NCBI RefSeq assembly: GCF_900128455.1
Contig: NZ_LT635783.1
Location: 1,142,919-1,206,918, forward strand
Reading direction: 5' to 3'
From: Bacteroides mediterraneensis
GTDB lineage: Bacteria > Bacteroidota > Bacteroidia > Bacteroidales > Bacteroidaceae
DNA: 64,000 nt
Shown: piece by piece, positions 1 through 64,000 of the stretch
Layout: each line of letters opens with the position of its first letter
Numbering within the stretch: position 1 is the first letter of the stretch
The notes under the pieces: generated by a model
The model's input: only the letters and a program-made list of their open reading frames with translations
What the model was told of the DNA's origin: nothing
Database searches by the model: none
Position numbers and translations under genes: made by a program

Positions 1-15
1 GTGTATAAGAGACAG
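1..15 (+). other. Residual Tn5/Nextera mosaic-end adapter
   Basis: The 15 bases are identical to the last 15 bases of the 19-base Tn5 mosaic end used in tagmentation libraries. They sit at the very edge of the window and interrupt a conserved dehydrogenase coding region, so they are library sequence rather than genome. Confidence 0.93.
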
Positions 16-17
16 AG

Positions 18-311
18 CTGGGCCTGATGAAGCCGACCGCCATTCTGATTAATACAGGCCGTGGCGGACTGGTCAACGAGCAGGATTTGGCAGATGCCTT
101 GAACGGCGGGAAGATTGCGGCTGCCGGTCTGGATGTGCTTTCTTCCGAACCGCCCCGTGCCGACAACCCGTTGCTGAAGGCACGTAATTGTTACATAACT
201 CCTCATCAGGCCTGGGCCACCAGTGAGGCACGTGTCCGTCTGATGAATCTTGCAGTAAACAACCTGAAGGCTTTCATGGAAGGTCGTCCGGTGAATGTGG
301 TATCAAAATAA
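18..311 (+). CDS. D-2-hydroxyacid dehydrogenase (glycerate dehydrogenase-like), C-terminal fragment
   Basis: Only the C-terminal third is present; the 5' part is lost at the contig end and the first complete codon after the adapter is at 18. The fragment carries the hallmarks of NAD-dependent D-2-hydroxyacid dehydrogenases: [14 protein letters not shown] closing the NAD domain, the catalytic-Glu region [10 protein letters not shown], and the catalytic-His motif ITPHQAWAT. These enzymes reduce 2-oxoacids such as hydroxypyruvate in the cytoplasm. The HQAWAT form and overall pattern resemble Bacteroides glycerate dehydrogenase (HprA), but substrate cannot be assigned from a fragment. The next gene follows within about 15 bases, suggesting co-transcription. 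Confidence 0.85.
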
Positions 312-324
312 AATGGAACGACGT

Positions 325-792
325 ATGACAAAGGAAGAACGTATAGAAAAGGCAGTCAGCCTGTTTAAGGAAGGATATAACTGTTCACAGTCGGTGGTGG
401 GAGCATACGCCGATTTGTATGGGTTTACATTTGAGCAGGCGATACATATTTCAGCTTCATTTGGTGGAGGTATCGGCAGAATGCGTGAAACTTGTGGAGC
501 GGCTTGCGGTATGTTTTTGTTGGCAGGGCTGGAACGATGTGCCAAGGACGGAGCCGACCGTGAAGGGAAAGCGGCCAACTATAAGCTGGTGCAGGAACTG
601 GCTGGAAAGTTTAAGGAAGAATGTGGGGCACTTCGTTGCGCCGATTTGTTGGGACTTTCCAAGACGGAACCCATTGTTTCCACTCCGGAAGCCCGTACCC
701 CGCAGTATTATGCCAAGCGCCCGTGTGCTCACATGGTGGAAACTGCGGCGAGAATTTGGGGCGATTTTTTGGAAAATGAAGGAAAATTGTAA
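325..792 (+). CDS. C-GCAxxG-C-C family redox protein
   Basis: A 155-residue protein with the family signature: an N-terminal helix with GYNCSQSV, then ETCGAACGMFL (the C-GCAxxG core), a further Cys near GALRCADLLG and a late Cys in KRPCAHMVE. Families of this type (TIGR01909 and relatives) are small cytoplasmic proteins presumed to bind metal or act in redox through the conserved cysteines; no reaction is established. I chose the ATG at 325 because the conserved region starts MTKEERIEKAV; an in-frame ATG at 313 adds four residues. It lies 13 bases after the dehydrogenase stop and is probably in the same transcript. Confidence 0.85.
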   Translation: MTKEERIEKAVSLFKEGYNCSQSVVGAYADLYGFTFEQAIHISASFGGGIGRMRETCGAACGMFLLAGLERCAKDGADREGKAANYKLVQELAGKFKEECGALRCADLLGLSKTEPIVSTPEARTPQYYAKRPCAHMVETAARIWGDFLENEGKL

Positions 793-863
793 TAAGAAGC
801 CGTTTTCTCAAATCTAAAATGAAAGTTTCCGGTTTTTCTTTATGCATTTATCTTGTTTTTTGT

Positions 864-871
864 TAAATTTG
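864..871 (+). promoter_or_regulatory. Bacteroidetes -7 element (TAAATTTG)
   Basis: Exact match to TAnnTTTG, 54 bases before the winged-helix gene start at 926. No good -33 TTTG is seen at the expected spacing, so the call rests on the -7 element and position. Confidence 0.5.
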
Positions 872-925
872 CTGCCAAATAGAAAACGTCAATATTAGAT
901 GTTTAATTATAAAAGCAAAAAGATT

Positions 926-1129
926 ATGTTAAAAGAAAAAGCGGGTGTCATTGCCGGACAAATCTGGGAGGCACTGAATGAAACAGAAGGCAAAACTCAG
1001 AAGCAACTGAAAAAGGAAGCAAAATTGAAGGCAGACAAGGATTTGTTCCTTGGATTAGGCTGGTTGCTGAGAGAAGATAAAATTGAAACAAGTGAAGTGG
1101 ATGGGGAATTGTTTGTAAAACTGAAATAA
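926..1129 (+). CDS. Small winged-helix protein (DUF2582-like)
   Basis: A 67-residue protein, MLKEKAGVIAGQIWEALN onward, with the compact helix-helix-helix-wing pattern of the small winged helix-turn-helix family DUF2582 (PF10771). It ends in a beta-hairpin (KIETSEVDGELFVKLK) typical of the wing. No ligand-binding domain is present; members are common and uncharacterised in Bacteroidales. A start at 899 (MFNYKSKKIM) is possible, but 926 matches the usual family N-terminus. A strong bidirectional terminator follows directly, so it is monocistronic. Confidence 0.75.
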   Translation: MLKEKAGVIAGQIWEALNETEGKTQKQLKKEAKLKADKDLFLGLGWLLREDKIETSEVDGELFVKLK

Positions 1130-1142
1130 TTCTTTCAAAAAT

Positions 1143-1181
1143 AAAAATGCGCCGAGGGGAGAATCCTTTCGGCGCATTTTT
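1143..1181. terminator. Bidirectional intrinsic terminator
   Basis: A 13-bp perfect stem (AAAAATGCGCCGA, 1143-1155, with its complement 1169-1181) flanked by A and T runs on both sides. It serves the winged-helix gene on plus and the CDF transporter on minus, whose stop codon is only 4 bases away. Confidence 0.9.
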
Positions 1182-1184
1182 ATT

Positions 1185-2111
1185 TTATCGTCTGGTCTGT
1201 CTGTAGCATCCTTCAGAGGCGTCACAGCAGTGAGTTTCGGAGGTTTCAAATTCGATGGTGGAATGTGTGATTCCGTAAGTGGATAGCAGTTGCTTCAGCT
1301 GCCGTTTGGTGTCTTCCATTTCCGCAAGGTTGCGGATTACCACATGGAGAGTGGCTGCGTTTTCAGTGGTACTGACGGCCCAGACATGCAGGTGATGCCA
1401 GCTTGCTACGCCAGGAGTCTGCCCGATGGCTGTCTCCAGTTTGTCCAGCTGGACTTGTTCGGGTACGGCATCCAGACACAGATAAAGACTTTCCTTTAGC
1501 AGTTTCCATGTGGACACCAGAATAATAAGGGCAATAGCCATACCAATAAAGGCATCAATAAGATAACATTGTGTGAAACTGATGAGGATACCCGATACGA
1601 CTACTCCTACGGAGACCAGCGTGTCCATGGCCATGTGCAGGAAGGCACCTTTGATGTTCAAGTCGTTTTTCTGACCTTTCATCAGCAGCAGAGCGGTGGT
1701 TCCATTGATTAAGATACCCACACCGGCTGTCCAGGAAATGGCTTCGCCGGAGATAGGGATCGTACTTTTCAGTTTGTAGATGCTTTCAATCAGGATTCCT
1801 CCTACGGCAATCAGTAGGATGACGGCATTGACCAGCGAGACCAGTACGGTGCTTTTTTTGTATCCGTAGGTGAAGTGGCTGTTTGCTTTCCGGGTGGCCA
1901 TCCGGATGGCGAAGAGGGAAAGTAGGAGGCTGAATACATCGCTCAGGTTGTGGCCGGCGTCGGAAAGCAGCCCCAGTGAATGATAGGTAAATCCTATACC
2001 TGCCTCTACGATGACGAACAGCAGGTTTAGCAGAATGCAGGCAATGAGTGTGGTGCTCACGGATTCTATGGCGTGATGATGTGCGTGGGCGTGTGAATGA
2101 ACATGTGACAT
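1185..2111 (-). CDS. Cation diffusion facilitator (CDF) metal exporter
   Basis: A 308-residue inner-membrane antiporter that exports divalent metal (zinc, cobalt or cadmium in the CzcD/ZitB branch) in exchange for protons. The N-terminus is His-rich (MSHVHSHAHAHHH), followed by six predicted membrane segments. The first metal site is in HSLGLLSDAGHNLSD (TM2) and a second Asp/His pair lies in HMAMDTLVSVGVV (TM5). The C-terminal domain of about 95 residues contains the HHLHVWAV strand of the CDF cytoplasmic dimer domain and ends with a HCCDASEGC tail that could also bind metal. A weak -7 element (TAACTTCG) lies at 2145-2138. Monocistronic, with a shared terminator downstream. Confidence 0.92.
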   Translation of the reverse strand: MSHVHSHAHAHHHAIESVSTTLIACILLNLLFVIVEAGIGFTYHSLGLLSDAGHNLSDVFSLLLSLFAIRMATRKANSHFTYGYKKSTVLVSLVNAVILLIAVGGILIESIYKLKSTIPISGEAISWTAGVGILINGTTALLLMKGQKNDLNIKGAFLHMAMDTLVSVGVVVSGILISFTQCYLIDAFIGMAIALIILVSTWKLLKESLYLCLDAVPEQVQLDKLETAIGQTPGVASWHHLHVWAVSTTENAATLHVVIRNLAEMEDTKRQLKQLLSTYGITHSTIEFETSETHCCDASEGCYRQTRR

Positions 2112-2249
2112 AAGTTAATTGTTTTTATTTTCAGATGCGAAGTTAAGTGCTTTTCTCCTATCTTGTACTCTGTGTGTAATAATAACAACCCGGTTGCAGG
2201 GAGAGGCGAAAAATTTGGCAAGACTTCGGGTGATTTGACTGGGAAACAT

Positions 2250-2257
2250 TATTTTTG
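2250..2257 (+). promoter_or_regulatory. Bacteroidetes -7 element (TATTTTTG)
   Basis: Exact TAnnTTTG match 23 bases before the start of the small zinc-ribbon gene. The nearest TTTG (2234-2237) is too close to be a normal -33. Confidence 0.5.
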
Positions 2258-2280
2258 TAGTTAATCAAAAGAGAAAAGAA

Positions 2281-2487
2281 ATGAAGAAATTGGTATGTCC
2301 GCAGTGTAAGATAGCGGCAATGTATGTGAAGAATGCGGCAGAAGAGCGCAGGTTGGTATATGTGACTTCAGAAGGAGAGGTGATTCCGAAGAAAGAAGGT
2401 GAATCGCTTGAAGGCTTTAATTTGGATGAAGTATTTTGCTTAGGTTGTTCATGGCATGGCTCTCCGAAGCGAATGGTGAGGTATTGA
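2281..2487 (+). CDS. Small zinc-ribbon protein of unknown function
   Basis: A 68-residue protein with two Cys pairs, CPQC near residues 6-9 and CLGC near 54-57, spaced like a zinc ribbon. The intervening stretch is charged and rich in Glu/Lys. No enzymatic motif is visible. It has its own -7 element 23 bases upstream and its neighbours point away or are separately promoted, so genomic context gives no function. The coding potential is supported by the start, stop and Cys arrangement; the family is not one I can name. Confidence 0.65.
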   Translation: MKKLVCPQCKIAAMYVKNAAEERRLVYVTSEGEVIPKKEGESLEGFNLDEVFCLGCSWHGSPKRMVRY

Positions 2488-2599
2488 GCACCGTGTGGTT
2501 CGTTTTTCTGTCCTGTGAAATCGGAGAAATAATCTATTTATCGTGAAGTATAGTCTAGTTTATTTTGAGAAGAAAACGGGAGAAATAAGAAAATATACT

Positions 2600-2607
2600 T
2601 ATCTTTG
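2600..2607 (+). promoter_or_regulatory. Bacteroidetes -7 element (TATCTTTG)
   Basis: Exact TAnnTTTG match 36 bases before the MaoC-like gene start at 2644. No clear -33 at 19-21 bp. Confidence 0.55.
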
Positions 2608-2643
2608 TCTATATTTTATGCATTTTAAAGAATAACGATAAGT

Positions 2644-3108
2644 ATGGACAAAGTAATTATTAACTCTTACGAAGAATTTGAGAAATTGGTAGGCCAACAG
2701 ATTGGTGTATCCGATTGGCTGGAAATTCCACAGGAACGTATCAATCAGTTTGCTGATGCTACACTGGATCATCAGTGGATTCATGTAGACACGGAGCGTG
2801 CAAAGGTAGAAAGTCCTTACAAGAGTACGATTGTACATGGTTACCTGACCCTTTCATTGCTTCCTTATCTGTGGAACCAGATTATTGAGGTGAACAACCT
2901 GAAGATGATGGTGAACTATGGGATGGACAAGATGAAATTCGGACAGGCGGTATTGTCCGGACAAAGTGTGCGTTTGGTTGCCACTTTGCATTCATTGGTC
3001 AATCTGCGTGGAGTAGCAAAGGCCGAAATCAAGTTCTCTATCGAAATCAAGGACCAGAAGAAAAAAGCACTGGAAGGTATTGCTACTTTCTTGTACTATT
3101 TCAATTAA
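2644..3108 (+). CDS. MaoC-like (hot-dog fold) dehydratase
   Basis: A 154-residue single hot-dog domain of the MaoC/NodN type. The hydratase signature is clear: FADATLDHQWIHVD contains the catalytic Asp-x4-His pair, followed by the conserved segment ending STIVHGYLTLSLLP. Relatives hydrate trans-2-enoyl-CoA to (R)-3-hydroxyacyl-CoA in the cytoplasm; short NodN-like members have unproven substrates. Transcribed alone from the -7 element at 2600. An insertion sequence begins 25 bases after its stop and appears to have replaced or displaced its native terminator. Confidence 0.85.
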   Translation: MDKVIINSYEEFEKLVGQQIGVSDWLEIPQERINQFADATLDHQWIHVDTERAKVESPYKSTIVHGYLTLSLLPYLWNQIIEVNNLKMMVNYGMDKMKFGQAVLSGQSVRLVATLHSLVNLRGVAKAEIKFSIEIKDQKKKALEGIATFLYYFN

Positions 3109-3132
3109 TACCTTATTAAAGGAAAGATATTG

Positions 3133-3170
3133 GAGGCTGTCTCAAATTGAAATATAATTTGAGATGGCCT
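3133..3170 (+). repeat. IS left end, forms a terminator-like hairpin
   Basis: The terminal repeat continues into a stem-loop: 3134-3148 pairs with 3156-3170, followed by TTTTTT. In the plus direction it looks like an intrinsic terminator that would stop transcription entering from the MaoC-like gene. Confidence 0.75.
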
Positions 3171-3192
3171 TTTTTGTGTCTGCAAAAAAAAT

Positions 3193-3230
3193 CGGGCAAG
3201 CCCCAACTTCGCTCAGTCAGGACTTGCCCG
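3193..3230 (+). other. Subterminal hairpin upstream of transposase
   Basis: An 8-bp stem (CGGGCAAG, 3193-3200, with CTTGCCCG, 3223-3230) inside the IS, about 50 bases before the transposase start. It may limit readthrough expression of the transposase. Confidence 0.45.
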
Positions 3231-3281
3231 TCTCCCTAATTTTTTGTATCTTAGGGAATCAAGCAATATATCCCAAAGATA

Positions 3282-4793
3282 ATGTTTAAAAACTATACCT
3301 CCAACGATAATCTGCTTTTACCTCCGTGTTTAGGCGATTTTATTCCCCAGAACGACCCGGTCCGGGTTGTTCACCGTATCATTGAACAGATCAGCCTGGA
3401 AGAACTTTACCGCAAGTACTCCGTCAAAGGCTGTCCGGCCTACCATCCCCGCATGATGCTGCAGATTCTGGTATATGCCTATCTGCGCAACATCTATTCC
3501 AGCCGCCGCATCGAAGAGTTTTGCCGCAATGACATCCGCTTCATGTGGCTGACCGGCAATGTGACTCCTGACCACAACACCATCAACCGTTTCCGCAGCA
3601 GTCGGCTGAAGGATGTGCTCAAGACCGTCTTCGCCACCATCGTGAAGTTCCTCGTGGCGGAGGGCTTTGTAAGTCTGGACGTGGCCTGCACCGACGGGAC
3701 GAAGATGGAAGCAAACGCCAACCGTTATACGTTCGTCTGGGGCAAGTCCATCCACACCCGCATCTCCAGAATCGCGGAACAGCTTGAGGAAATATGGCGG
3801 TACGCCGAGTCCGTCACCAAGCAGGAGTTGCGCGACTCCGCTCCCGTCACTTACCAGGACATCACCCCCGAGAAGGTGGAAAGGGCGCTGGAGCAGATAC
3901 ATGAAGCCTTGGAGGGAACGGATGCGGACCGGAAAGTGAAGGCCAAGGTTCGGCGCGTGAGGAAGGCATGGCCCGAACAGCTGAAGAAATATGAATCCCA
4001 GGGAAAGATTCTCGATGGGCGCAACAGCTACTCCAAGACAGACCCCGACGCCACGTTCATGCGGATGAAGGAGGACCACATGAGGAACGGGCAGCTCAAG
4101 CCCGGATACAACCCGCAGGTCAGTACCAACAGACAGTTCATCCTGAACTATACCCTCCACCAGTGTGCCGGTGACACCTCCACCTATCCCCTGCACATGG
4201 AAGACTTCCATTCCCTGTACGGCAGATATCCTGACGTGTCCGTCTGTGACGCCGGATACGGAAGCGAGGAGAACTACCTGTACGCCTTCAGGCATGGCAT
4301 TGAAACCTTCATAAAGTACAGCTATTTCCACAAGGAACAGAAAAGGAGCTTCAGGAATGACCCGTTCCTGTCTGCCAACTTTTACTATAATGAAGAAACC
4401 GACGGGATGTACTGTCCGATGGGACAGAGGATGAAAAGACTCTCCGATGTAAAGCGGACGACGGACAACGGTTTTGTACAGACCATCTCAAGGTACAGGG
4501 CCCGGAACTGCAAGGGCTGCCCGTTAAGATGCCGGTGTCACAGAAGCCGGTCGGAAAGGATTGTGCAGGTAAACCACAGGCTGAGGAAAATCAAGGAAAG
4601 GGAACGTGAGAAACTCCTTTCTGCGGAAGGTCTTAAATACCGGAGCCAGCGGCCGCAGGATGTGGAAGCCGTATTTGGAAACCTCAAGAACAACAAGCAC
4701 TTCAAGAGGTTCCATCTCCGTGGACTGAAGAAGGTGGAAATTGAATTTGGCCTGCTGGCCATAGCGCATAATCTTGCAAAAGTAGCCTCTTAG
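3282..4793 (+). CDS. IS1182-like transposase
   Basis: A 503-residue DDE transposase. Residues about 10-130 are the DUF772-type N-terminal domain (HPRMMLQILVYAYLRN, then DHNTINRFR). The first catalytic Asp is probably in DVACTDGTKMEANANRYT, the second in SVCDAGYGSEENY, and the Glu in PQDVEAVFGNLKNNKHFKRF. A four-Cys cluster (CKGCPLRCRC) precedes the last block, as in IS1182 relatives. No frameshift or stop is visible, so the element is probably active or recently active. GC content is a little higher than its neighbours. Confidence 0.92.
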   Translation: MFKNYTSNDNLLLPPCLGDFIPQNDPVRVVHRIIEQISLEELYRKYSVKGCPAYHPRMMLQILVYAYLRNIYSSRRIEEFCRNDIRFMWLTGNVTPDHNTINRFRSSRLKDVLKTVFATIVKFLVAEGFVSLDVACTDGTKMEANANRYTFVWGKSIHTRISRIAEQLEEIWRYAESVTKQELRDSAPVTYQDITPEKVERALEQIHEALEGTDADRKVKAKVRRVRKAWPEQLKKYESQGKILDGRNSYSKTDPDATFMRMKEDHMRNGQLKPGYNPQVSTNRQFILNYTLHQCAGDTSTYPLHMEDFHSLYGRYPDVSVCDAGYGSEENYLYAFRHGIETFIKYSYFHKEQKRSFRNDPFLSANFYYNEETDGMYCPMGQRMKRLSDVKRTTDNGFVQTISRYRARNCKGCPLRCRCHRSRSERIVQVNHRLRKIKEREREKLLSAEGLKYRSQRPQDVEAVFGNLKNNKHFKRFHLRGLKKVEIEFGLLAIAHNLAKVAS

Positions 4794-4905
4794 GAGGCTT
4801 CTGACCAAGAAAAAACCGTTTAAAGCGATGAAATCTGTAGAAAGAAACTTGTAAATTCCTTTTTTTGAGAAAAATCCAAACGACTTCAGTCTGATATGAA
4901 ACGAC

Positions 4906-4939
4906 AGAGGCCATCTCAATTCATTTTGAGACAGCCTCT
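4906..4939 (+). repeat. IS right end, hairpin plus T run
   Basis: AGAGGCCATCTCAA (4906-4919) pairs with TTGAGACAGCCTCT (4926-4939), then a T run: an intrinsic terminator for the transposase message built from the terminal inverted repeat. It mirrors the hairpin at the left end. Confidence 0.75.
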
Positions 4940-4948
4940 TTTTTTTGT

Positions 4949-5506
4949 TTAAAATTTCAGTGAAGCATAGAATCCGCAATATCCGTCGCCTGCCATGGGA
5001 CTGATTGCCAAATCATGTTTCTGGGCGAACGGACGGGTAAAAATATAGGAACTTCCTACACCGATGGCAGCTCCTGCAGCCACATCCCACCAGTCATGTT
5101 TTTTTCCGTACACCCGGCTCCAGCCTACATACGTAGATACGACATAAGCCGGCAAGCCCCATTTCCATCCGTAGCGTCGCTGGATAAAGGAAGCGGCGGT
5201 AAAAGAAACGGATGTGTGCATGGAGGGGAACGAATGGTTGTCGCTATGGTCGGGCCGTTCCTTCTTGACCGCATATTTCAGTGCGTAGGTCACTCCCAGG
5301 GTGGTGATTCCGGCCAAGGCTCCTTGCTGCAATCCTTTCCAATCCTTTTGTATTAGAATGGCGGTTAGTCCGGCCACAGGAAGCAGAACGGCTCCTATAT
5401 CGCCGGAAGTACGGACTGCTTTTCGTGATTCACTGATTTCGAGCTGTTGGGCATGAAGGGATACAGTGAGACAGAGAGCCGTCAGGAAAAGTATAAGCTG
5501 TTTCAT
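4949..5506 (-). CDS. PAP2-family membrane phosphatase
   Basis: A 185-residue PAP2 (phosphatidic acid phosphatase type 2) protein with a signal peptide ending LHAQ. The three PAP2 motifs are present: KYAVKKERP, SFPSMHTS (PSMHT in place of the usual PSGHT) and SRVYGKKHDWWDVAAG. The family removes phosphate from lipid phosphates at the periplasmic face; undecaprenyl diphosphate or phosphatidate are plausible substrates. Its ATG overlaps the stop of the DgkA-type kinase gene by four bases, so translation is probably coupled. That pairing of lipid kinase and lipid phosphatase suggests a shared lipid-recycling step. The IS right end lies 10 bases beyond its stop. Confidence 0.9.
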   Translation of the reverse strand: MKQLILFLTALCLTVSLHAQQLEISESRKAVRTSGDIGAVLLPVAGLTAILIQKDWKGLQQGALAGITTLGVTYALKYAVKKERPDHSDNHSFPSMHTSVSFTAASFIQRRYGWKWGLPAYVVSTYVGWSRVYGKKHDWWDVAAGAAIGVGSSYIFTRPFAQKHDLAISPMAGDGYCGFYASLKF

Positions 5507-5880
5507 AACAAAAGAAGAATTTTAGGAACGAAGATGATGAGCCCGACGATAGCAGCACCGATAGCCAGAATCAATACGGCTCCGGCAGCCAGGTCTTTGG
5601 TACGTTTGATGGCTTCGTTGTAACCGGGAGAAACCAAGTCGGCCAGTGCCTCGATGGAAGAATTGACGGCTTCTGCCGCCAATACCATGGCGATGGCGAA
5701 TACAATGGCAATCCATTCGATGGATGATAGCCCGATGAGCCATCCGGCTATCGTGACACATACAGCGGCAAAACAATGAATCCACGCATTGTGTTCATGG
5801 GCAATGAGCAGACGGATACCGTTGCCGGCAAACTTAAAGCTCCGCAACCGTTTTCGTAAAGTGAATCCTTCGTTCTTCAT
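5503..5880 (-). CDS. dgkA: DgkA-type diacylglycerol/undecaprenol kinase
   Basis: A 125-residue integral membrane kinase with three predicted membrane helices. The family signature AEAVNSSIEALAD (Glu-x3-Asn and Glu near the Asp) marks the active site, followed by KRTKDLAAGAV. Relatives phosphorylate diacylglycerol (proteobacteria) or undecaprenol (Gram-positives); which lipid is used in Bacteroidales cannot be told from sequence. It overlaps the PAP2 gene by four bases and starts 10 bases after the exonuclease III gene. Confidence 0.92.
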   Translation of the reverse strand: MKNEGFTLRKRLRSFKFAGNGIRLLIAHEHNAWIHCFAAVCVTIAGWLIGLSSIEWIAIVFAIAMVLAAEAVNSSIEALADLVSPGYNEAIKRTKDLAAGAVLILAIGAAIVGLIIFVPKILLLL

Positions 5881-5890
5881 CTCATAAAAC

Positions 5891-6649
5891 TTAAATTTCG
5901 ACAGTGACTTCCACAGGGCAGTGGTCAGAACCGAATATTTCGGTATGTATTTTAGCTCCCTTCAATTTGTCGGAAAGGCTGGCTGAGGCCAGAAAATAAT
6001 CGATACGCCACCCGGCATTCTTCTCGCGTGCCTTAAAACGGTAAGACCACCAAGAGTAGATGTTGGTCTGGTCGGGATAGAAATGACGGAAGGTATCGAC
6101 GAATCCGGCATCCAGCAGCTGCTGGAATTTATCGCGTTCCTGGTCGGTAAATCCGGCGTTCATCCGGTTGGTTTTGGGATTCTTCAGGTCAATTTCCTTA
6201 TGAGCCACATTCAAGTCGCCGCATACCAGTACCGGTTTTATTTGGTCGAGCTTTTGTAAATATGCCCGGAAGTCATCGTCCCAAGTCATGCGGTAGTCCA
6301 GGCGTTTCAGCCCGTCCTGCGAATTGGGGGTATAGACCGTTACCAGGAAAAATTTTTCCATTTCCAACGTAATGACACGCCCTTCATGGTCGTGCTCGTC
6401 AATTCCCAGACCATAAGTCACTTGTAGGGGTTGGTGACGGGTAAAAATAGCCGTGCCGGAATAGCCTTTCTTTTCGGCATAGTTCCAGTAGGAAGTGTAG
6501 CCTTCGAAAGAAAGGTCAAGCTGTCCTTCCTGCATTTTAGTTTCTTGCAGGCAGAAGAAATCGGCATCAAGCTGGTTGAATACATCGCGGAAACCTTTGT
6601 CGCAGCAGGCACGCAGTCCGTTTACGTTCCAAGATATCAGTTTGATCAT
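5891..6649 (-). CDS. xthA: Exodeoxyribonuclease III (AP endonuclease)
   Basis: A 252-residue EEP-superfamily nuclease of base excision repair. Visible motifs: [10 protein letters not shown] (metal-binding Asn), LQETKMQ (catalytic Glu), the conserved [16 protein letters not shown] (Asp-Asn), and the terminal GSDHCPVEV with the Asp-His pair. Length is normal for the family. It sits in a minus-strand operon with membrane and envelope genes and is separated from its neighbours by 10 and 5 bases, so co-transcription rather than shared function explains its place. Confidence 0.95.
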
Positions 6650-6654
6650 ACAGG

Positions 6655-7362
6655 TTATTTTTTCAAGTCAAATAAATAGGTGAGACGTCCGCCGATATAA
6701 GAATGTGCGGAACGTGAAAAATAGTCTTTTTTACTGTTGTTATAAAAGTCGCTTAGCCCGAAATAATAGCGGGCTTCCAGCAGGAAATGGCCGATTCCGG
6801 TACGTATCTCGACACCTCCGCCTCCTACAATGCCATAGTCGAACTTCTTGTCGGCGAATTTTCCATATTGCGCGTCGGTCCCTTGTGGGCGGTTGGAGGT
6901 ATTCCATGTGGAAAGGTCGCTATAGAATTCTTTTTCACTTATCAGAAAACCGATTTGCGGGCCGAGGTTGATGATAAATCGGGCACCGTTACCCTGGTCC
7001 TTCCCGAAGGCAAGATGGGCCAACAGAGGAACTTCCACATAATTCATGGCACGGTGGTAAGTGTTGTCGCTGCCGTCTTCAATGACTTCTTTCCATCCTC
7101 GTTGGGAGAAATTGATTTCGCCTTGTATGCCACAAATCATCTTGAAGTATTTTTCGGAAATATAACGGACGGTAAGTCCGAATTCCGGGGCTATGAAGCT
7201 TGTCTGCTTGATGCTGGGAGAGAAACTGACAGAGTTCAGGTTTACTCCTCCGTTGATTCCTACCGCAAGATTATGCCGCTCGTCTTGTAGCTGGGCATGG
7301 ATGAATTGCGGAAGCAAGCAGAGCAGACTGCATATAAATAGGATTCGTCGGTATCTTTTCAT
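6655..7362 (-). CDS. Outer-membrane beta-barrel protein (PorT-like)
   Basis: A 235-residue exported protein with a signal peptide ([20 protein letters not shown], ending IHAQ) and alternating amphipathic strands characteristic of the outer-membrane beta-barrel domain seen in PorT-like proteins. It ends in an aromatic/charged strand (LTYLFDLKK). The ATG at 7362 lies one base after the stop of the LysM gene and gives a clean signal peptide; the longer start at 7377 would overlap that gene. Function is unknown. Its tight coupling to the LysM/periplasmic-binding gene suggests a shared envelope role. Confidence 0.8.
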
Positions 7363-7363
7363 C

Positions 7364-9175
7364 TTATTCAAAATCAAGTTTAATCAGTTCGTAGTTTTTG
7401 GTCAGGTGCACAAAAAAGACTTTCTGGTTGATGAATCCTCCCCAGTTGTTGACTCTTTCAAACTTGAATCCGGTCTGGATAGGGGTGACATGGACCTTAT
7501 CCAAATTCTCTTCCAGTTTGTTACCCTGCTGTGCGAGGCCTTTCAGGAAGAAATATCCCGTATCAAAGCCCAACATACCGTATTTGGGGAAGATGTTGGC
7601 CATATCTTTACTATACCAGCGGCGGTAGTTTTGGGCAAAGCGCACCGCTTCCGGGAACAGATTGTTGGTATAGAAAGAGGAATAAAAATAGGTGTCCAGT
7701 TCATAGAAGCTGGCCAAATGTTCTTGTGTGTAGGTCTGCCATTCCGGATAACCGAACAAATGCATGTTGAAAGCAGGGTGAGCCCGCAACACATTGCTCA
7801 GTTGTGGAATGATTCTGGTCAAGGCACTGCTGCGTCCGGATGTCGGAATGAAGATGTTTTCCCGAAGTGTATCCATGGCTGCAATCACTTTTTCCGGAGT
7901 GAGGGTGGCTCCCAATTGAATTTGTTTGAACTTCACACGGTTGTCTTTCAATTCGTTTTTCAGTCCGTTGACAAATTCTGCTTTTTCTTTATCTCCATTA
8001 GCGATGTCTATGAAAATAATGTTCGACTGGCTGAATTTTCGCAAGAAGTGTTCATAGACTTCTGAATAGAAGTAAGACTGAGGAGTGTTAATCTGGTAAA
8101 TCATCGGGTTGGTGAAGACCTGATCCACTTTTGGCGCAAAAGGAATAACCAGACGTATTTTGTGACGTTTGGCAAAGTCGGATAACTGTCCTATTTGGTT
8201 CGTATGGACAGGACCGAAAATAATATCCATGTCTTGCATCTCCGGTTTGTTCAAGATACCGGAAATGGCGTTTCCGCTTCCTTTGGTGTCGTAAGTGTAC
8301 AGATTGATGGATACTCCCTGCCGTTTCAGGCTGTCTACAGCCAGTAGAAATCCTTCGTAATATTCTATCATCCGGCTTTGCTCTTCGGCTTTGGCATTGT
8401 TGGCAGCTGTAAACGGAAGCATGACAGCGGCCTGGATTGTTCTTAAATTCCTGGGTGCTGTTTTGCTTTGACTGAATAGTTCTTCGTTAGACGGGGTGGT
8501 GACAGGCGTCGCAACTGTTTGTTTGTTGGGCCGACTGTTTTTCGGATAAGGAATAAAGAGGAACATCCCTTTCTTCAGTTTCCCGTTTTTCAGTTCTGGA
8601 TTCAGGGCCAGAAGGTCTTCTCGGGTTATTCCATACTCTAGGCAGATGCTGTAAATCGTTTCTTTCCGTTCTACCTTGTGCATCTCTTTCCAATCCTTCT
8701 GGGATGTGGCCGGAGTGACAGTGGGGTGAGTTTCGGCTGGCTTGGAGACTGGTGTTGTGTGGTTTCCTGTCGGGATGGAAATGACTTGTCCGATTCGGAA
8801 ATTGCTGGCGCTCAGTCCCGGGTTGGCATCACAGATGGCCTGTGCACTGACATTGTACTTTACGGTCAGCTGATACAACGTTTCTCCCGCTTGTATGGTA
8901 TGAAAAGTGCCGTTTTCGCCGGAAGAAGTGGGGTTTGCCTGTGGTATCTTCAGAGATTCACCTGCCCGGATTTGTTTGTCGCTTCCCGGATTCAGGCGTA
9001 CAATGTCGTCCACCGTCACATGATACATGCTTGCTATGGAATAAAGGCTTTGTCCCTTACTTACTGTATGTAGAAAATAATTATTGTTCCCGTTTTGTGC
9101 GTGAAGGGCCGTTATGGCACTTCCAATGGTGAATGCCAGTACAAGACACGCTATTTGAAAGAATCTCATGGTCAT
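7364..9175 (-). CDS. Three-LysM protein with periplasmic-binding-protein-like domain
   Basis: A 603-residue exported protein. After the signal peptide (FTIGSAITALHAQ) come three LysM modules at about residues 34-78, 92-135 and 167-211, each starting HTV/HTI/HKV and ending IP, which bind peptidoglycan glycan. From about residue 240 onward a type-1 periplasmic-binding fold (as in branched-chain amino-acid binding proteins) is seen: AAVMLPFTAAN, DIIFGPVHTNQIGQLSDFA, PFAPKVDQVF, and a late MLGFDTGYFFLKGL. No ABC transporter genes are nearby, so the domain is probably a sensor or scaffold rather than an uptake component. First gene of a five-gene minus-strand operon with a -7 element at 9203-9196. 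Confidence 0.85.
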   Translation of the reverse strand: MTMRFFQIACLVLAFTIGSAITALHAQNGNNNYFLHTVSKGQSLYSIASMYHVTVDDIVRLNPGSDKQIRAGESLKIPQANPTSSGENGTFHTIQAGETLYQLTVKYNVSAQAICDANPGLSASNFRIGQVISIPTGNHTTPVSKPAETHPTVTPATSQKDWKEMHKVERKETIYSICLEYGITREDLLALNPELKNGKLKKGMFLFIPYPKNSRPNKQTVATPVTTPSNEELFSQSKTAPRNLRTIQAAVMLPFTAANNAKAEEQSRMIEYYEGFLLAVDSLKRQGVSINLYTYDTKGSGNAISGILNKPEMQDMDIIFGPVHTNQIGQLSDFAKRHKIRLVIPFAPKVDQVFTNPMIYQINTPQSYFYSEVYEHFLRKFSQSNIIFIDIANGDKEKAEFVNGLKNELKDNRVKFKQIQLGATLTPEKVIAAMDTLRENIFIPTSGRSSALTRIIPQLSNVLRAHPAFNMHLFGYPEWQTYTQEHLASFYELDTYFYSSFYTNNLFPEAVRFAQNYRRWYSKDMANIFPKYGMLGFDTGYFFLKGLAQQGNKLEENLDKVHVTPIQTGFKFERVNNWGGFINQKVFFVHLTKNYELIKLDFE

Positions 9176-9195
9176 TTATATGATTTGTTGAGTGG

Positions 9196-9203
9196 CAAAA
9201 GTA
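9196..9203 (-). promoter_or_regulatory. -7 element (TACTTTTG) for the LysM operon
   Basis: Exact TAnnTTTG on the minus strand, 20 bases before the LysM gene start. It is back to back with the uvrA promoter. Confidence 0.6.
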
Positions 9204-9249
9204 CAAAAAAAATTGCATTGTAGGATGAAAATGGAAAAGTAAATATCTC

Positions 9250-9257
9250 TATCTTTG
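9250..9257 (+). promoter_or_regulatory. -7 element (TATCTTTG) for uvrA
   Basis: Exact TAnnTTTG. Initiation a few bases downstream would leave almost no leader before the ATG at 9269, so it favours the ATG at 9281 as the uvrA start. Confidence 0.6.
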
Positions 9258-9280
9258 CAAAGATATCATTGAAGGATTAT

Positions 9281-12130
9281 ATGACTGAAGGAACTGAAAC
9301 GATTTGTGTGCAGGGAGCCCGGGTACACAACTTGAAAAATATAGATGTAGAAATTCCCCGTGATAGTTTGACGGTGATAACCGGATTAAGTGGAAGTGGA
9401 AAATCGTCCTTGGCCTTCGACACCTTGTTTGTGGAAGGACAGCGGCGTTACATAGAGACCTTTTCGGCGTATGCCCGTAATTTCCTGGGGGGAATGGAAC
9501 GTCCGGATGTGGATAAGATTACGGGACTGAGTCCGGTGATTTCCATCGAGCAGAAGACAACCAATAAGAATCCACGTTCTACGGTAGGAACCACTACGGA
9601 AATATATGATTATCTGCGTTTGTTGTTCGCGCGGGCAGGCACGGCTTATTCGTATCTGTCGGGAGAGAAGATGGTGAAGTACACCGAAGAGCAGATTCTG
9701 GATTTGATTCACCGGGATTATAAGGGAAAACGAATTTTTATTCTGGCTCCTTTGGTCCGGACACGTAAAGGACATTATAAGGAGTTGTTCGAGCAGGTGC
9801 GCAAGAAGGGTTACCTTTATGTCCGGGTAGACGGGGAAATCAAGGAGATTGTCCATGGCATGAAATTGGACCGTTACAAGAACCATGACATTGAGGTGGT
9901 GATTGATAAAACGGTGGTGACGGACAAGGAAGACAGCCGGTTGAAGCAAAGTGTGTCTACGGCCATGCAGCAGGGCGACGGCCTCCTCATGATATTGGAT
10001 GCACAGACCGAGAGTGTACGCCACTATAGTAAGCGACTGATGTGTCCGGTGACCGGGCTGTCCTATAAAGAACCCGCACCGCATAATTTTTCGTTCAATT
10101 CGCCACAGGGAGCATGTCCGCGTTGTAAGGGATTGGGGTATGTCAATTTGATTGACGAGGACAAGGTGATTCCCGACCGTTCGTTGTCTGTCTATGAAGG
10201 AGCAGTCGCCCCGTTGGGAAAATACAAGAATGTGATGATTTTCTGGCAGCTGGAAGCCTTGTTGGAACGTTATGAGGCCACGCTGAAAACTCCGGTAAGT
10301 GAATTGCCGGAAGATGCCATCAATGAAATCTTGTACGGATGCGATGAGCGTCTGAAAATTAAAAGTACATTGATTCATACCACTTCCGATTATTTCGTGG
10401 TGTATGAAGGTATTGTCAAGTATATCCAGATGATGCAGGAAAAGGAGGCTTCGGCTACCGCACAGAAATGGGCGGAACAGTTTGCCAAGACGGATGTGTG
10501 CCCGGAATGCAAGGGGGCACGTCTGAACAAGGAAGCCTTGCATTTTCGGATTCATGACAAGAATATTTACGAGCTGGCCACCATGGATATCAGTGAACTG
10601 TATGACTGGGTGTGTCATGTGGAGGATTTCCTGGAAGAAAAGCAACGTTTGATTGCGACGGAAATTTTAAAGGAAATACGTACCCGCTTGAAGTTCTTGC
10701 TGGATGTGGGGCTGGATTATCTTTCTCTGAACCGTTCTTCGGTCACTTTGTCGGGCGGAGAGAGTCAGCGTATCCGTCTGGCCACTCAGATTGGTTCCCA
10801 GTTGGTCAATGTGCTGTATATCTTGGATGAGCCCAGTATCGGGTTGCATCAGCGTGACAATATCCGGTTAATCAATTCCTTGAAAGAACTGCGGGATTTG
10901 GGAAATACTGTGATAGTGGTGGAGCATGACAAGGATATGATGCTGGCCGCAGACTACATTGTAGACATGGGGCCGAAAGCCGGTCGGTTGGGAGGAGAGG
11001 TAGTCTTTTCCGGTACTCCGGCAGAAATGCTGAAAACCAATACGCTGACCTCACAATATTTGAACGGGAAGATGAGCATTGAAGTGCCGGCGGAACGGAG
11101 AAAGGGCAATGGGTATTCTTTGATTCTACGGGGAGCCCGTGGTAACAACCTGAAAGGGGATGATGTGGAGTTCCCGTTGGGCAAGCTGATTTGCGTGACG
11201 GGCGTTTCCGGTAGTGGAAAGTCTACATTGGTGAACGATACGTTGCAGCCGATTCTCTCCCAGCATTTCTACCGTTCGTTGCAAGACCCCTTGCCGTATG
11301 ACCGCATTGAGGGTTTGGAATACATTGACAAAGTGGTGAATGTGGACCAGTCTCCGCTGGGAAGAACGCCCCGTTCCAATCCGGCAACATATACGGGCGT
11401 GTTTTCCGATATCCGTAATCTGTTTGTCGGCCTTCCGGAGGCGAAGATCCGTGGCTATAAGGCCGGGCGTTTCTCGTTTAATGTGTCGGGCGGACGATGT
11501 GAGGCTTGTGGCGGAAACGGTTACAAGACTATCGAGATGAATTTCCTGCCGGATGTGCTGGTGCCGTGTGAGGTGTGTCACGGCAAGCGCTACAACCGTG
11601 AGACGCTGGAAGTGCGCTACAAGGGAAAGTCCATTGCCGATGTGTTGGATATGACCATCAACCGTGCGGTGGAATTTTTCGAGAATGTACCGCAGATTTT
11701 GAATAAAATCAAGGTGTTGCAGGAAGTAGGACTCGGTTATATCAAGTTGGGGCAACCTTCCACGACCTTGTCGGGAGGGGAAAGCCAGCGCGTGAAACTG
11801 GCTACGGAATTGTCGAAAAGGGACACAGGAAAGACCGTATACATTCTGGATGAACCTACCACCGGATTGCACTTTGAAGATATTCGGGTGTTGATGAATG
11901 TGTTGAACCGTTTGGTGGACAAAGGAAATACGGTTATCGTGATAGAGCATAACTTGGATGTCATTAAAATGGCAGACTATATTATTGATATGGGACCCGA
12001 AGGCGGAAAGGGAGGAGGCCAGTTGCTGGTTTGCGGTACTCCGGAAGAGGTGGCCGAATCGGGTAAAGGATATACATCAGGATTTTTGAAGGAAGAATTG
12101 AAAGGAGTGATTAAAGATGGCAAAAGATAA
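9281..12130 (+). CDS. uvrA: Excinuclease ABC subunit UvrA
   Basis: A 949-residue DNA-damage sensor of nucleotide excision repair. Two ABC ATPase modules are seen: Walker [10 protein letters not shown] and GVSGSGKST, signatures [12 protein letters not shown] and [12 protein letters not shown], and Walker [12 protein letters not shown] and [11 protein letters not shown]. The UvrB-binding insertion follows the first Walker A ([15 protein letters not shown] region). Zinc-module pairs are CPRC, CPEC, and CEAC...CEVC, with the last in the second module as expected. All parts of a canonical UvrA are present, not a shortened UvrA2. Its 3' end overlaps ybaK by 14 bases. Confidence 0.97.
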
Positions 12131-12599
12131 GATTGCAAAGACCAATGCAGCCCGTCTGTTGGATCGGGACAAGGTGAAATACGAACTGGTTCCATACGAG
12201 GTCGACGAGAACGACTTGAGTTGTGTGCATGTGGCTGCCACGTTGGGAGAGAATATCGAACAGGTGTTCAAAACACTGGTTTTGCAGGGAGATAAATCGG
12301 GATATTTTGTTTGTGTGGTTCCGGGGGAACATGAAATCGACCTGAAAATGGCGGCCAAGATTTCCGGAAACAAGAAATGCGACTTGATACCCATGAAAGA
12401 ACTGCTTCCGCTTACGGGTTACATCCGTGGGGGATGCTCTCCCATCGGGATGAAGAAACATTTCCCCACTTACATCCATCACACTTGCAATGATTTTCCT
12501 TATATCTACGTCAGTGCAGGAGTGAGAGGGTTGCAGGTGAAGCTGGCTCCGGCCGATTTGATTAAAGTGAGCCAGGCAGAAGTGTGTACATTGTTTTAA
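12117..12599 (+). CDS. ybaK: YbaK/EbsC-type Cys-tRNA(Pro) deacylase
   Basis: A 160-residue editing enzyme that hydrolyses mischarged aminoacyl-tRNA, classically Cys-tRNA(Pro). Diagnostic segments: KTNAARLLDRDKVKYELVPY at the N-terminus, QVFKTLVLQG with the conserved Lys, and GYIRGGCSPIGMKK, the YbaK signature loop. Length is typical. Start codon lies inside the end of uvrA in another frame, implying coupled translation. Confidence 0.94.
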   Translation: MAKDKIAKTNAARLLDRDKVKYELVPYEVDENDLSCVHVAATLGENIEQVFKTLVLQGDKSGYFVCVVPGEHEIDLKMAAKISGNKKCDLIPMKELLPLTGYIRGGCSPIGMKKHFPTYIHHTCNDFPYIYVSAGVRGLQVKLAPADLIKVSQAEVCTLF

Positions 12600-12627
12600 G
12601 ATAGTAGAATAATAGAATTAATCGTTT

Positions 12628-13413
12628 ATGGGATACGGAAAATGGATTGGGGGAATCATGGGATTCATGACCATGGGACCTCTGGGGGCCTTGGCGGGAT
12701 TTGCCATCGGTTCTTTGTTTGACAAAAGTGTGGCTGCACAGAATGAAATGGGGGAGACTTCCGGAACTTATACGCAGGAGGATATTTATGCCGGACAGCG
12801 CAACAGTTTCTTGTTCTCCATGCTGGTCATGGCTTCGTATATTATTCGTGCAGACGGTCGCATCATGCACAGTGAGATGGAATTTGTACGTCAGTTCCTG
12901 CGGGTTAATTTTGGTGCCAATGCAGTGGACGAGGGTGAACGTATTTTGCTGAACCTGTTTGAACAGCGCAAGCAGATGGAACGGAATGACCCTTCTGCGT
13001 TTCGTCGTACCATCCGGGAATGTGGGGCGCAGATTGCTGCCAATTTGACCTATGAACAGCGTCTGCAGTTGCTCGATTTCTTGGTAAAGATTGCCCAGAG
13101 TGACGGCAATGTGTGTCAGGCAGAGATTGACGCCCTGAAGGAAGTGGCTCAGTCCATGCAGTTGTCTTTACAGGAAGTGGATTCCATGCTGAACCTGAAG
13201 GGCGATTCACTGGAGGATGCTTACAAGGTGCTGGAAATCGAACCTACCGCTTCGGACGAAGAAGTACGCAAGGCTTATCGCAGTCTCGTGTTGAAGCATC
13301 ATCCTGACCGCGTGGCTACGTTGGGGGAAGACATCCGGAAAGCTGCCGAAGAAAAGCTCCAGCGCATCAATGATGCGAAAGAGCGGATTTTCAAGGCGCG
13401 GGGTATGAAATAA
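12628..13413 (+). CDS. TerB-like domain fused to a J-domain (DjlA-like co-chaperone)
   Basis: A 261-residue protein. Residues 1-30 are a Gly-rich hydrophobic segment (GGIMGFMTMGPLGALAGFAIG) that could insert in the membrane. Residues about 50-165 form an all-helical TerB domain (ADGRIMHSEMEFVRQFL, SDGNVCQAEIDALK). Residues about 194-258 are a J-domain with the HPD motif in LVLKHHPDRVA, which stimulates a DnaK-type Hsp70. The arrangement equals that of DjlA-type proteins. It begins 28 bases after ybaK and ends at a strong terminator, so it probably belongs to the uvrA-ybaK transcript. Confidence 0.9.
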   Translation: MGYGKWIGGIMGFMTMGPLGALAGFAIGSLFDKSVAAQNEMGETSGTYTQEDIYAGQRNSFLFSMLVMASYIIRADGRIMHSEMEFVRQFLRVNFGANAVDEGERILLNLFEQRKQMERNDPSAFRRTIRECGAQIAANLTYEQRLQLLDFLVKIAQSDGNVCQAEIDALKEVAQSMQLSLQEVDSMLNLKGDSLEDAYKVLEIEPTASDEEVRKAYRSLVLKHHPDRVATLGEDIRKAAEEKLQRINDAKERIFKARGMK

Positions 13414-13415
13414 AT

Positions 13416-13462
13416 ACAAGAGAGGCCTGTCACGTTCATTTACGCTGGCAGGCCTCTCTTGT
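13416..13462. terminator. Intrinsic terminator after the TerB-DnaJ gene
   Basis: A 14-bp perfect stem (ACAAGAGAGGCCTG, 13416-13429, with 13449-13462) followed by ATCTTTTT, directly downstream of the stop at 13413. Confidence 0.9.
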
Positions 13463-13503
13463 ATCTTTTTATGAAATTGATAAATAGATTATTATGCTTT
13501 GCG

Positions 13504-13591
13504 AGTACTGCCTAAGAAGTACCGCAGTACTTCCTTGGCAGTACTGTAGTACTTCTTAGGCAGTACTGCAGTACTTTCGGGGAAGTACTGG
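13504..13591. repeat. Array of four 22-bp units rich in AGTACT palindromes
   Basis: AGTACT occurs at 13504, 13526, 13540, 13548, 13562, 13570 and 13584, with an imperfect copy (AGTACC) at 13518. The spacing alternates 14 and 8, giving four head-to-tail units of 22 bp. A larger inverted repeat is nested in it: 13504-13522 is the exact complement of 13549-13567. The last unit abuts the stop codon of the cysteine-rich gene. It is in the 3' gap between two convergent genes and separate from the terminator at 13416. Confidence 0.9.
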
Positions 13592-14026
13592 CTAATCGTA
13601 CCAGTTGAGTTCGTCTTCCTTCAGGTCGAATTCCAGGTTGTCTGTAACACCAGCCTGCTTCAGGGCATTGCGGATGATTTCCTGTTCCTTGGGAGGCAGT
13701 TTTCTTTCCCCTCTTCTTCTTTCAAAATAAGGGTTTCGTCCGAAGCGGGCAATCAGGATATTCATGAATTTCTGGTATTGGTCGGGGTACATTTGCTTTT
13801 TCATTTGGCTGAAACCGCGCATGTAGGTCACCGGAGTGGCATCGCGGTAGTACGGGCATGAAGTGTCTTTGGTGCATCGTGCAGGATTGGCCAGGTGCAG
13901 GAATGTCTCCCGTTCCAGCAATATCGGATAAGCCAGCTGGCGTAGGCAATTGGAAGCGCAGGTACAGTCAGTATGTAAGCAGATGGAAAAACTGGCCGGA
14001 GCCTCTTTGTAAGGATTCTTTTTCAT
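13592..14026 (-). CDS. Cysteine-rich protein of unknown function (possibly DUF6078)
   Basis: A 144-residue soluble protein. The N-terminal half has six cysteines at 16, 21, 23, 27, 51 and 57 (CLHTDCTCASNC, then CTKDTSCPYY), an arrangement that could hold a metal or iron-sulfur cluster. The C-terminal half is basic then acidic (FERRRGERKLPPKEQE, ending DLKEDELNWYD) and predicted helical. From memory it resembles a Bacteroidales-only family, DUF6078, but I cannot confirm that. No signal peptide. A -7 element (TAAGTTTG) lies 29 bases upstream, and the AGTACT array touches its stop. Confidence 0.7.
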   Translation of the reverse strand: MKKNPYKEAPASFSICLHTDCTCASNCLRQLAYPILLERETFLHLANPARCTKDTSCPYYRDATPVTYMRGFSQMKKQMYPDQYQKFMNILIARFGRNPYFERRRGERKLPPKEQEIIRNALKQAGVTDNLEFDLKEDELNWYD

Positions 14027-14054
14027 AAGTATGTTTTTTAGCTTGAGCGGATAG

Positions 14055-14062
14055 CAAACTTA
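14055..14062 (-). promoter_or_regulatory. -7 element (TAAGTTTG) for the cysteine-rich gene
   Basis: Exact TAnnTTTG on the minus strand, 29 bases before the ATG at 14026. Confidence 0.5.
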
Positions 14063-14167
14063 CGGAAAATAATTTTGAAACAGGAGGAGTCCGGCTATTT
14101 TTTTTGATGGCATGACAAAAATATTTTGTGGCTTACGCTTTTGGAGCCGTGAAGGAATGGGGCCTAA

Positions 14168-15358
14168 TCAGCAGTTGGACGAGGGAGGCGTATCCGCCTT
14201 CGACGGGCCGAACCACTTGTCAATGAGCAGTGCCAAGGCTCCGTCGCCCGTTACGTTGCAGGCCGTACCGAAACTGTCCATGGCAATGTAGAGGGCAATC
14301 ATCAGGGCTTGCGCGTTTTCGTCAAATCCCAGCATGGACGACAAGATGCCGAGCGAGGCCATAATGGCTCCTCCCGGTACACCCGGGGCGGCTACCATGG
14401 TGATTCCCAACATAAAGATAAATCCGGCAAACATCTGAAAATTGTAGGGAATATCCTGCATCATCATCAGGGCCAGGGCGCAGGCCACAATCTTCATGGT
14501 ACTTCCCGACAGGTGGATGGTGGCACACAAGGGGATGACAAATCCGGCAACTCCTTCGTGTACACCGTTTTGTATGGTCTGTTTCAGGGTCACAGGAATG
14601 GTGGCGGCAGACGACTGGGTTCCTAAGGCGGTGAAATAGGCCGGCATCATTCTTGCCAGCAGACGGAATGGATTCTTGCGTACAAACAGTCCCGCGATGC
14701 AGTATTGGAATATTAGCAGGAAGATGTGCAGCAGGAAGATGATACCGATAATCTTAATAAACACTGCCAGTACGTGAAACACTTGTCCGGAGTGAGTCAT
14801 GTTGAAGAAAATGCCGAAGATATAAATCGGCAACAGGGGAAGGATTACGGCTTGTATGGTCTTGACGATAATTTCCTTGAAATCGTTGCAGACATTTTTC
14901 AGGTAGGTGGTATCCAAGTGAGCCAGTCCGAGTCCGAGGGTGAAGGCCATGACGAGTGCGGTCATAACGTTGAGCGGTTCGGGTATGGCCACGGTGAAGA
15001 ACGGGGTGGTTCCTTGTGCCTCACTGATTTCCGATAGTGGAATGTTTCGGGTGATGAGGCTGGGGAAGAAGGTTTCTCCCACGCCGAATGAAAGAAATCC
15101 GGAAAACAGGGTGGCTCCGTAAGCCAGCAATACGGTGGCTACCAGCATTTTCCCGGCTCCTTTCCCGATGTCGGCAATGGCCGGGGTAACCAGTCCTACA
15201 ATAATCAGGGGGATGATGAAGTTCAGAAACTGGCTGAAAAGCGCATTGAATGTCACAAAAATGCGTACCGGAAGTGCCGGTGAAACTGTACCTGCACCAA
15301 TACCCAAAGCGATAGCTAGGATGATGCGGGCAAGGAGTCCTAGTTTAATTTTTTTCAT
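14168..15358 (-). CDS. Dicarboxylate/amino-acid:cation symporter (DAACS family)
   Basis: A 396-residue inner-membrane carrier of the DAACS (GltP/DctA/SstT) family, which couples uptake of glutamate, aspartate, serine/threonine or C4-dicarboxylates to sodium or protons. About eight membrane segments and two re-entrant loops are predicted. Family marks: the serine-rich hairpin ALGTQSSAATIPVT, the GVAGFVIPLCATIHLSGST segment (TM7 motif in place of NMDG), and AAPGVPGGAIMASLGIL in hairpin 2. Substrate cannot be assigned. Stand-alone gene with its own -7 element at 15384-15377. Confidence 0.92.
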   Translation of the reverse strand: MKKIKLGLLARIILAIALGIGAGTVSPALPVRIFVTFNALFSQFLNFIIPLIIVGLVTPAIADIGKGAGKMLVATVLLAYGATLFSGFLSFGVGETFFPSLITRNIPLSEISEAQGTTPFFTVAIPEPLNVMTALVMAFTLGLGLAHLDTTYLKNVCNDFKEIIVKTIQAVILPLLPIYIFGIFFNMTHSGQVFHVLAVFIKIIGIIFLLHIFLLIFQYCIAGLFVRKNPFRLLARMMPAYFTALGTQSSAATIPVTLKQTIQNGVHEGVAGFVIPLCATIHLSGSTMKIVACALALMMMQDIPYNFQMFAGFIFMLGITMVAAPGVPGGAIMASLGILSSMLGFDENAQALMIALYIAMDSFGTACNVTGDGALALLIDKWFGPSKADTPPSSNC

Positions 15359-15376
15359 GGGGCTTAGTTTTTGTCA

Positions 15377-15384
15377 CAAAGATA
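15377..15384 (-). promoter_or_regulatory. -7 element (TATCTTTG) for the symporter gene
   Basis: Exact TAnnTTTG on the minus strand, 19 bases before the ATG. Confidence 0.55.
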
Positions 15385-15430
15385 GTATAATAATCCTGAA
15401 TAAGCGATACACCCTACCTGAGGAAATGAT

Positions 15431-15438
15431 TACTTTTG
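15431..15438 (+). promoter_or_regulatory. -7 element (TACTTTTG) for the GNAT-nitrilase gene
   Basis: Exact TAnnTTTG, 37 bases before the ATG at 15475; divergent from the symporter promoter. Confidence 0.55.
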
Positions 15439-15474
15439 TGCCCGAGAAAAATAACGGACAAAATTAGTTAAATT

Positions 15475-17028
15475 ATGGAACCGACTCAAAAGAAGATTAA
15501 CAAGGTAGAGCTTCGAAATTTGCAGATTGAAGACTATGCACAGCTTGCCCAGTCGTTTACTCGCGTTTATGCAGACAAGGATGTGTTCTGGACACATGCA
15601 CAAATAGAAAAACTGATTCGTATTTTCCCCGAAGGACAGATTGTGACCGTCGTGGATGACAAGATTGTGGGATGCGCACTTTCTATCATCGTGGATTATG
15701 ATTTGGTCAAGGGAGACCATACGTATGCGAAGGTGACAGGAGATGAGACTTTCAGTACGCACAACCCGAAAGGAAATATCCTTTATGGTATTGAAGTGTT
15801 TATCCATCCCGAATACCGGGGATTGCGTCTGGCCCGCCGAATGTATGAATATCGTAAGGAATTGTGTGAAAAGTTGAATCTGAAAGCCATCATGTTCGGT
15901 GGACGTATTCCGAACTATTACAAATATGCCGACCAGATGCGTCCGAAGGAATACATCGAGAAGGTCCGTTCGCGCGAAATCTACGATCCGGTGCTGACCT
16001 TCCAGCTTTCGAATGATTTCCACGTACGTCGTGTGATGCGTAATTACCTGCCGAACGACGAGGAATCCAAGCATTGCGCTACGTTGTTGCAGTGGGATAA
16101 TATTTACTATCAGCCGCCTACGGATTCGTACATTGACAAGAAGACCACAGTCAGAGTTGGGTTGGTACAGTGGCAGATGCGTTCCTATCAGACATTGGAT
16201 GACGTGTTTGAGCAAGTGGAGTTCTTCATCGATGCGGTAGCCGGATACAAGAGTGACTTTGTACTTTTCCCGGAATATTTCAATGCTCCGTTGATGGCCA
16301 AATTCAACAATATGGGAGAGGCCCAGTCTATCCGTGCTTTGGCTCAATATACGGAAGATATCAGAGACCGTTTCATCAACCTGGCTATCAAGCATAACAT
16401 CAATATCATTACAGGTAGTATGCCTTACGTGAAAGAGGACGGCGGACTCTATAATGTGGGATTCCTTTGCCGTCGTGATGGAACTTACGAAATGTATGAG
16501 AAGATTCATGTAACCCCCGATGAAGTGAAGAGCTGGGGGTTGAGCGGCGGTAAGAAAGTACAGACCTTTGACACCGACTGTGCCAAAATCGGTGTGCTGA
16601 TTTGCTACGATGTGGAATTCCCGGAACTTTCCCGACTGATGGCCGATCAGGGCATGCAGATTCTGTTTGTGCCGTTCCTGACCGATACGCAGAACGGTTA
16701 TTCACGTGTACGGGTCTGCGCACAGGCACGTGCCATTGAAAATGAATGTTTCGTGGTGATTGCCGGAAGTGTGGGCAACCTGCCTCGTGTGCATAACATG
16801 GATATCCAGTATGCCCAGTCGGGAGTCTTTACGCCGTGTGACTTTGCTTTCCCGACCGACGGAAAACGTGCGGAAGCTACTCCGAATACGGAAATGATTC
16901 TGGTTTCCGATGTGGATTTGGACTTATTGAATGAACTTCACACCTATGGTAGTGTGCGTAACCTGCGTGACCGCCGGAATGATTTGTATGAATTGCGTAT
17001 GAAAAAGAACGCACAGGAAAATAATTGA
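15475..17028 (+). CDS. GNAT acetyltransferase fused to a nitrilase-superfamily hydrolase
   Basis: A 517-residue two-domain protein. Residues about 10-200 are a GNAT N-acetyltransferase domain with the acetyl-CoA loop region HPEYRGLRLARRMYEYRKEL. Residues about 222-505 are a carbon-nitrogen hydrolase. Its Glu-Lys-Cys triad is visible in FPEYFNAP, MYEKIHVTP and VLICYDVEFPE. The C-N hydrolase branch cleaves amides or condenses amines; the fusion occurs across bacteria but has no firmly assigned substrate. Cytoplasmic, monocistronic, with a terminator three bases after the stop. Confidence 0.93.
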   Translation: MEPTQKKINKVELRNLQIEDYAQLAQSFTRVYADKDVFWTHAQIEKLIRIFPEGQIVTVVDDKIVGCALSIIVDYDLVKGDHTYAKVTGDETFSTHNPKGNILYGIEVFIHPEYRGLRLARRMYEYRKELCEKLNLKAIMFGGRIPNYYKYADQMRPKEYIEKVRSREIYDPVLTFQLSNDFHVRRVMRNYLPNDEESKHCATLLQWDNIYYQPPTDSYIDKKTTVRVGLVQWQMRSYQTLDDVFEQVEFFIDAVAGYKSDFVLFPEYFNAPLMAKFNNMGEAQSIRALAQYTEDIRDRFINLAIKHNINIITGSMPYVKEDGGLYNVGFLCRRDGTYEMYEKIHVTPDEVKSWGLSGGKKVQTFDTDCAKIGVLICYDVEFPELSRLMADQGMQILFVPFLTDTQNGYSRVRVCAQARAIENECFVVIAGSVGNLPRVHNMDIQYAQSGVFTPCDFAFPTDGKRAEATPNTEMILVSDVDLDLLNELHTYGSVRNLRDRRNDLYELRMKKNAQENN

Positions 17029-17030
17029 TA

Positions 17031-17070
17031 AAAAATCCCCGGATGGCAATCTCGTTATCCGGGGATTTTT
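17031..17070. terminator. Bidirectional intrinsic terminator
   Basis: A 14-bp perfect stem (AAAAATCCCCGGAT, 17031-17044, with 17057-17070) with A and T flanks, between the convergent GNAT-nitrilase and rfbC genes. Confidence 0.92.
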
Positions 17071-17075
17071 GTGTC

Positions 17076-17651
17076 TTATTCTTTGTAAAGGTCTTCGTGG
17101 TAGTCGAACAGCCAGTTGGCTTCTGCCAGTAGCGGATGGTGTTTGTCTTTCTCCGAAAGGATGACTTTTTCGGCAGGTATCTTCCAGTCAATCTTCAAAG
17201 CCGGGTCGTTCCAGGCAATGGCTCCTTCACTTTGGGGGGCATAGAAATTGTCGCACTTGTACTGGAAGATGACTTCATCGCTCAGTACGCTGAATCCGTG
17301 GGCAAAGCCTCGTGGAATGAAGAACTGGCGGTGATTGTCTTCGGTCAGTTCCACAGCTACATGTTGTCCGAAAGTGGGAGAACCCTTTCGGATGTCCACC
17401 GCCACGTCGAGTACAGAACCCTTGATGACTCTTACCAGCTTGCTTTGAGCAAACGGTGGTTTCTGAAAATGCAGTCCGCGTAATACCCCGTAACTGGATT
17501 TACTCTCGTTGTCTTGTACGAAATGGATGGTGCGTACTTGCTTGTCGAAATCTCTTTGTGAAAAAGATTCAAAAAAATATCCTCTCTCATCTTTGAACAG
17601 GCGGGGTTCGATAATGACCACCCCTTCAATCTCTGTATTTATTACTTCCAT
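17076..17651 (-). CDS. rfbC: dTDP-4-dehydrorhamnose 3,5-epimerase
   Basis: A 191-residue cupin epimerase (RmlC/RfbC) of the dTDP-L-rhamnose pathway. Motifs: RGYFFESFSQRDFD, VLRGLHFQKPPFAQSKLVRV with the catalytic His, FIPRGFAHGFSVLSDEV, and the tyrosine region FQYKCDNFYAP. Length is normal. It follows rfbA by 20 bases and forms a two-gene operon; rfbB and rfbD are not in the window. The product feeds surface polysaccharide synthesis. Confidence 0.95.
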   Translation of the reverse strand: MEVINTEIEGVVIIEPRLFKDERGYFFESFSQRDFDKQVRTIHFVQDNESKSSYGVLRGLHFQKPPFAQSKLVRVIKGSVLDVAVDIRKGSPTFGQHVAVELTEDNHRQFFIPRGFAHGFSVLSDEVIFQYKCDNFYAPQSEGAIAWNDPALKIDWKIPAEKVILSEKDKHHPLLAEANWLFDYHEDLYKE

Positions 17652-17671
17652 GTGTGAATGATTAATATCAT

Positions 17672-18565
17672 TTATCGGTTGTTCTTTTGCAATTCGTCGA
17701 TGACCTTCAGTAAATACTGGCCGTATTGGTTTTTCAGCATGGGCTGGGCCAGTTCTCTCATCTTTTCGGGGGTAATCCAGCCTTGTCGCAGGGCTATTCC
17801 TTCCAGGCAGGCAACTTTCAGTCCTTGTCGTTTTTCAATTACCTCGATGTAGGTGGATGCCTCTGCCAGCGAGTCGTGTGTGCCGGTGTCCAGCCAGGCG
17901 AATCCTCTTCCCAAAGTCTGGACTTTCAGTTCTCCGTCGGCCAGGAAACGCTGGTTCACCGAAGTGATTTCCAGTTCACCGCGGGCGGAAGGTTTGATTT
18001 GTTTGGCCACTTCCACCACTTTGTTCGGATAGAAATAAAGGCCTGTCACGGCATAGTTGGACTTGGGGTGCCGAGGCTTTTCTTCAATGGACAGGCAATT
18101 TCCTTCCTTGTCGAATTCAGCCACTCCATAACGTTCCGGGTCGCTCACCCAATAGCCGAAAACGGTCGCTTTTCCTTCTTCTTCGGCCATACGGACCGCT
18201 TCTTTCAGCATCACCGTGAAGCTGTTCCCATGGAAAATATTGTCACCCAGTACCAGGCAGACTGCATCCTTTCCTATAAATTCTTCTCCAATCAGGAATG
18301 CTTGTGCCAGTCCGTCGGGGGAAGGCTGTTCTGCATATTCAAAATGTACGCCGAAATCGCTTCCGTCTCCTAGCAGCCGGCGGAATCCGGGAAGGTCGTA
18401 AGGAGTAGAAATAATCAGAATATCACGTATCCCTGCCAGCATCAGCACAGATATCGGGTAATAAATCATGGGTTTGTCAAAAACTGGAAGAAGTTGTTTG
18501 GAGACCCCTTTGGTTATAGGGTAGAGTCGAGTGCCCGACCCTCCTGCAAGAACAATACCTTTCAT
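17672..18565 (-). CDS. rfbA: Glucose-1-phosphate thymidylyltransferase
   Basis: A 297-residue nucleotidyltransferase (RmlA/RfbA), which makes dTDP-glucose from glucose-1-phosphate and dTTP. The N-terminal signature [20 protein letters not shown] is complete, followed by [26 protein letters not shown] (metal Asp) and a C-terminal [15 protein letters not shown]. Start at 18565 begins exactly at the conserved MKGIVLAGG. First gene of the rfbA-rfbC pair; promoter at 18623-18593. Confidence 0.96.
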
Positions 18566-18592
18566 GGTTGAATGATTTTAATTAGTTTGCTG

Positions 18593-18623
18593 CAAAGAAA
18601 AAAGTTTTTTGTGAGAACTCAAA
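18593..18623 (-). promoter_or_regulatory. Promoter of rfbA-rfbC
   Basis: On the minus strand TTTG (18623-18620), a 19-bp spacer, then TTTCTTTG (18600-18593), close to the TTTG/TAnnTTTG consensus, 27 bases before the rfbA start. Confidence 0.5.
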
Positions 18624-18704
18624 GTTTCTGCCTATTATCATTAAGGTAGAAAGGCTGTATGGGATACTTTTTGTAAAGAAAAATACAAATTCCTTTCTCC
18701 AGGT

Positions 18705-18735
18705 ATTGTAAGTTTCAAAAATAGTTGTACCTTTG
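18705..18735 (+). promoter_or_regulatory. Promoter of the tRNA cluster
   Basis: ATTG (18705-18708), a 19-bp spacer and TACCTTTG (18728-18735), an exact -7 match, 37 bases before the first tRNA. Confidence 0.7.
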
Positions 18736-18772
18736 CAACGCATTTGAGAAAAACAAGTGCGGCGAACATTCT

Positions 18773-18844
18773 GGTTCCTTGGATGAGTGGCTTAGTCAGC
18801 GGTCTGCAAAACCGTGCACGGCGGTTCGAATCCGCCAGGAACCT
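18773..18844 (+). tRNA. tRNA-Cys (GCA)
   Basis: A 72-nt cloverleaf: acceptor GGTTCCT pairs with AGGAACC, discriminator U as usual for Cys, anticodon GCA at 18806-18808 in a CTGCAAA loop on a GCGGT/ACCGT stem, and a standard TTCGAAT T-loop. CCA is not encoded. Confidence 0.95.
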
Positions 18845-18868
18845 CGCAAATTGGAAAGAGAGAACATC

Positions 18869-18940
18869 GGTTCCTTGGATGAGTGGCTTAGTCAGCGGTC
18901 TGCAAAACCGTGCACGGCGGTTCGAATCCGCCAGGAACCT
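18869..18940 (+). tRNA. tRNA-Cys (GCA), second identical copy
   Basis: Identical in sequence to the copy 96 bases upstream; anticodon GCA at 18902-18904. The 24-base spacer between the two is unrelated to the flanks. Confidence 0.95.
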
Positions 18941-18954
18941 CCAGACAACAAGAT

Positions 18955-19027
18955 GCACTCTTAGCTCAGTTGGTAGAGCAACTGACTCTTAATCAGTGGG
19001 TCCAGGGTTCGAATCCCTGAGGGTGTA
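18955..19027 (+). tRNA. tRNA-Lys (CTT)
   Basis: A 73-nt cloverleaf: acceptor GCACTCT pairs with AGGGTGT (two G-U pairs), discriminator A, anticodon CTT at 18988-18990 within ACTGA-CTCTTAA-TCAGT, T-arm CAGGGTTCGAATCCCTG. Third member of the cluster. Confidence 0.94.
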
Positions 19028-19033
19028 CGAAGG

Positions 19034-19069
19034 ATGGTTTTAGGGATTTTCCCTGAAACCATTTTTTTT
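19034..19069 (+). terminator. Terminator of the tRNA cluster
   Basis: Stem ATGGTTTTAGGG (19034-19045) with CCCTGAAACCAT (19051-19062), one G-U pair, then a T run; seven bases after tRNA-Lys. Confidence 0.85.
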
Positions 19070-19113
19070 GTTTCCAATTTTTCCTTTATCTGTTTTTAAA
19101 CATAAAGCATTCT

Positions 19114-19144
19114 TTTGTGGTCTTACATAAAATCTTTTCCTTTG
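19114..19144 (+). promoter_or_regulatory. Probable fucR promoter
   Basis: TTTG (19114-19117), a 19-bp spacer, then TTCCTTTG (19137-19144), one mismatch to TAnnTTTG; 34 bases before the fucR start. Confidence 0.5.
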
Positions 19145-19163
19145 TGTCAGCATAGTTCAGCAC
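19145..19163 (+). promoter_or_regulatory. Candidate FucR operator upstream of fucR
   Basis: TGTCAGCATAGTTCAGCAC lies at the presumed transcription start, immediately after the -7 element. It shares TGTC, CAGC and the 8-mer TTCAGCAC with a segment upstream of fucI (20190-20206). Placement fits autorepression; the assignment is inferred. Confidence 0.35.
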
Positions 19164-19178
19164 AGATAATGCATTGAT

Positions 19179-20165
19179 ATGGATAAGAGTATACAATTTG
19201 GAAAACAGTCCACTAAGGTAAAGCAACTGTCGGATTGGATTGAACAGGACATCTTGATGGGAAAGTATCGGACGGATACGAGTTTGCCTTCTATCAATGT
19301 GTTGAGCAGAACCTACCATGTGTCGCGTGATACGGTATTTAAAGCTTTTGCCGACTTGCGTGAAAGGCGTTTGATTGATTCTACTCCCGGCAAGGGATAT
19401 TACGTCATTAACCGGCAAGAGAAGATTTTTCTGTTGCTGGATGAATATTCACCTTTTAAGAATACCTTATATAATAGTTTTGTCAAGAAACTTTCTACCT
19501 TGTATAAGGTAGATCTTTGGTTTCATCAGTATAATGAACATATATTCGACACCATCTTGCGGGAAGCTATCGGGAGATACAATTATTATGTGGTCATGAA
19601 TTTTGACAATGAAAGGTTTTCTCCTTTGTTCGATAAGATTCCCTCTTCCAGACTTTTACTACTCGACTTTGGCAAGTTTGAGAAAGGAAGCCATTCTTAC
19701 ATTTGCCAGAATTTCGATGAGGCTTTTTATAAAGCGCTGTCAGAATTGTCCGCACGTTTGAAGCGTTATCGTAAAATTGTGTTCCAGCTTCCTCAAGAAT
19801 CTAAGCATCCCCATTCTTCCATACAGAGTTTTGAAGCTTATTGCCGTGACAATCATTTTGGGGCGGATGTGATACAAGATGAAGAGATTCAGGAAATAGA
19901 AAAGGGGGTTGTGTACGTTGTTATCCGGCAAACAGACGTGGTGAACGTCATTAAGCGGAGTAGGGAGAGAGGATTGAAGTGTGGGGTTGATTTTGGATTG
20001 ATTGCCTATAACGATACGCCAGCTTATGAAGTGATAGATGAGGGAATTACGGCACTTAGCATTAACTGGGAAGAAATGGGAAGAAAAGCGGCGCATTTTA
20101 TTTTGACAGGTGAAGGCGTACAGGAATTTCTTCCTACGGAAGTGCATCTTCGATGTTCTGTTTGA
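19179..20165 (+). CDS. fucR: GntR-type transcriptional regulator of L-fucose use
   Basis: A 328-residue regulator. Residues about 10-75 are a GntR winged helix-turn-helix (KYRTDTSLPSINVLSRTYHV, then SRDTVFKAFADLRERRLI). The rest has the periplasmic-binding/LacI-like effector fold (FDNERFSPLFDKIPSSRLLL, GLIAYNDTPAYEVIDEGIT). It heads the fucI-fucA-fucK-fucP cluster. By homology of order and type it corresponds to FucR, the repressor known in Bacteroides thetaiotaomicron to respond to L-fucose. A gap of 104 bases with its own -7 element separates it from fucI. Confidence 0.88.
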   Translation: MDKSIQFGKQSTKVKQLSDWIEQDILMGKYRTDTSLPSINVLSRTYHVSRDTVFKAFADLRERRLIDSTPGKGYYVINRQEKIFLLLDEYSPFKNTLYNSFVKKLSTLYKVDLWFHQYNEHIFDTILREAIGRYNYYVVMNFDNERFSPLFDKIPSSRLLLLDFGKFEKGSHSYICQNFDEAFYKALSELSARLKRYRKIVFQLPQESKHPHSSIQSFEAYCRDNHFGADVIQDEEIQEIEKGVVYVVIRQTDVVNVIKRSRERGLKCGVDFGLIAYNDTPAYEVIDEGITALSINWEEMGRKAAHFILTGEGVQEFLPTEVHLRCSV

Positions 20166-20189
20166 TAAAAATGAAAAGTGCGTATGCTG

Positions 20190-20206
20190 TGTCTCAGCTT
20201 CAGCAC
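20190..20206 (+). promoter_or_regulatory. Candidate FucR operator upstream of fucI
   Basis: TGTCTCAGCTTCAGCAC repeats the TTCAGCAC core found at the fucR start; 41 bases upstream of the fucI -7 element. Confidence 0.3.
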
Positions 20207-20247
20207 GGCCAGTATGGATAAATGAACAAGACAATATAATAGAAGTT

Positions 20248-20255
20248 TAACTTTG
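20248..20255 (+). promoter_or_regulatory. -7 element (TAACTTTG) of the fucIAKP operon
   Basis: Exact TAnnTTTG, 14 bases before the fucI ATG. No matching -33, consistent with a regulated promoter. Confidence 0.6.
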
Positions 20256-20269
20256 TAAAAAATCGAAAC

Positions 20270-22042
20270 ATGAAAAATTATCCGAAAATTGGGATTCGTC
20301 CCACCATTGACGGGCGTCAGGGTGGCGTTCGTGAAAGCCTTGAAGAAAAGACTATGAATCTGGCTAAAGCCGTAGCCGAATTGATTTCTTCCAATCTGAG
20401 AAACGGTGATGGAAGTCCCGTGGAATGTGTAATTGCAGATTCTACCATCGGGCGAGTAGCTGAAAGTGCAGCTTGTGCCGAAAAATTTGAACGTGAAGGG
20501 GTGGGAGCTACTATTACTGTCACTTCCTGCTGGTGTTACGGGGCTGAAACAATGGACATGAATCCTTATTATCCGAAGGCTGTGTGGGGATTCAATGGAA
20601 CGGAAAGACCGGGAGCGGTGTATTTGGCAGCGGTGTTGGCCGGACATGCACAGAAAGGATTGCCGGCATTTGGCATTTACGGTCATGATGTGCAAGATAT
20701 AGAAGACAACACTATTCCGGCTGATGTAGCCGAAAAGATTCTGCGCTTTGCCCGTGCAGCTCAGGCAGTGGCAACCATGAGAGGAAAGTCCTATCTTTCG
20801 ATGGGTAGCGTGTCCATGGGAATTGCCGGTTCGATTGTAAATCCGGATTTCTTCCAGGAATATTTGGGTATGCGTTGTGAATCAGTGGATTTGACCGAGA
20901 TTATCCGCCGTATGACCGAAGGAATTTACGATAAGGAGGAATATGCCAAGGCGATGGCATGGACTGAAAAGTATTGTAAAAAGAATGAAGGAAAGGATTT
21001 CAACGTGGAAGCAAAGGTCAAGACACGTGCTGAAAAAGATGCCGACTGGGAGTTTATCGTGAAAATGACGATTATCATGCGCGATTTGATGACTGGAAAT
21101 CCGAAACTCAAGGAATTGGGTTTCAAGGAAGAGGCATTGGGACATAATGCCATTGCAGCCGGTTTCCAGGGTCAGCGCCAGTGGACAGACTTTTATCCCA
21201 ATGGGGATTTCTCGGAAGCATTGCTGAATACGTCTTTTGATTGGAACGGCATTCGTGAGGCTTACGTGGTAGCAACAGAAAATGATGCTTGCAATGGAGT
21301 AGCCATGCTCTTCGGCCATTTGTTGACCAACCGTGCACAGATTTTCTCTGATGTACGTACCTACTGGAGTCCGGAAGCCGTGAAACGTGTGACAGGTAAG
21401 GAACTGACCGGACTGGCACAGAATGGCATTATTCATTTGATTAATTCCGGAGCTACCACATTGGATGGTACAGGACAGCAGACCGATGCCAATGGCAATC
21501 CGGCGATGAAGCCGTCTTGGGAAATTACGGAGAGCGAAGTGGAAAAATGCTTGGAAGCAACTACTTGGTATCCGGCCAACAGAGACTATTTCCGTGGAGG
21601 TGGTTTCTCTTCTAACTTCTTGTCAAAGGGGGGCATGCCTGTCACCATGAGCCGTTTGAACTTGATTAAAGGACTGGGTCCGGTTCTCCAGATTGCAGAA
21701 GGATGGACAGTGGAAATCGATCCGGAAATCCATAAGCTGCTGGATGAACGTACCGACCGTACATGGCCGACTACTTGGTTTGTACCCCGCTTGTGCGACA
21801 AACCGGCTTTCAAGGATGTTTATTCTGTCATGAATAATTGGGGAGCTAATCATGGAGCCATCAGTTACGGGCACATTGGTCAAGATTTGATTACGCTGGC
21901 TTCTATTCTGCGTATTCCGGTTTGCATGCACAATGTGGAAGATGACAAGATTTTCCGTCCCGCCGCATGGAATGCATTTGGTATGGATAAAGAAGGAGCT
22001 GATTACCGGGCATGTCAGAATTACGGTCCTATTTATAAATAA
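20270..22042 (+). CDS. fucI: L-fucose isomerase
   Basis: A 590-residue cytoplasmic enzyme converting L-fucose to L-fuculose; it also accepts D-arabinose in relatives. The full-length family pattern is present: [19 protein letters not shown] at the start, [13 protein letters not shown], the metal-site region [21 protein letters not shown] with Glu and Asp ligands, and the C-terminal [19 protein letters not shown] with the His ligand. First structural gene of the operon; fucA begins about 70 bases after its stop. Confidence 0.97.
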
Positions 22043-22113
22043 CTCATTTAATTTTGCCGGAACGGATGGGAGAACCCGTTTGTTCCGGCTATATATCCAT
22101 TCTTGATAAGATT

Positions 22114-22752
22114 ATGATTACAAACGAACAGATTGAAGAATTTTTGAAGCAGGCTCATCGGGTAGGTGATGCCGGATTGACCGTGTGCAGCAGTGGTAAT
22201 CTTTCATGGCGTGTGGGCGATGAAGTGCTGGTGTCTGGCACAGGCTCGTGGGTTCCTTCCCTGACAAAAGATAAAGTGGCGGTTTGCCGGCTGGAAAACG
22301 GAGAGGTGTTGAATGGAGTAAAACCCTCCATGGAAAGTGTTTTTCATTTGGGAGTGTTGAGAGAGCGTCCCGATGTAAATGTGGTGCTTCATTTCCAGTC
22401 ACCCTATGCTACTGTGGTGTCGTGCATGGAAAATACCCCCAAAGATTTTAATGTGACAGCAGAAGTGCCTTGCCATGTGGGAGCAGAGATTCCGGTCATT
22501 CCGTATTTCCGTCCGGGTTCCAAAGAATTGGCTGAGGCTGTGATTGCAGCTATGAAGTCGCATAATTCCGTATTGCTTCAAAAGCATGGGCAGGTGGTTT
22601 GCGGAAAAGACTTTGACCAGGCTTTCGAAAGAGCGATGTTTTTTGAAATGGCGTGCCGTATCATTGTGCTTTCCGGAGGTAAATACAAGACGTTGACAGC
22701 GGAAGAGATTGATGATCTCGACACATATATTTTAGGAAAAAAGACGAAATGA
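22114..22752 (+). CDS. fucA: Class II L-fuculose-1-phosphate aldolase
   Basis: A 212-residue zinc aldolase that splits L-fuculose-1-phosphate into dihydroxyacetone phosphate and L-lactaldehyde. Class II marks are CSSGNLSWRVGDEVLVSGTG, the Glu in KPSMESVFH, and HGQVV with the third zinc His. The usual His-x-His pair reads LHFQSPYAT, so one expected zinc ligand is Gln. The ATG at 22114 begins at the conserved MITNEQIEEF; the upstream start at 22054 would add 20 residues that look like untranslated leader. Its stop overlaps the kinase start by four bases. Confidence 0.9.
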   Translation: MITNEQIEEFLKQAHRVGDAGLTVCSSGNLSWRVGDEVLVSGTGSWVPSLTKDKVAVCRLENGEVLNGVKPSMESVFHLGVLRERPDVNVVLHFQSPYATVVSCMENTPKDFNVTAEVPCHVGAEIPVIPYFRPGSKELAEAVIAAMKSHNSVLLQKHGQVVCGKDFDQAFERAMFFEMACRIIVLSGGKYKTLTAEEIDDLDTYILGKKTK

Positions 22753-24092
22753 AAGAAGCATATTTAGCGATAGATTTTGGAGGAGGTAGCGGCAGAGTAA
22801 TTGCCGGCTACCTTTCCGGTGACGAACTTCAGCTGGATACGGTACATCGTTTTTCCAATCGTCAGGTGCGGATGGGAGGACATATTTATTGGGATTTTCT
22901 TTCTTTGTTTGAAGAGATGAAAGTCGGTATCCGTATGGCGGTAGAAAAGGGATATTTTTTGAAAAGTATTGGAATAGATACTTGGGGCGTGGATTTCGGT
23001 TTGATTGATGCACAGGGAAATTTACTGGGGAATCCAGTCTGTTATCGCGACAGTCGTACGGAGGGTATGCCCGAGGAGTTTTTTTCGAAGGTGAATGTAG
23101 CGGCACATTATGCGGAATCGGGTACACAGGTCATGGCAATCAATACTCTGTTTCAACTATATGCTATGCAAAAGGAAAACAATACATTGTTGAAGATCGC
23201 CGACAAATTGTTGTTCATGCCCGATTTGTTCAGCTATTATCTGACAGGAGTCGCCAACAATGAATATAGTATTGCTTCTACTTCCGAACTGCTGGATGCC
23301 AAGGCACGCACCTGGAATTTCAAACTGATTCGTGAATTGGGACTTCCAACGCATCTTTTTGGAGAAATTGTCATGCCGGGTACTTCACGTGGATTCTTGA
23401 AGCAGGAAATCAAGGAACAGATAGGAATAGACTATGAAGTGGAAGTGATAGCGGTGGCTTCGCATGACACCGCTAGTGCAGCCAGTGTGGTTCCTTCGTC
23501 TGTGGATGGAAAGAAAGTGGCTTTTTTGAGTTCAGGCACCTGGTCTTTGCTGGGAGTCATGAACCCTGAACCGATTTTGACAGAAGAAGCCCGTTTGGCT
23601 GGATTCACCAATGAAGGAGGAAGAGAAGGACAGATTTGTTTTTTGCAGAACATCACCGGATTGTGGATTCTGCAGAAACTGATGCAGGAATGGAAAGACG
23701 AGGGAAAGGATGTGGCCTACACTACCTTGTTGCCGGCTGCGGAATGTGCGGAAACCGAGGCGTTGATTGATGTGGATGAGGCCGATTTCCAGTGCCCGGT
23801 GCGTATGGCAGATGCGATTGCCGCTTATTGTGTGGCTCAGGGGCAGAAACCGCCTGTCACTCAAGGAGAATTTGTGAAATGTGTGCTTCGTTCGCTGGCC
23901 TTGCGTTATAAAACGGGCTTGGAGGCCCTGAACCGTCTTTTGCCGGAACCTGTCGCAAAACTGTATGTCATAGGCGGAGGAAGTCAGAACAAATATTTGA
24001 ATCGGCTGACAGAAGAAGCCATTGGAATTCCCGTAGTAGAAGGACCGGTTGAGGCCACTGCCATCGGAAATATCATGCAACAAATCAAGTGA
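22749..24092 (+). CDS. fucK: L-fuculokinase of the rhamnulokinase-like FGGY type
   Basis: A 447-residue FGGY carbohydrate kinase. The ATP-binding DFGGGSGRVIAGYL begins the protein, IDTWGVDFGLID and CYRDSRTEGM follow in the sugar domain, and SSGTWSLLGV and the C-terminal VIGGGSQNKYLNRL complete the nucleotide site. By sequence it is closer to rhamnulokinase (RhaB) than to E. coli FucK, which is usual in Bacteroides. Its place between aldolase and permease argues for L-fuculose as substrate. The ATGA overlap with fucA indicates coupled translation. Confidence 0.88.
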   Translation: MKEAYLAIDFGGGSGRVIAGYLSGDELQLDTVHRFSNRQVRMGGHIYWDFLSLFEEMKVGIRMAVEKGYFLKSIGIDTWGVDFGLIDAQGNLLGNPVCYRDSRTEGMPEEFFSKVNVAAHYAESGTQVMAINTLFQLYAMQKENNTLLKIADKLLFMPDLFSYYLTGVANNEYSIASTSELLDAKARTWNFKLIRELGLPTHLFGEIVMPGTSRGFLKQEIKEQIGIDYEVEVIAVASHDTASAASVVPSSVDGKKVAFLSSGTWSLLGVMNPEPILTEEARLAGFTNEGGREGQICFLQNITGLWILQKLMQEWKDEGKDVAYTTLLPAAECAETEALIDVDEADFQCPVRMADAIAAYCVAQGQKPPVTQGEFVKCVLRSLALRYKTGLEALNRLLPEPVAKLYVIGGGSQNKYLNRLTEEAIGIPVVEGPVEATAIGNIMQQIK

Positions 24093-24134
24093 CAGGATAA
24101 AAAAATCTACTGTCCTTATTAAAAATCTGATACC

Positions 24135-25448
24135 ATGAATAAAACGTCAAATAACCAATCCATATTGAAAAAGGATGGGGTGAATTTTCTGATTCCCTTT
24201 ATTCTGATTACTTTTTGTTTTGCCTTGTGGGGATTTGCCAATGACATTACCAATCCCATGGTCAAGGCTTTCTCCAAAATATTCAGGATGAGCGTGACCG
24301 ACGGAACCTTGGTGCAAGTCGCATTTTACGGCGGATACTTTGCCATGGCTTTTCCGGCTGCGATGTTTATCCGCAAGTATTCCTACAAGGCAGGCGTTAT
24401 GTTGGGCCTGGGACTGTATGCCTTGGGAGCCCTGTCTTTTTTCCCAGCCAAGTTAACCGGAAACTATTATCCCTTTTTGCTGGCCTATTTCATTATGACG
24501 TGCGGATTGTCTTTTCTGGAAACCAGTTGTAATCCTTATATTCTGTCGATGGGAACAGAAGAAACCGCTACCCGCCGCCTGAATCTGGCACAGGCATTCA
24601 ATCCCATAGGTTCCTTGATGGGAATGTTTGTCGCCATGAATTTCATCCAGAATCAGCTCCATCCGCTGGATACCGCCGAGCGTGCCCAGCTCAGCCAGAC
24701 CGAATTTGAGGCTATCCGTGATTCGGACTTGAGTATCCTCATCACTCCTTATCTGGCCATTGGTGTGTTGATTTTGATTATGCTGCTGGTCATTCGTCTG
24801 ACAAAGATGCCTAAAAATGCTGACCAGTCTCATGCCATCAACTTTATTCCTACTTTGAAACGCTTGTATGCCGTGAAGCGGTATCGTTATGGGGTAGTGG
24901 CGCAGTTCTTTTATGTCGGAGCGCAGATCATGTGCTGGACTTTCATCATTCAGTATGGCACCCGTTTATTTATGTCACAAGGCATGGAAGAGCAGGCGGC
25001 TGAAGTTTTGTCACAGAAATACAACATTATCGCCATGGTCATTTTCTGTATCAGCCGTTTTGTTTGTACCCTGATGTTGAAATATGTCAATCCGGGCCAA
25101 TTGTTGAAAGTGCTTGCCATTGCAGCTTCCCTGTGTGTGCTCGGTGTGATATTCTTGCAGAATATCTATGGCATATATTGTCTGGTGGGAGTTTCCGCCT
25201 GTATGTCACTGATGTTTCCCACCATCTATGGTATTGCGTTAAAAGGAATGGGCGACGATGCGAAGTTTGGTGCCGCCGGATTGATTATGGCCATTCTTGG
25301 AGGTTCGGTACTCCCTCCCTTGCAGGCTTCTCTGATAGATTGCAAGACCCTGTTGGGTATGCCGGCTGTAAATGTGTCGTTCGTACTTCCGCTAATTTGT
25401 TTTCTGGTCATTATAGTCTATGGCCACCGGATGCGCCGGGAAAAATAA
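24135..25448 (+). CDS. fucP: L-fucose:proton symporter
   Basis: A 437-residue major-facilitator permease with 12 predicted membrane helices. FucP-like features: FALWGFANDITNPMV in helix 1 with the conserved Asn/Asp, YGGYFAMAFPAAMFI in helix 2, CGLSFLETSCNPYIL in helix 4 with the conserved Glu, and LNLAQAFNPIGSLMG. The final helices contain FGAAGLIMAILGGSVLPP. Last gene of the fuc operon, closed by a terminator. Confidence 0.94.
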   Translation: MNKTSNNQSILKKDGVNFLIPFILITFCFALWGFANDITNPMVKAFSKIFRMSVTDGTLVQVAFYGGYFAMAFPAAMFIRKYSYKAGVMLGLGLYALGALSFFPAKLTGNYYPFLLAYFIMTCGLSFLETSCNPYILSMGTEETATRRLNLAQAFNPIGSLMGMFVAMNFIQNQLHPLDTAERAQLSQTEFEAIRDSDLSILITPYLAIGVLILIMLLVIRLTKMPKNADQSHAINFIPTLKRLYAVKRYRYGVVAQFFYVGAQIMCWTFIIQYGTRLFMSQGMEEQAAEVLSQKYNIIAMVIFCISRFVCTLMLKYVNPGQLLKVLAIAASLCVLGVIFLQNIYGIYCLVGVSACMSLMFPTIYGIALKGMGDDAKFGAAGLIMAILGGSVLPPLQASLIDCKTLLGMPAVNVSFVLPLICFLVIIVYGHRMRREK

Positions 25449-25453
25449 GAGCC

Positions 25454-25496
25454 AACAAACCCATTTTTCCAGTTTTTAAAGGAAAATGGGTTTGTT
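25454..25496 (+). terminator. Terminator of the fuc operon
   Basis: AACAAACCCATTTTTCC (25454-25470) pairs with GGAAAATGGGTTTGTT (25481-25496) with one bulged base, six bases after the fucP stop; the following bases are T/A-rich. Confidence 0.75.
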
Positions 25497-25510
25497 ATAT
25501 TTACAAGTTT

Positions 25511-25541
25511 GTTGTAATATTCAATTAAGTTCTTATCTTTG
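25511..25541 (+). promoter_or_regulatory. Promoter of the cytochrome c maturation operon
   Basis: GTTG (25511-25514), a 19-bp spacer, then TATCTTTG (25534-25541), exact -7, 26 bases before the ResB-like gene. Confidence 0.65.
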
Positions 25542-25566
25542 CAGATATTTCACCAACTTATGATGA

Positions 25567-26454
25567 ATGAACTTAAAGACTAACTTACTATTCATTGCAT
25601 TGTTGCTGCTTTCCATAGTAGTGCAATGTGTTTTTGGCAATTTTCCGTTTGCCTTTTTCGCTTTTCCGTTGGATGTTCTCCTAGCCTTGCTTTGGATAGG
25701 AGGAATGGTATATATGTATAAGGAGAAGCGTTCTTCCCAAGCCGTCAGGCTATGGTTTTCTTCTCAATGTACTTACTGGACATTAGGCTGGTTCCTGGCC
25801 GGTTGTCTGGTTATCGGTTTGTTTCCTCAACTTTCTGTACAGGAAACTGCGGAGAAATCGGGTATCTTTTCCCGCTTGGGATGCTACAATTTCATGTCTT
25901 CCTGGATTTTTGTGACAGGTCTGTTCGCTTTGCTCACCCATTTGGGGATGATTACCTTGAAGAGAGGATTTCTTCCGGGGCGTAACCGGTGGCGTTTTGT
26001 ACTCAACCATGCCGGATTGTGGCTGGCCCTTTTTGCCGGAGTGATAGGAAGCGCCGAAGAACAGACGCTGCGTATCCCGGTGTTTCGGGATTCCCCTAGC
26101 AATGAGGCTTATTCGGAACAAGGAACCAAGGTTTATCTGCCAAAAGCATTACAGCTTACTGATTTTGCCGTGGACTATTATCCCAATGGAAACCCGCGTC
26201 ATTTTTCTGCGGAAGTTTCGGTAGACGGACAGCCGGTTCATCTGGAGGTAAATCATCCTTATGCGGCAAACTGGGCCGAAGATTATTATCTGACATCTTA
26301 TGATGTGCAGTCGCCGCAGCCTCGGTATTGCGTGGTCCAGATTGTGCGTGAACCCTTGAAACACCTCATGTGGCTGGGCATCGTGATGATGTTGTGTGGA
26401 AGTGGCCTGCTGTTTTTGGCTGGCCCTGACAGGCGGAGAATGACTTCATATTAA
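25567..26454 (+). CDS. ResB-like cytochrome c biogenesis protein
   Basis: A 295-residue membrane protein with four predicted membrane segments (two N-terminal, one around residues 110-130, one at the C-terminus) and a periplasmic part containing SVDGQPVHLEVNHPYAANWA. It matches the shortened ResB/CcsB component of system II cytochrome c maturation, which with CcsA carries haem across the membrane and attaches it to apocytochromes. ResB in other phyla is longer, but short forms are usual in Bacteroidales. Followed after 45 bases by the CcsA-like gene. Confidence 0.85.
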   Translation: MNLKTNLLFIALLLLSIVVQCVFGNFPFAFFAFPLDVLLALLWIGGMVYMYKEKRSSQAVRLWFSSQCTYWTLGWFLAGCLVIGLFPQLSVQETAEKSGIFSRLGCYNFMSSWIFVTGLFALLTHLGMITLKRGFLPGRNRWRFVLNHAGLWLALFAGVIGSAEEQTLRIPVFRDSPSNEAYSEQGTKVYLPKALQLTDFAVDYYPNGNPRHFSAEVSVDGQPVHLEVNHPYAANWAEDYYLTSYDVQSPQPRYCVVQIVREPLKHLMWLGIVMMLCGSGLLFLAGPDRRRMTSY

Positions 26455-26499
26455 GAAATATTGATGACTAGACTTTATTAAAACGAATACTTTGCATAC

Positions 26500-27282
26500 A
26501 TGATTACGTGGAATAATTTTCATTGGTTTGCCCTTTCGGCCATAGCCTTGTGGGGCAGTGGGGCAGGTGTTGCGTTGTTTTCCAGAGAGCGTAACCGGTG
26601 GGCCATCCTGCTGACATTGTCGGGCATCCTGGTCTTTGGGGTGTTTATTGCCGGTTTCTGGATATACTTGCAGCGTCCTCCTTTGCGCACCATGGGTGAG
26701 ACCCGGTTGTGGTATTCCTTTTTTATGGGAGTTTCCGGACTGCTGACCTATATCCGCTGGAAATATCCTTGGATATTGTCCTTTTCTACGGTGGTAGGTG
26801 CGGTATTTGCTCTTATCAATATCCTGAAACCCGAAATTCATGACCAGTCTCTCATGCCTGCCTTGCAGAGTCCGTGGTTCATTCCCCATGTCACAATTTA
26901 CATGTTTTCTTACTCTGTGCTGGGATGCGCCTTTATCTTGTCGTGCATGGGACTCTTTAAGCATCGTGCGAACTATCTTGAAGCAGCCGACAAACTGGTT
27001 TATGCAGGGTTGGCTTTTCTTACCGTCGGTATGCTTACAGGGGCTATCTGGGCCAAGGCAGCCTGGGGACATTATTGGAGCTGGGATCCGAAAGAGACCT
27101 GGGCCGCAGTGACGTGGACGGGCTATTTGTTGTATGTACACCTCCGACTGTTCCGTAGGAATGCTTCCCGCATGCTGTACTGGATATTAATTGTTTCTTT
27201 TCTGTCGCTTCAGATGTGCTGGTATGGAGTAAACTACCTTCCAGCGGCTCGGCAGAGTGTGCATTTGTATAACCGTTCTTAG
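26500..27282 (+). CDS. ccsA: CcsA/CcmC-like haem-handling cytochrome c biogenesis protein
   Basis: A 260-residue polytopic membrane protein with about seven or eight membrane segments. The WWD haem-binding motif is clear in AAWGHYWSWDPKETWAAVTW, and flanking histidines (PHVTIYMFSYSVLG and the C-terminal CWYGVNYLP segment) match the CcsA group. It acts with ResB as the system II haem lyase in the inner membrane. Both genes directly precede a three-haem peroxidase, the likely substrate. Confidence 0.93.
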   Translation: MITWNNFHWFALSAIALWGSGAGVALFSRERNRWAILLTLSGILVFGVFIAGFWIYLQRPPLRTMGETRLWYSFFMGVSGLLTYIRWKYPWILSFSTVVGAVFALINILKPEIHDQSLMPALQSPWFIPHVTIYMFSYSVLGCAFILSCMGLFKHRANYLEAADKLVYAGLAFLTVGMLTGAIWAKAAWGHYWSWDPKETWAAVTWTGYLLYVHLRLFRRNASRMLYWILIVSFLSLQMCWYGVNYLPAARQSVHLYNRS

Positions 27283-27334
27283 CATTTTCATTGTGTGAGA
27301 TATTTATCAAGTTATTAATTTTAATCGTATTCTT

Positions 27335-28720
27335 ATGAAAAAAAGAACAAAGATTGTGTTTTCTGTGCTGGTTGTGGCTGCGGTGCTTGCCGGAACCTAT
27401 CGGGTGGTAAACCGTCCGCCTTCAGCCAGTCTGGAAAGTAGTGCTCAAATGGAGGAAATCATTGCGAGCAGTGGTTGTATGGCCTGTCATACAGCCAATC
27501 CGGAACTGCCTTTCTACGCCGGACTTCCGGTGGCTGGCAAGTTGGTGAAAGAAGATGTCCGTCTGGCTTATCGTTCATTCGACATGTCTCCGATGCTGGA
27601 AGCTTTGAAGAAAGGGGAGAAAATCAGCGAAGTTGATTTGGCTAAAGTGGAAAAGGTGATTCTGGACGGTACCATGCCGATGGCTAAATATTATCTGGTG
27701 CATTGGGGGGCTTCTTTAAATGACACCGAAAAGCAGATGGCGCTTTCTTGGGTGAAGTCGCAGCGGGCCGCGTTCTATCCCAATCAGTTGGCAGATGCCC
27801 AGTGGAGCAATGAAACCATCCGTCCGGTGCAGGATTCCGTGCCGGTGGATATGCGTAAGGTGATATTGGGTAACCTGCTGTTCCACGACGTACGTTTGTC
27901 GGCCGACAATACCGTGTCATGCTCCTCTTGTCACGGATTGAATACGGGTGGAGTAGACAACAAGCCGTTTTCGGAAGGTGTAGGCGGACAGCATGGAGGT
28001 GTGAACGCACCGACGGTCTTCAATGCGTTGTATAATTTTGTGCAGTTCTGGGACGGACGTGCCGCTACATTGGCCGACCAGGCAGCCGGACCTCCTTTGA
28101 ACCCGGTAGAAATGGCTTGCAAGTCGTTCGATGAAATCTGTGATAAGCTTAAAGCAGATGCGGCATTCAGCAAGGCATTTACGGAAGTATATCCCGACGG
28201 CATTAACGAAGCCAACATCACGAATGCCATTCAGGAGTTTGAAAAAACTCTGCTCACGCCGAATTCGCGTTTCGACAAATACCTGAAAGGGGATATGGCA
28301 GCGTTGACAACCGAAGAACTGGCCGGATATGATTTGTTCAAGAAATACAATTGCGCCACTTGCCATGTAGGCGAGAACATGGGCGGACAGTCGTACGAAC
28401 TGATGGGTATCAAGCAGGACTATTTTGCCGACCGTGGTACGGAACTGACCGTGGAAGACAACGGTCGTTTCAAGGAAACAAAGAACGAAAGAGACCGTCA
28501 CCGCTTCAAAGTGCCCGGCTTACGCAATGTGGCACTGACTGCGCCTTATTTCCATGACGCCACTCAGGCTACACTGGAAGATGCTGTCAGAGCCATGGGA
28601 AAATATGAAGTCGGTGTAGATTTGTCGCAGCAGGAAGTGAAGCAGATTGTTGCTTTCTTGCAGACGCTGACGGGTGAGTATCAAGGTAAATTGTTGACGA
28701 ATGTGAATTTGCAGAAATAA
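27335..28720 (+). CDS. Three-haem cytochrome c peroxidase (MauG/CCP family)
   Basis: A 461-residue periplasmic protein with an N-terminal membrane anchor (residues 7-25). It has three CxxCH haem motifs: CMACH at 48-52, CSSCH at 196-200 and CATCH at 340-344. The latter two and the intervening GVGGQHGGVNAPTVFNA and FWDGRA segments define a standard di-haem cytochrome c peroxidase, which reduces hydrogen peroxide using electrons from a quinol or cytochrome. The first motif belongs to an extra N-terminal haem domain of about 120 residues that could feed electrons to the peroxidase. It follows the maturation genes by about 50 bases and ends at a terminator. Confidence 0.93.
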   Translation: MKKRTKIVFSVLVVAAVLAGTYRVVNRPPSASLESSAQMEEIIASSGCMACHTANPELPFYAGLPVAGKLVKEDVRLAYRSFDMSPMLEALKKGEKISEVDLAKVEKVILDGTMPMAKYYLVHWGASLNDTEKQMALSWVKSQRAAFYPNQLADAQWSNETIRPVQDSVPVDMRKVILGNLLFHDVRLSADNTVSCSSCHGLNTGGVDNKPFSEGVGGQHGGVNAPTVFNALYNFVQFWDGRAATLADQAAGPPLNPVEMACKSFDEICDKLKADAAFSKAFTEVYPDGINEANITNAIQEFEKTLLTPNSRFDKYLKGDMAALTTEELAGYDLFKKYNCATCHVGENMGGQSYELMGIKQDYFADRGTELTVEDNGRFKETKNERDRHRFKVPGLRNVALTAPYFHDATQATLEDAVRAMGKYEVGVDLSQQEVKQIVAFLQTLTGEYQGKLLTNVNLQK

Positions 28721-28743
28721 GAGTATACCTATTATATAATAAG

Positions 28744-28781
28744 AACCGTTTCAGTCATTCAAGCTGGAACGGTTTTTTTAT
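28744..28781 (+). terminator. Terminator after the peroxidase gene
   Basis: AACCGTTTCAG (28744-28754) pairs with CTGGAACGGTT (28764-28774; one G-U) and is followed by a T run. Confidence 0.88.
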
Positions 28782-28799
28782 TTATTTTTTCCGCTTTTG

Positions 28800-28831
28800 T
28801 TTGGTTTATAAAATAAACTTATTTATATTTG
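28800..28831 (+). promoter_or_regulatory. Promoter with operator in the spacer (P1/O1)
   Basis: TTTG (28800-28803), a 20-bp spacer and TATATTTG (28824-28831). The spacer begins with GTTTATAAAATAAAC (28804-28818), a near-perfect palindrome repeated at 28884 and 29226. A protein bound here would cover both promoter elements, so repression is expected. Confidence 0.75.
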
Positions 28832-28836
28832 CAGTG

Positions 28837-28867
28837 AAAGCAAGAGAGAAGCGCGCCTCCTTGCTTT
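28837..28867 (+). other. Leader hairpin downstream of P1
   Basis: AAAGCAAG (28837-28844) pairs with CTTGCTTT (28860-28867) around a 15-base loop, just after the presumed start of the P1 transcript. It could be a weak attenuator or a stability element; no long T run follows. Confidence 0.4.
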
Positions 28868-28883
28868 TATTTATCAGTTTATG

Positions 28884-28898
28884 GTTTATAATATAAAC
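28884..28898 (+). promoter_or_regulatory. Operator copy O2
   Basis: GTTTATAATATAAAC, matching O1 and O3 in both arms. It lies 28 bases before the 2TM gene. A degenerate TATTTTG follows, so a third promoter is possible but not clear. Confidence 0.65.
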
Positions 28899-28925
28899 TA
28901 TTTTGTTTAATCAAAAGGAGGAATG

Positions 28926-29144
28926 ATGGAAACGATTAAAAATTGGGGGCGGTGTTGTCGCCGGTGGCCTGCACATTTAAAGCTAAAAATTATGCGATAT
29001 GTGGTGATGAATCTTTTCCTGGCAATGTTGAATTATGCAACCTCCCCGCACTGCTGGTGGGTAGGATGGGTGGCCTTGGGCTGGGGCCTGAGTCTTTCCA
29101 TGGAAATCATTTCATGGTATTACACGGATAAGGAGGAAAAATAA
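28926..29144 (+). CDS. Small two-helix membrane protein (2TM-like)
   Basis: A 72-residue protein with a basic N-terminus (WGRCCRRWPAHLKLKIMR) and two hydrophobic segments, YVVMNLFLAMLNYATS and WVGWVALGWGLSLSMEII, ending in a charged tail. It resembles the small 2TM domain found near Bacteroidetes regulators. The ATG at 28926 is preferred to 28923 because it lies four bases after a full AAAAGGAGG ribosome-binding site (28913-28921); such strong sites are unusual in Bacteroidetes. First gene of the P1 operon. Confidence 0.65.
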   Translation: METIKNWGRCCRRWPAHLKLKIMRYVVMNLFLAMLNYATSPHCWWVGWVALGWGLSLSMEIISWYYTDKEEK

Positions 29145-29218
29145 TGAAACGTTTGTGGAGTTTATGCTTGTTATTGAGAAGTTTTGTCACTGGTATGGTG
29201 GCCCGAGAATTTAAGTGA
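29144..29218 (+). CDS. Possible 24-residue small protein
   Basis: A short frame starting at the TAATG overlap with the 2TM gene. A perfect AAGGAGG (29130-29136) lies seven bases upstream, the ideal spacing. The product begins MKRLWSLCLLLRSFVTGMVA and would be a basic, amphipathic or membrane-binding peptide. It ends just before the second promoter. It could also be a translation-coupling leader or chance; only the initiation signal supports it. Confidence 0.35.
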   Translation: MKRLWSLCLLLRSFVTGMVAREFK

Positions 29219-29221
29219 AAA

Positions 29222-29253
29222 TTTGGTTTATTTGATAAACTACATTATTTTTG
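29222..29253 (+). promoter_or_regulatory. Second promoter with operator in the spacer (P2/O3)
   Basis: TTTG (29222-29225), a 20-bp spacer and TATTTTTG (29246-29253). The spacer begins with GTTTATTTGATAAAC (29226-29240). Geometry is identical base for base to P1/O1, which makes chance unlikely. It drives the membrane-protein and regulator genes. Confidence 0.75.
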
Positions 29254-29279
29254 AAAAACTAAAAACAAATGAGTGCCTT

Positions 29280-29897
29280 ATGGAAGAAAAGAGATTATCA
29301 GAACGGGAAAGTCTGGAACTGATTTCACAGATGATTCATTCCACACGGAAAAATCTGGAAGTGGGCAGTGGCAACCAGTTTCTTTACTGGGGCTATTTTA
29401 CTACCGCCCTTTCAGTATTGTTGTTTTTGTTGGTGTACTACACGGGTGATTCCCGCTGGAATTTTGGTTGGTTCACTATGTTTTTGTTCTGGGGCTTCAT
29501 GCTTTGGGAACAGCGTCGGCAGGTCGCGGAGGTGATTACTTATACAGACCGTGCCATTACGCAGGTCTGGAAAGTGATAGGAAGTCTGTTTGTGCTGACG
29601 GTGCTTATCATGTGCTTGCTGACCTTTTATTATGGAAGAGTGGATTTTTCACTGATGCTTCCTCTTTCCTTGCTTTATTGCGGCATCGGTGTTTCCATTA
29701 CCGGTGTGGTTATCCGCAGCCGTCTGGTGACGTGGTGTCCGCTGGTGGCTTTCTGCTTTGCCATCTATATGCTGATGGCCTACACCATCCACCAGTCTTC
29801 CACGGTCGACTGGAATCTGTATTTCGGATTGTCGTTTCTGGTGATGATGGTTTTGCCCGGCCATTATTTGAACCGTAAAGCCCGTCAGGTATGTTGA
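29280..29897 (+). CDS. Six-helix membrane protein of unknown function
   Basis: A 205-residue protein. A cytoplasmic N-terminal helix (RLSERESLELISQMIHSTRK) precedes about six membrane segments: FLYWGYFTTALSVLLFLLVYY, FGWFTMFLFWGFML, VIGSLFVLTVLIMCLLTFYY, LMLPLSLLYCGIGVSITGVV, WCPLVAFCFAIYMLMAY and LYFGLSFLVMMVLPG. No catalytic or transport motif is visible. Its last codons overlap the winged-helix regulator gene by seven bases, so the two are translationally coupled. Paired membrane protein plus regulator of this kind is frequent in Bacteroidetes, with unknown signal. Confidence 0.8.
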   Translation: MEEKRLSERESLELISQMIHSTRKNLEVGSGNQFLYWGYFTTALSVLLFLLVYYTGDSRWNFGWFTMFLFWGFMLWEQRRQVAEVITYTDRAITQVWKVIGSLFVLTVLIMCLLTFYYGRVDFSLMLPLSLLYCGIGVSITGVVIRSRLVTWCPLVAFCFAIYMLMAYTIHQSSTVDWNLYFGLSFLVMMVLPGHYLNRKARQVC

Positions 29898-30178
29898 AGG
29901 AATTAAATCCGTTGCTCCATTCCCAGTTGCGGCTGGCGGTGATGTCCATTCTTTTGTCGGTGGAGGAAGCCGAGTTCGTATACCTGAAAGAGCAGACCCA
30001 GGCAACGGCGGGTAATCTCAGTGTTCAGCTCGACAAACTGAATGAGGCCGGCTACATCGAGATTGAGAAGAGTTTTGCGGGCAAGAAACCTCGTACCGTT
30101 TGCCGGATGACTGCAAAAGGCAGGGAGGCCATGGCAGAATATGTGGAAGCACTGAGAGAATATTTCCCTGGATTTTGA
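29891..30178 (+). CDS. Winged-helix transcriptional regulator
   Basis: A 95-residue one-domain regulator. It begins MLKELNPLLHSQLRLAVMS, followed by the recognition region ATAGNLSVQLDKLNEAGYIEI and the wing KSFAGKKPRTVCRMTAKGREA, the pattern of the HTH_34/MarR-like winged-helix group that acts as a dimer. No sensor domain is present, so the signal may come from the membrane partners. It is the best candidate to bind the three GTTTATnnnATAAAC sites and thus autoregulate. Confidence 0.88.
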   Translation: MLKELNPLLHSQLRLAVMSILLSVEEAEFVYLKEQTQATAGNLSVQLDKLNEAGYIEIEKSFAGKKPRTVCRMTAKGREAMAEYVEALREYFPGF

Positions 30179-30204
30179 GGATTTTTGAATACATTGGAGG
30201 AGAT

Positions 30205-30282
30205 ATGAGTCCTCGTGAAAAACGCAAGTACGTTTGCTCGAAAACGCACTTGCGTTTTGTTTTAAATGCACTTGCGTTTTAA
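30205..30282 (+). CDS. Doubtful 25-residue ORF reading through the 22-bp array
   Basis: An ATG four bases after GGAGG (30196-30200), 26 bases after the regulator stop. The product is basic (begins MSPREKRKYV) and most of its codons lie inside the repeat array. The initiation signal is good but the sequence is dominated by the repeat, so it may be fortuitous. Confidence 0.2.
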   Translation: MSPREKRKYVCSKTHLRFVLNALAF

Positions 30283-30310
30283 GTAAAACGTACTTGCGTT
30301 TTTTTGATGA
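30223..30310. repeat. Array of four 22-bp units with CGCAcTTGCG/TTTT core
   Basis: ACTTGCGTTTT recurs at 30248, 30270 and 30292, exactly 22 bases apart, with a degenerate unit starting at 30223. Consensus unit: CGCACTTGCGTTTTnnnnnAAAA. Outer arms 30219-30235 and 30286-30302 are exact inverted repeats, and 30241-30258 is nearly palindromic. It lies downstream of the regulator gene and could also act as a terminator because the last unit ends in seven Ts. The period and unit number equal those of the array at 13504 although the sequence differs. Confidence 0.85.
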
Positions 30311-30373
30311 GTCTTTTTTTGAATTTAGGTCAATTTTTTCTTGTTTCTATGGCTCTGTTTTTTCTCGATGTTT

Positions 30374-30503
30374 TACTTTTGTAAAGTATTATTGTTTTAA
30401 AAAAATATAAGATGAAACTAGACGCTTTTGAACTAATCCTTTCATACAATAACTGATTTGACAAGACTTTTTAGTGGAGAGGGGTTTGAAATCCCTCTTT
30501 TTT
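30374..30503 (+). ncRNA. Possible small RNA or attenuated leader before susC
   Basis: A -7 element (TACTTTTG, 30374-30381) is followed by about 115 bases without a good ORF and then an intrinsic terminator (AGAGGG, 30478-30483, with CCCTCT, 30493-30498, then TTTTT). This predicts a short untranslated RNA of roughly 30388-30503 upstream of the xylan locus. Small RNAs beside polysaccharide loci are known in Bacteroides, but nothing here identifies a family. Confidence 0.35.
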
Positions 30504-30542
30504 ATGTTGTACAACCTAAATGTATCCTGAGATAATAAAAAT

Positions 30543-30628
30543 GTAACATTTTCAGTGGTTATGTAACACGGCATGCAGTTGTTGGTAATGCTAAATAACT
30601 TGCATGAGTCAAATAAAAAATATATTTG
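30543..30628 (+). promoter_or_regulatory. Probable regulated promoter of the first susC operon
   Basis: A -7 element TATATTTG (30621-30628) lies 135 bases before susC. Upstream are GTAACATT (30543-30550), GTAACACG (30563-30570) and GTAATGCT (30585-30592), the last exactly 28 bases from the -7. The same 28-base gap and related GTAAC boxes occur at 49731-49795 and 49923-49987. The intergenic stretch 30311-30763 otherwise holds only the small-RNA candidate. Confidence 0.55.
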
Positions 30629-30763
30629 TGATGTGTTAAATGAACTATAATTGTGTAATCTTAAATGAAATGCGTAATGGATACTAAGGGAAAAGACGGA
30701 GGATAACGAAAGTAATGTTATTAGGTAACTCTTTGTAATTTTTTATTTTTAATTATTGGTATA

Positions 30764-33700
30764 ATGAAAAACATAAGACAAAAGTTTCTCGAGAATAATT
30801 CTTCCAGGCAGAAGATATTTCTCATGCGAAGCCACATTTTCTTTTTGTTATTTCTATTCTGTAGCGTTTCGTTGATGGCGCAGAATGGTATTCTGGTGAA
30901 AGGAAAGGTGCTTGACGCAAACGATGAGCCCTTGATTGGTGCGGCTATTGTATTAAAAGGTAATACAAATGTGGGAACGGTCGCCGACTTGGACGGTAAT
31001 TTTTCACTTCAAGTCCCCAGTCAGAATTCTGTGCTGACGGTTTCTTATCTGGGAATGACTCCACAAGATGTGAAGGTAAATGGAAAAACAATGATTGTGG
31101 TTGTATTGCGCGAGGACAGTGAAGTGCTGGATGAAGTGGTGGTTGTCGGTTATGGACAACAGAAAAAGGCCTCAGTTGTGGGAGCGATTACACAGACATC
31201 TTCTAAAGTGTTGGAACGCGCGGGTGGTGTTTCCGATTTGGGTTCTGCATTGACAGGTAACTTGCCAGGTGTCATTACTACGGCTTCTACCGGTATGCCG
31301 GGTGAAGAGGATCCGCAGATTGTAATTCGTGGAGCAAGTTCATGGAACAATAGCTCTCCTTTGATTCTGGTGGATGGTATTGAACGTCCGATGTCGGGAA
31401 TTGATGTCAATTCAGTGGAATCTATTTCCGTATTGAAAGATGCGTCAGCCACAGCAGTGTATGGTGTAAAAGGTGCAAACGGTGTAATCTTGATTACAAC
31501 AAAGCGTGGTAAAGAAGGTAAGGCTACCATTAATGTGGGTGGTAGTATGGCATTGAAGATGCCTTCCAAATTGCCTAACAAACTGGATTCATACGATGCG
31601 TTCCAATTGCGTAATGATGCAGTGGAATATGAATTGGGTTTGACACCCGATTCATGGATGTACATGATGTCGCAAGAACAGATGAATAAGTATCGTAATC
31701 CGGCCAATCAGGCAGAAGCGGAACGCTATCCTAATATTGACTGGGCAGACTGGATGTTTAAGGATTATGCATTCTCTGAAAATGCAAACGTCAGTGTGAG
31801 TGGTGGTACACAGTTCGTGAAGTATTATGCTGCCATTGACTACCAGCATGAAGGTGACTTGTTCAAGGAATATGATAACGGTCGTGGTTATCAGACAGCG
31901 TATGGATATAACCGTGTGAACATGCGTAGTAACCTTGACTTCCAGCTGACTAAGACTACCTTATTGAAAACCAATCTTTCCGGTTCTCATGGCGTGAAGC
32001 AAGGACCTCGTACGGATTATGAATATAACATCTGGGGAAGTGCCTATACAACTCCTCCTAATGTATTTTATCCCCGTTATGAAGATGGAACTTGGGGATA
32101 TGACCCGATTAACAATGCCAATAACTCGGTAGCCGGACTGGCTTTGGCTGGGCAGAATACACGTACTACCACCCGTCTGACCACAGACTTCACATTGGAG
32201 CAGAAACTGGATTTCATCGTAAAGGGTTTGAGTGCCAAAGCTTCTATCTCCTGGGATAACGTTTTCTATGAACAGAACCGTGGTGTAAGCTCAACAGACC
32301 AGGCTTTGTATAAATACATTAATCCGGAAACAGGAGCTGTCAGCTATAACCCCAGTCAGGGTAGTCATAATTTTGATTTCCATGAACAAATCAACTGGGT
32401 GGCTGAAGGAGGTGCCATCGATGACAATGCTACGGAACGTCATCTATATTATTCTGCTCAGATTGATTATAACAATACATTCGGTAAACATACGGTAGGT
32501 GCCATGGGATTGTTCAGCCGCCAGGAACGTGCGAAAGGTAGTATTGTTCCGAACTATCGCGAAGACTGGGCTTTCCGTGTGACTTATAACTATGCCAACA
32601 AGTACTTCTTGGAATATAATGGTGCGTATAACGGTTCTGATAAGTTCAGTGCTGATAACCGTTTCGTATTCTTCAACTCTGGTGCTCTTGGTTGGATGGT
32701 TAGTGAAGAAAAATTCATGAAGAAAATCAAGTTCCTTGATATGTTGAAGCTGAGAGCTTCTTACGGTGAAATCGGTAATGACGTAATCGGTGACGAATGG
32801 GATACTACTCGCCGCTGGTTGTATATGGATCAGTGGGAAACTGGAGGCAATATTGCGACCGGTTTGTATAATGTGGCCAGCCCTTACACTTTCTATCGCC
32901 AGAAAACGGTAGGTAATACGGACATTCACTGGGAAGTGGTTCGTAAGTTCAATTTTGGTATCGATTATTCATTCTTGGGAGGTTTGTTTGCCGGTAATGT
33001 GGAAATCTTTAGAGACAGACGTTCCGACATTCTTATCAGCGGTTCCGATCGTGCCATGCCTTCTTACTTCGGCGGTATTGTCAGTGCACCTTGGGTAAAT
33101 ATGGGTAAGGTTAAGAATCGCGGTTATGAGCTGGAACTTCGTTTCAACAAGACTTTGAGAAACAGCTTGCATTTGTGGGCCAATATGAACATGACGCATG
33201 CGGTCAATGAGGTGATTGAAGCAGACGATCCAGAATTGCTTCCTGATTATCAGAAAGATGCAGGAAAGGCCATCGGCCAGACCCATACTTATGTAGACCA
33301 TGGTTACACACAAACGATGGATGACGTATACGGAAGTACGGCTTTTGAATCAAACGATGACCAGAAACTGCCTGGTACTTACTATATTCTCGATTACAAC
33401 GGTGATGGTGTGATTAACTCTTACGACCAGATTCCTTACGGATATTCAGGCAGTCCTCAGAACACATACAGTGCTTCTCTCGGATTCGATTATAAAGGAT
33501 GGAGTTTCTTCATCCAGTTCTACGGAGTTAATAATGTAACCCGTCAGGTGGTGTTCTCTACATTCGGTCAGAAACAGTTGATTGCCTACGATGAAGGTTC
33601 ACGCTGGAGTAAGTATAACGCAAATCCGGATGTGCCGATGCCTCGTTTTGGCTCTACCACCAATAGTTATTATGATGCAGCCCGTTACTTCTATGACGGT

Positions 33701-33928
33701 TCATATATTCGTTTGAAGAATGTTGAGTTGTCTTATACCTTTACTAGCGGCTGGATTAAGAGTTTGGGACTTTCTAATTTGAAACTATATGTTAATGGTA
33801 ATAACCTTTGGGTATGGACTCGTATGCCTGATGACCGTGAATCAAACTTTGCAGGTACCGGTTGGGCTTCACAAGGTGCTTATCCTACGGTGAAACGTAT
33901 TAACTTCGGTTTAAAATTCACATTATAA
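30764..33928 (+). CDS. SusC/RagA-type TonB-linked outer-membrane transporter
   Basis: A 1054-residue TonB-dependent transporter that imports oligosaccharides with its SusD lid. A long basic N-terminus and signal peptide end at about residue 39 (SVSLMAQ). A carboxypeptidase-regulatory-like domain at 45-115 (ILVKGKVLDANDEPLIGAAI) is followed by the TonB-box motif DEVVVVGYG at 123-131, the plug (SVESISVLKDASATAVYG, GVILITTKRG) and a 22-stranded barrel ending in INFGLKFTL. First gene of the xylan locus and probably co-transcribed with the next five genes; spacing to susD is one to thirteen bases. Confidence 0.96.
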   Translation: MKNIRQKFLENNSSRQKIFLMRSHIFFLLFLFCSVSLMAQNGILVKGKVLDANDEPLIGAAIVLKGNTNVGTVADLDGNFSLQVPSQNSVLTVSYLGMTPQDVKVNGKTMIVVVLREDSEVLDEVVVVGYGQQKKASVVGAITQTSSKVLERAGGVSDLGSALTGNLPGVITTASTGMPGEEDPQIVIRGASSWNNSSPLILVDGIERPMSGIDVNSVESISVLKDASATAVYGVKGANGVILITTKRGKEGKATINVGGSMALKMPSKLPNKLDSYDAFQLRNDAVEYELGLTPDSWMYMMSQEQMNKYRNPANQAEAERYPNIDWADWMFKDYAFSENANVSVSGGTQFVKYYAAIDYQHEGDLFKEYDNGRGYQTAYGYNRVNMRSNLDFQLTKTTLLKTNLSGSHGVKQGPRTDYEYNIWGSAYTTPPNVFYPRYEDGTWGYDPINNANNSVAGLALAGQNTRTTTRLTTDFTLEQKLDFIVKGLSAKASISWDNVFYEQNRGVSSTDQALYKYINPETGAVSYNPSQGSHNFDFHEQINWVAEGGAIDDNATERHLYYSAQIDYNNTFGKHTVGAMGLFSRQERAKGSIVPNYREDWAFRVTYNYANKYFLEYNGAYNGSDKFSADNRFVFFNSGALGWMVSEEKFMKKIKFLDMLKLRASYGEIGNDVIGDEWDTTRRWLYMDQWETGGNIATGLYNVASPYTFYRQKTVGNTDIHWEVVRKFNFGIDYSFLGGLFAGNVEIFRDRRSDILISGSDRAMPSYFGGIVSAPWVNMGKVKNRGYELELRFNKTLRNSLHLWANMNMTHAVNEVIEADDPELLPDYQKDAGKAIGQTHTYVDHGYTQTMDDVYGSTAFESNDDQKLPGTYYILDYNGDGVINSYDQIPYGYSGSPQNTYSASLGFDYKGWSFFIQFYGVNNVTRQVVFSTFGQKQLIAYDEGSRWSKYNANPDVPMPRFGSTTNSYYDAARYFYDGSYIRLKNVELSYTFTSGWIKSLGLSNLKLYVNGNNLWVWTRMPDDRESNFAGTGWASQGAYPTVKRINFGLKFTL

Positions 33929-33941
33929 AATGATAAGTCAA

Positions 33942-35840
33942 ATGAAAAGAAAATATATACGTACATTATTCTATGGCGGACTTCTTTCACTGTGCTGCGT
34001 AGGAATGAGCTCTTGTGAGGATTATCTTGACAAGGCCCCCGAAAGTAGTGTGAATCCAGAGGACGCATTCAAGAATTTCCGAAATTTCCAGGGATTCACG
34101 GAGGAATTGTATTATTGTATTCCTGATTTTGCCCATGGTTATTGGAACAACTCATTCAACTGGGGAGAAGATGAACTTATCTCCTTTAGTATTGATTATC
34201 ACATGGGATATAAGATTGACATGGGAGACTTCTGGGGATGGCAGTCAAGTTATGATGGCTGGCAGTGTGGCTGGATGGACCGCAGCAATACGGTAGCTAA
34301 TTCTACCGACCGTTTCCAGAAATCCTTGTGGCCTTTGGCATGGTATGGCATTCGTAAATGCAATCTGGGTATTGAAAATATAGATAAAATGGTGGAAGGT
34401 ACGGAGGAACAGCGTAACCTGATTTTGGGACAGCTTTATTTCTTCCGCGGATGGTTCCACTTTGAACTGATGCAATATTTTGGCGGTTTGCCTTATATTG
34501 ATTCAGTACCTTCTTCTACCGAACCGCTGCGTAATCCGCGTTTGAGTTATCAGGAATGTGCTGATCGGGCTGCGGAAGATTTTCGTCGTGCGGCAGACTT
34601 GTTACCTATAAACTGGGATGATACCACTACGGGTAAGGCCACGTTCGGAAATAACCAGCAGCGCATCAATAAGATTATGGCTTTGGGCTATTTGGGTAAG
34701 AATTATTTGTGGGCCGGCAGTCCGCTGATGAATTATGAATCTCAGGGCAGTAGAACGTATAATGCGGATTATTGCAAGAAAGCGGCAGATGCATTTGCTG
34801 AATTGTTGACTTTAGTTGAAGGTGGTCAGACTCAATATGCTTTGGTTGATTTTGAACATTATACGGATATCTTCTATTCATTTAAACAGAATAGCAAGAA
34901 TCCGGGTTCCACTGAGGCTATTTTCCAGACACCCATGTATGACTGGTGGATGGGTTCCGGATGGTGTCTGGGTCCACAATATGTTCCTTCTATTCTGGCC
35001 AACGAAACCAATGGGGTCGTATTTTCACCCACAGCCAACTATGTGAACTATTACGGTATGGCCAATGGACTTCCGTTGAATGACTCGGATTCTGGTTTTG
35101 ATAAAGAGCATCCTTGGAAGGACCGTGACCCACGTTTCTATGCTGACATTACTTATGATGGCTTGCAGGTCATTGAGAATACGGCCAAATTCAGCGCAGA
35201 CCAGCGTGAAAAGCAGATTCAGTATGCCAATCTTTATACAGGCGGTAATTATCGTGACGTCAAGAATGAAAGTCGTACAGGATATTTATTGCACAAGTTT
35301 ACTCCGCTTGTAGTGAATGGTTTTGACGAAGGTCTGCGTGATTACGGTGATGCCTTGACCATTCAGGTAAGTTGGATGCGTTTGTCCGATATATATCTGA
35401 TGTATGCCGAATCGGTTGCGAATGGATATGGAAGTCCGACATCCAAGGCTGGACAGTGCCAGTTGACTGCACTTGATGCAGTGAATAAAATCCGCGAACG
35501 TGCAGGGGTAGATGATATGGCAAGTAAATATGCCGGCACTTTAAGTGGGTTCATGAGTGAGCTGCGACGTGAACGTGCCGTAGAATTGGCATACGAAGGA
35601 CATCGTTTCAATGACTTGCGCCGCTGGTTGCTGTTGACAGAGTATCCTTATACTATCAAGACTTCACAGGAATTTGACCGCGTGGAATTGAACAAGGAAG
35701 ATCCTACTCAGAGCCGTGTCGCCAATTTCAGAGAAGAAGTTATTGTAACCCGTAATTTCTCTGAGAAACATTACTGGTTACCCTTAAAGGTTTCAGATGT
35801 GAATATCTATCCGGAATTTACTCAGAATCCCGGTTGGTAA
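33942..35840 (+). CDS. SusD/RagB-type glycan-binding lipoprotein
   Basis: A 632-residue outer-membrane lipoprotein that caps the SusC barrel and captures glycan. The lipobox is GMSSC with Cys at residue 25, followed by Glu-Asp, the acidic pattern linked to surface export in Bacteroidetes. RagB/SusD features include repeated TPR-like helices (LGQLYFFRGWFHFELMQYFG), INKIMALGYLGKNYLWAGSP and the C-terminal LRRERAVELAYEGHRFNDLR. Start chosen at the second ATG (33942), which gives a compact signal peptide. Partner of the SusC immediately upstream. Confidence 0.95.
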   Translation: MKRKYIRTLFYGGLLSLCCVGMSSCEDYLDKAPESSVNPEDAFKNFRNFQGFTEELYYCIPDFAHGYWNNSFNWGEDELISFSIDYHMGYKIDMGDFWGWQSSYDGWQCGWMDRSNTVANSTDRFQKSLWPLAWYGIRKCNLGIENIDKMVEGTEEQRNLILGQLYFFRGWFHFELMQYFGGLPYIDSVPSSTEPLRNPRLSYQECADRAAEDFRRAADLLPINWDDTTTGKATFGNNQQRINKIMALGYLGKNYLWAGSPLMNYESQGSRTYNADYCKKAADAFAELLTLVEGGQTQYALVDFEHYTDIFYSFKQNSKNPGSTEAIFQTPMYDWWMGSGWCLGPQYVPSILANETNGVVFSPTANYVNYYGMANGLPLNDSDSGFDKEHPWKDRDPRFYADITYDGLQVIENTAKFSADQREKQIQYANLYTGGNYRDVKNESRTGYLLHKFTPLVVNGFDEGLRDYGDALTIQVSWMRLSDIYLMYAESVANGYGSPTSKAGQCQLTALDAVNKIRERAGVDDMASKYAGTLSGFMSELRRERAVELAYEGHRFNDLRRWLLLTEYPYTIKTSQEFDRVELNKEDPTQSRVANFREEVIVTRNFSEKHYWLPLKVSDVNIYPEFTQNPGW

Positions 35841-35883
35841 TGTTCTTGAGAATTTTGAATGCTATAATTAAAAAGGAATTAAA

Positions 35884-38739
35884 ATGAAAAACATACGAAT
35901 AAAGTCTGTTTTATGTATAGCACTTGCAACTCCTTCATTGTATGTCGGTGCTCAGAATTTGCCGTCAGATTTGCGGGGTGCCGGTTCTGATTCACTGTCG
36001 GTTGCTGAAGAGGAGTTAGTACAAGTAGCATATAGAAAGGTCAATAAGAACGATCTTTTAGGAGGAGTTTCTTCTGTGAACGTAGAAGAACTCATGAAGA
36101 AGGATTATTTTACCTACAGTCTGGATGGCATGGAAAACATGGTCAGCGGCTGGAATGGAAGTAGCTTATGGGGAATGGATTCCTATTTGGTGTTGGTGGA
36201 TGGAGTGCCACGCGATGCAAATAACGTGATGCCTTCCGAAATCAAGGATATCACTTTCATGAAAGGTGCTTCGGCTGTTGTTCTTTATGGTAGTCGTGCG
36301 GCTAAGGGAGTCATATACATTACGACCAAACGTGGACAAGTTGGTGATACTCGCATTGACGTACGCGGTAATACGGGTTTCTTCGTGCCGAAAAGCTATC
36401 CGAAGTACCTGGGATCGGCCGAATACATGACTCTTTATAATGAAGCTCGTGTGAATGATGGTATGGACCCATTGTACAGTGAGGCGGACATTTATAATTA
36501 TGGTTCTGGAAGCAATCCTTATCGTTATCCGGATGTGAATCTTTATTCAGACGATTATCTGAAGAAAGCTTACAACCAGTCGGATGTGACGGCTGAAATC
36601 TCAGGAGGTTCCGAAAGAGCACGTTTTTATACCAATATCAATTTGTATAATACAGGGTCTCTGTTGAAAGTCGGCAATGCGAAAGATGACCGTACTACCC
36701 GCTTTAGCGTACGAGGTAATATTGATGTCAATTTAGGACAGTATGTAAAAACCTATGTGAATGCCAATGCCACTTTCTATGATGGACGAAGTGCACGAGG
36801 TGATTTCTGGGGAGCAGCTGCTTCGTTGAGACCGAACCGTATTTCTCCGCTGATTCCAGTCGATTATATTATGCAGAATAATACGGATGCTTGGAATCTG
36901 GTGAATAACAGCCGTTACCTGATTGACGGAAAATATTTGCTGGGAGGTACGCAGGTGGATCAGACCAATGAAATTGCAAACCTTTATGCGGCAGGTGTCA
37001 ATACTTATACAAGCCGTCAGTATCAGTTCGATATGGGAGTGGATGTAGACCTTTCCATGCTTTTGAAAGGACTTTCATTCCAGACACGTTTTGCCATTGA
37101 TTATTCTACTACTTACAATCGTTATTACAGTGATACTTATGCCACTTTCGAACCTCAGTGGTCTAATGTCAATGGTGAGGATTTGATTGTTGGCTTGACG
37201 AAATATGGCGACGATGTACACGATGGAATCCAGCATGTTGCCGATAGCTGGAACCGTCAGACGATGGCTTTTTCTGCCCAGTTGAACTATAATAACAAAT
37301 TTGCAGATGACCATACAGTTTCTGCCATGTTGGTTGCTGCGGGTTATCAGCAGGGTGAAAGCGCAGTCTATCATAAAACAAGTAATGTGAACTTAGGTTT
37401 GCAGGTAGATTATGATTATCTGAGCAAATATTATCTGAGTTTTGGAGGGGCTTTGATTCATTCAGCCCGTCTTCCGGAAAACAATCGTAACGCGTTCTCA
37501 CCATCTCTCACTTTGGGCTGGCGCTTGAGTAAAGAAAACTTCCTTGCGGATTCTTCCGTATTGGATGATTTGATGCTGAGTGTGTCAGGTTCTGTATTGA
37601 ACACTGATTTAGGCATTGACGATTATTATATGTATGAGAGTACTTATGACCAGGCTAATGGTGCTTGGTGGGGTTGGGCCGATGGTAACCAAAGTCATGC
37701 CACTGAATCTAGACGTAGTAACAATCCGGACCTTTCTTTTATCAAACGTAAAGAAATCAGCGTGGGATTGCGTGGCTCATTATGGAATAAGCTGCTGACA
37801 TTCGATGCTTCCTTCTTCAAGAACAGCCTCGAAGGGATGTTGGTACAGCCTTCCAATAGTTTCCCGAACTATTTCGTATCCTATTATTGGCCTGAAGATA
37901 GTTCATTGCTTCCTTATTTGAATTACAACAACAGCACTCGTACCGGCTTTGATGTAGCCTTGAACTTCAATAAGAAAATGGGTGAGGTTGATTTTAATCT
38001 GGGTGTAAATGCGACTTATTATACCAATGAGAATACGAAGGTAGACGAAGAATTGTATGAAGATCAATATCGTTACCGTAAGGGTAAACCTACGGATGGC
38101 ATGTGGGGATTGCAGGCCGAAGGTTTCTATAATAGTGAGGAAGAAATCCAGAATTCAGGAATTACCTCTTCTTTCGGTGAATTGAAACCGGGCGATTTGA
38201 AGTATGTCGATCAGAACGGTGATAAGATTATCGATGAAAAGGATGAGGTCTACTTAGGAGAACGTTATGGTTCGCAGGGAACTCCGTTAACTGTGGGATT
38301 GAATCTGACATTAAAATGGAAGAACTTTACATTGTTTGCATTAGGTACGGGTTACTGGGGTGCATCGGCTTTCATGAGCAGTGACTATTACTGGGTATTT
38401 GGCGATAAAAAATATTCGGAAGTTGTTCGGGGTCGTTGGACGCCTGAAACGGCTGGAACGGCTACTTATCCGCGTCTGACTACTCAGACCGATAACCATA
38501 ATTATCGTAACTCAGACTTCTGGATGTATAAGACCGATCGTTTCAATTTGTCTCGTTTGCAGTTGACTTACGACTTGCCACAGCAGTGGTTAGGCAATTC
38601 ATTTGTACGTAGTTTTTCTGTTTATGCGTATGCGAGCAATTTGTTGACAATCTCAAAAGAGCGTGAAAAGTTGGAACTGAACACAGGGGCGGCTCCTCAG
38701 ACCCGTTTCTACAACATCGGTTTCAAGATAGGTTTCTAA
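35884..38739 (+). CDS. Second SusC-like transporter, lacking the N-terminal regulatory domain
   Basis: A 951-residue TonB-dependent transporter. The signal peptide ends at YVGAQ (residue 24) and is followed not by the carboxypeptidase-like domain but by a short linker and a degenerate TonB box, EEELVQVAY (42-50). The plug (DSYLVLVDGVPRDANNVMP, KGASAVVLYGSRAAKGVIY) and barrel (ending RFYNIGFKIGF) are normal. Together with the SusD-like gene after it, it forms the second transporter of a tandem-pair locus, as in known xylan loci, probably taking a different oligosaccharide. Confidence 0.94.
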   Translation: MKNIRIKSVLCIALATPSLYVGAQNLPSDLRGAGSDSLSVAEEELVQVAYRKVNKNDLLGGVSSVNVEELMKKDYFTYSLDGMENMVSGWNGSSLWGMDSYLVLVDGVPRDANNVMPSEIKDITFMKGASAVVLYGSRAAKGVIYITTKRGQVGDTRIDVRGNTGFFVPKSYPKYLGSAEYMTLYNEARVNDGMDPLYSEADIYNYGSGSNPYRYPDVNLYSDDYLKKAYNQSDVTAEISGGSERARFYTNINLYNTGSLLKVGNAKDDRTTRFSVRGNIDVNLGQYVKTYVNANATFYDGRSARGDFWGAAASLRPNRISPLIPVDYIMQNNTDAWNLVNNSRYLIDGKYLLGGTQVDQTNEIANLYAAGVNTYTSRQYQFDMGVDVDLSMLLKGLSFQTRFAIDYSTTYNRYYSDTYATFEPQWSNVNGEDLIVGLTKYGDDVHDGIQHVADSWNRQTMAFSAQLNYNNKFADDHTVSAMLVAAGYQQGESAVYHKTSNVNLGLQVDYDYLSKYYLSFGGALIHSARLPENNRNAFSPSLTLGWRLSKENFLADSSVLDDLMLSVSGSVLNTDLGIDDYYMYESTYDQANGAWWGWADGNQSHATESRRSNNPDLSFIKRKEISVGLRGSLWNKLLTFDASFFKNSLEGMLVQPSNSFPNYFVSYYWPEDSSLLPYLNYNNSTRTGFDVALNFNKKMGEVDFNLGVNATYYTNENTKVDEELYEDQYRYRKGKPTDGMWGLQAEGFYNSEEEIQNSGITSSFGELKPGDLKYVDQNGDKIIDEKDEVYLGERYGSQGTPLTVGLNLTLKWKNFTLFALGTGYWGASAFMSSDYYWVFGDKKYSEVVRGRWTPETAGTATYPRLTTQTDNHNYRNSDFWMYKTDRFNLSRLQLTYDLPQQWLGNSFVRSFSVYAYASNLLTISKEREKLELNTGAAPQTRFYNIGFKIGF

Positions 38740-38764
38740 ATTGATATAATTAAAGTAGATTCTT

Positions 38765-40540
38765 ATGAAAAAAATATTGACAGTTTGTGTCGCGGCTCTT
38801 TTGCTGGTGGGATGCGATGATTTGTTTACACCGGCTATAGAGAATAATAAGCAGCTTTCGGATGGGCTTAATGATCCTTTGTATGCAGAAGGAGTCTTGG
38901 CCAATGCTTATACCCGCAATCCATATAACTCACAGTCATTTAATGATGTGGCAACCGATGATGCGGTAACTAACCAGACCAGTAACACCTATCTGAAGAT
39001 GGCTACCGGTTCCTGGACTTCCAATAATAATCCCATGGATCAATGGGGGTCGTGTAAAGCGGCTATTCATTATATCAATTTGTTCCTGACACAGGTTGAT
39101 CAGGTTTCATGGGTAAATGATCCGGTTGTAAACATGATGTTCTGTGACCGTCTGAAAGGAGAAGCATACGGGTTGCGTGCGATGTTTAATTTCTATATGT
39201 TGCAAGCACATGCCGGTTATACGGCTGATGGTCGTCTGATGGGCGTTCCTATTGTGGAAGAAGTGGAAGACGAAGCTTCTGATTTCAACTATCCACGTAA
39301 TACATTTGATGAATGTATTCAGGCAATTTATGATGATGTGCAGAGAGCAGAGGATTTGTTGCCGCTTGATTATGAGAATATCTCTTCTGATGCTCAGGTT
39401 CCGGAAATTTACCGTTCAGAAGGTGCCAACTTCAGTCAGTATAACATTGTGTTCGGTAATAATTTCCGTACTCGTATGAGTGGACGTATTGCATTGGCAT
39501 TCCGTGCCAAGGCCGCACTTCTGGCAGCGAGTCCGGCTTTTGCCGATGGAAGCAAGGTCACTTGGGCAGAAGCTGCCGATTATAACGGTGAGATTTTGGA
39601 CTTGATAGGAGGCATATCAGGTTTGGCTGCCAATGGCAATACATGGTATAAAAATGCTGATGAGATCAATAGCCTGACCGGAGGTTCCAATCCGCCGGAA
39701 ATGTTATGGCGAAACGGTAAGGATGCTACAGCCTATTCTTTGGAACAGGCACAGTTCCCGCCCAGCCTTTATGGTAGCGGACAGATTAACCCAACCCAGA
39801 ATCTGGTAGATGCTTTCCCGATGGCGAATGGTTATCCTATCAGTAGTTCTGAAGCTGGATATGATGCGCAGAATCCTTATGCAAACCGTGATCCACGTTT
39901 GAACCTTTATATTGTGGTGAATGGAACGACAATGGGTACTGATGGTAAGACGATTGACACAAGTGCAGATAATACCGACAACAACGATGGCTTGAATCGT
40001 GAGAATGGCTATTCAACGCGTACTGGTTATTACATGCGTAAACACTTGCGTGAAGATGTGTACTTGAGTTCTACTACTACCACTGGCCAGCCGCATTATA
40101 GTCCTCGTATCCGTTATACGGAGATTTATCTGAATTACGCAGAAGCTGCCAATGAGGCCTGGGGACCTACAGGAACTGGAAAACATGGATATTCTGCGTA
40201 TGACGTCATCAAGGCGATTCGTCAGCGTGCCGGTATCAAAGATGAAAATGGAAATGACCCTTATCTGGAAAGCATTAAGAACAATCAGGCTAAGATGCGT
40301 GATTTGATTCGGAATGAGCGCCGTTTGGAGCTGTGTTTTGAAGGTTTCCGTTTCTGGGATTTGCGCCGTTGGAATATGAGTTTGAATGAACCTGCAAAAG
40401 GTGTACGTATTAGCGGAGGTACTTATCAGGTATTTGATGTGGAAAGTCGTACATATAATGATTTCATGCGGTTCGGCCCGATACCTTATAGTGAGGTGAT
40501 AAAATTTGATGCTTTGGAGCAGAATGTGGGTTGGAAATGA
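38765..40540 (+). CDS. Second SusD-like glycan-binding lipoprotein
   Basis: A 591-residue RagB/SusD lipoprotein. The lipobox LLVGC places Cys at residue 17, followed by Asp-Asp, again the acidic surface-export pattern. SusD-type segments: RLKGEAYGLRAMFNFYMLQ, RIALAFRAKAALLAASPAF, and the C-terminal LIRNERRLELCFEGFRFWDL. It begins 25 bases after the second SusC and should be its partner. Confidence 0.94.
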   Translation: MKKILTVCVAALLLVGCDDLFTPAIENNKQLSDGLNDPLYAEGVLANAYTRNPYNSQSFNDVATDDAVTNQTSNTYLKMATGSWTSNNNPMDQWGSCKAAIHYINLFLTQVDQVSWVNDPVVNMMFCDRLKGEAYGLRAMFNFYMLQAHAGYTADGRLMGVPIVEEVEDEASDFNYPRNTFDECIQAIYDDVQRAEDLLPLDYENISSDAQVPEIYRSEGANFSQYNIVFGNNFRTRMSGRIALAFRAKAALLAASPAFADGSKVTWAEAADYNGEILDLIGGISGLAANGNTWYKNADEINSLTGGSNPPEMLWRNGKDATAYSLEQAQFPPSLYGSGQINPTQNLVDAFPMANGYPISSSEAGYDAQNPYANRDPRLNLYIVVNGTTMGTDGKTIDTSADNTDNNDGLNRENGYSTRTGYYMRKHLREDVYLSSTTTTGQPHYSPRIRYTEIYLNYAEAANEAWGPTGTGKHGYSAYDVIKAIRQRAGIKDENGNDPYLESIKNNQAKMRDLIRNERRLELCFEGFRFWDLRRWNMSLNEPAKGVRISGGTYQVFDVESRTYNDFMRFGPIPYSEVIKFDALEQNVGWK

Positions 40541-40571
40541 TTTATGTTGAATAACTTTAATGACTGAAAAA

Positions 40572-41579
40572 ATGAAAAAACTATTTTATTTGTTTTCATT
40601 GATTACGCTGATTGCTTTTTCTTCTTGTAAGAACCAGGATTGGTCTTTCCCGGATTATGGAACAACAACTGTATATTTTGCGTACCAGTATCCGGTAAGA
40701 ACACTTGTGTTGGGTAATGATGAGACATTTGACAATACCAGAGACAACCAGCATAAATGCCTTATTAAAGCGACAATGGGTGGTGTGTATGAAAACAACA
40801 TTACCCCTATAGTCGATATCAATGTGGTGAATTCATTGTGTGATAACTTGACTTTCTCCACTGGAGGTAAAGTGGAACCGATGCCTTCCGATTATTATAA
40901 ATTATCTTCGGATCAGATTGTCATTCCGCAGGGTGAGATTAGTGCCGGAGTGGAAGTTCAGCTGACGGATGCTTTCTTTGCAGACCCTAAATCGATCGAG
41001 ACTACTTATGTGATTCCTCTGGTGATGTCGAATGTGCAGAATGCGGATTCCATTCTTTCCGGTTCTCCGATGGTAGAGAATCCTGTCCGTTGCAATAAAA
41101 ACGACTGGAATGTACTGCCTAAAGATTATATTCTGTATGCGGTGAAATATGTCAATCCATGGGATGCGGTATATTTGCGTCGCGGAGTGGATCAGGTTTC
41201 TCAGGCCGGTGCTACAAATACGGTGGTTCGTCATGCTGGTTATGTGGAAGATGATGAGGTCTGTGAATTGACAACACGTTCCTTGAAAGAGGCAAACTTT
41301 GCCTTGTCGCTTAATAATCAAGATTGTAACTTGATTCTTTCTTTTAATGACAACAATGAATGTACAATCTCGACAGATACCCAGGGATGTACGGTTTCCG
41401 GTTCTGGAAAATACGTAGAAAAAGGCGAAAAGAATTCTTTTAATAACAAGGATCGTGATGTGTTGTATCTGGATTATGTAGTAGATTTGGGTTCGGTAAC
41501 TTATGCTACGAAGGATACATTGGTTATGCGTGACCGTCAGGTAAAACCTGAATGGTTTGAAGTAACCTATAATAATTAA
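40572..41579 (+). CDS. Surface glycan-binding lipoprotein (DUF1735 plus DUF5627-like)
   Basis: A 335-residue lipoprotein with lipobox IAFSSC (Cys 19). The first half matches the BT_3987/DUF1735 domain (LCDNLTFSTGGKVEPMPSDY, VIPQGEISAGVEVQLTDAFF, TYVIPLVMSNVQNADSILSG). The second half is a beta-rich domain of the DUF5627 kind that ends RQVKPEWFEVTYNN. Proteins of this build in SusCD loci are surface glycan-binding proteins without enzymatic activity. Its position between SusD and GH10 is the classical place for a xylan-binding SGBP. Start at the second ATG (40572). Confidence 0.82.
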   Translation: MKKLFYLFSLITLIAFSSCKNQDWSFPDYGTTTVYFAYQYPVRTLVLGNDETFDNTRDNQHKCLIKATMGGVYENNITPIVDINVVNSLCDNLTFSTGGKVEPMPSDYYKLSSDQIVIPQGEISAGVEVQLTDAFFADPKSIETTYVIPLVMSNVQNADSILSGSPMVENPVRCNKNDWNVLPKDYILYAVKYVNPWDAVYLRRGVDQVSQAGATNTVVRHAGYVEDDEVCELTTRSLKEANFALSLNNQDCNLILSFNDNNECTISTDTQGCTVSGSGKYVEKGEKNSFNNKDRDVLYLDYVVDLGSVTYATKDTLVMRDRQVKPEWFEVTYNN

Positions 41580-41588
41580 CCTTAAAAA

Positions 41589-43763
41589 ATGGAGAACATG
41601 AACCAATATATTAAACTGCTTCCGGCATTGGCATTGGGAATGACCATGGGCTCATGTGTGGATGATGCTATATTGCCTTTTGCCGTAGAGAAGCCGACAA
41701 GTATTGCTCAATATGAGTATTTGAACAACTACGATGTGTTGAAGTCGTATGTAGATCGTGCCAAAAATCCCAACTTTAAGTTGGGATTGGCTGCGAGTGT
41801 AAGTGATTTTGTCCAGAAAGGCGTAGTTTACGAAGCTGTGACGACTAATTTTGATGAAATGACAGCTGGTAATGCCATGAAGTACGCTTCTGTGGTGGCC
41901 GATGATGGTACAATGAATTTTTCAACGGTATCTAATTTCGTAGAGACGGCAAAAGCTGCTGGAATCACTATTTACGGTCATACTTTAGGATGGCATGCAC
42001 AGCAGAATATGACTTATTTGAACGGATTGATTGCGGATAAGGAAATCGAATTTGATCCGGGAGATATGGAGGAGGTGCAGGATGCATATTTCGATTATTC
42101 GACATATACTGATTATCCCTTCTATGTGATGGGATATACGCCGGAGTTTGTGGATGGTTGTATGGTAAGTCATTACCCAGGTGAATGGTATCAGTATTTT
42201 GTTGCCGACCAGATTCCTACGGCTGTAGGGCAGAATTATAAACTTACGGTTTGTATTCAAGGCTCTGCTCCTGGCTCTCTCAATGCACAGTTTGGTAACT
42301 GGGGGAATCTGTTGGAACAGACTGTATCCTTTAATGAAGAGTGGCAGGAAGTTTCAGTGGAATTTGCAAATTGTCCGGTTGAATCAAGCTTTGTGGTTTT
42401 TCAGCCTGGAACATTTGAGGGGGACGTGAAAATCAAGTGGTTGAAAGTTACACATACTGTAGCACCTTCTATCGGTAAGGAAGTGCCTGTAATTGAACAT
42501 GATTATTCCGATGGAGAACCCATATCTGGTTGGGGTGCAGATTTGAGCATCTCAGTGGTAGATGGTGCGTGTGTGATTGAGAATCCTTCTGCCGCTCAGA
42601 GCTGGGAAAAACAGTTGTGCTATGAACAGACGACTCCGTTTGAGAATGGAAAGACTTATTTCTTGAGATTAAAAGTCAAAGGAACAAAGGATGGGGCTGT
42701 TACAGCAGGTTTCCAGAATCCTAACGGATATGTAGGTTGTGGTGATTTCCCGGCCTTTGCCGTTACTACAGATTGGCAGGAAGTAAAAGTATCCACCACT
42801 TGTACAGGTGATAATGCCACTCGTCTGCTGTTTAATGTAGGCGATTATGAAGGGACTTTGTATTTTGATGATGTTTGTTTGTATTATGAAGAAAAGACAA
42901 ATGTAATTGAAATGACTCCTGAAGAGAAGAAGGACACCCTTACCTGGGCATTGCAAAATTGGGTGAAAGGTATGATGGAAGCTACTGGCGGTTATGTGAC
43001 TGCTTGGGACTTGGCAAATGAAACAGTATCCGGAGCAGACAATGACGGTGACGGCATTTATGATTTGCAGTCATCTGCCAATGGTGACCCTTCAACAAAC
43101 TTCTATTGGACAGATTACTTGGGTGATATTGATTATGTACGTATTCTGGAATCAAGTGCCCGTAAGTATTTCAAAGAATATGGAGGTGACCCGTCTCAAT
43201 TGAAACTGTTCATTAACGACTTCAACTTGGAGTCTTGGTGGGATGGAAACCAGAAGGCGAAAAGTTTGGTAGAATGGATTAAGAGATGGGAATCTGATGG
43301 TGTGACCAAGATTGATGGTATTGCAACTCAGATGCATGTAAGCTACATTTTGAACGAAGCCGACCAGAAGGCTCAGGAAGATGCGATTGTCAATATGTTT
43401 AAGATTTTGGCGGAGAGCGGTAAGCTCGTCAAAATCTCAGAATTGGATATGGGTATCGTAGACAAGGCATCTGGTACGGCAATCAAGACTGAGAATGTGA
43501 CTTATGAACAGCAACAGAAGATGTCAGAGTTCTATCAGTTCATTATCAGTAAATATTTTGAGATTATTCCTGTAGAACAGCAATATGGTATCACTCAGTG
43601 GTGCGCAACAGACAGTCCTGCAGATTCTGGATGGAGACCGGGAGAGCCTACAGGCTTATGGGACAGTAGCTATAAACGTAAACCGACTTATGCCGGATTT
43701 GCCAATGGTCTGGCCGGTAAGGTTGTGGCAGAACCTTCTGAAGAATTGAGTCAGGGTGAGTGA
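41589..43763 (+). CDS. GH10 endo-beta-1,4-xylanase with CBM insertion in the catalytic domain
   Basis: A 724-residue surface lipoprotein (lipobox MGSC, Cys 23, followed by Val-Asp-Asp). The GH10 barrel is split. Residues about 50-150 hold the first strands, including YGHTLGWHAQQN (129-140), the counterpart of the usual GHTLVWH. Residues about 160-435 contain two CBM4/9-like beta-sandwiches. The barrel resumes at about 445 with AWDLANETVSG, acid/base Glu 478, and KISELDMGI, nucleophile Glu 618. GH10 enzymes cut the xylan backbone. The insertion and lipoprotein anchor are known features of the surface xylanase of Bacteroides xylan loci, so it is the likely first-attack enzyme here. Confidence 0.95.
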   Translation: MENMNQYIKLLPALALGMTMGSCVDDAILPFAVEKPTSIAQYEYLNNYDVLKSYVDRAKNPNFKLGLAASVSDFVQKGVVYEAVTTNFDEMTAGNAMKYASVVADDGTMNFSTVSNFVETAKAAGITIYGHTLGWHAQQNMTYLNGLIADKEIEFDPGDMEEVQDAYFDYSTYTDYPFYVMGYTPEFVDGCMVSHYPGEWYQYFVADQIPTAVGQNYKLTVCIQGSAPGSLNAQFGNWGNLLEQTVSFNEEWQEVSVEFANCPVESSFVVFQPGTFEGDVKIKWLKVTHTVAPSIGKEVPVIEHDYSDGEPISGWGADLSISVVDGACVIENPSAAQSWEKQLCYEQTTPFENGKTYFLRLKVKGTKDGAVTAGFQNPNGYVGCGDFPAFAVTTDWQEVKVSTTCTGDNATRLLFNVGDYEGTLYFDDVCLYYEEKTNVIEMTPEEKKDTLTWALQNWVKGMMEATGGYVTAWDLANETVSGADNDGDGIYDLQSSANGDPSTNFYWTDYLGDIDYVRILESSARKYFKEYGGDPSQLKLFINDFNLESWWDGNQKAKSLVEWIKRWESDGVTKIDGIATQMHVSYILNEADQKAQEDAIVNMFKILAESGKLVKISELDMGIVDKASGTAIKTENVTYEQQQKMSEFYQFIISKYFEIIPVEQQYGITQWCATDSPADSGWRPGEPTGLWDSSYKRKPTYAGFANGLAGKVVAEPSEELSQGE

Positions 43764-43827
43764 TAGATACCATCAAGTATTTGATCAAGTGATGAATTCA
43801 CAAGGATAATCAAAGTTAAATATAAAG

Positions 43828-43885
43828 AGTTCTCTTATTCTTGTATTTGCTGTAGGCAAAATGGGGAATAAGAGAACTTTTTTTA
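43828..43885 (+). terminator. Intrinsic terminator inside the xylan locus
   Basis: A 13-bp perfect stem (AGTTCTCTTATTC, 43828-43840, with 43866-43878) followed by a T run, 65 bases after the xylanase stop. It marks the end of the susC-to-GH10 operon. No clear -7 element is visible between it and the GH115 gene. Confidence 0.88.
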
Positions 43886-43977
43886 ATGTTGCATCTTTAA
43901 ATCTGTTTATATGAAAATGGTTTGTCTGTGTGGTTCAATGTTGATTTCCACTCACAGGCAACCGAGTTGTATTTGCC

Positions 43978-46521
43978 ATGAAAATATGTAGTGTAATTTG
44001 TTTATTGTTTGCAGTGTGTGTGGATGTGCTGTCTGCAAACCGGTTTGTGACCTTTCAGAAAGAAAATAATTCATTTCCTTTGGTATGCAATGAAACAGCG
44101 GTGAATATACTCATTGATGAAAAGGACCAGAAGGGAATCAGTCTTGCGGTAGAGAATTTGCAGGACGATTTTAATGCTGTATTTGGACTTAAACCACATT
44201 TACTGACCGAAGCTTCCGGAGGTAACTGCATTATAATAGGTAGCTTGAATTCATGTTATATTCAGCAGCTAGTCAAAAAGAAGAAACTGGATGACAAAGA
44301 ATTGCAGGGTAAAAATGAAAAATACATTCTCACTACGGTTGAGAAGCCTCTGGAGGGGATTGAAAAGGCACTGGTGATAGCAGGAAGTGACCGTCGTGGA
44401 ACAATCTATGGTATTTATGAGTTGTCCAAACAGATAGGGGTGTCCCCTTGGTATTGGTGGATGGATGTACCGGTAGTAAAGCGGACGGAGGCTTATGTGT
44501 TGCCGGGTATGTTTACCGACGGAGAGCCTGCCGTTAAATATCGGGGGATTTTTCTGAATGATGAGGCTCCGTGTCTGACAAGCTGGGTAAAGCAGTATTT
44601 TGGAACGGATTTTGGCGATCATCGTTTCTATGCACAAGTTTGTGAGTTGATTCTCCGTTTGAAAGGTAATTTTTTGTGGCCTGCAATGTGGGGATGGGCT
44701 TTTTATGCGGATGACCCACTAAATAGCAAAACGGCCGATGAGATGGGGGTTATTATTGGCACGTCACATCACGAGCCTATGGCACGCAATCATCAGGAGT
44801 GGGTACGTAAGCGTAAAGAATATGGTGCCTGGAATTATGCTACAAACAAGGAGGTGTTGGATAATTTTTTTCGTGAAGGAATTGAAAGAGTCAAAGGTAC
44901 TGAGGATGTGATAACGATTGGTATGCGTGGCGATGGAGATGAGGCAATGAGTGAAGATACCAATGTGAAGTTGATGGAGTCGATAGTGGAAAACCAACGT
45001 AAGATTATCAAACAGGTGACTGGTAAATCTGCGGATAAGACTCCTCAGGTGTGGGCTCTCTACAAAGAAGTGCTGGATTATTATGATAAAGGAATGCGGG
45101 TACCTGATGACGTAATTATGCTTTTGTGTGACGACAATTGGGGAAATGTACGCCGTTTGCCTGATGAGAAAGAACGCAAGCATCCCGGAGGTTGGGGAAT
45201 GTATTATCATGTGGATTATGTGGGGGCACCCCGTAACTCAAAGTGGATGAATATGACACCGATACAGGGGATGTGGGAACAGCTTCATTTGACGTATGAG
45301 TATGGAGTGGATAAACTTTGGATTCTGAATGTGGGAGATTTGAAACCTATGGAATATCCTATCACTTTGTTTATGGATATGGCATGGAATCCTCAAGGTT
45401 ATACAGTAGATAATTTTATGAAGCATCCTCATGAATTTTGTGCACAGGTCTTTGGAGAAGCACAAGCGGAGGAGGCAGCCAGAATACTGAATTTATACAG
45501 TAAATATAATGGACGCGTGACAGCGGAAATGTTGGATTGCAAGACTTATAATCTGGAAACAGGAGAATGGAAACGGGTGGCAGACGATTATGCACGGTTG
45601 GAGGCGGAAGCGTTGCGCCAATATCTGTCTCTGTCTCCTGAATACAGAGATGCCTATAAGCAGTTGTTGTTGTTTCCCGTACAAGCTATGTCGAATTTAT
45701 ATGAAATGTATTATGCGCAAGCCATGAACCATAAGCTTTATGCAGACGGTAATCCTGAAGCCAATGACTGGGCAGATAAGGTAGAAGCTTGTTTTGCTCG
45801 TGACAAGGCCTTGAGTGAGGACTACAATCATATTATGAGCAAAGGGAAATGGGAGGGAATGATGACCCAGAAGCATATAGGTTATACATCATGGAATGAT
45901 GACTTCCCAGCCGATAAGTTGCCGGAAATCTTTAGATTGCCGGCTGTGGAAAGGAACGCAGGCGGGTATGTTTTTACGGAGAAGGATGGATACGTGGCAA
46001 TCGAAGCGGAACACTTCTTTGACAAGAAATCGCCTGAAGGGATGGATTGGAAGGTCATTCCTGATATGGGGCGCACGCTGAGTGGTGTAACTTTAATGCC
46101 CTATACTAAGCCGGTGAAGGGGGCTACACTTTCTTATAAAATGACTTTGTCAGAGAAAATGAAGCAACTTAAACAGGTTCGTGTGATTGTGGTAGTTAAG
46201 TCGACCCTTGCTTTTCAGGATGTAAAAGGGCATAAGTATTCTGTGGGTTTTAGAGGTGGAAACAAGGTAACGGTCAATTTCAATCGTGATTTGAATGAGT
46301 TGCCGGAGAATATTTATGATAAATTTTATCCTACGGTTGCAAGGCGTATCGTAGAAAAAGAAGTGACTCTGGAATTACCTGCATCGAATGGAAACACTTT
46401 TATCCTCGATTTTTCTCCTTTAAATCCGGCAATTGTGCTTGAAAAGATTGTGATTGATGGTGGAGGGTATGAGGACTCTTATTTGTATATGAATGAATCT
46501 TCCTGCAAGAGAGTAAAATAG
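43978..46521 (+). CDS. GH115 xylan alpha-1,2-glucuronidase
   Basis: An 847-residue enzyme with a signal peptide ending DVLSA. It matches GH115 from end to end: GSDRRGTIYGIYELSKQIGVSPWYWW, KYRGIFLNDEAPCLTSW, LKGNFLWPAMWGWAFYAD, GTSHHEPMARNHQEW, ITIGMRGDGDEAMS, LLCDDNWGNVRRLP and YHVDYVGAPRNSKWMNMTP. A beta-sandwich C-terminal domain (from about 650, VAIEAEHFFDKKSP) is present as in characterised members. GH115 removes (methyl)glucuronic acid from internal xylan residues. Probably periplasmic. The DUF1593 gene follows after 10 bases. Confidence 0.95.
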   Translation: MKICSVICLLFAVCVDVLSANRFVTFQKENNSFPLVCNETAVNILIDEKDQKGISLAVENLQDDFNAVFGLKPHLLTEASGGNCIIIGSLNSCYIQQLVKKKKLDDKELQGKNEKYILTTVEKPLEGIEKALVIAGSDRRGTIYGIYELSKQIGVSPWYWWMDVPVVKRTEAYVLPGMFTDGEPAVKYRGIFLNDEAPCLTSWVKQYFGTDFGDHRFYAQVCELILRLKGNFLWPAMWGWAFYADDPLNSKTADEMGVIIGTSHHEPMARNHQEWVRKRKEYGAWNYATNKEVLDNFFREGIERVKGTEDVITIGMRGDGDEAMSEDTNVKLMESIVENQRKIIKQVTGKSADKTPQVWALYKEVLDYYDKGMRVPDDVIMLLCDDNWGNVRRLPDEKERKHPGGWGMYYHVDYVGAPRNSKWMNMTPIQGMWEQLHLTYEYGVDKLWILNVGDLKPMEYPITLFMDMAWNPQGYTVDNFMKHPHEFCAQVFGEAQAEEAARILNLYSKYNGRVTAEMLDCKTYNLETGEWKRVADDYARLEAEALRQYLSLSPEYRDAYKQLLLFPVQAMSNLYEMYYAQAMNHKLYADGNPEANDWADKVEACFARDKALSEDYNHIMSKGKWEGMMTQKHIGYTSWNDDFPADKLPEIFRLPAVERNAGGYVFTEKDGYVAIEAEHFFDKKSPEGMDWKVIPDMGRTLSGVTLMPYTKPVKGATLSYKMTLSEKMKQLKQVRVIVVVKSTLAFQDVKGHKYSVGFRGGNKVTVNFNRDLNELPENIYDKFYPTVARRIVEKEVTLELPASNGNTFILDFSPLNPAIVLEKIVIDGGGYEDSYLYMNESSCKRVK

Positions 46522-46530
46522 TTATTTTAT

Positions 46531-47856
46531 ATGAGATACTTATTTATTATCTTATTATTGGGAATTTGTGGAACTCTGTGTTCGCAGAGTGATGTGGGGA
46601 AACAACGCTTGATTGTCACGACGGATTTGGGAGGAGCTGATCCTGATGACAAACAGTCGCTGATACATCTTTTGGTATGTGCCGACAGGGTTGATTTAGA
46701 GGGTATTATCAGTTCGAATGCTTGGGTGGATGATCCGGACCGGACCTCGGACATTATGGAAGTGATAGATTGTTATTCGGCTATTTATCCGTCTTTGAAG
46801 AGGCATTCAAAGGGATTTCCTGATGTAAATTATTTGAGGTCGATTGTAAAAAGAGGGCAGGAAAAGTCGAATATGTCGGGAGTTGGCGAGGGAAAGGACT
46901 CTCCGGGATCTGAATTGATTGTTGCTGCGGTGGATAAAAAAGATGATTCCCGGCCTGTATGGCTTGCAGCATGGAGTGGAATGAATACAATCGCACAGGC
47001 TATCTGGAAAGTCCATGCGACAAGAAGTCCGGAAGAATTCCAAAAATTTACAGCTAAAATCAGGATTTATGATGTGCTGGGGCAGGATGATGCAGGTGCG
47101 TGGATTGCCAAGTCTTTTCCTGAGATTTACTATATACGGAACAAAGAGATTTATGGATGGGGACCTTCTGACGAATGGATAATAGAAAATGTGCAGTCCA
47201 AGAAACCTTTTGGAACGTGTTATCCGGATAGAATCTGGGCTTCGGAGGGTGATTCTCCTTCTTTCTTATATGTGTATGCCAATGGGTTGAATGTGCCGGA
47301 CAGCCTTACTTATGGAGGATGGGGAGGCCGGTTTAATGCGGAACGTACAGCCGGCATAAGAGGGATGGACTTTATTGAAAAATCAGGGAAGAATGAGGGG
47401 ATGTATGACCCTTATTTTATGCATGCCAGTTCGAAAGAAGGTATTGCCGCCATTAATAAATGGCGACAGCATATTTTGAATGATTTCGCTGCCAGAATGA
47501 ATTGGACAACTACTGACAAGTTCTCGGAGGCAAATCATCATCCTGTGGCTGTAATAGAGAATGATTCTACTTTTAATTGCCTTAATCGGGTGGTTAAAGC
47601 AGGGAGTTTGGGGGTATTTGATGCAACTTCTTCGTATGATCCTGATGGAGATGAGCTAGACTATAGGTGGTTTGTTTACAAGGAACCGAGCTCCTATAAA
47701 GGAGAGGTACAATTGAATGTGGATGAGCAGGGCATTTGCTGTTTGCGCATGCCTAAGGAAGCTTCCGGTAAAAATATTCATTTGATTCTCGAATTATCAG
47801 ATAGTGGAGTTCCACAGCTTACAAGTTATCGTAGAATTGTGATTCATGTAAAATGA
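46531..47856 (+). CDS. DUF1593 nucleoside-hydrolase-like exported protein
   Basis: A 441-residue exported protein (signal peptide MRYLFIILLLGICGTLCSQ). Residues about 25-330 are DUF1593 (Sde182-like): VTTDLGGADPDDKQSLIHLL recalls the calcium-binding Asp cluster of nucleoside hydrolases, with LEGIISSNAWVDDP and WLAAWSGMNTIAQAI following. Residues about 350-441 form an Ig-like C-terminal domain (SLGVFDATSSYDPDGDELDYR). Activity is unproven; presence beside GH115 in a xylan locus suggests it acts on a glycan substituent rather than a nucleoside. Last gene of this two-gene unit, closed by a terminator. Confidence 0.85.
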   Translation: MRYLFIILLLGICGTLCSQSDVGKQRLIVTTDLGGADPDDKQSLIHLLVCADRVDLEGIISSNAWVDDPDRTSDIMEVIDCYSAIYPSLKRHSKGFPDVNYLRSIVKRGQEKSNMSGVGEGKDSPGSELIVAAVDKKDDSRPVWLAAWSGMNTIAQAIWKVHATRSPEEFQKFTAKIRIYDVLGQDDAGAWIAKSFPEIYYIRNKEIYGWGPSDEWIIENVQSKKPFGTCYPDRIWASEGDSPSFLYVYANGLNVPDSLTYGGWGGRFNAERTAGIRGMDFIEKSGKNEGMYDPYFMHASSKEGIAAINKWRQHILNDFAARMNWTTTDKFSEANHHPVAVIENDSTFNCLNRVVKAGSLGVFDATSSYDPDGDELDYRWFVYKEPSSYKGEVQLNVDEQGICCLRMPKEASGKNIHLILELSDSGVPQLTSYRRIVIHVK

Positions 47857-47863
47857 TGTCCAT

Positions 47864-47895
47864 AAAAAAAGAGGCTATCAAAGCCTCTTTTTTTA
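47864..47895. terminator. Bidirectional terminator
   Basis: AAAAAGAGGCT (47866-47876) pairs with AGCCTCTTTTT (47882-47892), with A and T runs outside, between the convergent DUF1593 and GH43 genes. Confidence 0.88.
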
Positions 47896-47951
47896 TGGGT
47901 CATAAGGCAGTGAAAATCCTTAGACCCTGTCGTGTTACTAAATTGTGTATA

Positions 47952-49664
47952 TTATAGCGCTTCCGCATCATTGGATGAGGTGGCATATAATCCAATCATG
48001 GCACCTGTAAATCCTCCGGCTACGTTGGTCGAGAGGATGTCCCCAGACACAGTTCCTCCTACGGTCTGATAGTTGTCATCTTTTACGGAGTAGCTGAATG
48101 TATAGTTGTCGCCTTCAGCGTTTACCCGCAGGCTGACAGGTGCATCCTTTTCAATCTTTTCGCTGGCAAGAGTAGAAGAGTTTCCGTTTTCAGTCCGTTG
48201 CAGGACGATGTAGTTTTCTTCCCCTTTCTTGGTTAGCCCGAATACGTAGTTGAACTTCTCACTTTGGTAGCAGGCGATTCCGGCAAGATCTTTTTCAGTG
48301 CGGGGAACATATTTCAGAGTCGTAGTGACGGTGAAATTAATGTGCTGCTGACGATAGAACAGAGTGGAAGTGGGAGCCACAGCCTTGATATTGGTTTCAT
48401 AAGGCGTTATTTTCAGTCCTTCTGCCGTGGTGGAAATGAATCCTTCTTTAGCTCCTCTTACTCCTACCCAGCGATAATCGAGTGGACTCTGTGTGAATGT
48501 CTCTGTGTATGTGAAGTTTCCATTAGGGAAATATCCGTTCTTTCCCGTTTCGTTTTTCACACCTTTGGGCAGAGTCAGTTTAGGCTGGATAGGCTCCAGG
48601 CCACCTTTAAATACGGGGAAAGTACCGCTCCAGTCGACAGGCAGCATGAACGTCTCCCGTCCGGTATTTACTCGGTTGGCTTCATTGGGTCGGATAGCCA
48701 GGAAAACACCGTAGTATTGTCCGTCAGGACCTTCCACCAAATCGGCATGACCAGCCCAATCTACCTTGAATGGGCGTTCTGCAGGAAGATGTCTCTGTGA
48801 AAGAATCGGATTTTCAGGAGCCGGTTTGAAAGGTCCTTGAGGATTGTCGCTGATGAAGATGACTTCGCTGTGCCAGCCACCTGTTCCTCCTTCTGCGCAC
48901 ATGAGGTAGTATTTCCCGTCTTTTTTATAAAGGTGGGGAGCTTCTATCCAGATGGGCTTCTGAGATAAATCTACTCCTCCGTTCACTACTACTTTGTCTG
49001 TACCAGGGATTATCTGGTCTTTTTCCACGTCATACTCCCACACTTTGATTACTCTGTGTCCTTCGTATAACGGCTTTTCAGGTGCATCGTTATGTGTGAC
49101 GTATGCTTTACCGTTGTCATCAAAGAAAATATCCGGATCGATACCTTCGAAATTCAGCTTGATTGGGTCGCCCCATCCTTTCATGGGGTCTTTAGTCTTT
49201 ACAATCATGTTTCCCATACCTCCTGAGAATTGGGTCGTAATCATATAGAAGGTATCGTTGTAGGGATTGTATCGTATGGTGGGGGCGTAAATGCCGGCGC
49301 TGATACCAGAATCTTCTACTTTGAGTTGTGAGGGGCGGTCGAGCACATGTCCAATCTGCTTCCAGTTGACCAAATCGGTGGAGTGGAAAATGGGCACTCC
49401 GGGGTTGATGGCAAAAGAAGAGCATACCAGGTAATAGTCGGTACCTTTTTTGCAGATACTGGGGTCAGGATAGCAGCCCTGTAGTATCGGATTGTAGAAT
49501 TCGCCTTCGTTGAGTGGATTTTTTTCGTACACCGCATCTTTTCCTGTGTAGGTGAACTGACCGAAAACCGGGACTCCAGGTTCAGGCATAGTCACCTTGT
49601 TACTACAGGAGGCGGCCAGAAGACCTAATGTCCCTAGTGTAAGTAGTTTAAATTGATTTTTCAT
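47952..49664 (-). CDS. GH43 lipoprotein (arabinofuranosidase/xylosidase) with C-terminal sandwich
   Basis: A 570-residue lipoprotein (lipobox LLAASC, Cys 20). The residues after Cys lack acidic pairs, so it may face the periplasm. Residues about 55-380 are a five-bladed GH43 propeller: base Asp in GCYPDPSICKKG, pKa-modulating Asp in GIDPDIFFDDNG, acid Glu in WIEAPHLYKKDGKYYL. Residues about 395-565 are the GH43_C2-like beta-sandwich (YRWVGVRGAKEGFI). GH43 enzymes remove arabinose or xylose from xylan. The only minus-strand gene of the locus, with its own promoter sharing boxes with the divergent esterase operon. Confidence 0.92.
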   Translation of the reverse strand: MKNQFKLLTLGTLGLLAASCSNKVTMPEPGVPVFGQFTYTGKDAVYEKNPLNEGEFYNPILQGCYPDPSICKKGTDYYLVCSSFAINPGVPIFHSTDLVNWKQIGHVLDRPSQLKVEDSGISAGIYAPTIRYNPYNDTFYMITTQFSGGMGNMIVKTKDPMKGWGDPIKLNFEGIDPDIFFDDNGKAYVTHNDAPEKPLYEGHRVIKVWEYDVEKDQIIPGTDKVVVNGGVDLSQKPIWIEAPHLYKKDGKYYLMCAEGGTGGWHSEVIFISDNPQGPFKPAPENPILSQRHLPAERPFKVDWAGHADLVEGPDGQYYGVFLAIRPNEANRVNTGRETFMLPVDWSGTFPVFKGGLEPIQPKLTLPKGVKNETGKNGYFPNGNFTYTETFTQSPLDYRWVGVRGAKEGFISTTAEGLKITPYETNIKAVAPTSTLFYRQQHINFTVTTTLKYVPRTEKDLAGIACYQSEKFNYVFGLTKKGEENYIVLQRTENGNSSTLASEKIEKDAPVSLRVNAEGDNYTFSYSVKDDNYQTVGGTVSGDILSTNVAGGFTGAMIGLYATSSNDAEAL

Positions 49665-49730
49665 GATAAATAATTAATTGTAAATAATTGAATGATTGTG
49701 TGGTTAAATGAAGTGTAATCTTTCTGGATG

Positions 49731-49795
49731 CAAATGTACGTGTTTTGTATGGGGAGGATGTGACGGTATGTTGCAGATTTCTTATTGTATGTTAC
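49731..49795 (-). promoter_or_regulatory. Regulated promoter of the GH43 lipoprotein gene
   Basis: Read on the minus strand: GTAACATA (49795-49788), 13 bases, GCAACATA (49774-49767), 28 bases, then -7 TACATTTG (49738-49731). The direct repeat has a 21-bp period. The same arrangement is found on plus at 49923-49987. This divergent region, 49665-50002, carries no gene. Confidence 0.75.
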
Positions 49796-49922
49796 GATGT
49801 GGCTGGTATTGCAGGATAAGGTTGTGATTTCTGTAAATATCTGTAAAACAAAATATTATAAAGAAAAATGTAATCTGAGAATAGGTAAAATGTACGCTTT
49901 GTAAATGGAATAGGTGCTGTGT

Positions 49923-49987
49923 GTAACATAAACAAAAAGACTAGTAACGTAAAATCTTGTAGTTTTTCTATGTGTGAAGTATTTTTG
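49923..49987 (+). promoter_or_regulatory. Regulated promoter of the esterase/GH95/GH43 operon
   Basis: GTAACATA (49923-49930), 13 bases, GTAACGTA (49944-49951), 28 bases, then -7 TATTTTTG (49980-49987). Repeat period and gap to -7 equal those of the divergent promoter exactly. No -33 element, as expected for an activator-dependent promoter. Confidence 0.75.
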
Positions 49988-50002
49988 TGTAGATTAAAAT
50001 TT

Positions 50003-50878
50003 ATGTCTATGAATAAACATGTTTTTATTGTTATTTTGTCTGTTTTAGGCTTGATTCCTGTCTCATTGTTTTCACGTAGCAGGGTAGTGAATGATACGAT
50101 TTTTAGTAATAAATTGAATACGGAAAGAGTCTGTTCCATTTATCTGCCTCCTTCATACGGTGAAGTTCCGGGAAAGAAATATCCGGTACTTTATCTTTTC
50201 CATGGCATGTCGCAGACCAATCAGGATTGGGTGTGGCGCGGACATGTGCAGGAAGTGGCCGACCGTTTGATTTATGCACAGGAGGCCAGTGAGATGATTA
50301 TTGTGATGCCGGACGCAGGTGGTGATATTTACAAGGAAGTCTGGAACGGCTTTTTTAACATGCCGGGTTGGCTTTATGAGGATTTCTTTTTTGAAGAATT
50401 CTTGCCTCATGTGGAAAGTAAATACAATATAATCGGTGATAAGGAAAATCGTGCCGTAGCCGGGTTGTCTATGGGCGGTGGCGGGGCCACAGGTTATGGC
50501 TTGTGGCATGCAGATAAGTTTGCTTCTGTTTATGCCATGAGTGCGCTGATGTCTATTCCGGAAGAAGGGGCGGCTCGTTTTGAAAATCCAAACAGCAAAC
50601 TGGCTATATTAACCCGTGCCGTGATAGACCGCAGTTGCATAAAACGTGTGGCAGAGGCGGAGGAAAATACGGTTCAGGCATTAAAATCGGTGAGATGGTT
50701 CATTGACTGTGGAGATGATGATTTTTTGCTTGATCGGAATATTGAGTTCTTTCAGGCTATGCGTAAGGCAGGTATCCCCTGTCAGTTCAGAGTTAGAGAC
50801 GGTGGGCACGACTGGGAATATTGGCATTCTGCTTTGTATATGTGTCTGCCTTTTGTGTCAAGGACTTTTGATAAATAA
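50003..50878 (+). CDS. CE1-type carbohydrate esterase (feruloyl or acetyl xylan esterase-like)
   Basis: A 291-residue exported alpha/beta-hydrolase of the esterase D/CE1 group. Motifs: VLYLFHGMSQTNQDW with the oxyanion region, AGLSMGGGGATGYGL with nucleophile Ser, DCGDDDFLL with the acid, and RDGGHDWEYWHSAL with the catalytic His. The family removes ferulate or acetyl groups from xylan side chains. I place the start at 50003 (MSMNKHVFIVILSVLGLIP signal); upstream ATG codons would lie before or inside the -7 element. First gene of a long plus-strand operon; GH95 follows by 19 bases. Confidence 0.87.
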   Translation: MSMNKHVFIVILSVLGLIPVSLFSRSRVVNDTIFSNKLNTERVCSIYLPPSYGEVPGKKYPVLYLFHGMSQTNQDWVWRGHVQEVADRLIYAQEASEMIIVMPDAGGDIYKEVWNGFFNMPGWLYEDFFFEEFLPHVESKYNIIGDKENRAVAGLSMGGGGATGYGLWHADKFASVYAMSALMSIPEEGAARFENPNSKLAILTRAVIDRSCIKRVAEAEENTVQALKSVRWFIDCGDDDFLLDRNIEFFQAMRKAGIPCQFRVRDGGHDWEYWHSALYMCLPFVSRTFDK

Positions 50879-50897
50879 CGGGTTACGATAGGTATCT

Positions 50898-53348
50898 ATG
50901 AGAAAAGTTCTGTGTGTATGTGTGCTTCTGATAGCTTCTGTCTTGGGGTTAATCGCTGCAGAGACGGAGGATTTGAAATTATGGTATTCGGCTCCGGCAC
51001 GTAACTGGTGGGAAGCATTGCCTGTAGGTAATTCTCATATAGGAGGAATGGTGTTTGGAGGAGTTGCACATGAAGAAATTCAGCTGAATGAAGAAACCTT
51101 TTGGGCAGGTGGTCCTTACAATAATAATAGAGAAGGGGCATCCGCTTATTTAAATGAGGTGAGAAAACTGATTTTTGAAGGGAAAAACTCAGAGGCCAGG
51201 AGTTTGCTGGATGCAAAGTTCATGCCTTCTCAGCATGGAATGCGTTACCTGACTTTGGGTAGTCTGCGGATGGATTTTGATTGCGAAGGAGAGGTGGATG
51301 CTTATTCTCGTGACTTGAATTTGGAGGATGCGACGGCTTCTGTCCGTTTCCGTTGTGGTGGAGTGGAATATACCCGTCGGGTGTTTACTTCCTTTGCCGA
51401 TAATGTCATGGTGATTGAACTGGCTGCGGGTGAGGTAAGTAAGAATTTGGGAGTTGACTTGAGATATGCTTGTCCACTGACTTCAGAGGTGAAAAATGAA
51501 GGGGAATACCTTGTCATGTATTGTAATGGTGCGGAACATGAAGGTGTTCCGGCTGCGCTTCATGCGGTGGTGATGATGCGTGTAAAGTCGGATGGAAAAG
51601 TGGTATGCAAGGATGGAAGCCTTTCTGTGAAGGATGCATCGTCGGCTACCATCTTATTGAGTGCGGCAACTAATTTCGTCAATTATCAGGATGTGTCGGG
51701 AGATGCATACGCTAAAGCACGCCGTGCCATCGAAGGAGCTTGGGGCAAACCGAATAAAATATTGTATAAGGAACATAAGGAAACTTACTCTGAGCAGTTC
51801 GGAAGGGTGGACCTGAGTTTGCCTTCTTCTGAATTCTCGAAGAGGGAAACAGACATACGTATCAATGATTTCAATAAGGTAGAAGATTGTTCGCTGGCTG
51901 CATTGATGTTTCAGTATGGGCGTTATCTGTTGATATCGTCCTCTCAGCCAGGTAGCCAGCCGGCAAATCTACAGGGTATATGGAACAAGGATTTGTATGC
52001 ACCTTGGGACAGCAAGTACACCATTAATATTAATGCGGAGATGAACTACTGGCCGGCAGAAGTGACTAACCTGTCGGAGACGCATCGTCCTTTCTTCGAG
52101 ATGGCACGTGACCTTTCTGTAACGGGAAGTGAAACAGCCCGTGTGTTGTATGGGGCCAAAGGATGGGTAGCTCACCATAATACGGATATTTGGAGGGCGG
52201 CCGGACCGGTGGATTTTGCAGATGCAGGTATGTGGCCCAATGGAGGGGCATGGGTAGCTCAGCATCTTTGGCAGCATTATCTGTATTCCGGTGACAAGAA
52301 TTTTCTGCGGGAGTATTATCCGGTGTTGAAGGGTACGGCCGATTTTCTTTTGTCGTTCATGACCAAGCATCCCCGTTATGGTTGGATGGTGACGGCTCCT
52401 TCTGTTTCTCCAGAGCATGGACCGAACGGGGTATCCATCGTGGCAGGATGTACGATGGACAACCAGATTGCTTTTGATGCATTGAGCAATACGCTGCATG
52501 CGGCACGGATATTGGAGGAAAGCCAGGCATATTGTGACTCTCTTCAGCACTTGATAAACCAGTTGCCTCCAATGCAGATCGGACAGTACAATCAGTTGCA
52601 GGAGTGGTTGGAGGATGTGGATGATCCGAAAGACCAGCATCGGCATATCTCTCATCTGTATGGTTTGTATCCGAGCAATCAGGTATCTCCTTATCGAAGT
52701 CCGGAATTGTTCCAGGCTGCCAAAAATACCTTGATACAGAGAGGGGATATGGCAACCGGGTGGAGTATTGGCTGGAAGATTAATTTCTGGGCGCGCATGC
52801 TGGATGGCAATCATGCATATCGAATCATCCGGAATATGCTTTCTTTGTTGCCGTGCGACAGTCTGGCTGGAAGATATCCTTTGGGACGTACGTATCCGAA
52901 TATGCTGGATGCGCATCCACCTTTTCAGATAGACGGGAACTTCGGCTTTACGGCTGGAGTGGCTGAGATGCTTTTGCAGAGTCATGACGGGGCTGTACAT
53001 TTGCTGCCGGCCATACCCAATGAGTGGCAGGAGGGAAGTGTAAAAGGTTTGGTGGCCCGAGGAGGCTTCGTGGTGGATATGGACTGGAAGAATACGAATC
53101 TCACGCAGGCGGTAGTCTATTCCCGAATTGGGGGAGTGATTCGTTTACGGTCTTATGTTCCTCTGAAAGGAAAAGGCTTGAAGGAAGCTTCGGGTGATTG
53201 TCCGAATGACTTGTTGAGGCAGGCAGAAATTTCTGCGCCGCTGATTTCGGAGAAACTGATACAACCGGAAAAACCTGGATTGAGGAAGGTGTATGAATAC
53301 GATTTGAAGACGAAGCCGGGAAAGCGGTATGTAGTTTACGCAAAATAG
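50898..53348 (+). CDS. GH95 alpha-L-fucosidase/alpha-L-galactosidase
   Basis: An 816-residue enzyme with a signal peptide (ending LGLIAAE). The N-terminal beta domain begins [20 protein letters not shown] and [13 protein letters not shown], the usual GH95 opening. The helical barrel has [19 protein letters not shown] with the asparagines that activate water, [17 protein letters not shown], and [18 protein letters not shown] with a catalytic Asp. GH95 enzymes are inverting and release alpha-L-fucose or alpha-L-galactose; in xylan loci the L-galactose activity is the more natural expectation, as L-galactose caps cereal glucuronoarabinoxylan side chains. Substrate is inferred. Confidence 0.93.
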
Positions 53349-53384
53349 AATTTGAACGAATCATTTGTAAAAGTATATATAATC

Positions 53385-54992
53385 ATGAAAAAACATTTTT
53401 TGTTAGCTTGTCTGTTAATGGCTATGGGAGGTATATGGGCCGGTCCGGCCAATGCGCAATGTGGAGATAACGGGGATGGAACGTTTTCTAATCCGGTATT
53501 CTGGGCAGATGTGCCCGACCCGGATGTCATACGTGTGGGGGATGACTTCTACATGGTGAGTACGACCATGCATCTGGTTCCCGGAGCGCCCATCATGCAT
53601 TCAAAGGATCTGGTGAATTGGGAGATTGTCAGTTACCTGTACGATCGGCTGGATGACAAACCTAATTATGACTTGAAGGAGGGGACAGTTTACGGACGAG
53701 GACAGTGGGCTACTTCCTTGCGTTACCATGATGGAATGTATTATGCGTATTTCTCTCCGAATGATACTCCTTACAAAGGATATGTATATACGACTTCCGA
53801 TCCGAAAAAGGGATGGACCTTGTTGTCGCGAATTCCTCACTTTCATGACGCATCGTTGTTTTTTGATGATGACGGAAAAGCGTATATCTTTTATGGAACC
53901 GGACAGCTGCGTGAGTTGAAGCCTGATTTGAGCGGTGTCATGCCGGGTGGGGTCGATATGAAGATATTCGAAAGAGATAAGGAGGAAAATGCCTTGCTGG
54001 AAGGTAGTAGGGTGATTAAACACGATGGAAAGTATTATTTGCTGATGATTTCATGGCCTCAGGGAGGCAATCGCCGGCAGGTATGCTATCGGGCGGATAA
54101 GATAACCGGACCTTATGAGAAAAAGGTGATATTGGAAGATGCGTTTGCAGGTTTTCCGTATGTGGCACAAGGTACGATTGTGGATGACGGAAAAGGGAAC
54201 TGGTATGGTGTTATTTTCCAGGATCGGAATGGGGTAGGTCGCGTGTTGACCGTGATGCCTTGCCGTTGGGTGGACGGCTGGCCGATGCTGGGTGACGAAA
54301 ACGGACATGTGCCGGCGACGATGAACAAACCTGTACAGGGATATTCTTCCGAAGGGCTGGTAGTCAGCGATGATTTTAGTGGAGACAAGTTGAAATTGAA
54401 CTGGCAGTGGAATCACAATCCGATGAATGACTGCTGGTCATTGACTGAACGCAAAGGATATTTGCGTTTGAAAACCGGACGGGTGGTTGATAATTTGTTT
54501 GTGGCTCCCAATACGTTGACTCAGCGCATGGAAGGGCCGGAATGTTCGGGAGTTGTTTGTATGGACCTTTCAGGCATGAAGGATGGAGATGTAGCCGGAC
54601 TGAGTGCCTTTAATGGAGATGCGGGCATCTTGTCCGTGACTTGTAAAGGGAACCGGAAATACCTGACCATGAAGACGGAAAGTGTCCGGCTGGATGACAC
54701 GGACAAGGCCGTGACAGGTATCGACCGGAATGTGATGCAGACTGTCGACTTGACGTCGGATGTGATATACCTTCGTCTGGATGGAGATTTCAGGTTGAAC
54801 AAGGACATGGCCTGTTTCTATTATAGTTACGATAATAAGGACTGGAAGAAAATCGGTTCTGATTTCAAAATGATTTTTGACTATCGTCGTTTCTTTATGG
54901 GAACCAAATTTGCCTTGTTTAATTATGCAACAAAGACTCTGGGAGGTTTTGTGGATATAGATTTCTTCGATTATAAACACATTAAGAAGTAA
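53385..54992 (+). CDS. GH43 arabinofuranosidase-like enzyme with C-terminal sandwich
   Basis: A 535-residue exported protein (signal peptide ending GPANAQ). The GH43 propeller at about 20-325 shows ADVPDPDVIRVGDDFYMVST (base Asp), HDASLFFDDDGKAY (Asp) and LLEGSRVIKHDGKYYLLM (acid Glu). The C-terminal part (about 335-530) is a GH43_C2-like beta-sandwich. The opening NPVFWADVPDPD is typical of the subfamily 12 arabinofuranosidases, from recognition only. The ATG at 53385 is preferred over 53352 because the signal peptide starts there. It begins 36 bases after GH95. Confidence 0.92.
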   Translation: MKKHFLLACLLMAMGGIWAGPANAQCGDNGDGTFSNPVFWADVPDPDVIRVGDDFYMVSTTMHLVPGAPIMHSKDLVNWEIVSYLYDRLDDKPNYDLKEGTVYGRGQWATSLRYHDGMYYAYFSPNDTPYKGYVYTTSDPKKGWTLLSRIPHFHDASLFFDDDGKAYIFYGTGQLRELKPDLSGVMPGGVDMKIFERDKEENALLEGSRVIKHDGKYYLLMISWPQGGNRRQVCYRADKITGPYEKKVILEDAFAGFPYVAQGTIVDDGKGNWYGVIFQDRNGVGRVLTVMPCRWVDGWPMLGDENGHVPATMNKPVQGYSSEGLVVSDDFSGDKLKLNWQWNHNPMNDCWSLTERKGYLRLKTGRVVDNLFVAPNTLTQRMEGPECSGVVCMDLSGMKDGDVAGLSAFNGDAGILSVTCKGNRKYLTMKTESVRLDDTDKAVTGIDRNVMQTVDLTSDVIYLRLDGDFRLNKDMACFYYSYDNKDWKKIGSDFKMIFDYRRFFMGTKFALFNYATKTLGGFVDIDFFDYKHIKK

Positions 54993-55025
54993 TTGTGGAT
55001 TTGAAATTTTATGAAGGTTGGAATG

Positions 55026-57416
55026 ATGAAACGGAATTTGATTGCAGGATGCCTGTGTTTGATGATGTGGAATGGTATCTCTTCGAATATTCAGGCACAA
55101 GATAGATTGTACAAGAATACTTTTCCTTTAGGGGATGTAGAATTGCTTGACGGGCCGTTTAAGCATGCACAGGAATTGAACCTGAAAGTGTTGATGGAGT
55201 ATGACGTCGATCGGCTTTTGGCTCCCTTCCTTAAAGAAGCAGGCTTGCCTTTGAAAGCAGAGCCATTCCCGAATTGGGCGGGGCTTGACGGACATGTCGG
55301 CGGGCATTATTTATCAGCTATGGCGATGAATTATGCAGTTACAGGCAATGAAGAGTGCAAAAAACGGATGGAATATATGCTGAGTGAATTGAAACGTTGC
55401 CAGGAGAGTAATGGAGACGGCTATATCGGAGGTATTCCTAATGGAAAGGTGCTGTGGACGGATATAAAAAACGGAAAAGTAGAGTCTATCTGGAAATATT
55501 GGGCTCCGTGGTATAACGTACATAAAATCTTTGCTGGATTGAGAGATGCCTGGATGTATACGGGAAACGAGGACGCACTGGATATGTTCTTGAAATTGTG
55601 TGACTGGGGTATTTCTGTCACAGAAGGACTTTCAGACAATCAGATGGAACAGATGTTGGCCAATGAATTTGGGGGAATGGATGAAATCTTTGCCGATGCC
55701 TATCAGATTACGGGTGAGCAGAAATATCTGACTACGGCCAAGCGTTTCTCTCATCGGTGGTTGTTCGACAGTATGGCAGCGCACAAGGACAATCTGGACA
55801 ATATACATGCGAACACACAGATTCCGAAAGTTATCGGGTATCAGCGTATAGCAGAAGTGTGTGGAGATAATCAATACTTGGATGCAGCCGATTTCTTTTG
55901 GAACATTGTAGCCTGCAAGCGTTCGCTGGCGTTGGGCGGGAACAGTCGTCGGGAGTATTTTTCGGCCATGGACGATTTCAGAAGTCATGTAGAAGTGCGG
56001 GAAGGTCCGGAATCCTGTAATACGTATAACATGTTGAAACTGACGGAAGGTTTGTTCCGGATGACAGGAAAGGCTACATATACGGACTTTTATGAGAGAG
56101 CCCTGTATAATCATATTTTGTCAACACAGCATCCGGAACACGGTGGTTACGTGTACTTCACTTCGGCTCGTCCGGCACACTATCGGGTGTACTCGAAACC
56201 TAACAGTGCCATGTGGTGTTGTGTAGGCACCGGAATGGAGAATCATGGGAAGTATGGGGAGTTTATCTATACGCATGCTTCTGATTCCCTATTTGTCAAT
56301 CTTTTCATTCCTTCACGACTGAACTGGGAACAGGAGAAAGCCACGATTACGCAGGAAACCCAGTTCCCTGATGCGGAGACCTCTCGGTTGACAGTGGGGT
56401 TGAAGGATGGAAGGTCTCGTCATTTCAAATTGTTGGTGAGACGTCCGGAATGGGTCACAGATGGATATGAAGTGAGATGCAATGGAAAGGTTGTGGAGGC
56501 TTCGGAGAAGGCAGACGGTTCTTCTTATATTTGTATTGACCGTGAATGGAAAGATGGCGATAAGGTGGAAGTGTTCTTGCCCATGAAAATGCGATTGGAA
56601 TCCCTTCAAGGAGAAGATGATTTTGTGGCCATTATGCGTGGTCCTATCCTGATGAGCGCATCTGTAGGTACAGAAAACTTAGATGGGCTGATTGCTGATG
56701 ATGGGCGTTGGGGGCATATTGCTTCAGGCAAGTTGGTGCCATTAAGTGAAACTCCGGTCTTGATTGGAAGTAAAGAAGAGGTGACCAATTACCTGAATGG
56801 TCTGAAACCCATGGAAGGTCAGACTTTACGTTATAAATTGTCGGGCATATTCAATGATGCGAAGTTTGACGGTCTGGTGTTGGAACCCTTCTCCCGTATT
56901 CATGATTGTCGATACATGATGTATTGGTTATGTATGACGGCGGATGGATATGCTGCGTATACGAAGCGTACACAAGAAGAGGAAAAACGGTTGATGGCAT
57001 TGGATGCGCGTACGTTGGATGCGGTAAGTGTCGGTGAACAGCAGCCTGAAGTGGATCATAAGATGCTGAAAGAGAACTCTGAAACCGGATTATTGAAAGG
57101 TAAGAAGTGGAGGGATGCCCGCAATGGAGGGTATTTCAAATATACACTTTCTACTAACGGCAAGCAGCCTTCTTCCCTCATGGCTACTTATTGGGGGAAT
57201 GAACAAGGTAATCGGAATTTTGAAATTGTGGTCGATGGTACGGTTGTGGCGACTGAGAATATCGTGGGCAAATGGAACAAGGAAGAATTTGTGGATGTGG
57301 AATATAAATTGCCCGAAGCTCTGGTAAAAGGAAAGAATCAGATTGAAGTCATGTTTAGAAGTAAGGACAATAATGTGGCAGGTGGAATTTTCATGCTGCG
57401 TTTGCTTACGGAATAA
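55026..57416 (+). CDS. GH146/GH127-type beta-L-arabinofuranosidase
   Basis: A 796-residue exported enzyme (signal peptide MKRNLIAGCLCLMMWNGI, ending IQAQ). The (alpha/alpha)6 barrel of the GH127/GH146 clan is clear: WAGLDGHVGGHYLSAMAM, WAPWYNVHKIFAGLRDAW, NEFGGMDEIFADAY, and GPESCNTYNML followed by MWCCVGTGMENHGKYG. The Glu-x-Cys and Cys-Cys elements (about residues 329-331 and 398-399) form the zinc-cysteine active site in which a Cys is nucleophile. C-terminal domains from about 620 suggest GH146 rather than GH127. Known activity is removal of beta-L-arabinofuranose; its xylan target here is inferred. Alternative starts at 55011 and 55023. Confidence 0.9.
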   Translation: MKRNLIAGCLCLMMWNGISSNIQAQDRLYKNTFPLGDVELLDGPFKHAQELNLKVLMEYDVDRLLAPFLKEAGLPLKAEPFPNWAGLDGHVGGHYLSAMAMNYAVTGNEECKKRMEYMLSELKRCQESNGDGYIGGIPNGKVLWTDIKNGKVESIWKYWAPWYNVHKIFAGLRDAWMYTGNEDALDMFLKLCDWGISVTEGLSDNQMEQMLANEFGGMDEIFADAYQITGEQKYLTTAKRFSHRWLFDSMAAHKDNLDNIHANTQIPKVIGYQRIAEVCGDNQYLDAADFFWNIVACKRSLALGGNSRREYFSAMDDFRSHVEVREGPESCNTYNMLKLTEGLFRMTGKATYTDFYERALYNHILSTQHPEHGGYVYFTSARPAHYRVYSKPNSAMWCCVGTGMENHGKYGEFIYTHASDSLFVNLFIPSRLNWEQEKATITQETQFPDAETSRLTVGLKDGRSRHFKLLVRRPEWVTDGYEVRCNGKVVEASEKADGSSYICIDREWKDGDKVEVFLPMKMRLESLQGEDDFVAIMRGPILMSASVGTENLDGLIADDGRWGHIASGKLVPLSETPVLIGSKEEVTNYLNGLKPMEGQTLRYKLSGIFNDAKFDGLVLEPFSRIHDCRYMMYWLCMTADGYAAYTKRTQEEEKRLMALDARTLDAVSVGEQQPEVDHKMLKENSETGLLKGKKWRDARNGGYFKYTLSTNGKQPSSLMATYWGNEQGNRNFEIVVDGTVVATENIVGKWNKEEFVDVEYKLPEALVKGKNQIEVMFRSKDNNVAGGIFMLRLLTE

Positions 57417-57450
57417 TTGTTCTCAATAGGAATCTATAAAGAATGAGTAT

Positions 57451-57480
57451 CCGCAATGGGTTGTTCCTATTGCGGGTTCT
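57451..57480 (+). other. Intercistronic stem-loop
   Basis: CCGCAATGGG pairs with CCTATTGCGG (one G-U) around a short loop, 35 bases after the GH146 stop. It lacks a T run, so it is more likely an mRNA-processing or stability element than a terminator. Confidence 0.45.
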
Positions 57481-57544
57481 CATACTTGAAACAAAAAGTA
57501 AGAACTTATAAAACAAAAATGGTGGGATATCGTTACATAAAACT

Positions 57545-59593
57545 TTGTTTATCGCTTTGTTTTCTTTATCCACTTCTGCTCAAAATGTGAACAAAGTGGT
57601 GGAAAGGACGGTGGTAAATCCTTCTTTCAAAGCGAGAACCGGGAGTATCAATACGATAACTAAGGTGGAAATGACGGATGCTGATACTAAATTGTTCGTA
57701 CATGTGGTATTTCGTCCTCACTGGTGGGTTTGCCTGGACAGTACGATTTATTTGGAAGATGTGTCTACAGGTTTACGTTACCAAACAACAGGGATAGAAG
57801 GGATGAAGTTTGGTGAACGGTTTTTCATGCCGGATTCGGGAGAAACGGATGTGGTCTTGACTTTTCCTCCGTTGCCGGAATCGGTAAAAATGGTGAACTG
57901 GATTCGGCCAGATTCGTCAGAAGATAATACATACGGCATTGATCTGACAAAAGATGGAGAAGGGTTGGGTGTTTCTGAAAAACGAGAAAGATGGCTTGCT
58001 CAAAATCCACAGACGGGAACGTCAGTCGGAAGGGAGGAGGGATTTACTCATTTCTTTCACTCGGATACGACTTATGTGACTGGGGTACTTGATCATTATG
58101 ATCCTATATTGGGATTTGATACCGGTATCATTTATGTACAAGATATGCTTGAAGATAAAGACCGACCAGTAGTCATAAAGATTCATCCGGACGGAAAATT
58201 AGAGGGAAAAGTATTTTTGGAGCATCCTTCCCGATGTTTAATGGTGATAGGAGAAAATAATTCACTGCATAGAAACATTTATCTTGAACCAGGAAAGACT
58301 TTGTCGCTGTATATCGATTTTGAAGATATGCTTGCCCGCAGCAGAGCTAGAGACTGGAACTATCCGTTGTCCAATCTGATGTATGGAGATGAGTTGGGTG
58401 AGATAAACCGACAACTTGCCGAAGCACCGGAGTTTACGCTTGGCTATCTGGAAATGAAAGAAATGGAAAGTAAGTTGGCTCCAAAGCAGGTACGTGAGAA
58501 ATGGGATGAAGCTGTGAGTTTATGGCACGATAAGTTGTCTCAATACATGGATAAGCAACAGGTATGTCTTAAGGTCCGACAGTTGTTGCCATTGGATGAA
58601 AAGATATCTGGAGCATATTGGTTACTGGATTACGCGATGGATTATACTTATGGGTTAGCGAATGATACTACCGGAAAAGCACCGTTACCCATGGAGTTTT
58701 TCAGCTTTTTGCGCGATATGCCGCTTAATGATGAAAAAATTTTGGCTGTAAATAAAGCTTCCATCTTTATCAATCGTTTTGCGTTTATGGATTGGTTGCA
58801 AAAGCAGGCGTATGAAAAACTCAAAGCATGCTATGGAATGGTAATTCCATCTGATGTGACTTCTTTACAGACTGCGGAGAGAATGTTTTATCCTTATAAA
58901 ATACAGACAGAGATTCTGATGGAGTATTTGAATATGACTGAAATACCTTTTTTGTGGCAGTTGGTTTTGTGCAATAAGATTTGTACAGTGTTGGAGGCGG
59001 AAGCTAACAAAAAAGTGACTCAGCAGGATTTGAAAACGACACAGACGATGTCGTGTCTGAAGGATTCTTTCTGTGCAATGATTACTTATCCTGTGCTGAC
59101 ACAGGCAATAGAAAGCTCTTATCGGGAGTATCTCAAGAAGCAACCTTACCAACTACCCCCTTGTGAAGGAACGGATATTTTTCGAAAAATTACGGAATCT
59201 TATAAAGGGAAGATTTTGTTGGTTGATTTTTGGTCGACCGGTTGTGGACCATGTCGGTTTGCAATTGAGAGAAGTGCAGACTTGAGAGCGAAATGGAGAG
59301 GGCATAAAGATGTGCAGTTCATATTTATAACCAGTGAAGGTGAGTCTCCGGAGAAACCTTATAAAGAATATGTAGAAAAGAATTTAAAAGGAGAGGCTGT
59401 CTATCGCATTCCGTCATCCGACTATCAGCGCTTGCGTGAATTATTTAGTTTCAATGGCATTCCACGTTATATACTTGTGGGACGCGATGGAAAAATCATT
59501 TCGAATGATTATCAGCATATTTATCTGTCTGAAGCATTGGAGAAGGATTTGAAGGCCTTGGGAGTGAATTTGGATGAAGAAAAAGAAAAATAG
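57545..59593 (+). CDS. TlpA-like thioredoxin-domain protein, start region apparently frameshifted
   Basis: A 682-residue protein. The last 150 residues are a TlpA/thioredoxin domain with KILLVDFWSTGCGPCRFAIE (CGPC active site) and FSFNGIPRYILVGRDGKI with the cis-Pro. The first 500 residues are uncharacterised, with a beta-rich start and a helical middle, as in Bacteroidetes DUF4369/thioredoxin fusions. In this frame no ATG starts the gene: the first start is TTG at 57545 and leaves only a stub of a signal peptide. An ATG at 57519 in another frame, plus one extra A near 57537-57540, would give MVGYRYIKTLFIALFSLSTS, a full signal peptide. So a one-base deletion, real or an assembly error, is likely. 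Confidence 0.75.
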   Translation: MFIALFSLSTSAQNVNKVVERTVVNPSFKARTGSINTITKVEMTDADTKLFVHVVFRPHWWVCLDSTIYLEDVSTGLRYQTTGIEGMKFGERFFMPDSGETDVVLTFPPLPESVKMVNWIRPDSSEDNTYGIDLTKDGEGLGVSEKRERWLAQNPQTGTSVGREEGFTHFFHSDTTYVTGVLDHYDPILGFDTGIIYVQDMLEDKDRPVVIKIHPDGKLEGKVFLEHPSRCLMVIGENNSLHRNIYLEPGKTLSLYIDFEDMLARSRARDWNYPLSNLMYGDELGEINRQLAEAPEFTLGYLEMKEMESKLAPKQVREKWDEAVSLWHDKLSQYMDKQQVCLKVRQLLPLDEKISGAYWLLDYAMDYTYGLANDTTGKAPLPMEFFSFLRDMPLNDEKILAVNKASIFINRFAFMDWLQKQAYEKLKACYGMVIPSDVTSLQTAERMFYPYKIQTEILMEYLNMTEIPFLWQLVLCNKICTVLEAEANKKVTQQDLKTTQTMSCLKDSFCAMITYPVLTQAIESSYREYLKKQPYQLPPCEGTDIFRKITESYKGKILLVDFWSTGCGPCRFAIERSADLRAKWRGHKDVQFIFITSEGESPEKPYKEYVEKNLKGEAVYRIPSSDYQRLRELFSFNGIPRYILVGRDGKIISNDYQHIYLSEALEKDLKALGVNLDEEKEK

Positions 59594-59655
59594 GAATAGA
59601 TAAATTTCGTTTAGAAGAATTTAAGTAGAGGTATATAAGTTTAAATTAAAAACTA

Positions 59656-61623
59656 ATGTCTATGATAAAACGTGTATTGTTATCGTCTTTTGCGGCAATG
59701 ATTTGTATAACAGGGTTATATGCAGGTGAAAAAGATGTGTTAAGTCCTGATGGACGTTTGAAAGTGGTTGTTTCAGATGAAGGTGGAATGCCTTCTTATC
59801 AGGTATTCTATGACGGAGTGGCTTTTATCAAGAAGTCTCCGTTGGGCATGAAGACCACTATCGGTGATTTTACGTCTTCTTTGTCATTGGGAAGTGAAAC
59901 CAAGGAGGCTTCTATCCGGAAAAACTACCGCTTGCCCAACATCAAAAAAAGTAAGGTGGAATATGCTGCTGAATCGGCTGTCATTCCATTTACCAAAGAA
60001 GGACAGAAGGTTTTTGATGTGGAATTCTGGGTGAGTAACAATGATGTGGCTTTCAGATATACTGTGTATCCTAAGAAGGATATCTTGTGTTGTGTCGTGC
60101 AGCAGGAAGCTACAGGATTTGTGTTGCCGGAAGGAACGACTACCTTCTTGTGTCCGCAAAGTGGTCCGATGGGTGGTTTTGCCCGAACTTCTCCCAGCTA
60201 TGAGACACCGTATACAGTAGATGATACGATGGGGAAAAATGGTTGGGGGGAAGGATATACATTCCCTTGTCTATTCAAAAATTCTGACAAAGGTTGGGTG
60301 TTAATATCCGAAACCGGAGTGAGCAGCTATTATTGTGGCAGTCGCCTGATTGGGCACGAGAACGGACTTTATACCATTGGTTTTCCGCAGGAAGGTGAAT
60401 TTAACGGCAATGGTACGACTTCTCCGGGCATTGCATTGCCAGGAAAAACTCCATGGCGTACCATAACCTTGGGGCCAACGTTGGCTCCTATCGTAGAAAC
60501 AACCGTACCGTTTGATGTGGTAGAACCTTTGTATGAACCATCGAAAGATTATGCGGCTGAATATGGTTGTGGAACTTGGAGCTGGATTATAGCGGGAGAT
60601 GCTAGTATGAATATGGACGACCAGAAGCGTTACATAGATTTCTGTGCAGCGATGGGTTACCGTACGGTACTGGTCGATGCGCTCTGGGACACGCAGGTGG
60701 GCTACGACAAAATAGAAGAACTGGCAGCTTATGCCAAGCAGAAGAATGTTGGCTTGTATTTGTGGTATAATTCCAATGGATACTGGAATGATGCGCCTCA
60801 AGGTCCTCGTGGAAAGATGAGTAACATTATCGCCCGTCGGAAAGAAATGAAGTGGATGCAGCGTATTGGTATCAAGGGAATCAAGGTTGACTTTGTAGGT
60901 AGTGACAAGCAGGTCACGATGCAGCTTTACGAAGATATTCTGGCCGATGCAAATGATTGTGGACTCTTGGTCATTTTTCATGGATGCACCATTCCACGTG
61001 GATGGGAGCGTATGTATCCTAATTATGCGGCCAGTGAAGCCGTATTGGCCAGTGAGAACATGAACTTCTCGCAGGGAAGTTGTGATGCGGAAGCATTCAA
61101 TGCATGTATTCATCCGTTTGTGCGCAACACGATTGGGAGCATGGATTTTGGAGGAAGTACTTTGAATAAATATTATAATGCGAAAAATGAGCCGGGTGGA
61201 CGGATGAGAGTCACTTCTGATGTGTTTGCACTGGCTACGGCAGTATTGTTTCAGAGTCCGGTACAACATTTTGCATTGGCACCTAATAATCTGACGGATG
61301 CTCCGGCTTGGGCAGTCGATTTCATGAAGAAGGTGCCTACCACATGGGATGAGGTAAAGTTTATAGACGGATATCCTGGAAAATATATCGTAATGGCACG
61401 TAAACATGCCGGTAAGTGGTATGTGGCAGGTATTAATGCACAGGATGAAACCGTTAATTTGAAGATAGATGTTTCTTCCTTGTTTGCGGCAGGAGAGGTT
61501 GTCTGTGTGTATGAAGATAATGATAAACTGGCAGGCTCTGTCAAGGAACAGGTTATCACTAAGAAACAAGTTGTGAACCTTTCTATTCCTAAAAATGGGG
61601 GTATAGTAATTACTCGGAAATAA
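59656..61623 (+). CDS. GH97 glycosidase, retaining alpha-galactosidase-like
   Basis: A 655-residue exported enzyme (signal peptide ending GLYAG). The N-terminal beta-sandwich (LSPDGRLKVVVSDEGGMPSY) and TIM barrel of GH97 are complete. The barrel shows GCGTWSWIIAGDASMN, YRTVLVDALWD, and GIKGIKVDFVGSDKQ, where Asp 412 takes the position of the nucleophile in retaining GH97 members. ASEAVLASENMNFSQ probably carries the acid/base Glu. The inverting SusB type uses Glu instead, so alpha-galactosidase-type activity is favoured. A C-terminal beta domain ends GGIVITRK. It may remove terminal alpha-galactose from xylan side chains. Confidence 0.92.
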   Translation: MSMIKRVLLSSFAAMICITGLYAGEKDVLSPDGRLKVVVSDEGGMPSYQVFYDGVAFIKKSPLGMKTTIGDFTSSLSLGSETKEASIRKNYRLPNIKKSKVEYAAESAVIPFTKEGQKVFDVEFWVSNNDVAFRYTVYPKKDILCCVVQQEATGFVLPEGTTTFLCPQSGPMGGFARTSPSYETPYTVDDTMGKNGWGEGYTFPCLFKNSDKGWVLISETGVSSYYCGSRLIGHENGLYTIGFPQEGEFNGNGTTSPGIALPGKTPWRTITLGPTLAPIVETTVPFDVVEPLYEPSKDYAAEYGCGTWSWIIAGDASMNMDDQKRYIDFCAAMGYRTVLVDALWDTQVGYDKIEELAAYAKQKNVGLYLWYNSNGYWNDAPQGPRGKMSNIIARRKEMKWMQRIGIKGIKVDFVGSDKQVTMQLYEDILADANDCGLLVIFHGCTIPRGWERMYPNYAASEAVLASENMNFSQGSCDAEAFNACIHPFVRNTIGSMDFGGSTLNKYYNAKNEPGGRMRVTSDVFALATAVLFQSPVQHFALAPNNLTDAPAWAVDFMKKVPTTWDEVKFIDGYPGKYIVMARKHAGKWYVAGINAQDETVNLKIDVSSLFAAGEVVCVYEDNDKLAGSVKEQVITKKQVVNLSIPKNGGIVITRK

Positions 61624-61639
61624 TTGTGAAGAAAAGATT

Positions 61640-63025
61640 ATGATAAGCAATAAAGTAATATTGGCAGCATTGGGAGGATTGATTTCTCCCATGCTGTTGG
61701 CACAGAATCCGATTGTGCAGACCTGTTATACGACAGATCCGGCTCCTATGGTACACGATGGCAGACTTTATGTGTATACAGGACATGATGAGGACAAAGC
61801 TGATTTTTTCTGGATGCAGGAATGGAGGGTATATTCTACGGAGGATATGGTCAACTGGACTGACCATGGTTCTCCGCTTGCCATAGAGTCTTTTGAATGG
61901 GCGGATGACCGTGCGTGGGCTGCGCAGTGCATAGAACGTCATGGCAAATTCTATTGGTATGTCTGCCTGCATTCGAAACTTACAGGAGCGATGGCCATTG
62001 GTGTCGCAGTGGGTGACTCGCCTGTGGGACCTTTCTGGGATGCCATTGGAAAACCGCTTTGTGACGGTAGTTGGGATTATATTGATCCTACCGTGTATGT
62101 TGATGACGATGGAAGGGCTTTCTTGTATTGGGGAAATCCAAATATCTATTATGCGGAATTGAATGAGGATATGATATCCATCAAGGGAGAGGTAAAAAAG
62201 CAGGACCAGACTGTGGACAGTTTTGGGGCTCCGAATCCGGAAAAGCGTGTGAAGGGGGAAAAATATAGGGATATCTATACGGAAGGTCCGTGGTTCTACA
62301 AACGGAAGGATAATTATTATTTGCTGTATGCGGCAGGAGGTGTTCCGGAACACATTGCATATTCCATGAGTAAGTCGCCTGTGGGGCCATGGAAGTATAT
62401 GGGAGAAATCATGCCTTTACAGGATACGGATTCATTTACGAATCATTGCGGGGTAATTGATTATAAAGGGAATTCTTATTTCTTTTATCATACCGGAAAG
62501 CTGCCGGGAGGGGGTGGATTCGGACGTTCAGTCGCTGTGGAAGAGTTTGAGTATAATGCAGACGGAACTTTTCCTGTTATCAATGCCACGCAGGAAGGCG
62601 TAAAACCGATAGGCACCTTCAATCCTTATCAACGAGTGGAAGCGGAGACCATGGCTTTTTCTGAAGGAGTGAAGACGGAACCAAATGACCAGACGGGAAT
62701 CTATGTGTCGGACATCCATAACGGTGATTACCTGAAGGTGAGGGAAGTTGATTTAGGAAAGAAGGGGGCCAGTAGATTGGAAGTCAGTGTGGCCAGTGCG
62801 TTGAGGGGTGGAACCATTGAAGTGCATGCCGACAGTATAGGTGGAACGTTGATTGCGGAAGTACAAGTTCCTCATACCGGAGGATGGGAAATGTGGAAGA
62901 CTTTGGAAACCTCAGTGAAACAAGACGGACAGACCATTTCGGGTGTGCATGATTTGTACTTCTGTTTTAAAGGTAGAAAGGGATGTAAGCTTTTCAATTT
63001 TGACTGGTGGAGAATGTCTGAGTGA
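61640..63025 (+). CDS. GH43 enzyme with C-terminal CBM6
   Basis: A 461-residue exported protein (signal ending MLLAQ). Residues about 20-320 are a GH43 propeller: YTTDPAPMVHDGRLYVYTG (base Asp), YIDPTVYVDDDGRAF (Asp) and IYTEGPWFYKRKDNYYLL (acid Glu). Residues about 325-461 are a CBM6-like module beginning RVEAETMAFSEGV and ending DWWRMSE, which would bind xylan or xylo-oligosaccharide ends. The arrangement matches GH43 subfamily 29-type enzymes. It starts 16 bases after GH97 and is a paralogue of the next gene. Confidence 0.93.
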   Translation: MISNKVILAALGGLISPMLLAQNPIVQTCYTTDPAPMVHDGRLYVYTGHDEDKADFFWMQEWRVYSTEDMVNWTDHGSPLAIESFEWADDRAWAAQCIERHGKFYWYVCLHSKLTGAMAIGVAVGDSPVGPFWDAIGKPLCDGSWDYIDPTVYVDDDGRAFLYWGNPNIYYAELNEDMISIKGEVKKQDQTVDSFGAPNPEKRVKGEKYRDIYTEGPWFYKRKDNYYLLYAAGGVPEHIAYSMSKSPVGPWKYMGEIMPLQDTDSFTNHCGVIDYKGNSYFFYHTGKLPGGGGFGRSVAVEEFEYNADGTFPVINATQEGVKPIGTFNPYQRVEAETMAFSEGVKTEPNDQTGIYVSDIHNGDYLKVREVDLGKKGASRLEVSVASALRGGTIEVHADSIGGTLIAEVQVPHTGGWEMWKTLETSVKQDGQTISGVHDLYFCFKGRKGCKLFNFDWWRMSE

Positions 63026-63066
63026 CAAGTGTTATGAATTAATGAATGACTTAAATTTTGAATATT

Positions 63067-64000
63067 ATGAATATTAGTAAGATTCTATGGTTATGTGGTA
63101 GCTGCGGATTATTGAGTTGTTTGAATGTAAATGCGCAGCGGCCGATTATTCAGACAAAGTATACAGCCGATCCGGCACCGATGGTATACAATGATACGGT
63201 ATTTCTTTATACGACTCATGATGAAAACGATGCGGAAGGATTTAAGATGCAGGATTGGTTGTTGTACACTTCTACGGATATGGTAAACTGGACCGACCAT
63301 GGAGCAGTGGCTTCACTCAAAAGTTTTGATTGGGTGAAACGTAACAATGGAGCTTGGGCCGAGCAAGTGGTTGAACGCAATGGGAAATTCTATATGTATT
63401 GCCCGATTCATGGAAATGGCATCGGTGTACTGGTGTCCGACAGTCCTTACGGACCGTTCAAAGACCCTCTTGGGAAACCTCTGGTATGGCAGAAAGAACA
63501 CTGGGATGACATTGATCCAACTGTCTTTATCGATGAGGATGGACAAGCTTATATGTACTGGGGAAATCCTAATTGTTATTATGTGAAATTGAATGAGGAT
63601 ATGATTTCGTATTCCGGAGATATCGTGAAATTGAAGGAAACTCCGGAGCATTATCAGGAAGGACCGTGGTTCTATAAACGCAATGGACACTACTATCTGG
63701 CTTTTGCTTCTACCTGTTGTCCGGAAGGTATCGGCTATGCCATGAGTGACAGTCCTACAGGTCCGTGGACGACCAGAGGATATATCATGCGTCCTACAGT
63801 CAGGAGCCGTGGAAACCATCCGGGTATTATGGATTATAAAGGGAAATCGTATGTTTTTGGCTTGAATTATGACTTGTTGAAACTGGAGACGGATACTCAT
63901 TATGAACGTCGTTCGGTATCGGTCGCTGAGATGCATTATAATGAAGATGGAACCATTCAGGAAGTGCCTTATTGGGCAGACACCAAACTGGAGCAGGTGG
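63067..64000 (+). CDS. GH43 enzyme, 3' end cut by the window edge
   Basis: An open frame of 311 codons running off the right edge. Signal peptide MNISKILWLCGSCGLLSCLN ends near NVNAQ. The GH43 propeller is paralogous to the previous gene: YTADPAPMVYNDTVFLYTTH (base Asp), DIDPTVFIDEDGQAYMYWG (Asp) and YQEGPWFYKRNGHYYLAF (acid Glu). Whether a CBM6 follows cannot be seen. It lies 41 bases after the GH43-CBM6 gene and continues the same operon. Confidence 0.9.
   Translation, partial: MNISKILWLCGSCGLLSCLNVNAQRPIIQTKYTADPAPMVYNDTVFLYTTHDENDAEGFKMQDWLLYTSTDMVNWTDHGAVASLKSFDWVKRNNGAWAEQVVERNGKFYMYCPIHGNGIGVLVSDSPYGPFKDPLGKPLVWQKEHWDDIDPTVFIDEDGQAYMYWGNPNCYYVKLNEDMISYSGDIVKLKETPEHYQEGPWFYKRNGHYYLAFASTCCPEGIGYAMSDSPTGPWTTRGYIMRPTVRSRGNHPGIMDYKGKSYVFGLNYDLLKLETDTHYERRSVSVAEMHYNEDGTIQEVPYWADTKLEQV

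Follow-up and report, generated by a model that had tools for sequence, protein, structure and literature searches.

A predicted operator of repeated boxes 21 bp apart at a Bacteroides mediterraneensis xylan locus and its candidate hybrid two-component regulator

At the araI1-araI2 site of Escherichia coli, direct-repeat half-sites of AraC lie ~21 bp apart, with the proximal one beside or over the -35 region, and the bound dimer activates transcription. More generally, AraC-type activators contact polymerase from just upstream of the -33 region. The E. coli system differs from the boxes of hybrid two-component systems (HTCSs) in phylum, sigma factor and box sequence, and AraC is a one-component sugar sensor. 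In Bacteroides thetaiotaomicron, HTCS operators were predicted as two-site direct repeats with an average distance of 21 bp, and binding of a dimer to one DNA face via these repeats was proposed (Ravcheev et al. 2013, PMC3878776). Direct repeats 21 bp apart were likewise found here upstream of operons in a HTCS-encoding locus. The sixteen HTCS motifs of that set include none named for xylan in the accessible text, where the word xylan occurs once, and are described there as two sites per motif without a distance to the -7 element, whereas the xylan locus carries up to four boxes with the last one 28 bp (N28) from it. SusR-type operators in the same source are also direct repeats, placed before starch-type loci of the same bacteria, but with repeat centres 67 or 77 bp apart as against 21 bp at the xylan locus.

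The response-regulator parts of the HTCSs BT4124 and BT4663 were reported to shift bt4114 and bt4662 promoter DNA (PMC11253607). Both have an AraC/XylS-type domain fused to a receiver, as does the HTCS of the xylan locus, and in the accessible text their binding is phosphorylation-dependent and directed to promoters of susCD homologs for glycans other than xylan. The S/CHIP motif, reported in that text to keep the DNA-binding domain inactive, is common elsewhere; the receiver domain of the xylan-locus HTCS (L005) reads NHIP where most have S/CHIP. HTCS direct repeats of ~21 bp are thus already known, and the xylan box set with its constant distance to the promoter looks new: a xylan HTCS operator in this phylum was not found in the open-access main-text literature searched (PMC3878776, PMC12125979, PMC11253607, PMC10766802 and PMC7366714 included), nor, within the same scope, were a constant N28 from a HTCS box to the -7 element or four-box arrays.

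Boxes and spacings at the promoters of the xylan locus

Most of a xylan utilization locus lies inside the window (the whole stretch of 64,000 nucleotides analysed here), where Pfam families identified two SusC/SusD pairs, a BT_3987-type protein, GH10, GH115 and a Sde182-type protein, together with a minus-strand GH43 gene divergent from plus-strand genes for an esterase, GH95, GH43, GH127, a thioredoxin-type protein, GH97 and GH43-CBM6. Beyond the window the locus continues with GH31, GH43-CBM6, GH31 and a SASA-type esterase, followed by a minus-strand HTCS and, divergent from it at the locus end, a second SASA-type esterase. A DDE transposase gene (L005:15615-16817) lies just past the locus. 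The original prediction had placed the regulator outside the window and had expected a hybrid two-component protein with an AraC-type end. The HTCS found ~8 kb past the window end, closing the same locus, agrees on both counts: it has 1373 aa (L005:7935-12056) and carries the domains Reg_prop, Y_Y_Y, HisKA, HATPase_c, Response_reg and HTH_18/HTH_AraC. The genes of the window that concern us are as follows.

47952 to 49664, minus strand: GH43 gene, predicted target (Pfam Glyco_hydro_43, GH43_C2)
50009 to 50878, plus strand: esterase gene, first of a predicted plus-strand operon (Pfam Esterase; start codon at 50009 or 50003, by eye)
30764 to 33928, plus strand: first SusC gene (susC1) of the xylan locus, predicted target (Pfam CarbopepD_reg_2, Plug)

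By direct sequence reading, the minus promoter runs from 49795 to 49731 as GTAACATA-N13-GCAACATA-N28-TACATTTG, and the plus promoter from 49923 to 49987 as GTAACATA-N13-GTAACGTA-N28-TATTTTTG. In each, a pair of GYAACRTA boxes with a 21-bp spacing is followed after 28 bp by a TAnnTTTG -7 element, and the agreement of both spacings to the base on which the original prediction was built is present exactly as written. The elements are listed below with their conservation in the 13 loci described further on.

49788 to 49795, minus strand: distal box GTAACATA of the GH43 gene promoter; GTAAC in 13/13 loci
49767 to 49774, minus strand: proximal box GCAACATA of the GH43 gene promoter, 21 bp from the distal box; GNAAC in 13/13 loci
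49731 to 49738, minus strand: -7 element TACATTTG of the GH43 gene promoter, 28 bp past the proximal box; TAnnTTTG in 13/13 loci
49923 to 49930, plus strand: distal box GTAACATA of the esterase operon promoter; GTAAC in 12/13 loci
49944 to 49951, plus strand: proximal box GTAACGTA of the esterase operon promoter; GTAAC in 11/13 loci, degenerate and hand-placed in L024 and L028
49980 to 49987, plus strand: -7 element TATTTTTG of the esterase operon promoter, 28 bp past the proximal box; TAnnTTTG in 13/13 loci, two of them in a hand-set register

When the window was searched for GYAACRTA-N13-GYAACRTA with up to 2 mismatches, only the two promoters were matched; shuffled windows gave a mean of 0.22 matches in the same search, and 2 matches were reached in 3 of 100 shuffles. 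Across the whole genome (4,075,696 bases), a search that the original prediction had proposed, the exact pair is unique to these two promoters. With up to 1 mismatch, 4 genome matches (2 exact, 2 with 1 mismatch) were obtained versus 3 for the reversed pattern, so the 1-mismatch matches are at chance level. Since the pattern was derived from the two sites themselves, the independent test is conservation in other species.

Starting from the closest esterases in named genomes (best 80 kept), 12 loci with the same divergent GH43/esterase pair were collected, among them loci of Bacteroides mediterraneensis, Phocaeicola plebeius and B. caecigallinarum. Both strands of the 13 loci (window included) were scanned with the box distance left free between 20 and 22 and the best-scoring pair taken (0-3 mismatches of 16). 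The box distance was 21 bp in 26/26 promoters, and TAnnTTTG stood at N28 in 24/26; the pair and its N28 are thereby kept in the orthologous xylan loci, where the original prediction had suggested looking. On the plus side of L024 and L028 the best pair lies one unit further up, and the next unit down is degenerate (GTATC, GTCTC) and at N28; once these two promoters are put into that hand-set register, all 26 have TAnnTTTG at N28. Invariant columns were counted in 7 representatives (L024 in its hand-set register), with GTAAC twice, TA and TTTG as the core: 14/16 core columns were invariant versus 11/99 surrounding columns at the plus promoter, and 15/16 versus 5/99 at the minus promoter. Between the -7 element and the coding start the distance is variable (14-28 and 45-73 bp), in contrast to the constant 21 bp and N28. 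Plus promoters also have a conserved TTG near the -33 position. A HTCS of at least 52% identity was recovered in 6 of the 12 orthologous genomes, one of ~40% in five and none in one, perhaps partly owing to broken contigs. Separately, a conserved AAAT/AAAC block (window 49901-49908 and orthologs) was seen ~20 bp upstream of the distal box of the esterase promoter, and TGTAC or TGTAT occurs ~10 bp beyond it; the block is perhaps a degenerate third box or the site of another regulator.

The two strings of the original prediction were exact, and the feature extends beyond its two promoters, as further promoters of the xylan locus carry boxes. The 19 gene starts of the locus were scanned, and array calls were then made by eye. 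Beyond the two promoters above, arrays that end at N28 were recognized only before susC1 and before the HTCS-adjacent esterase. The susC1 promoter (30522-30628) reads GTATCCTG-21-GTAACATT-20-GTAACACG-22-GTAATGCT-N28-TATATTTG, and the HTCS-adjacent esterase promoter (L005:12236-12341) reads GTAACATT-21-GTTACAAC-20-GTAACAAT-21-GTATCCTG-N28-TATTTTTG. The best susC1 pair of the scan is at 20 bp, and its pair at the HTCS-adjacent esterase scores only 12.0. Two other pairs, each scoring 13.0, were set aside: one at a GH31 gene, which has no fit to N28, and one on the HTCS strand, which is a portion of the HTCS-adjacent esterase array read backwards.

30522 to 30529, plus strand: outermost degenerate box GTATCCTG of the susC array, weak alone; its position fits boxes at -98 to -100 of related susC promoters
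30543 to 30550, plus strand: box GTAACATT of the susC array (scan and sequence reading)
30563 to 30570, plus strand: box GTAACACG of the susC array, 20 bp from the previous box
30585 to 30592, plus strand: proximal degenerate box GTAATGCT of the susC array (sequence reading)
30621 to 30628, plus strand: -7 element TATATTTG of the susC promoter, 28 bp past the proximal box

Boxes (GTAACR in at least 5/6 positions) were then counted in 11 susC promoters, those of the window and ten relatives, from 21 loci. Excluded were L153, with insufficient upstream sequence, L169, which lacks TAnnTTTG, and the eight more distant loci L161-L168; in L150 and L152, which have two TAnnTTTG sites each, the fitting one was used. 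Boxes clustered at -36 (7), -57/-58 (9), -77/-78 (8) and -98/-99 (8) from the -7 element. No array was seen at L164, L165 and L168, 3 of the 21 loci and among those excluded from the count. The four-box esterase array recurs in three orthologs (L120-L122; by eye), with gaps off by one base in two. The site as originally described, two boxes, stands at the given promoters; elsewhere the array often has more than two. Four GCAACATY boxes with an exact 22-bp period were also observed upstream of a HTCS paralog (L129), on the HTCS strand, and are possibly autoregulatory.

Occurrence of the spacing in the genome and the family

When the N28 and -7 element were added to the pair, five promoters of the genome matched with up to 1 mismatch, three of the xylan locus and two of a SusC/SusD/GH32 locus, which bears on the original prediction's condition that the pattern not be frequent at unrelated genes. 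With up to two mismatches, 7 matches were obtained versus 6 for the reversed control (a total, not split by mismatch), and the susC1 promoter was not among them; 2-mismatch matches are therefore uninformative, and only the five were used. The GH32-locus promoters (C1:818315 and 825300) precede a SusC gene and a 781-aa gene and have GTAAC/GAAAC/GCAAC boxes 21 bp apart with N28. Another HTCS lies near this locus (C1:835453), with a DNA-binding domain 34% identical to that of the xylan-locus HTCS. Since at least one other HTCS locus shares the GTAAC core, that core is not enough to identify the xylan regulator; in their extended form the boxes of the two loci are distinct, GTAACRTA at the xylan locus and GATGWAACATT at the GH32 locus. 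Among 298 genomes, GATGWAACATT was at N28 in 8/15 rows of the window's genus and 10/55 rows overall, many of the N28 rows being orthologous promoters; it also recurs at N22 (7), N36 (6) and N43 (6), from repeated or orthologous sites. Both GH32-locus promoters (G000:C1:818270-818380 and 825255-825365; L278) have direct-repeat pairs arranged head to head, which together make up a long near-palindrome; the distance to the -7 element is again N28.

The arrangement was also searched without a box sequence in 33 candidate promoters at 11 other HTCS neighbourhoods of the same genome. In this set of only 33, repeats at 21 bp (5) were no commoner than at 23 bp (5), and none of the 21-bp repeats ends at 28; strong repeats do occur at L247 and L244, with periods of 21 and 22 bp. 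The arrangement thus did not emerge from this small set, which if anything leans against its generality.

The family (presumably Bacteroidaceae) was represented by 399 genomes in a search for GTAAC-N16-GTAAC-N{16,46}-TAnnTTTG, and 87 of them had a match at some spacing. Ten listed rows of a dispersed repeat in one genome (G355) were removed before the spacing histogram was made; coordinates were hand-copied, and the genomes are related, so that a binomial P for the peak is no true probability. That genome has at least ten dispersed copies of the GTAACCTAAAAAAAATTATTAGTAACATA-type repeat, with a spacing other than N28. Among the 140 places in the matches listed, N28 accounted for 77 and N29 for 27, of which genus g14 contributed 24, and every other spacing was found at 0 to 9 places, mostly 0 to 2. 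The reversed-pattern control also matches often overall, and the evidence is therefore the spacing peak and not the total.

Forty of the 104 N28/N29 places were fetched: 18/72 from g14, all 14 that other genera contributed, and 8 from the window's genus, for which ten GH43/esterase orthologs were left out. An open frame of at least 120 aa was present within 700 bp at 38/40; these fell into 22 similarity clusters, and Pfam families were assigned to 29/38. Outside g14, 15/19 downstream genes encode glycoside hydrolases (GH8, GH43, GH115, GH3), esterases or SusC-type receptors, and the other 4/19 a fimbrillin-like protein, an outer-membrane barrel, a HAD hydrolase and one protein without family. 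In g14, 4/10 are carbohydrate-related (two GH115, one GH97, one MFS_2 sugar transporter); the other 6/10 are fasciclin (2), CotH, DUF4114 and two without family, which counts against a xylan role. On the question of unrelated genes, the original prediction is thus borne out in the other genera of the family, where the genes mostly fit xylan, and not in g14, where 6/10 do not. Because only 4/10 downstream genes are carbohydrate-related, g14 is weaker support for a xylan role, and this genus may use the boxes differently.

A preference for N28 was rejected outside the family: among 121 listed places outside it, from a search of 392 genomes of the order, GTAAC pairs with the 21-bp spacing stood at N28 in 5 and at N18 in 48. 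The N18 pairs lie exactly 10 bp closer to TAnnTTTG and have a longer consensus like GTAACTTATTnnnAAGTTGTGTAACAC (e.g., L268, L271, L273, L277). Several of the genes downstream encode small lipoproteins (N-termini judged by eye) and are not PUL genes; perhaps these pairs mark a stress-type regulon.

Candidate regulator and alternative readings

We take the boxes to be the operator of the xylan locus's own HTCS, acting as activator, with a probability of roughly 0.8, a reading drawn from sequence comparison. Xylan-derived oligosaccharides would be sensed by the periplasmic propeller domain of the HTCS, and phospho-transfer would then free its AraC-type domain. Two HTCS subunits may bind two boxes on one helix face, two turns apart, and the four-box promoters (first susC, esterase beside the HTCS) would take two dimers. 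With 28 bp between the end of the proximal box and the -7 element, and with TAnnTTTG at -7 and TTTG near -33 reported for Bacteroides promoters (PMC7366714), the proximal subunit would be placed immediately upstream of the -33 region, able to touch RNA polymerase, a position that suggests an activator. Against this reading count the 350 bp upstream of the HTCS gene, in which TAnnTTTG was not found, the hand-set registers of L024 and L028, the recovery of a HTCS of at least 52% identity in only 6 of the 12 orthologous genomes, the susC loci that show no array, the g14 genes outside carbohydrate use and the near-identical boxes of the GH32 locus.

Relatedness of the HTCSs bears on which regulator is meant. 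A HTCS-type cytoplasmic region was present in 11 of the 40 fetched motif loci, 10/11 at 39-55% identity to that of the xylan-locus HTCS, several of them partial. Complete DNA-binding domains, all compared with a single tool, were available for eight motif-adjacent HTCSs, seven of them at 51-68% identity to that of the xylan-locus HTCS; 12 other recovered HTCS domains of the same genome were at 27-40%. The exception, L224, had a cytoplasmic identity of 34% and a DNA-binding domain identity of 32%. In a tree of 50 DNA-binding domains (rows picked by similarity to the query, many on long branches), the xylan-locus domain, its six closest relatives and the 7 motif-adjacent ones fell into one clade (98/88), which excludes L224 and the 12 other domains of the genome and also contains 23 rows without a shown link to the boxes. 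Tree and identities support, short of proof, regulators of this clade as those that would bind the boxes.

An unlikely alternative is that the boxes bind another regulator, AraC-type or otherwise (the GH32-locus HTCS or a one-component protein), the neighbouring HTCS using other sites. The GH32-locus promoters, which have boxes 21 bp apart with N28 and another HTCS nearby, speak for it, as do the recurrence of GATGWAACATT at N28 and the GTAAC pairs that precede other genes outside the family. It is opposed by the motif-adjacent HTCSs of other genomes, all but one of the 11 being relatives of the xylan-locus HTCS, by the low identity of the GH32-locus DNA-binding domain and by the difference between the extended boxes. 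Far less probable is a core-promoter or upstream element of the housekeeping sigma factor without a dedicated activator. Such an element would account for the constant distance to the -7 element in the free scan and for the conserved TTG near -33 on the plus side; however, the genome has no further copy of the exact pair, while the -7 element is general and belongs to 81% of primary starts in B. thetaiotaomicron (PMC7366714), the multi-box arrays fit an activator, and the preferred distance outside the family is N18. Chance likeness of two AT-rich promoter regions, for which the 3 in 100 shuffled windows with two matches might be cited, is refuted by conservation in the orthologous loci and stands against the family-wide spacing peak as well.

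Regulation by the xylan-locus HTCS, as preferred here, may be one instance of a wider arrangement. HTCS activators of this family may share a layout of two or four boxes 20-22 bp apart, the last 28 bp (29 in some lineages) before TAnnTTTG; we offer this tentatively, at slightly short of an even chance. If general, the N28 rule would be a more interesting result than a single xylan operator. The regulons of many orphan HTCSs would then be readable from genome text alone (20/36 B. thetaiotaomicron HTCSs were without known DNA sites in 2013; PMC3878776), and box number would set promoter strength or cooperativity, the susC-type transporter operons having the longest arrays. HTCSs form a major class of glycan regulators in gut Bacteroides, and xylan ranks among the main dietary fibres. 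For one xylan locus the analysis provides a predicted operator, a target list and a candidate regulator, and the constant N28 before the -7 element, which recurs in dozens of genomes, is a simple, testable rule for HTCS regulons and for the design of sugar-inducible promoters.
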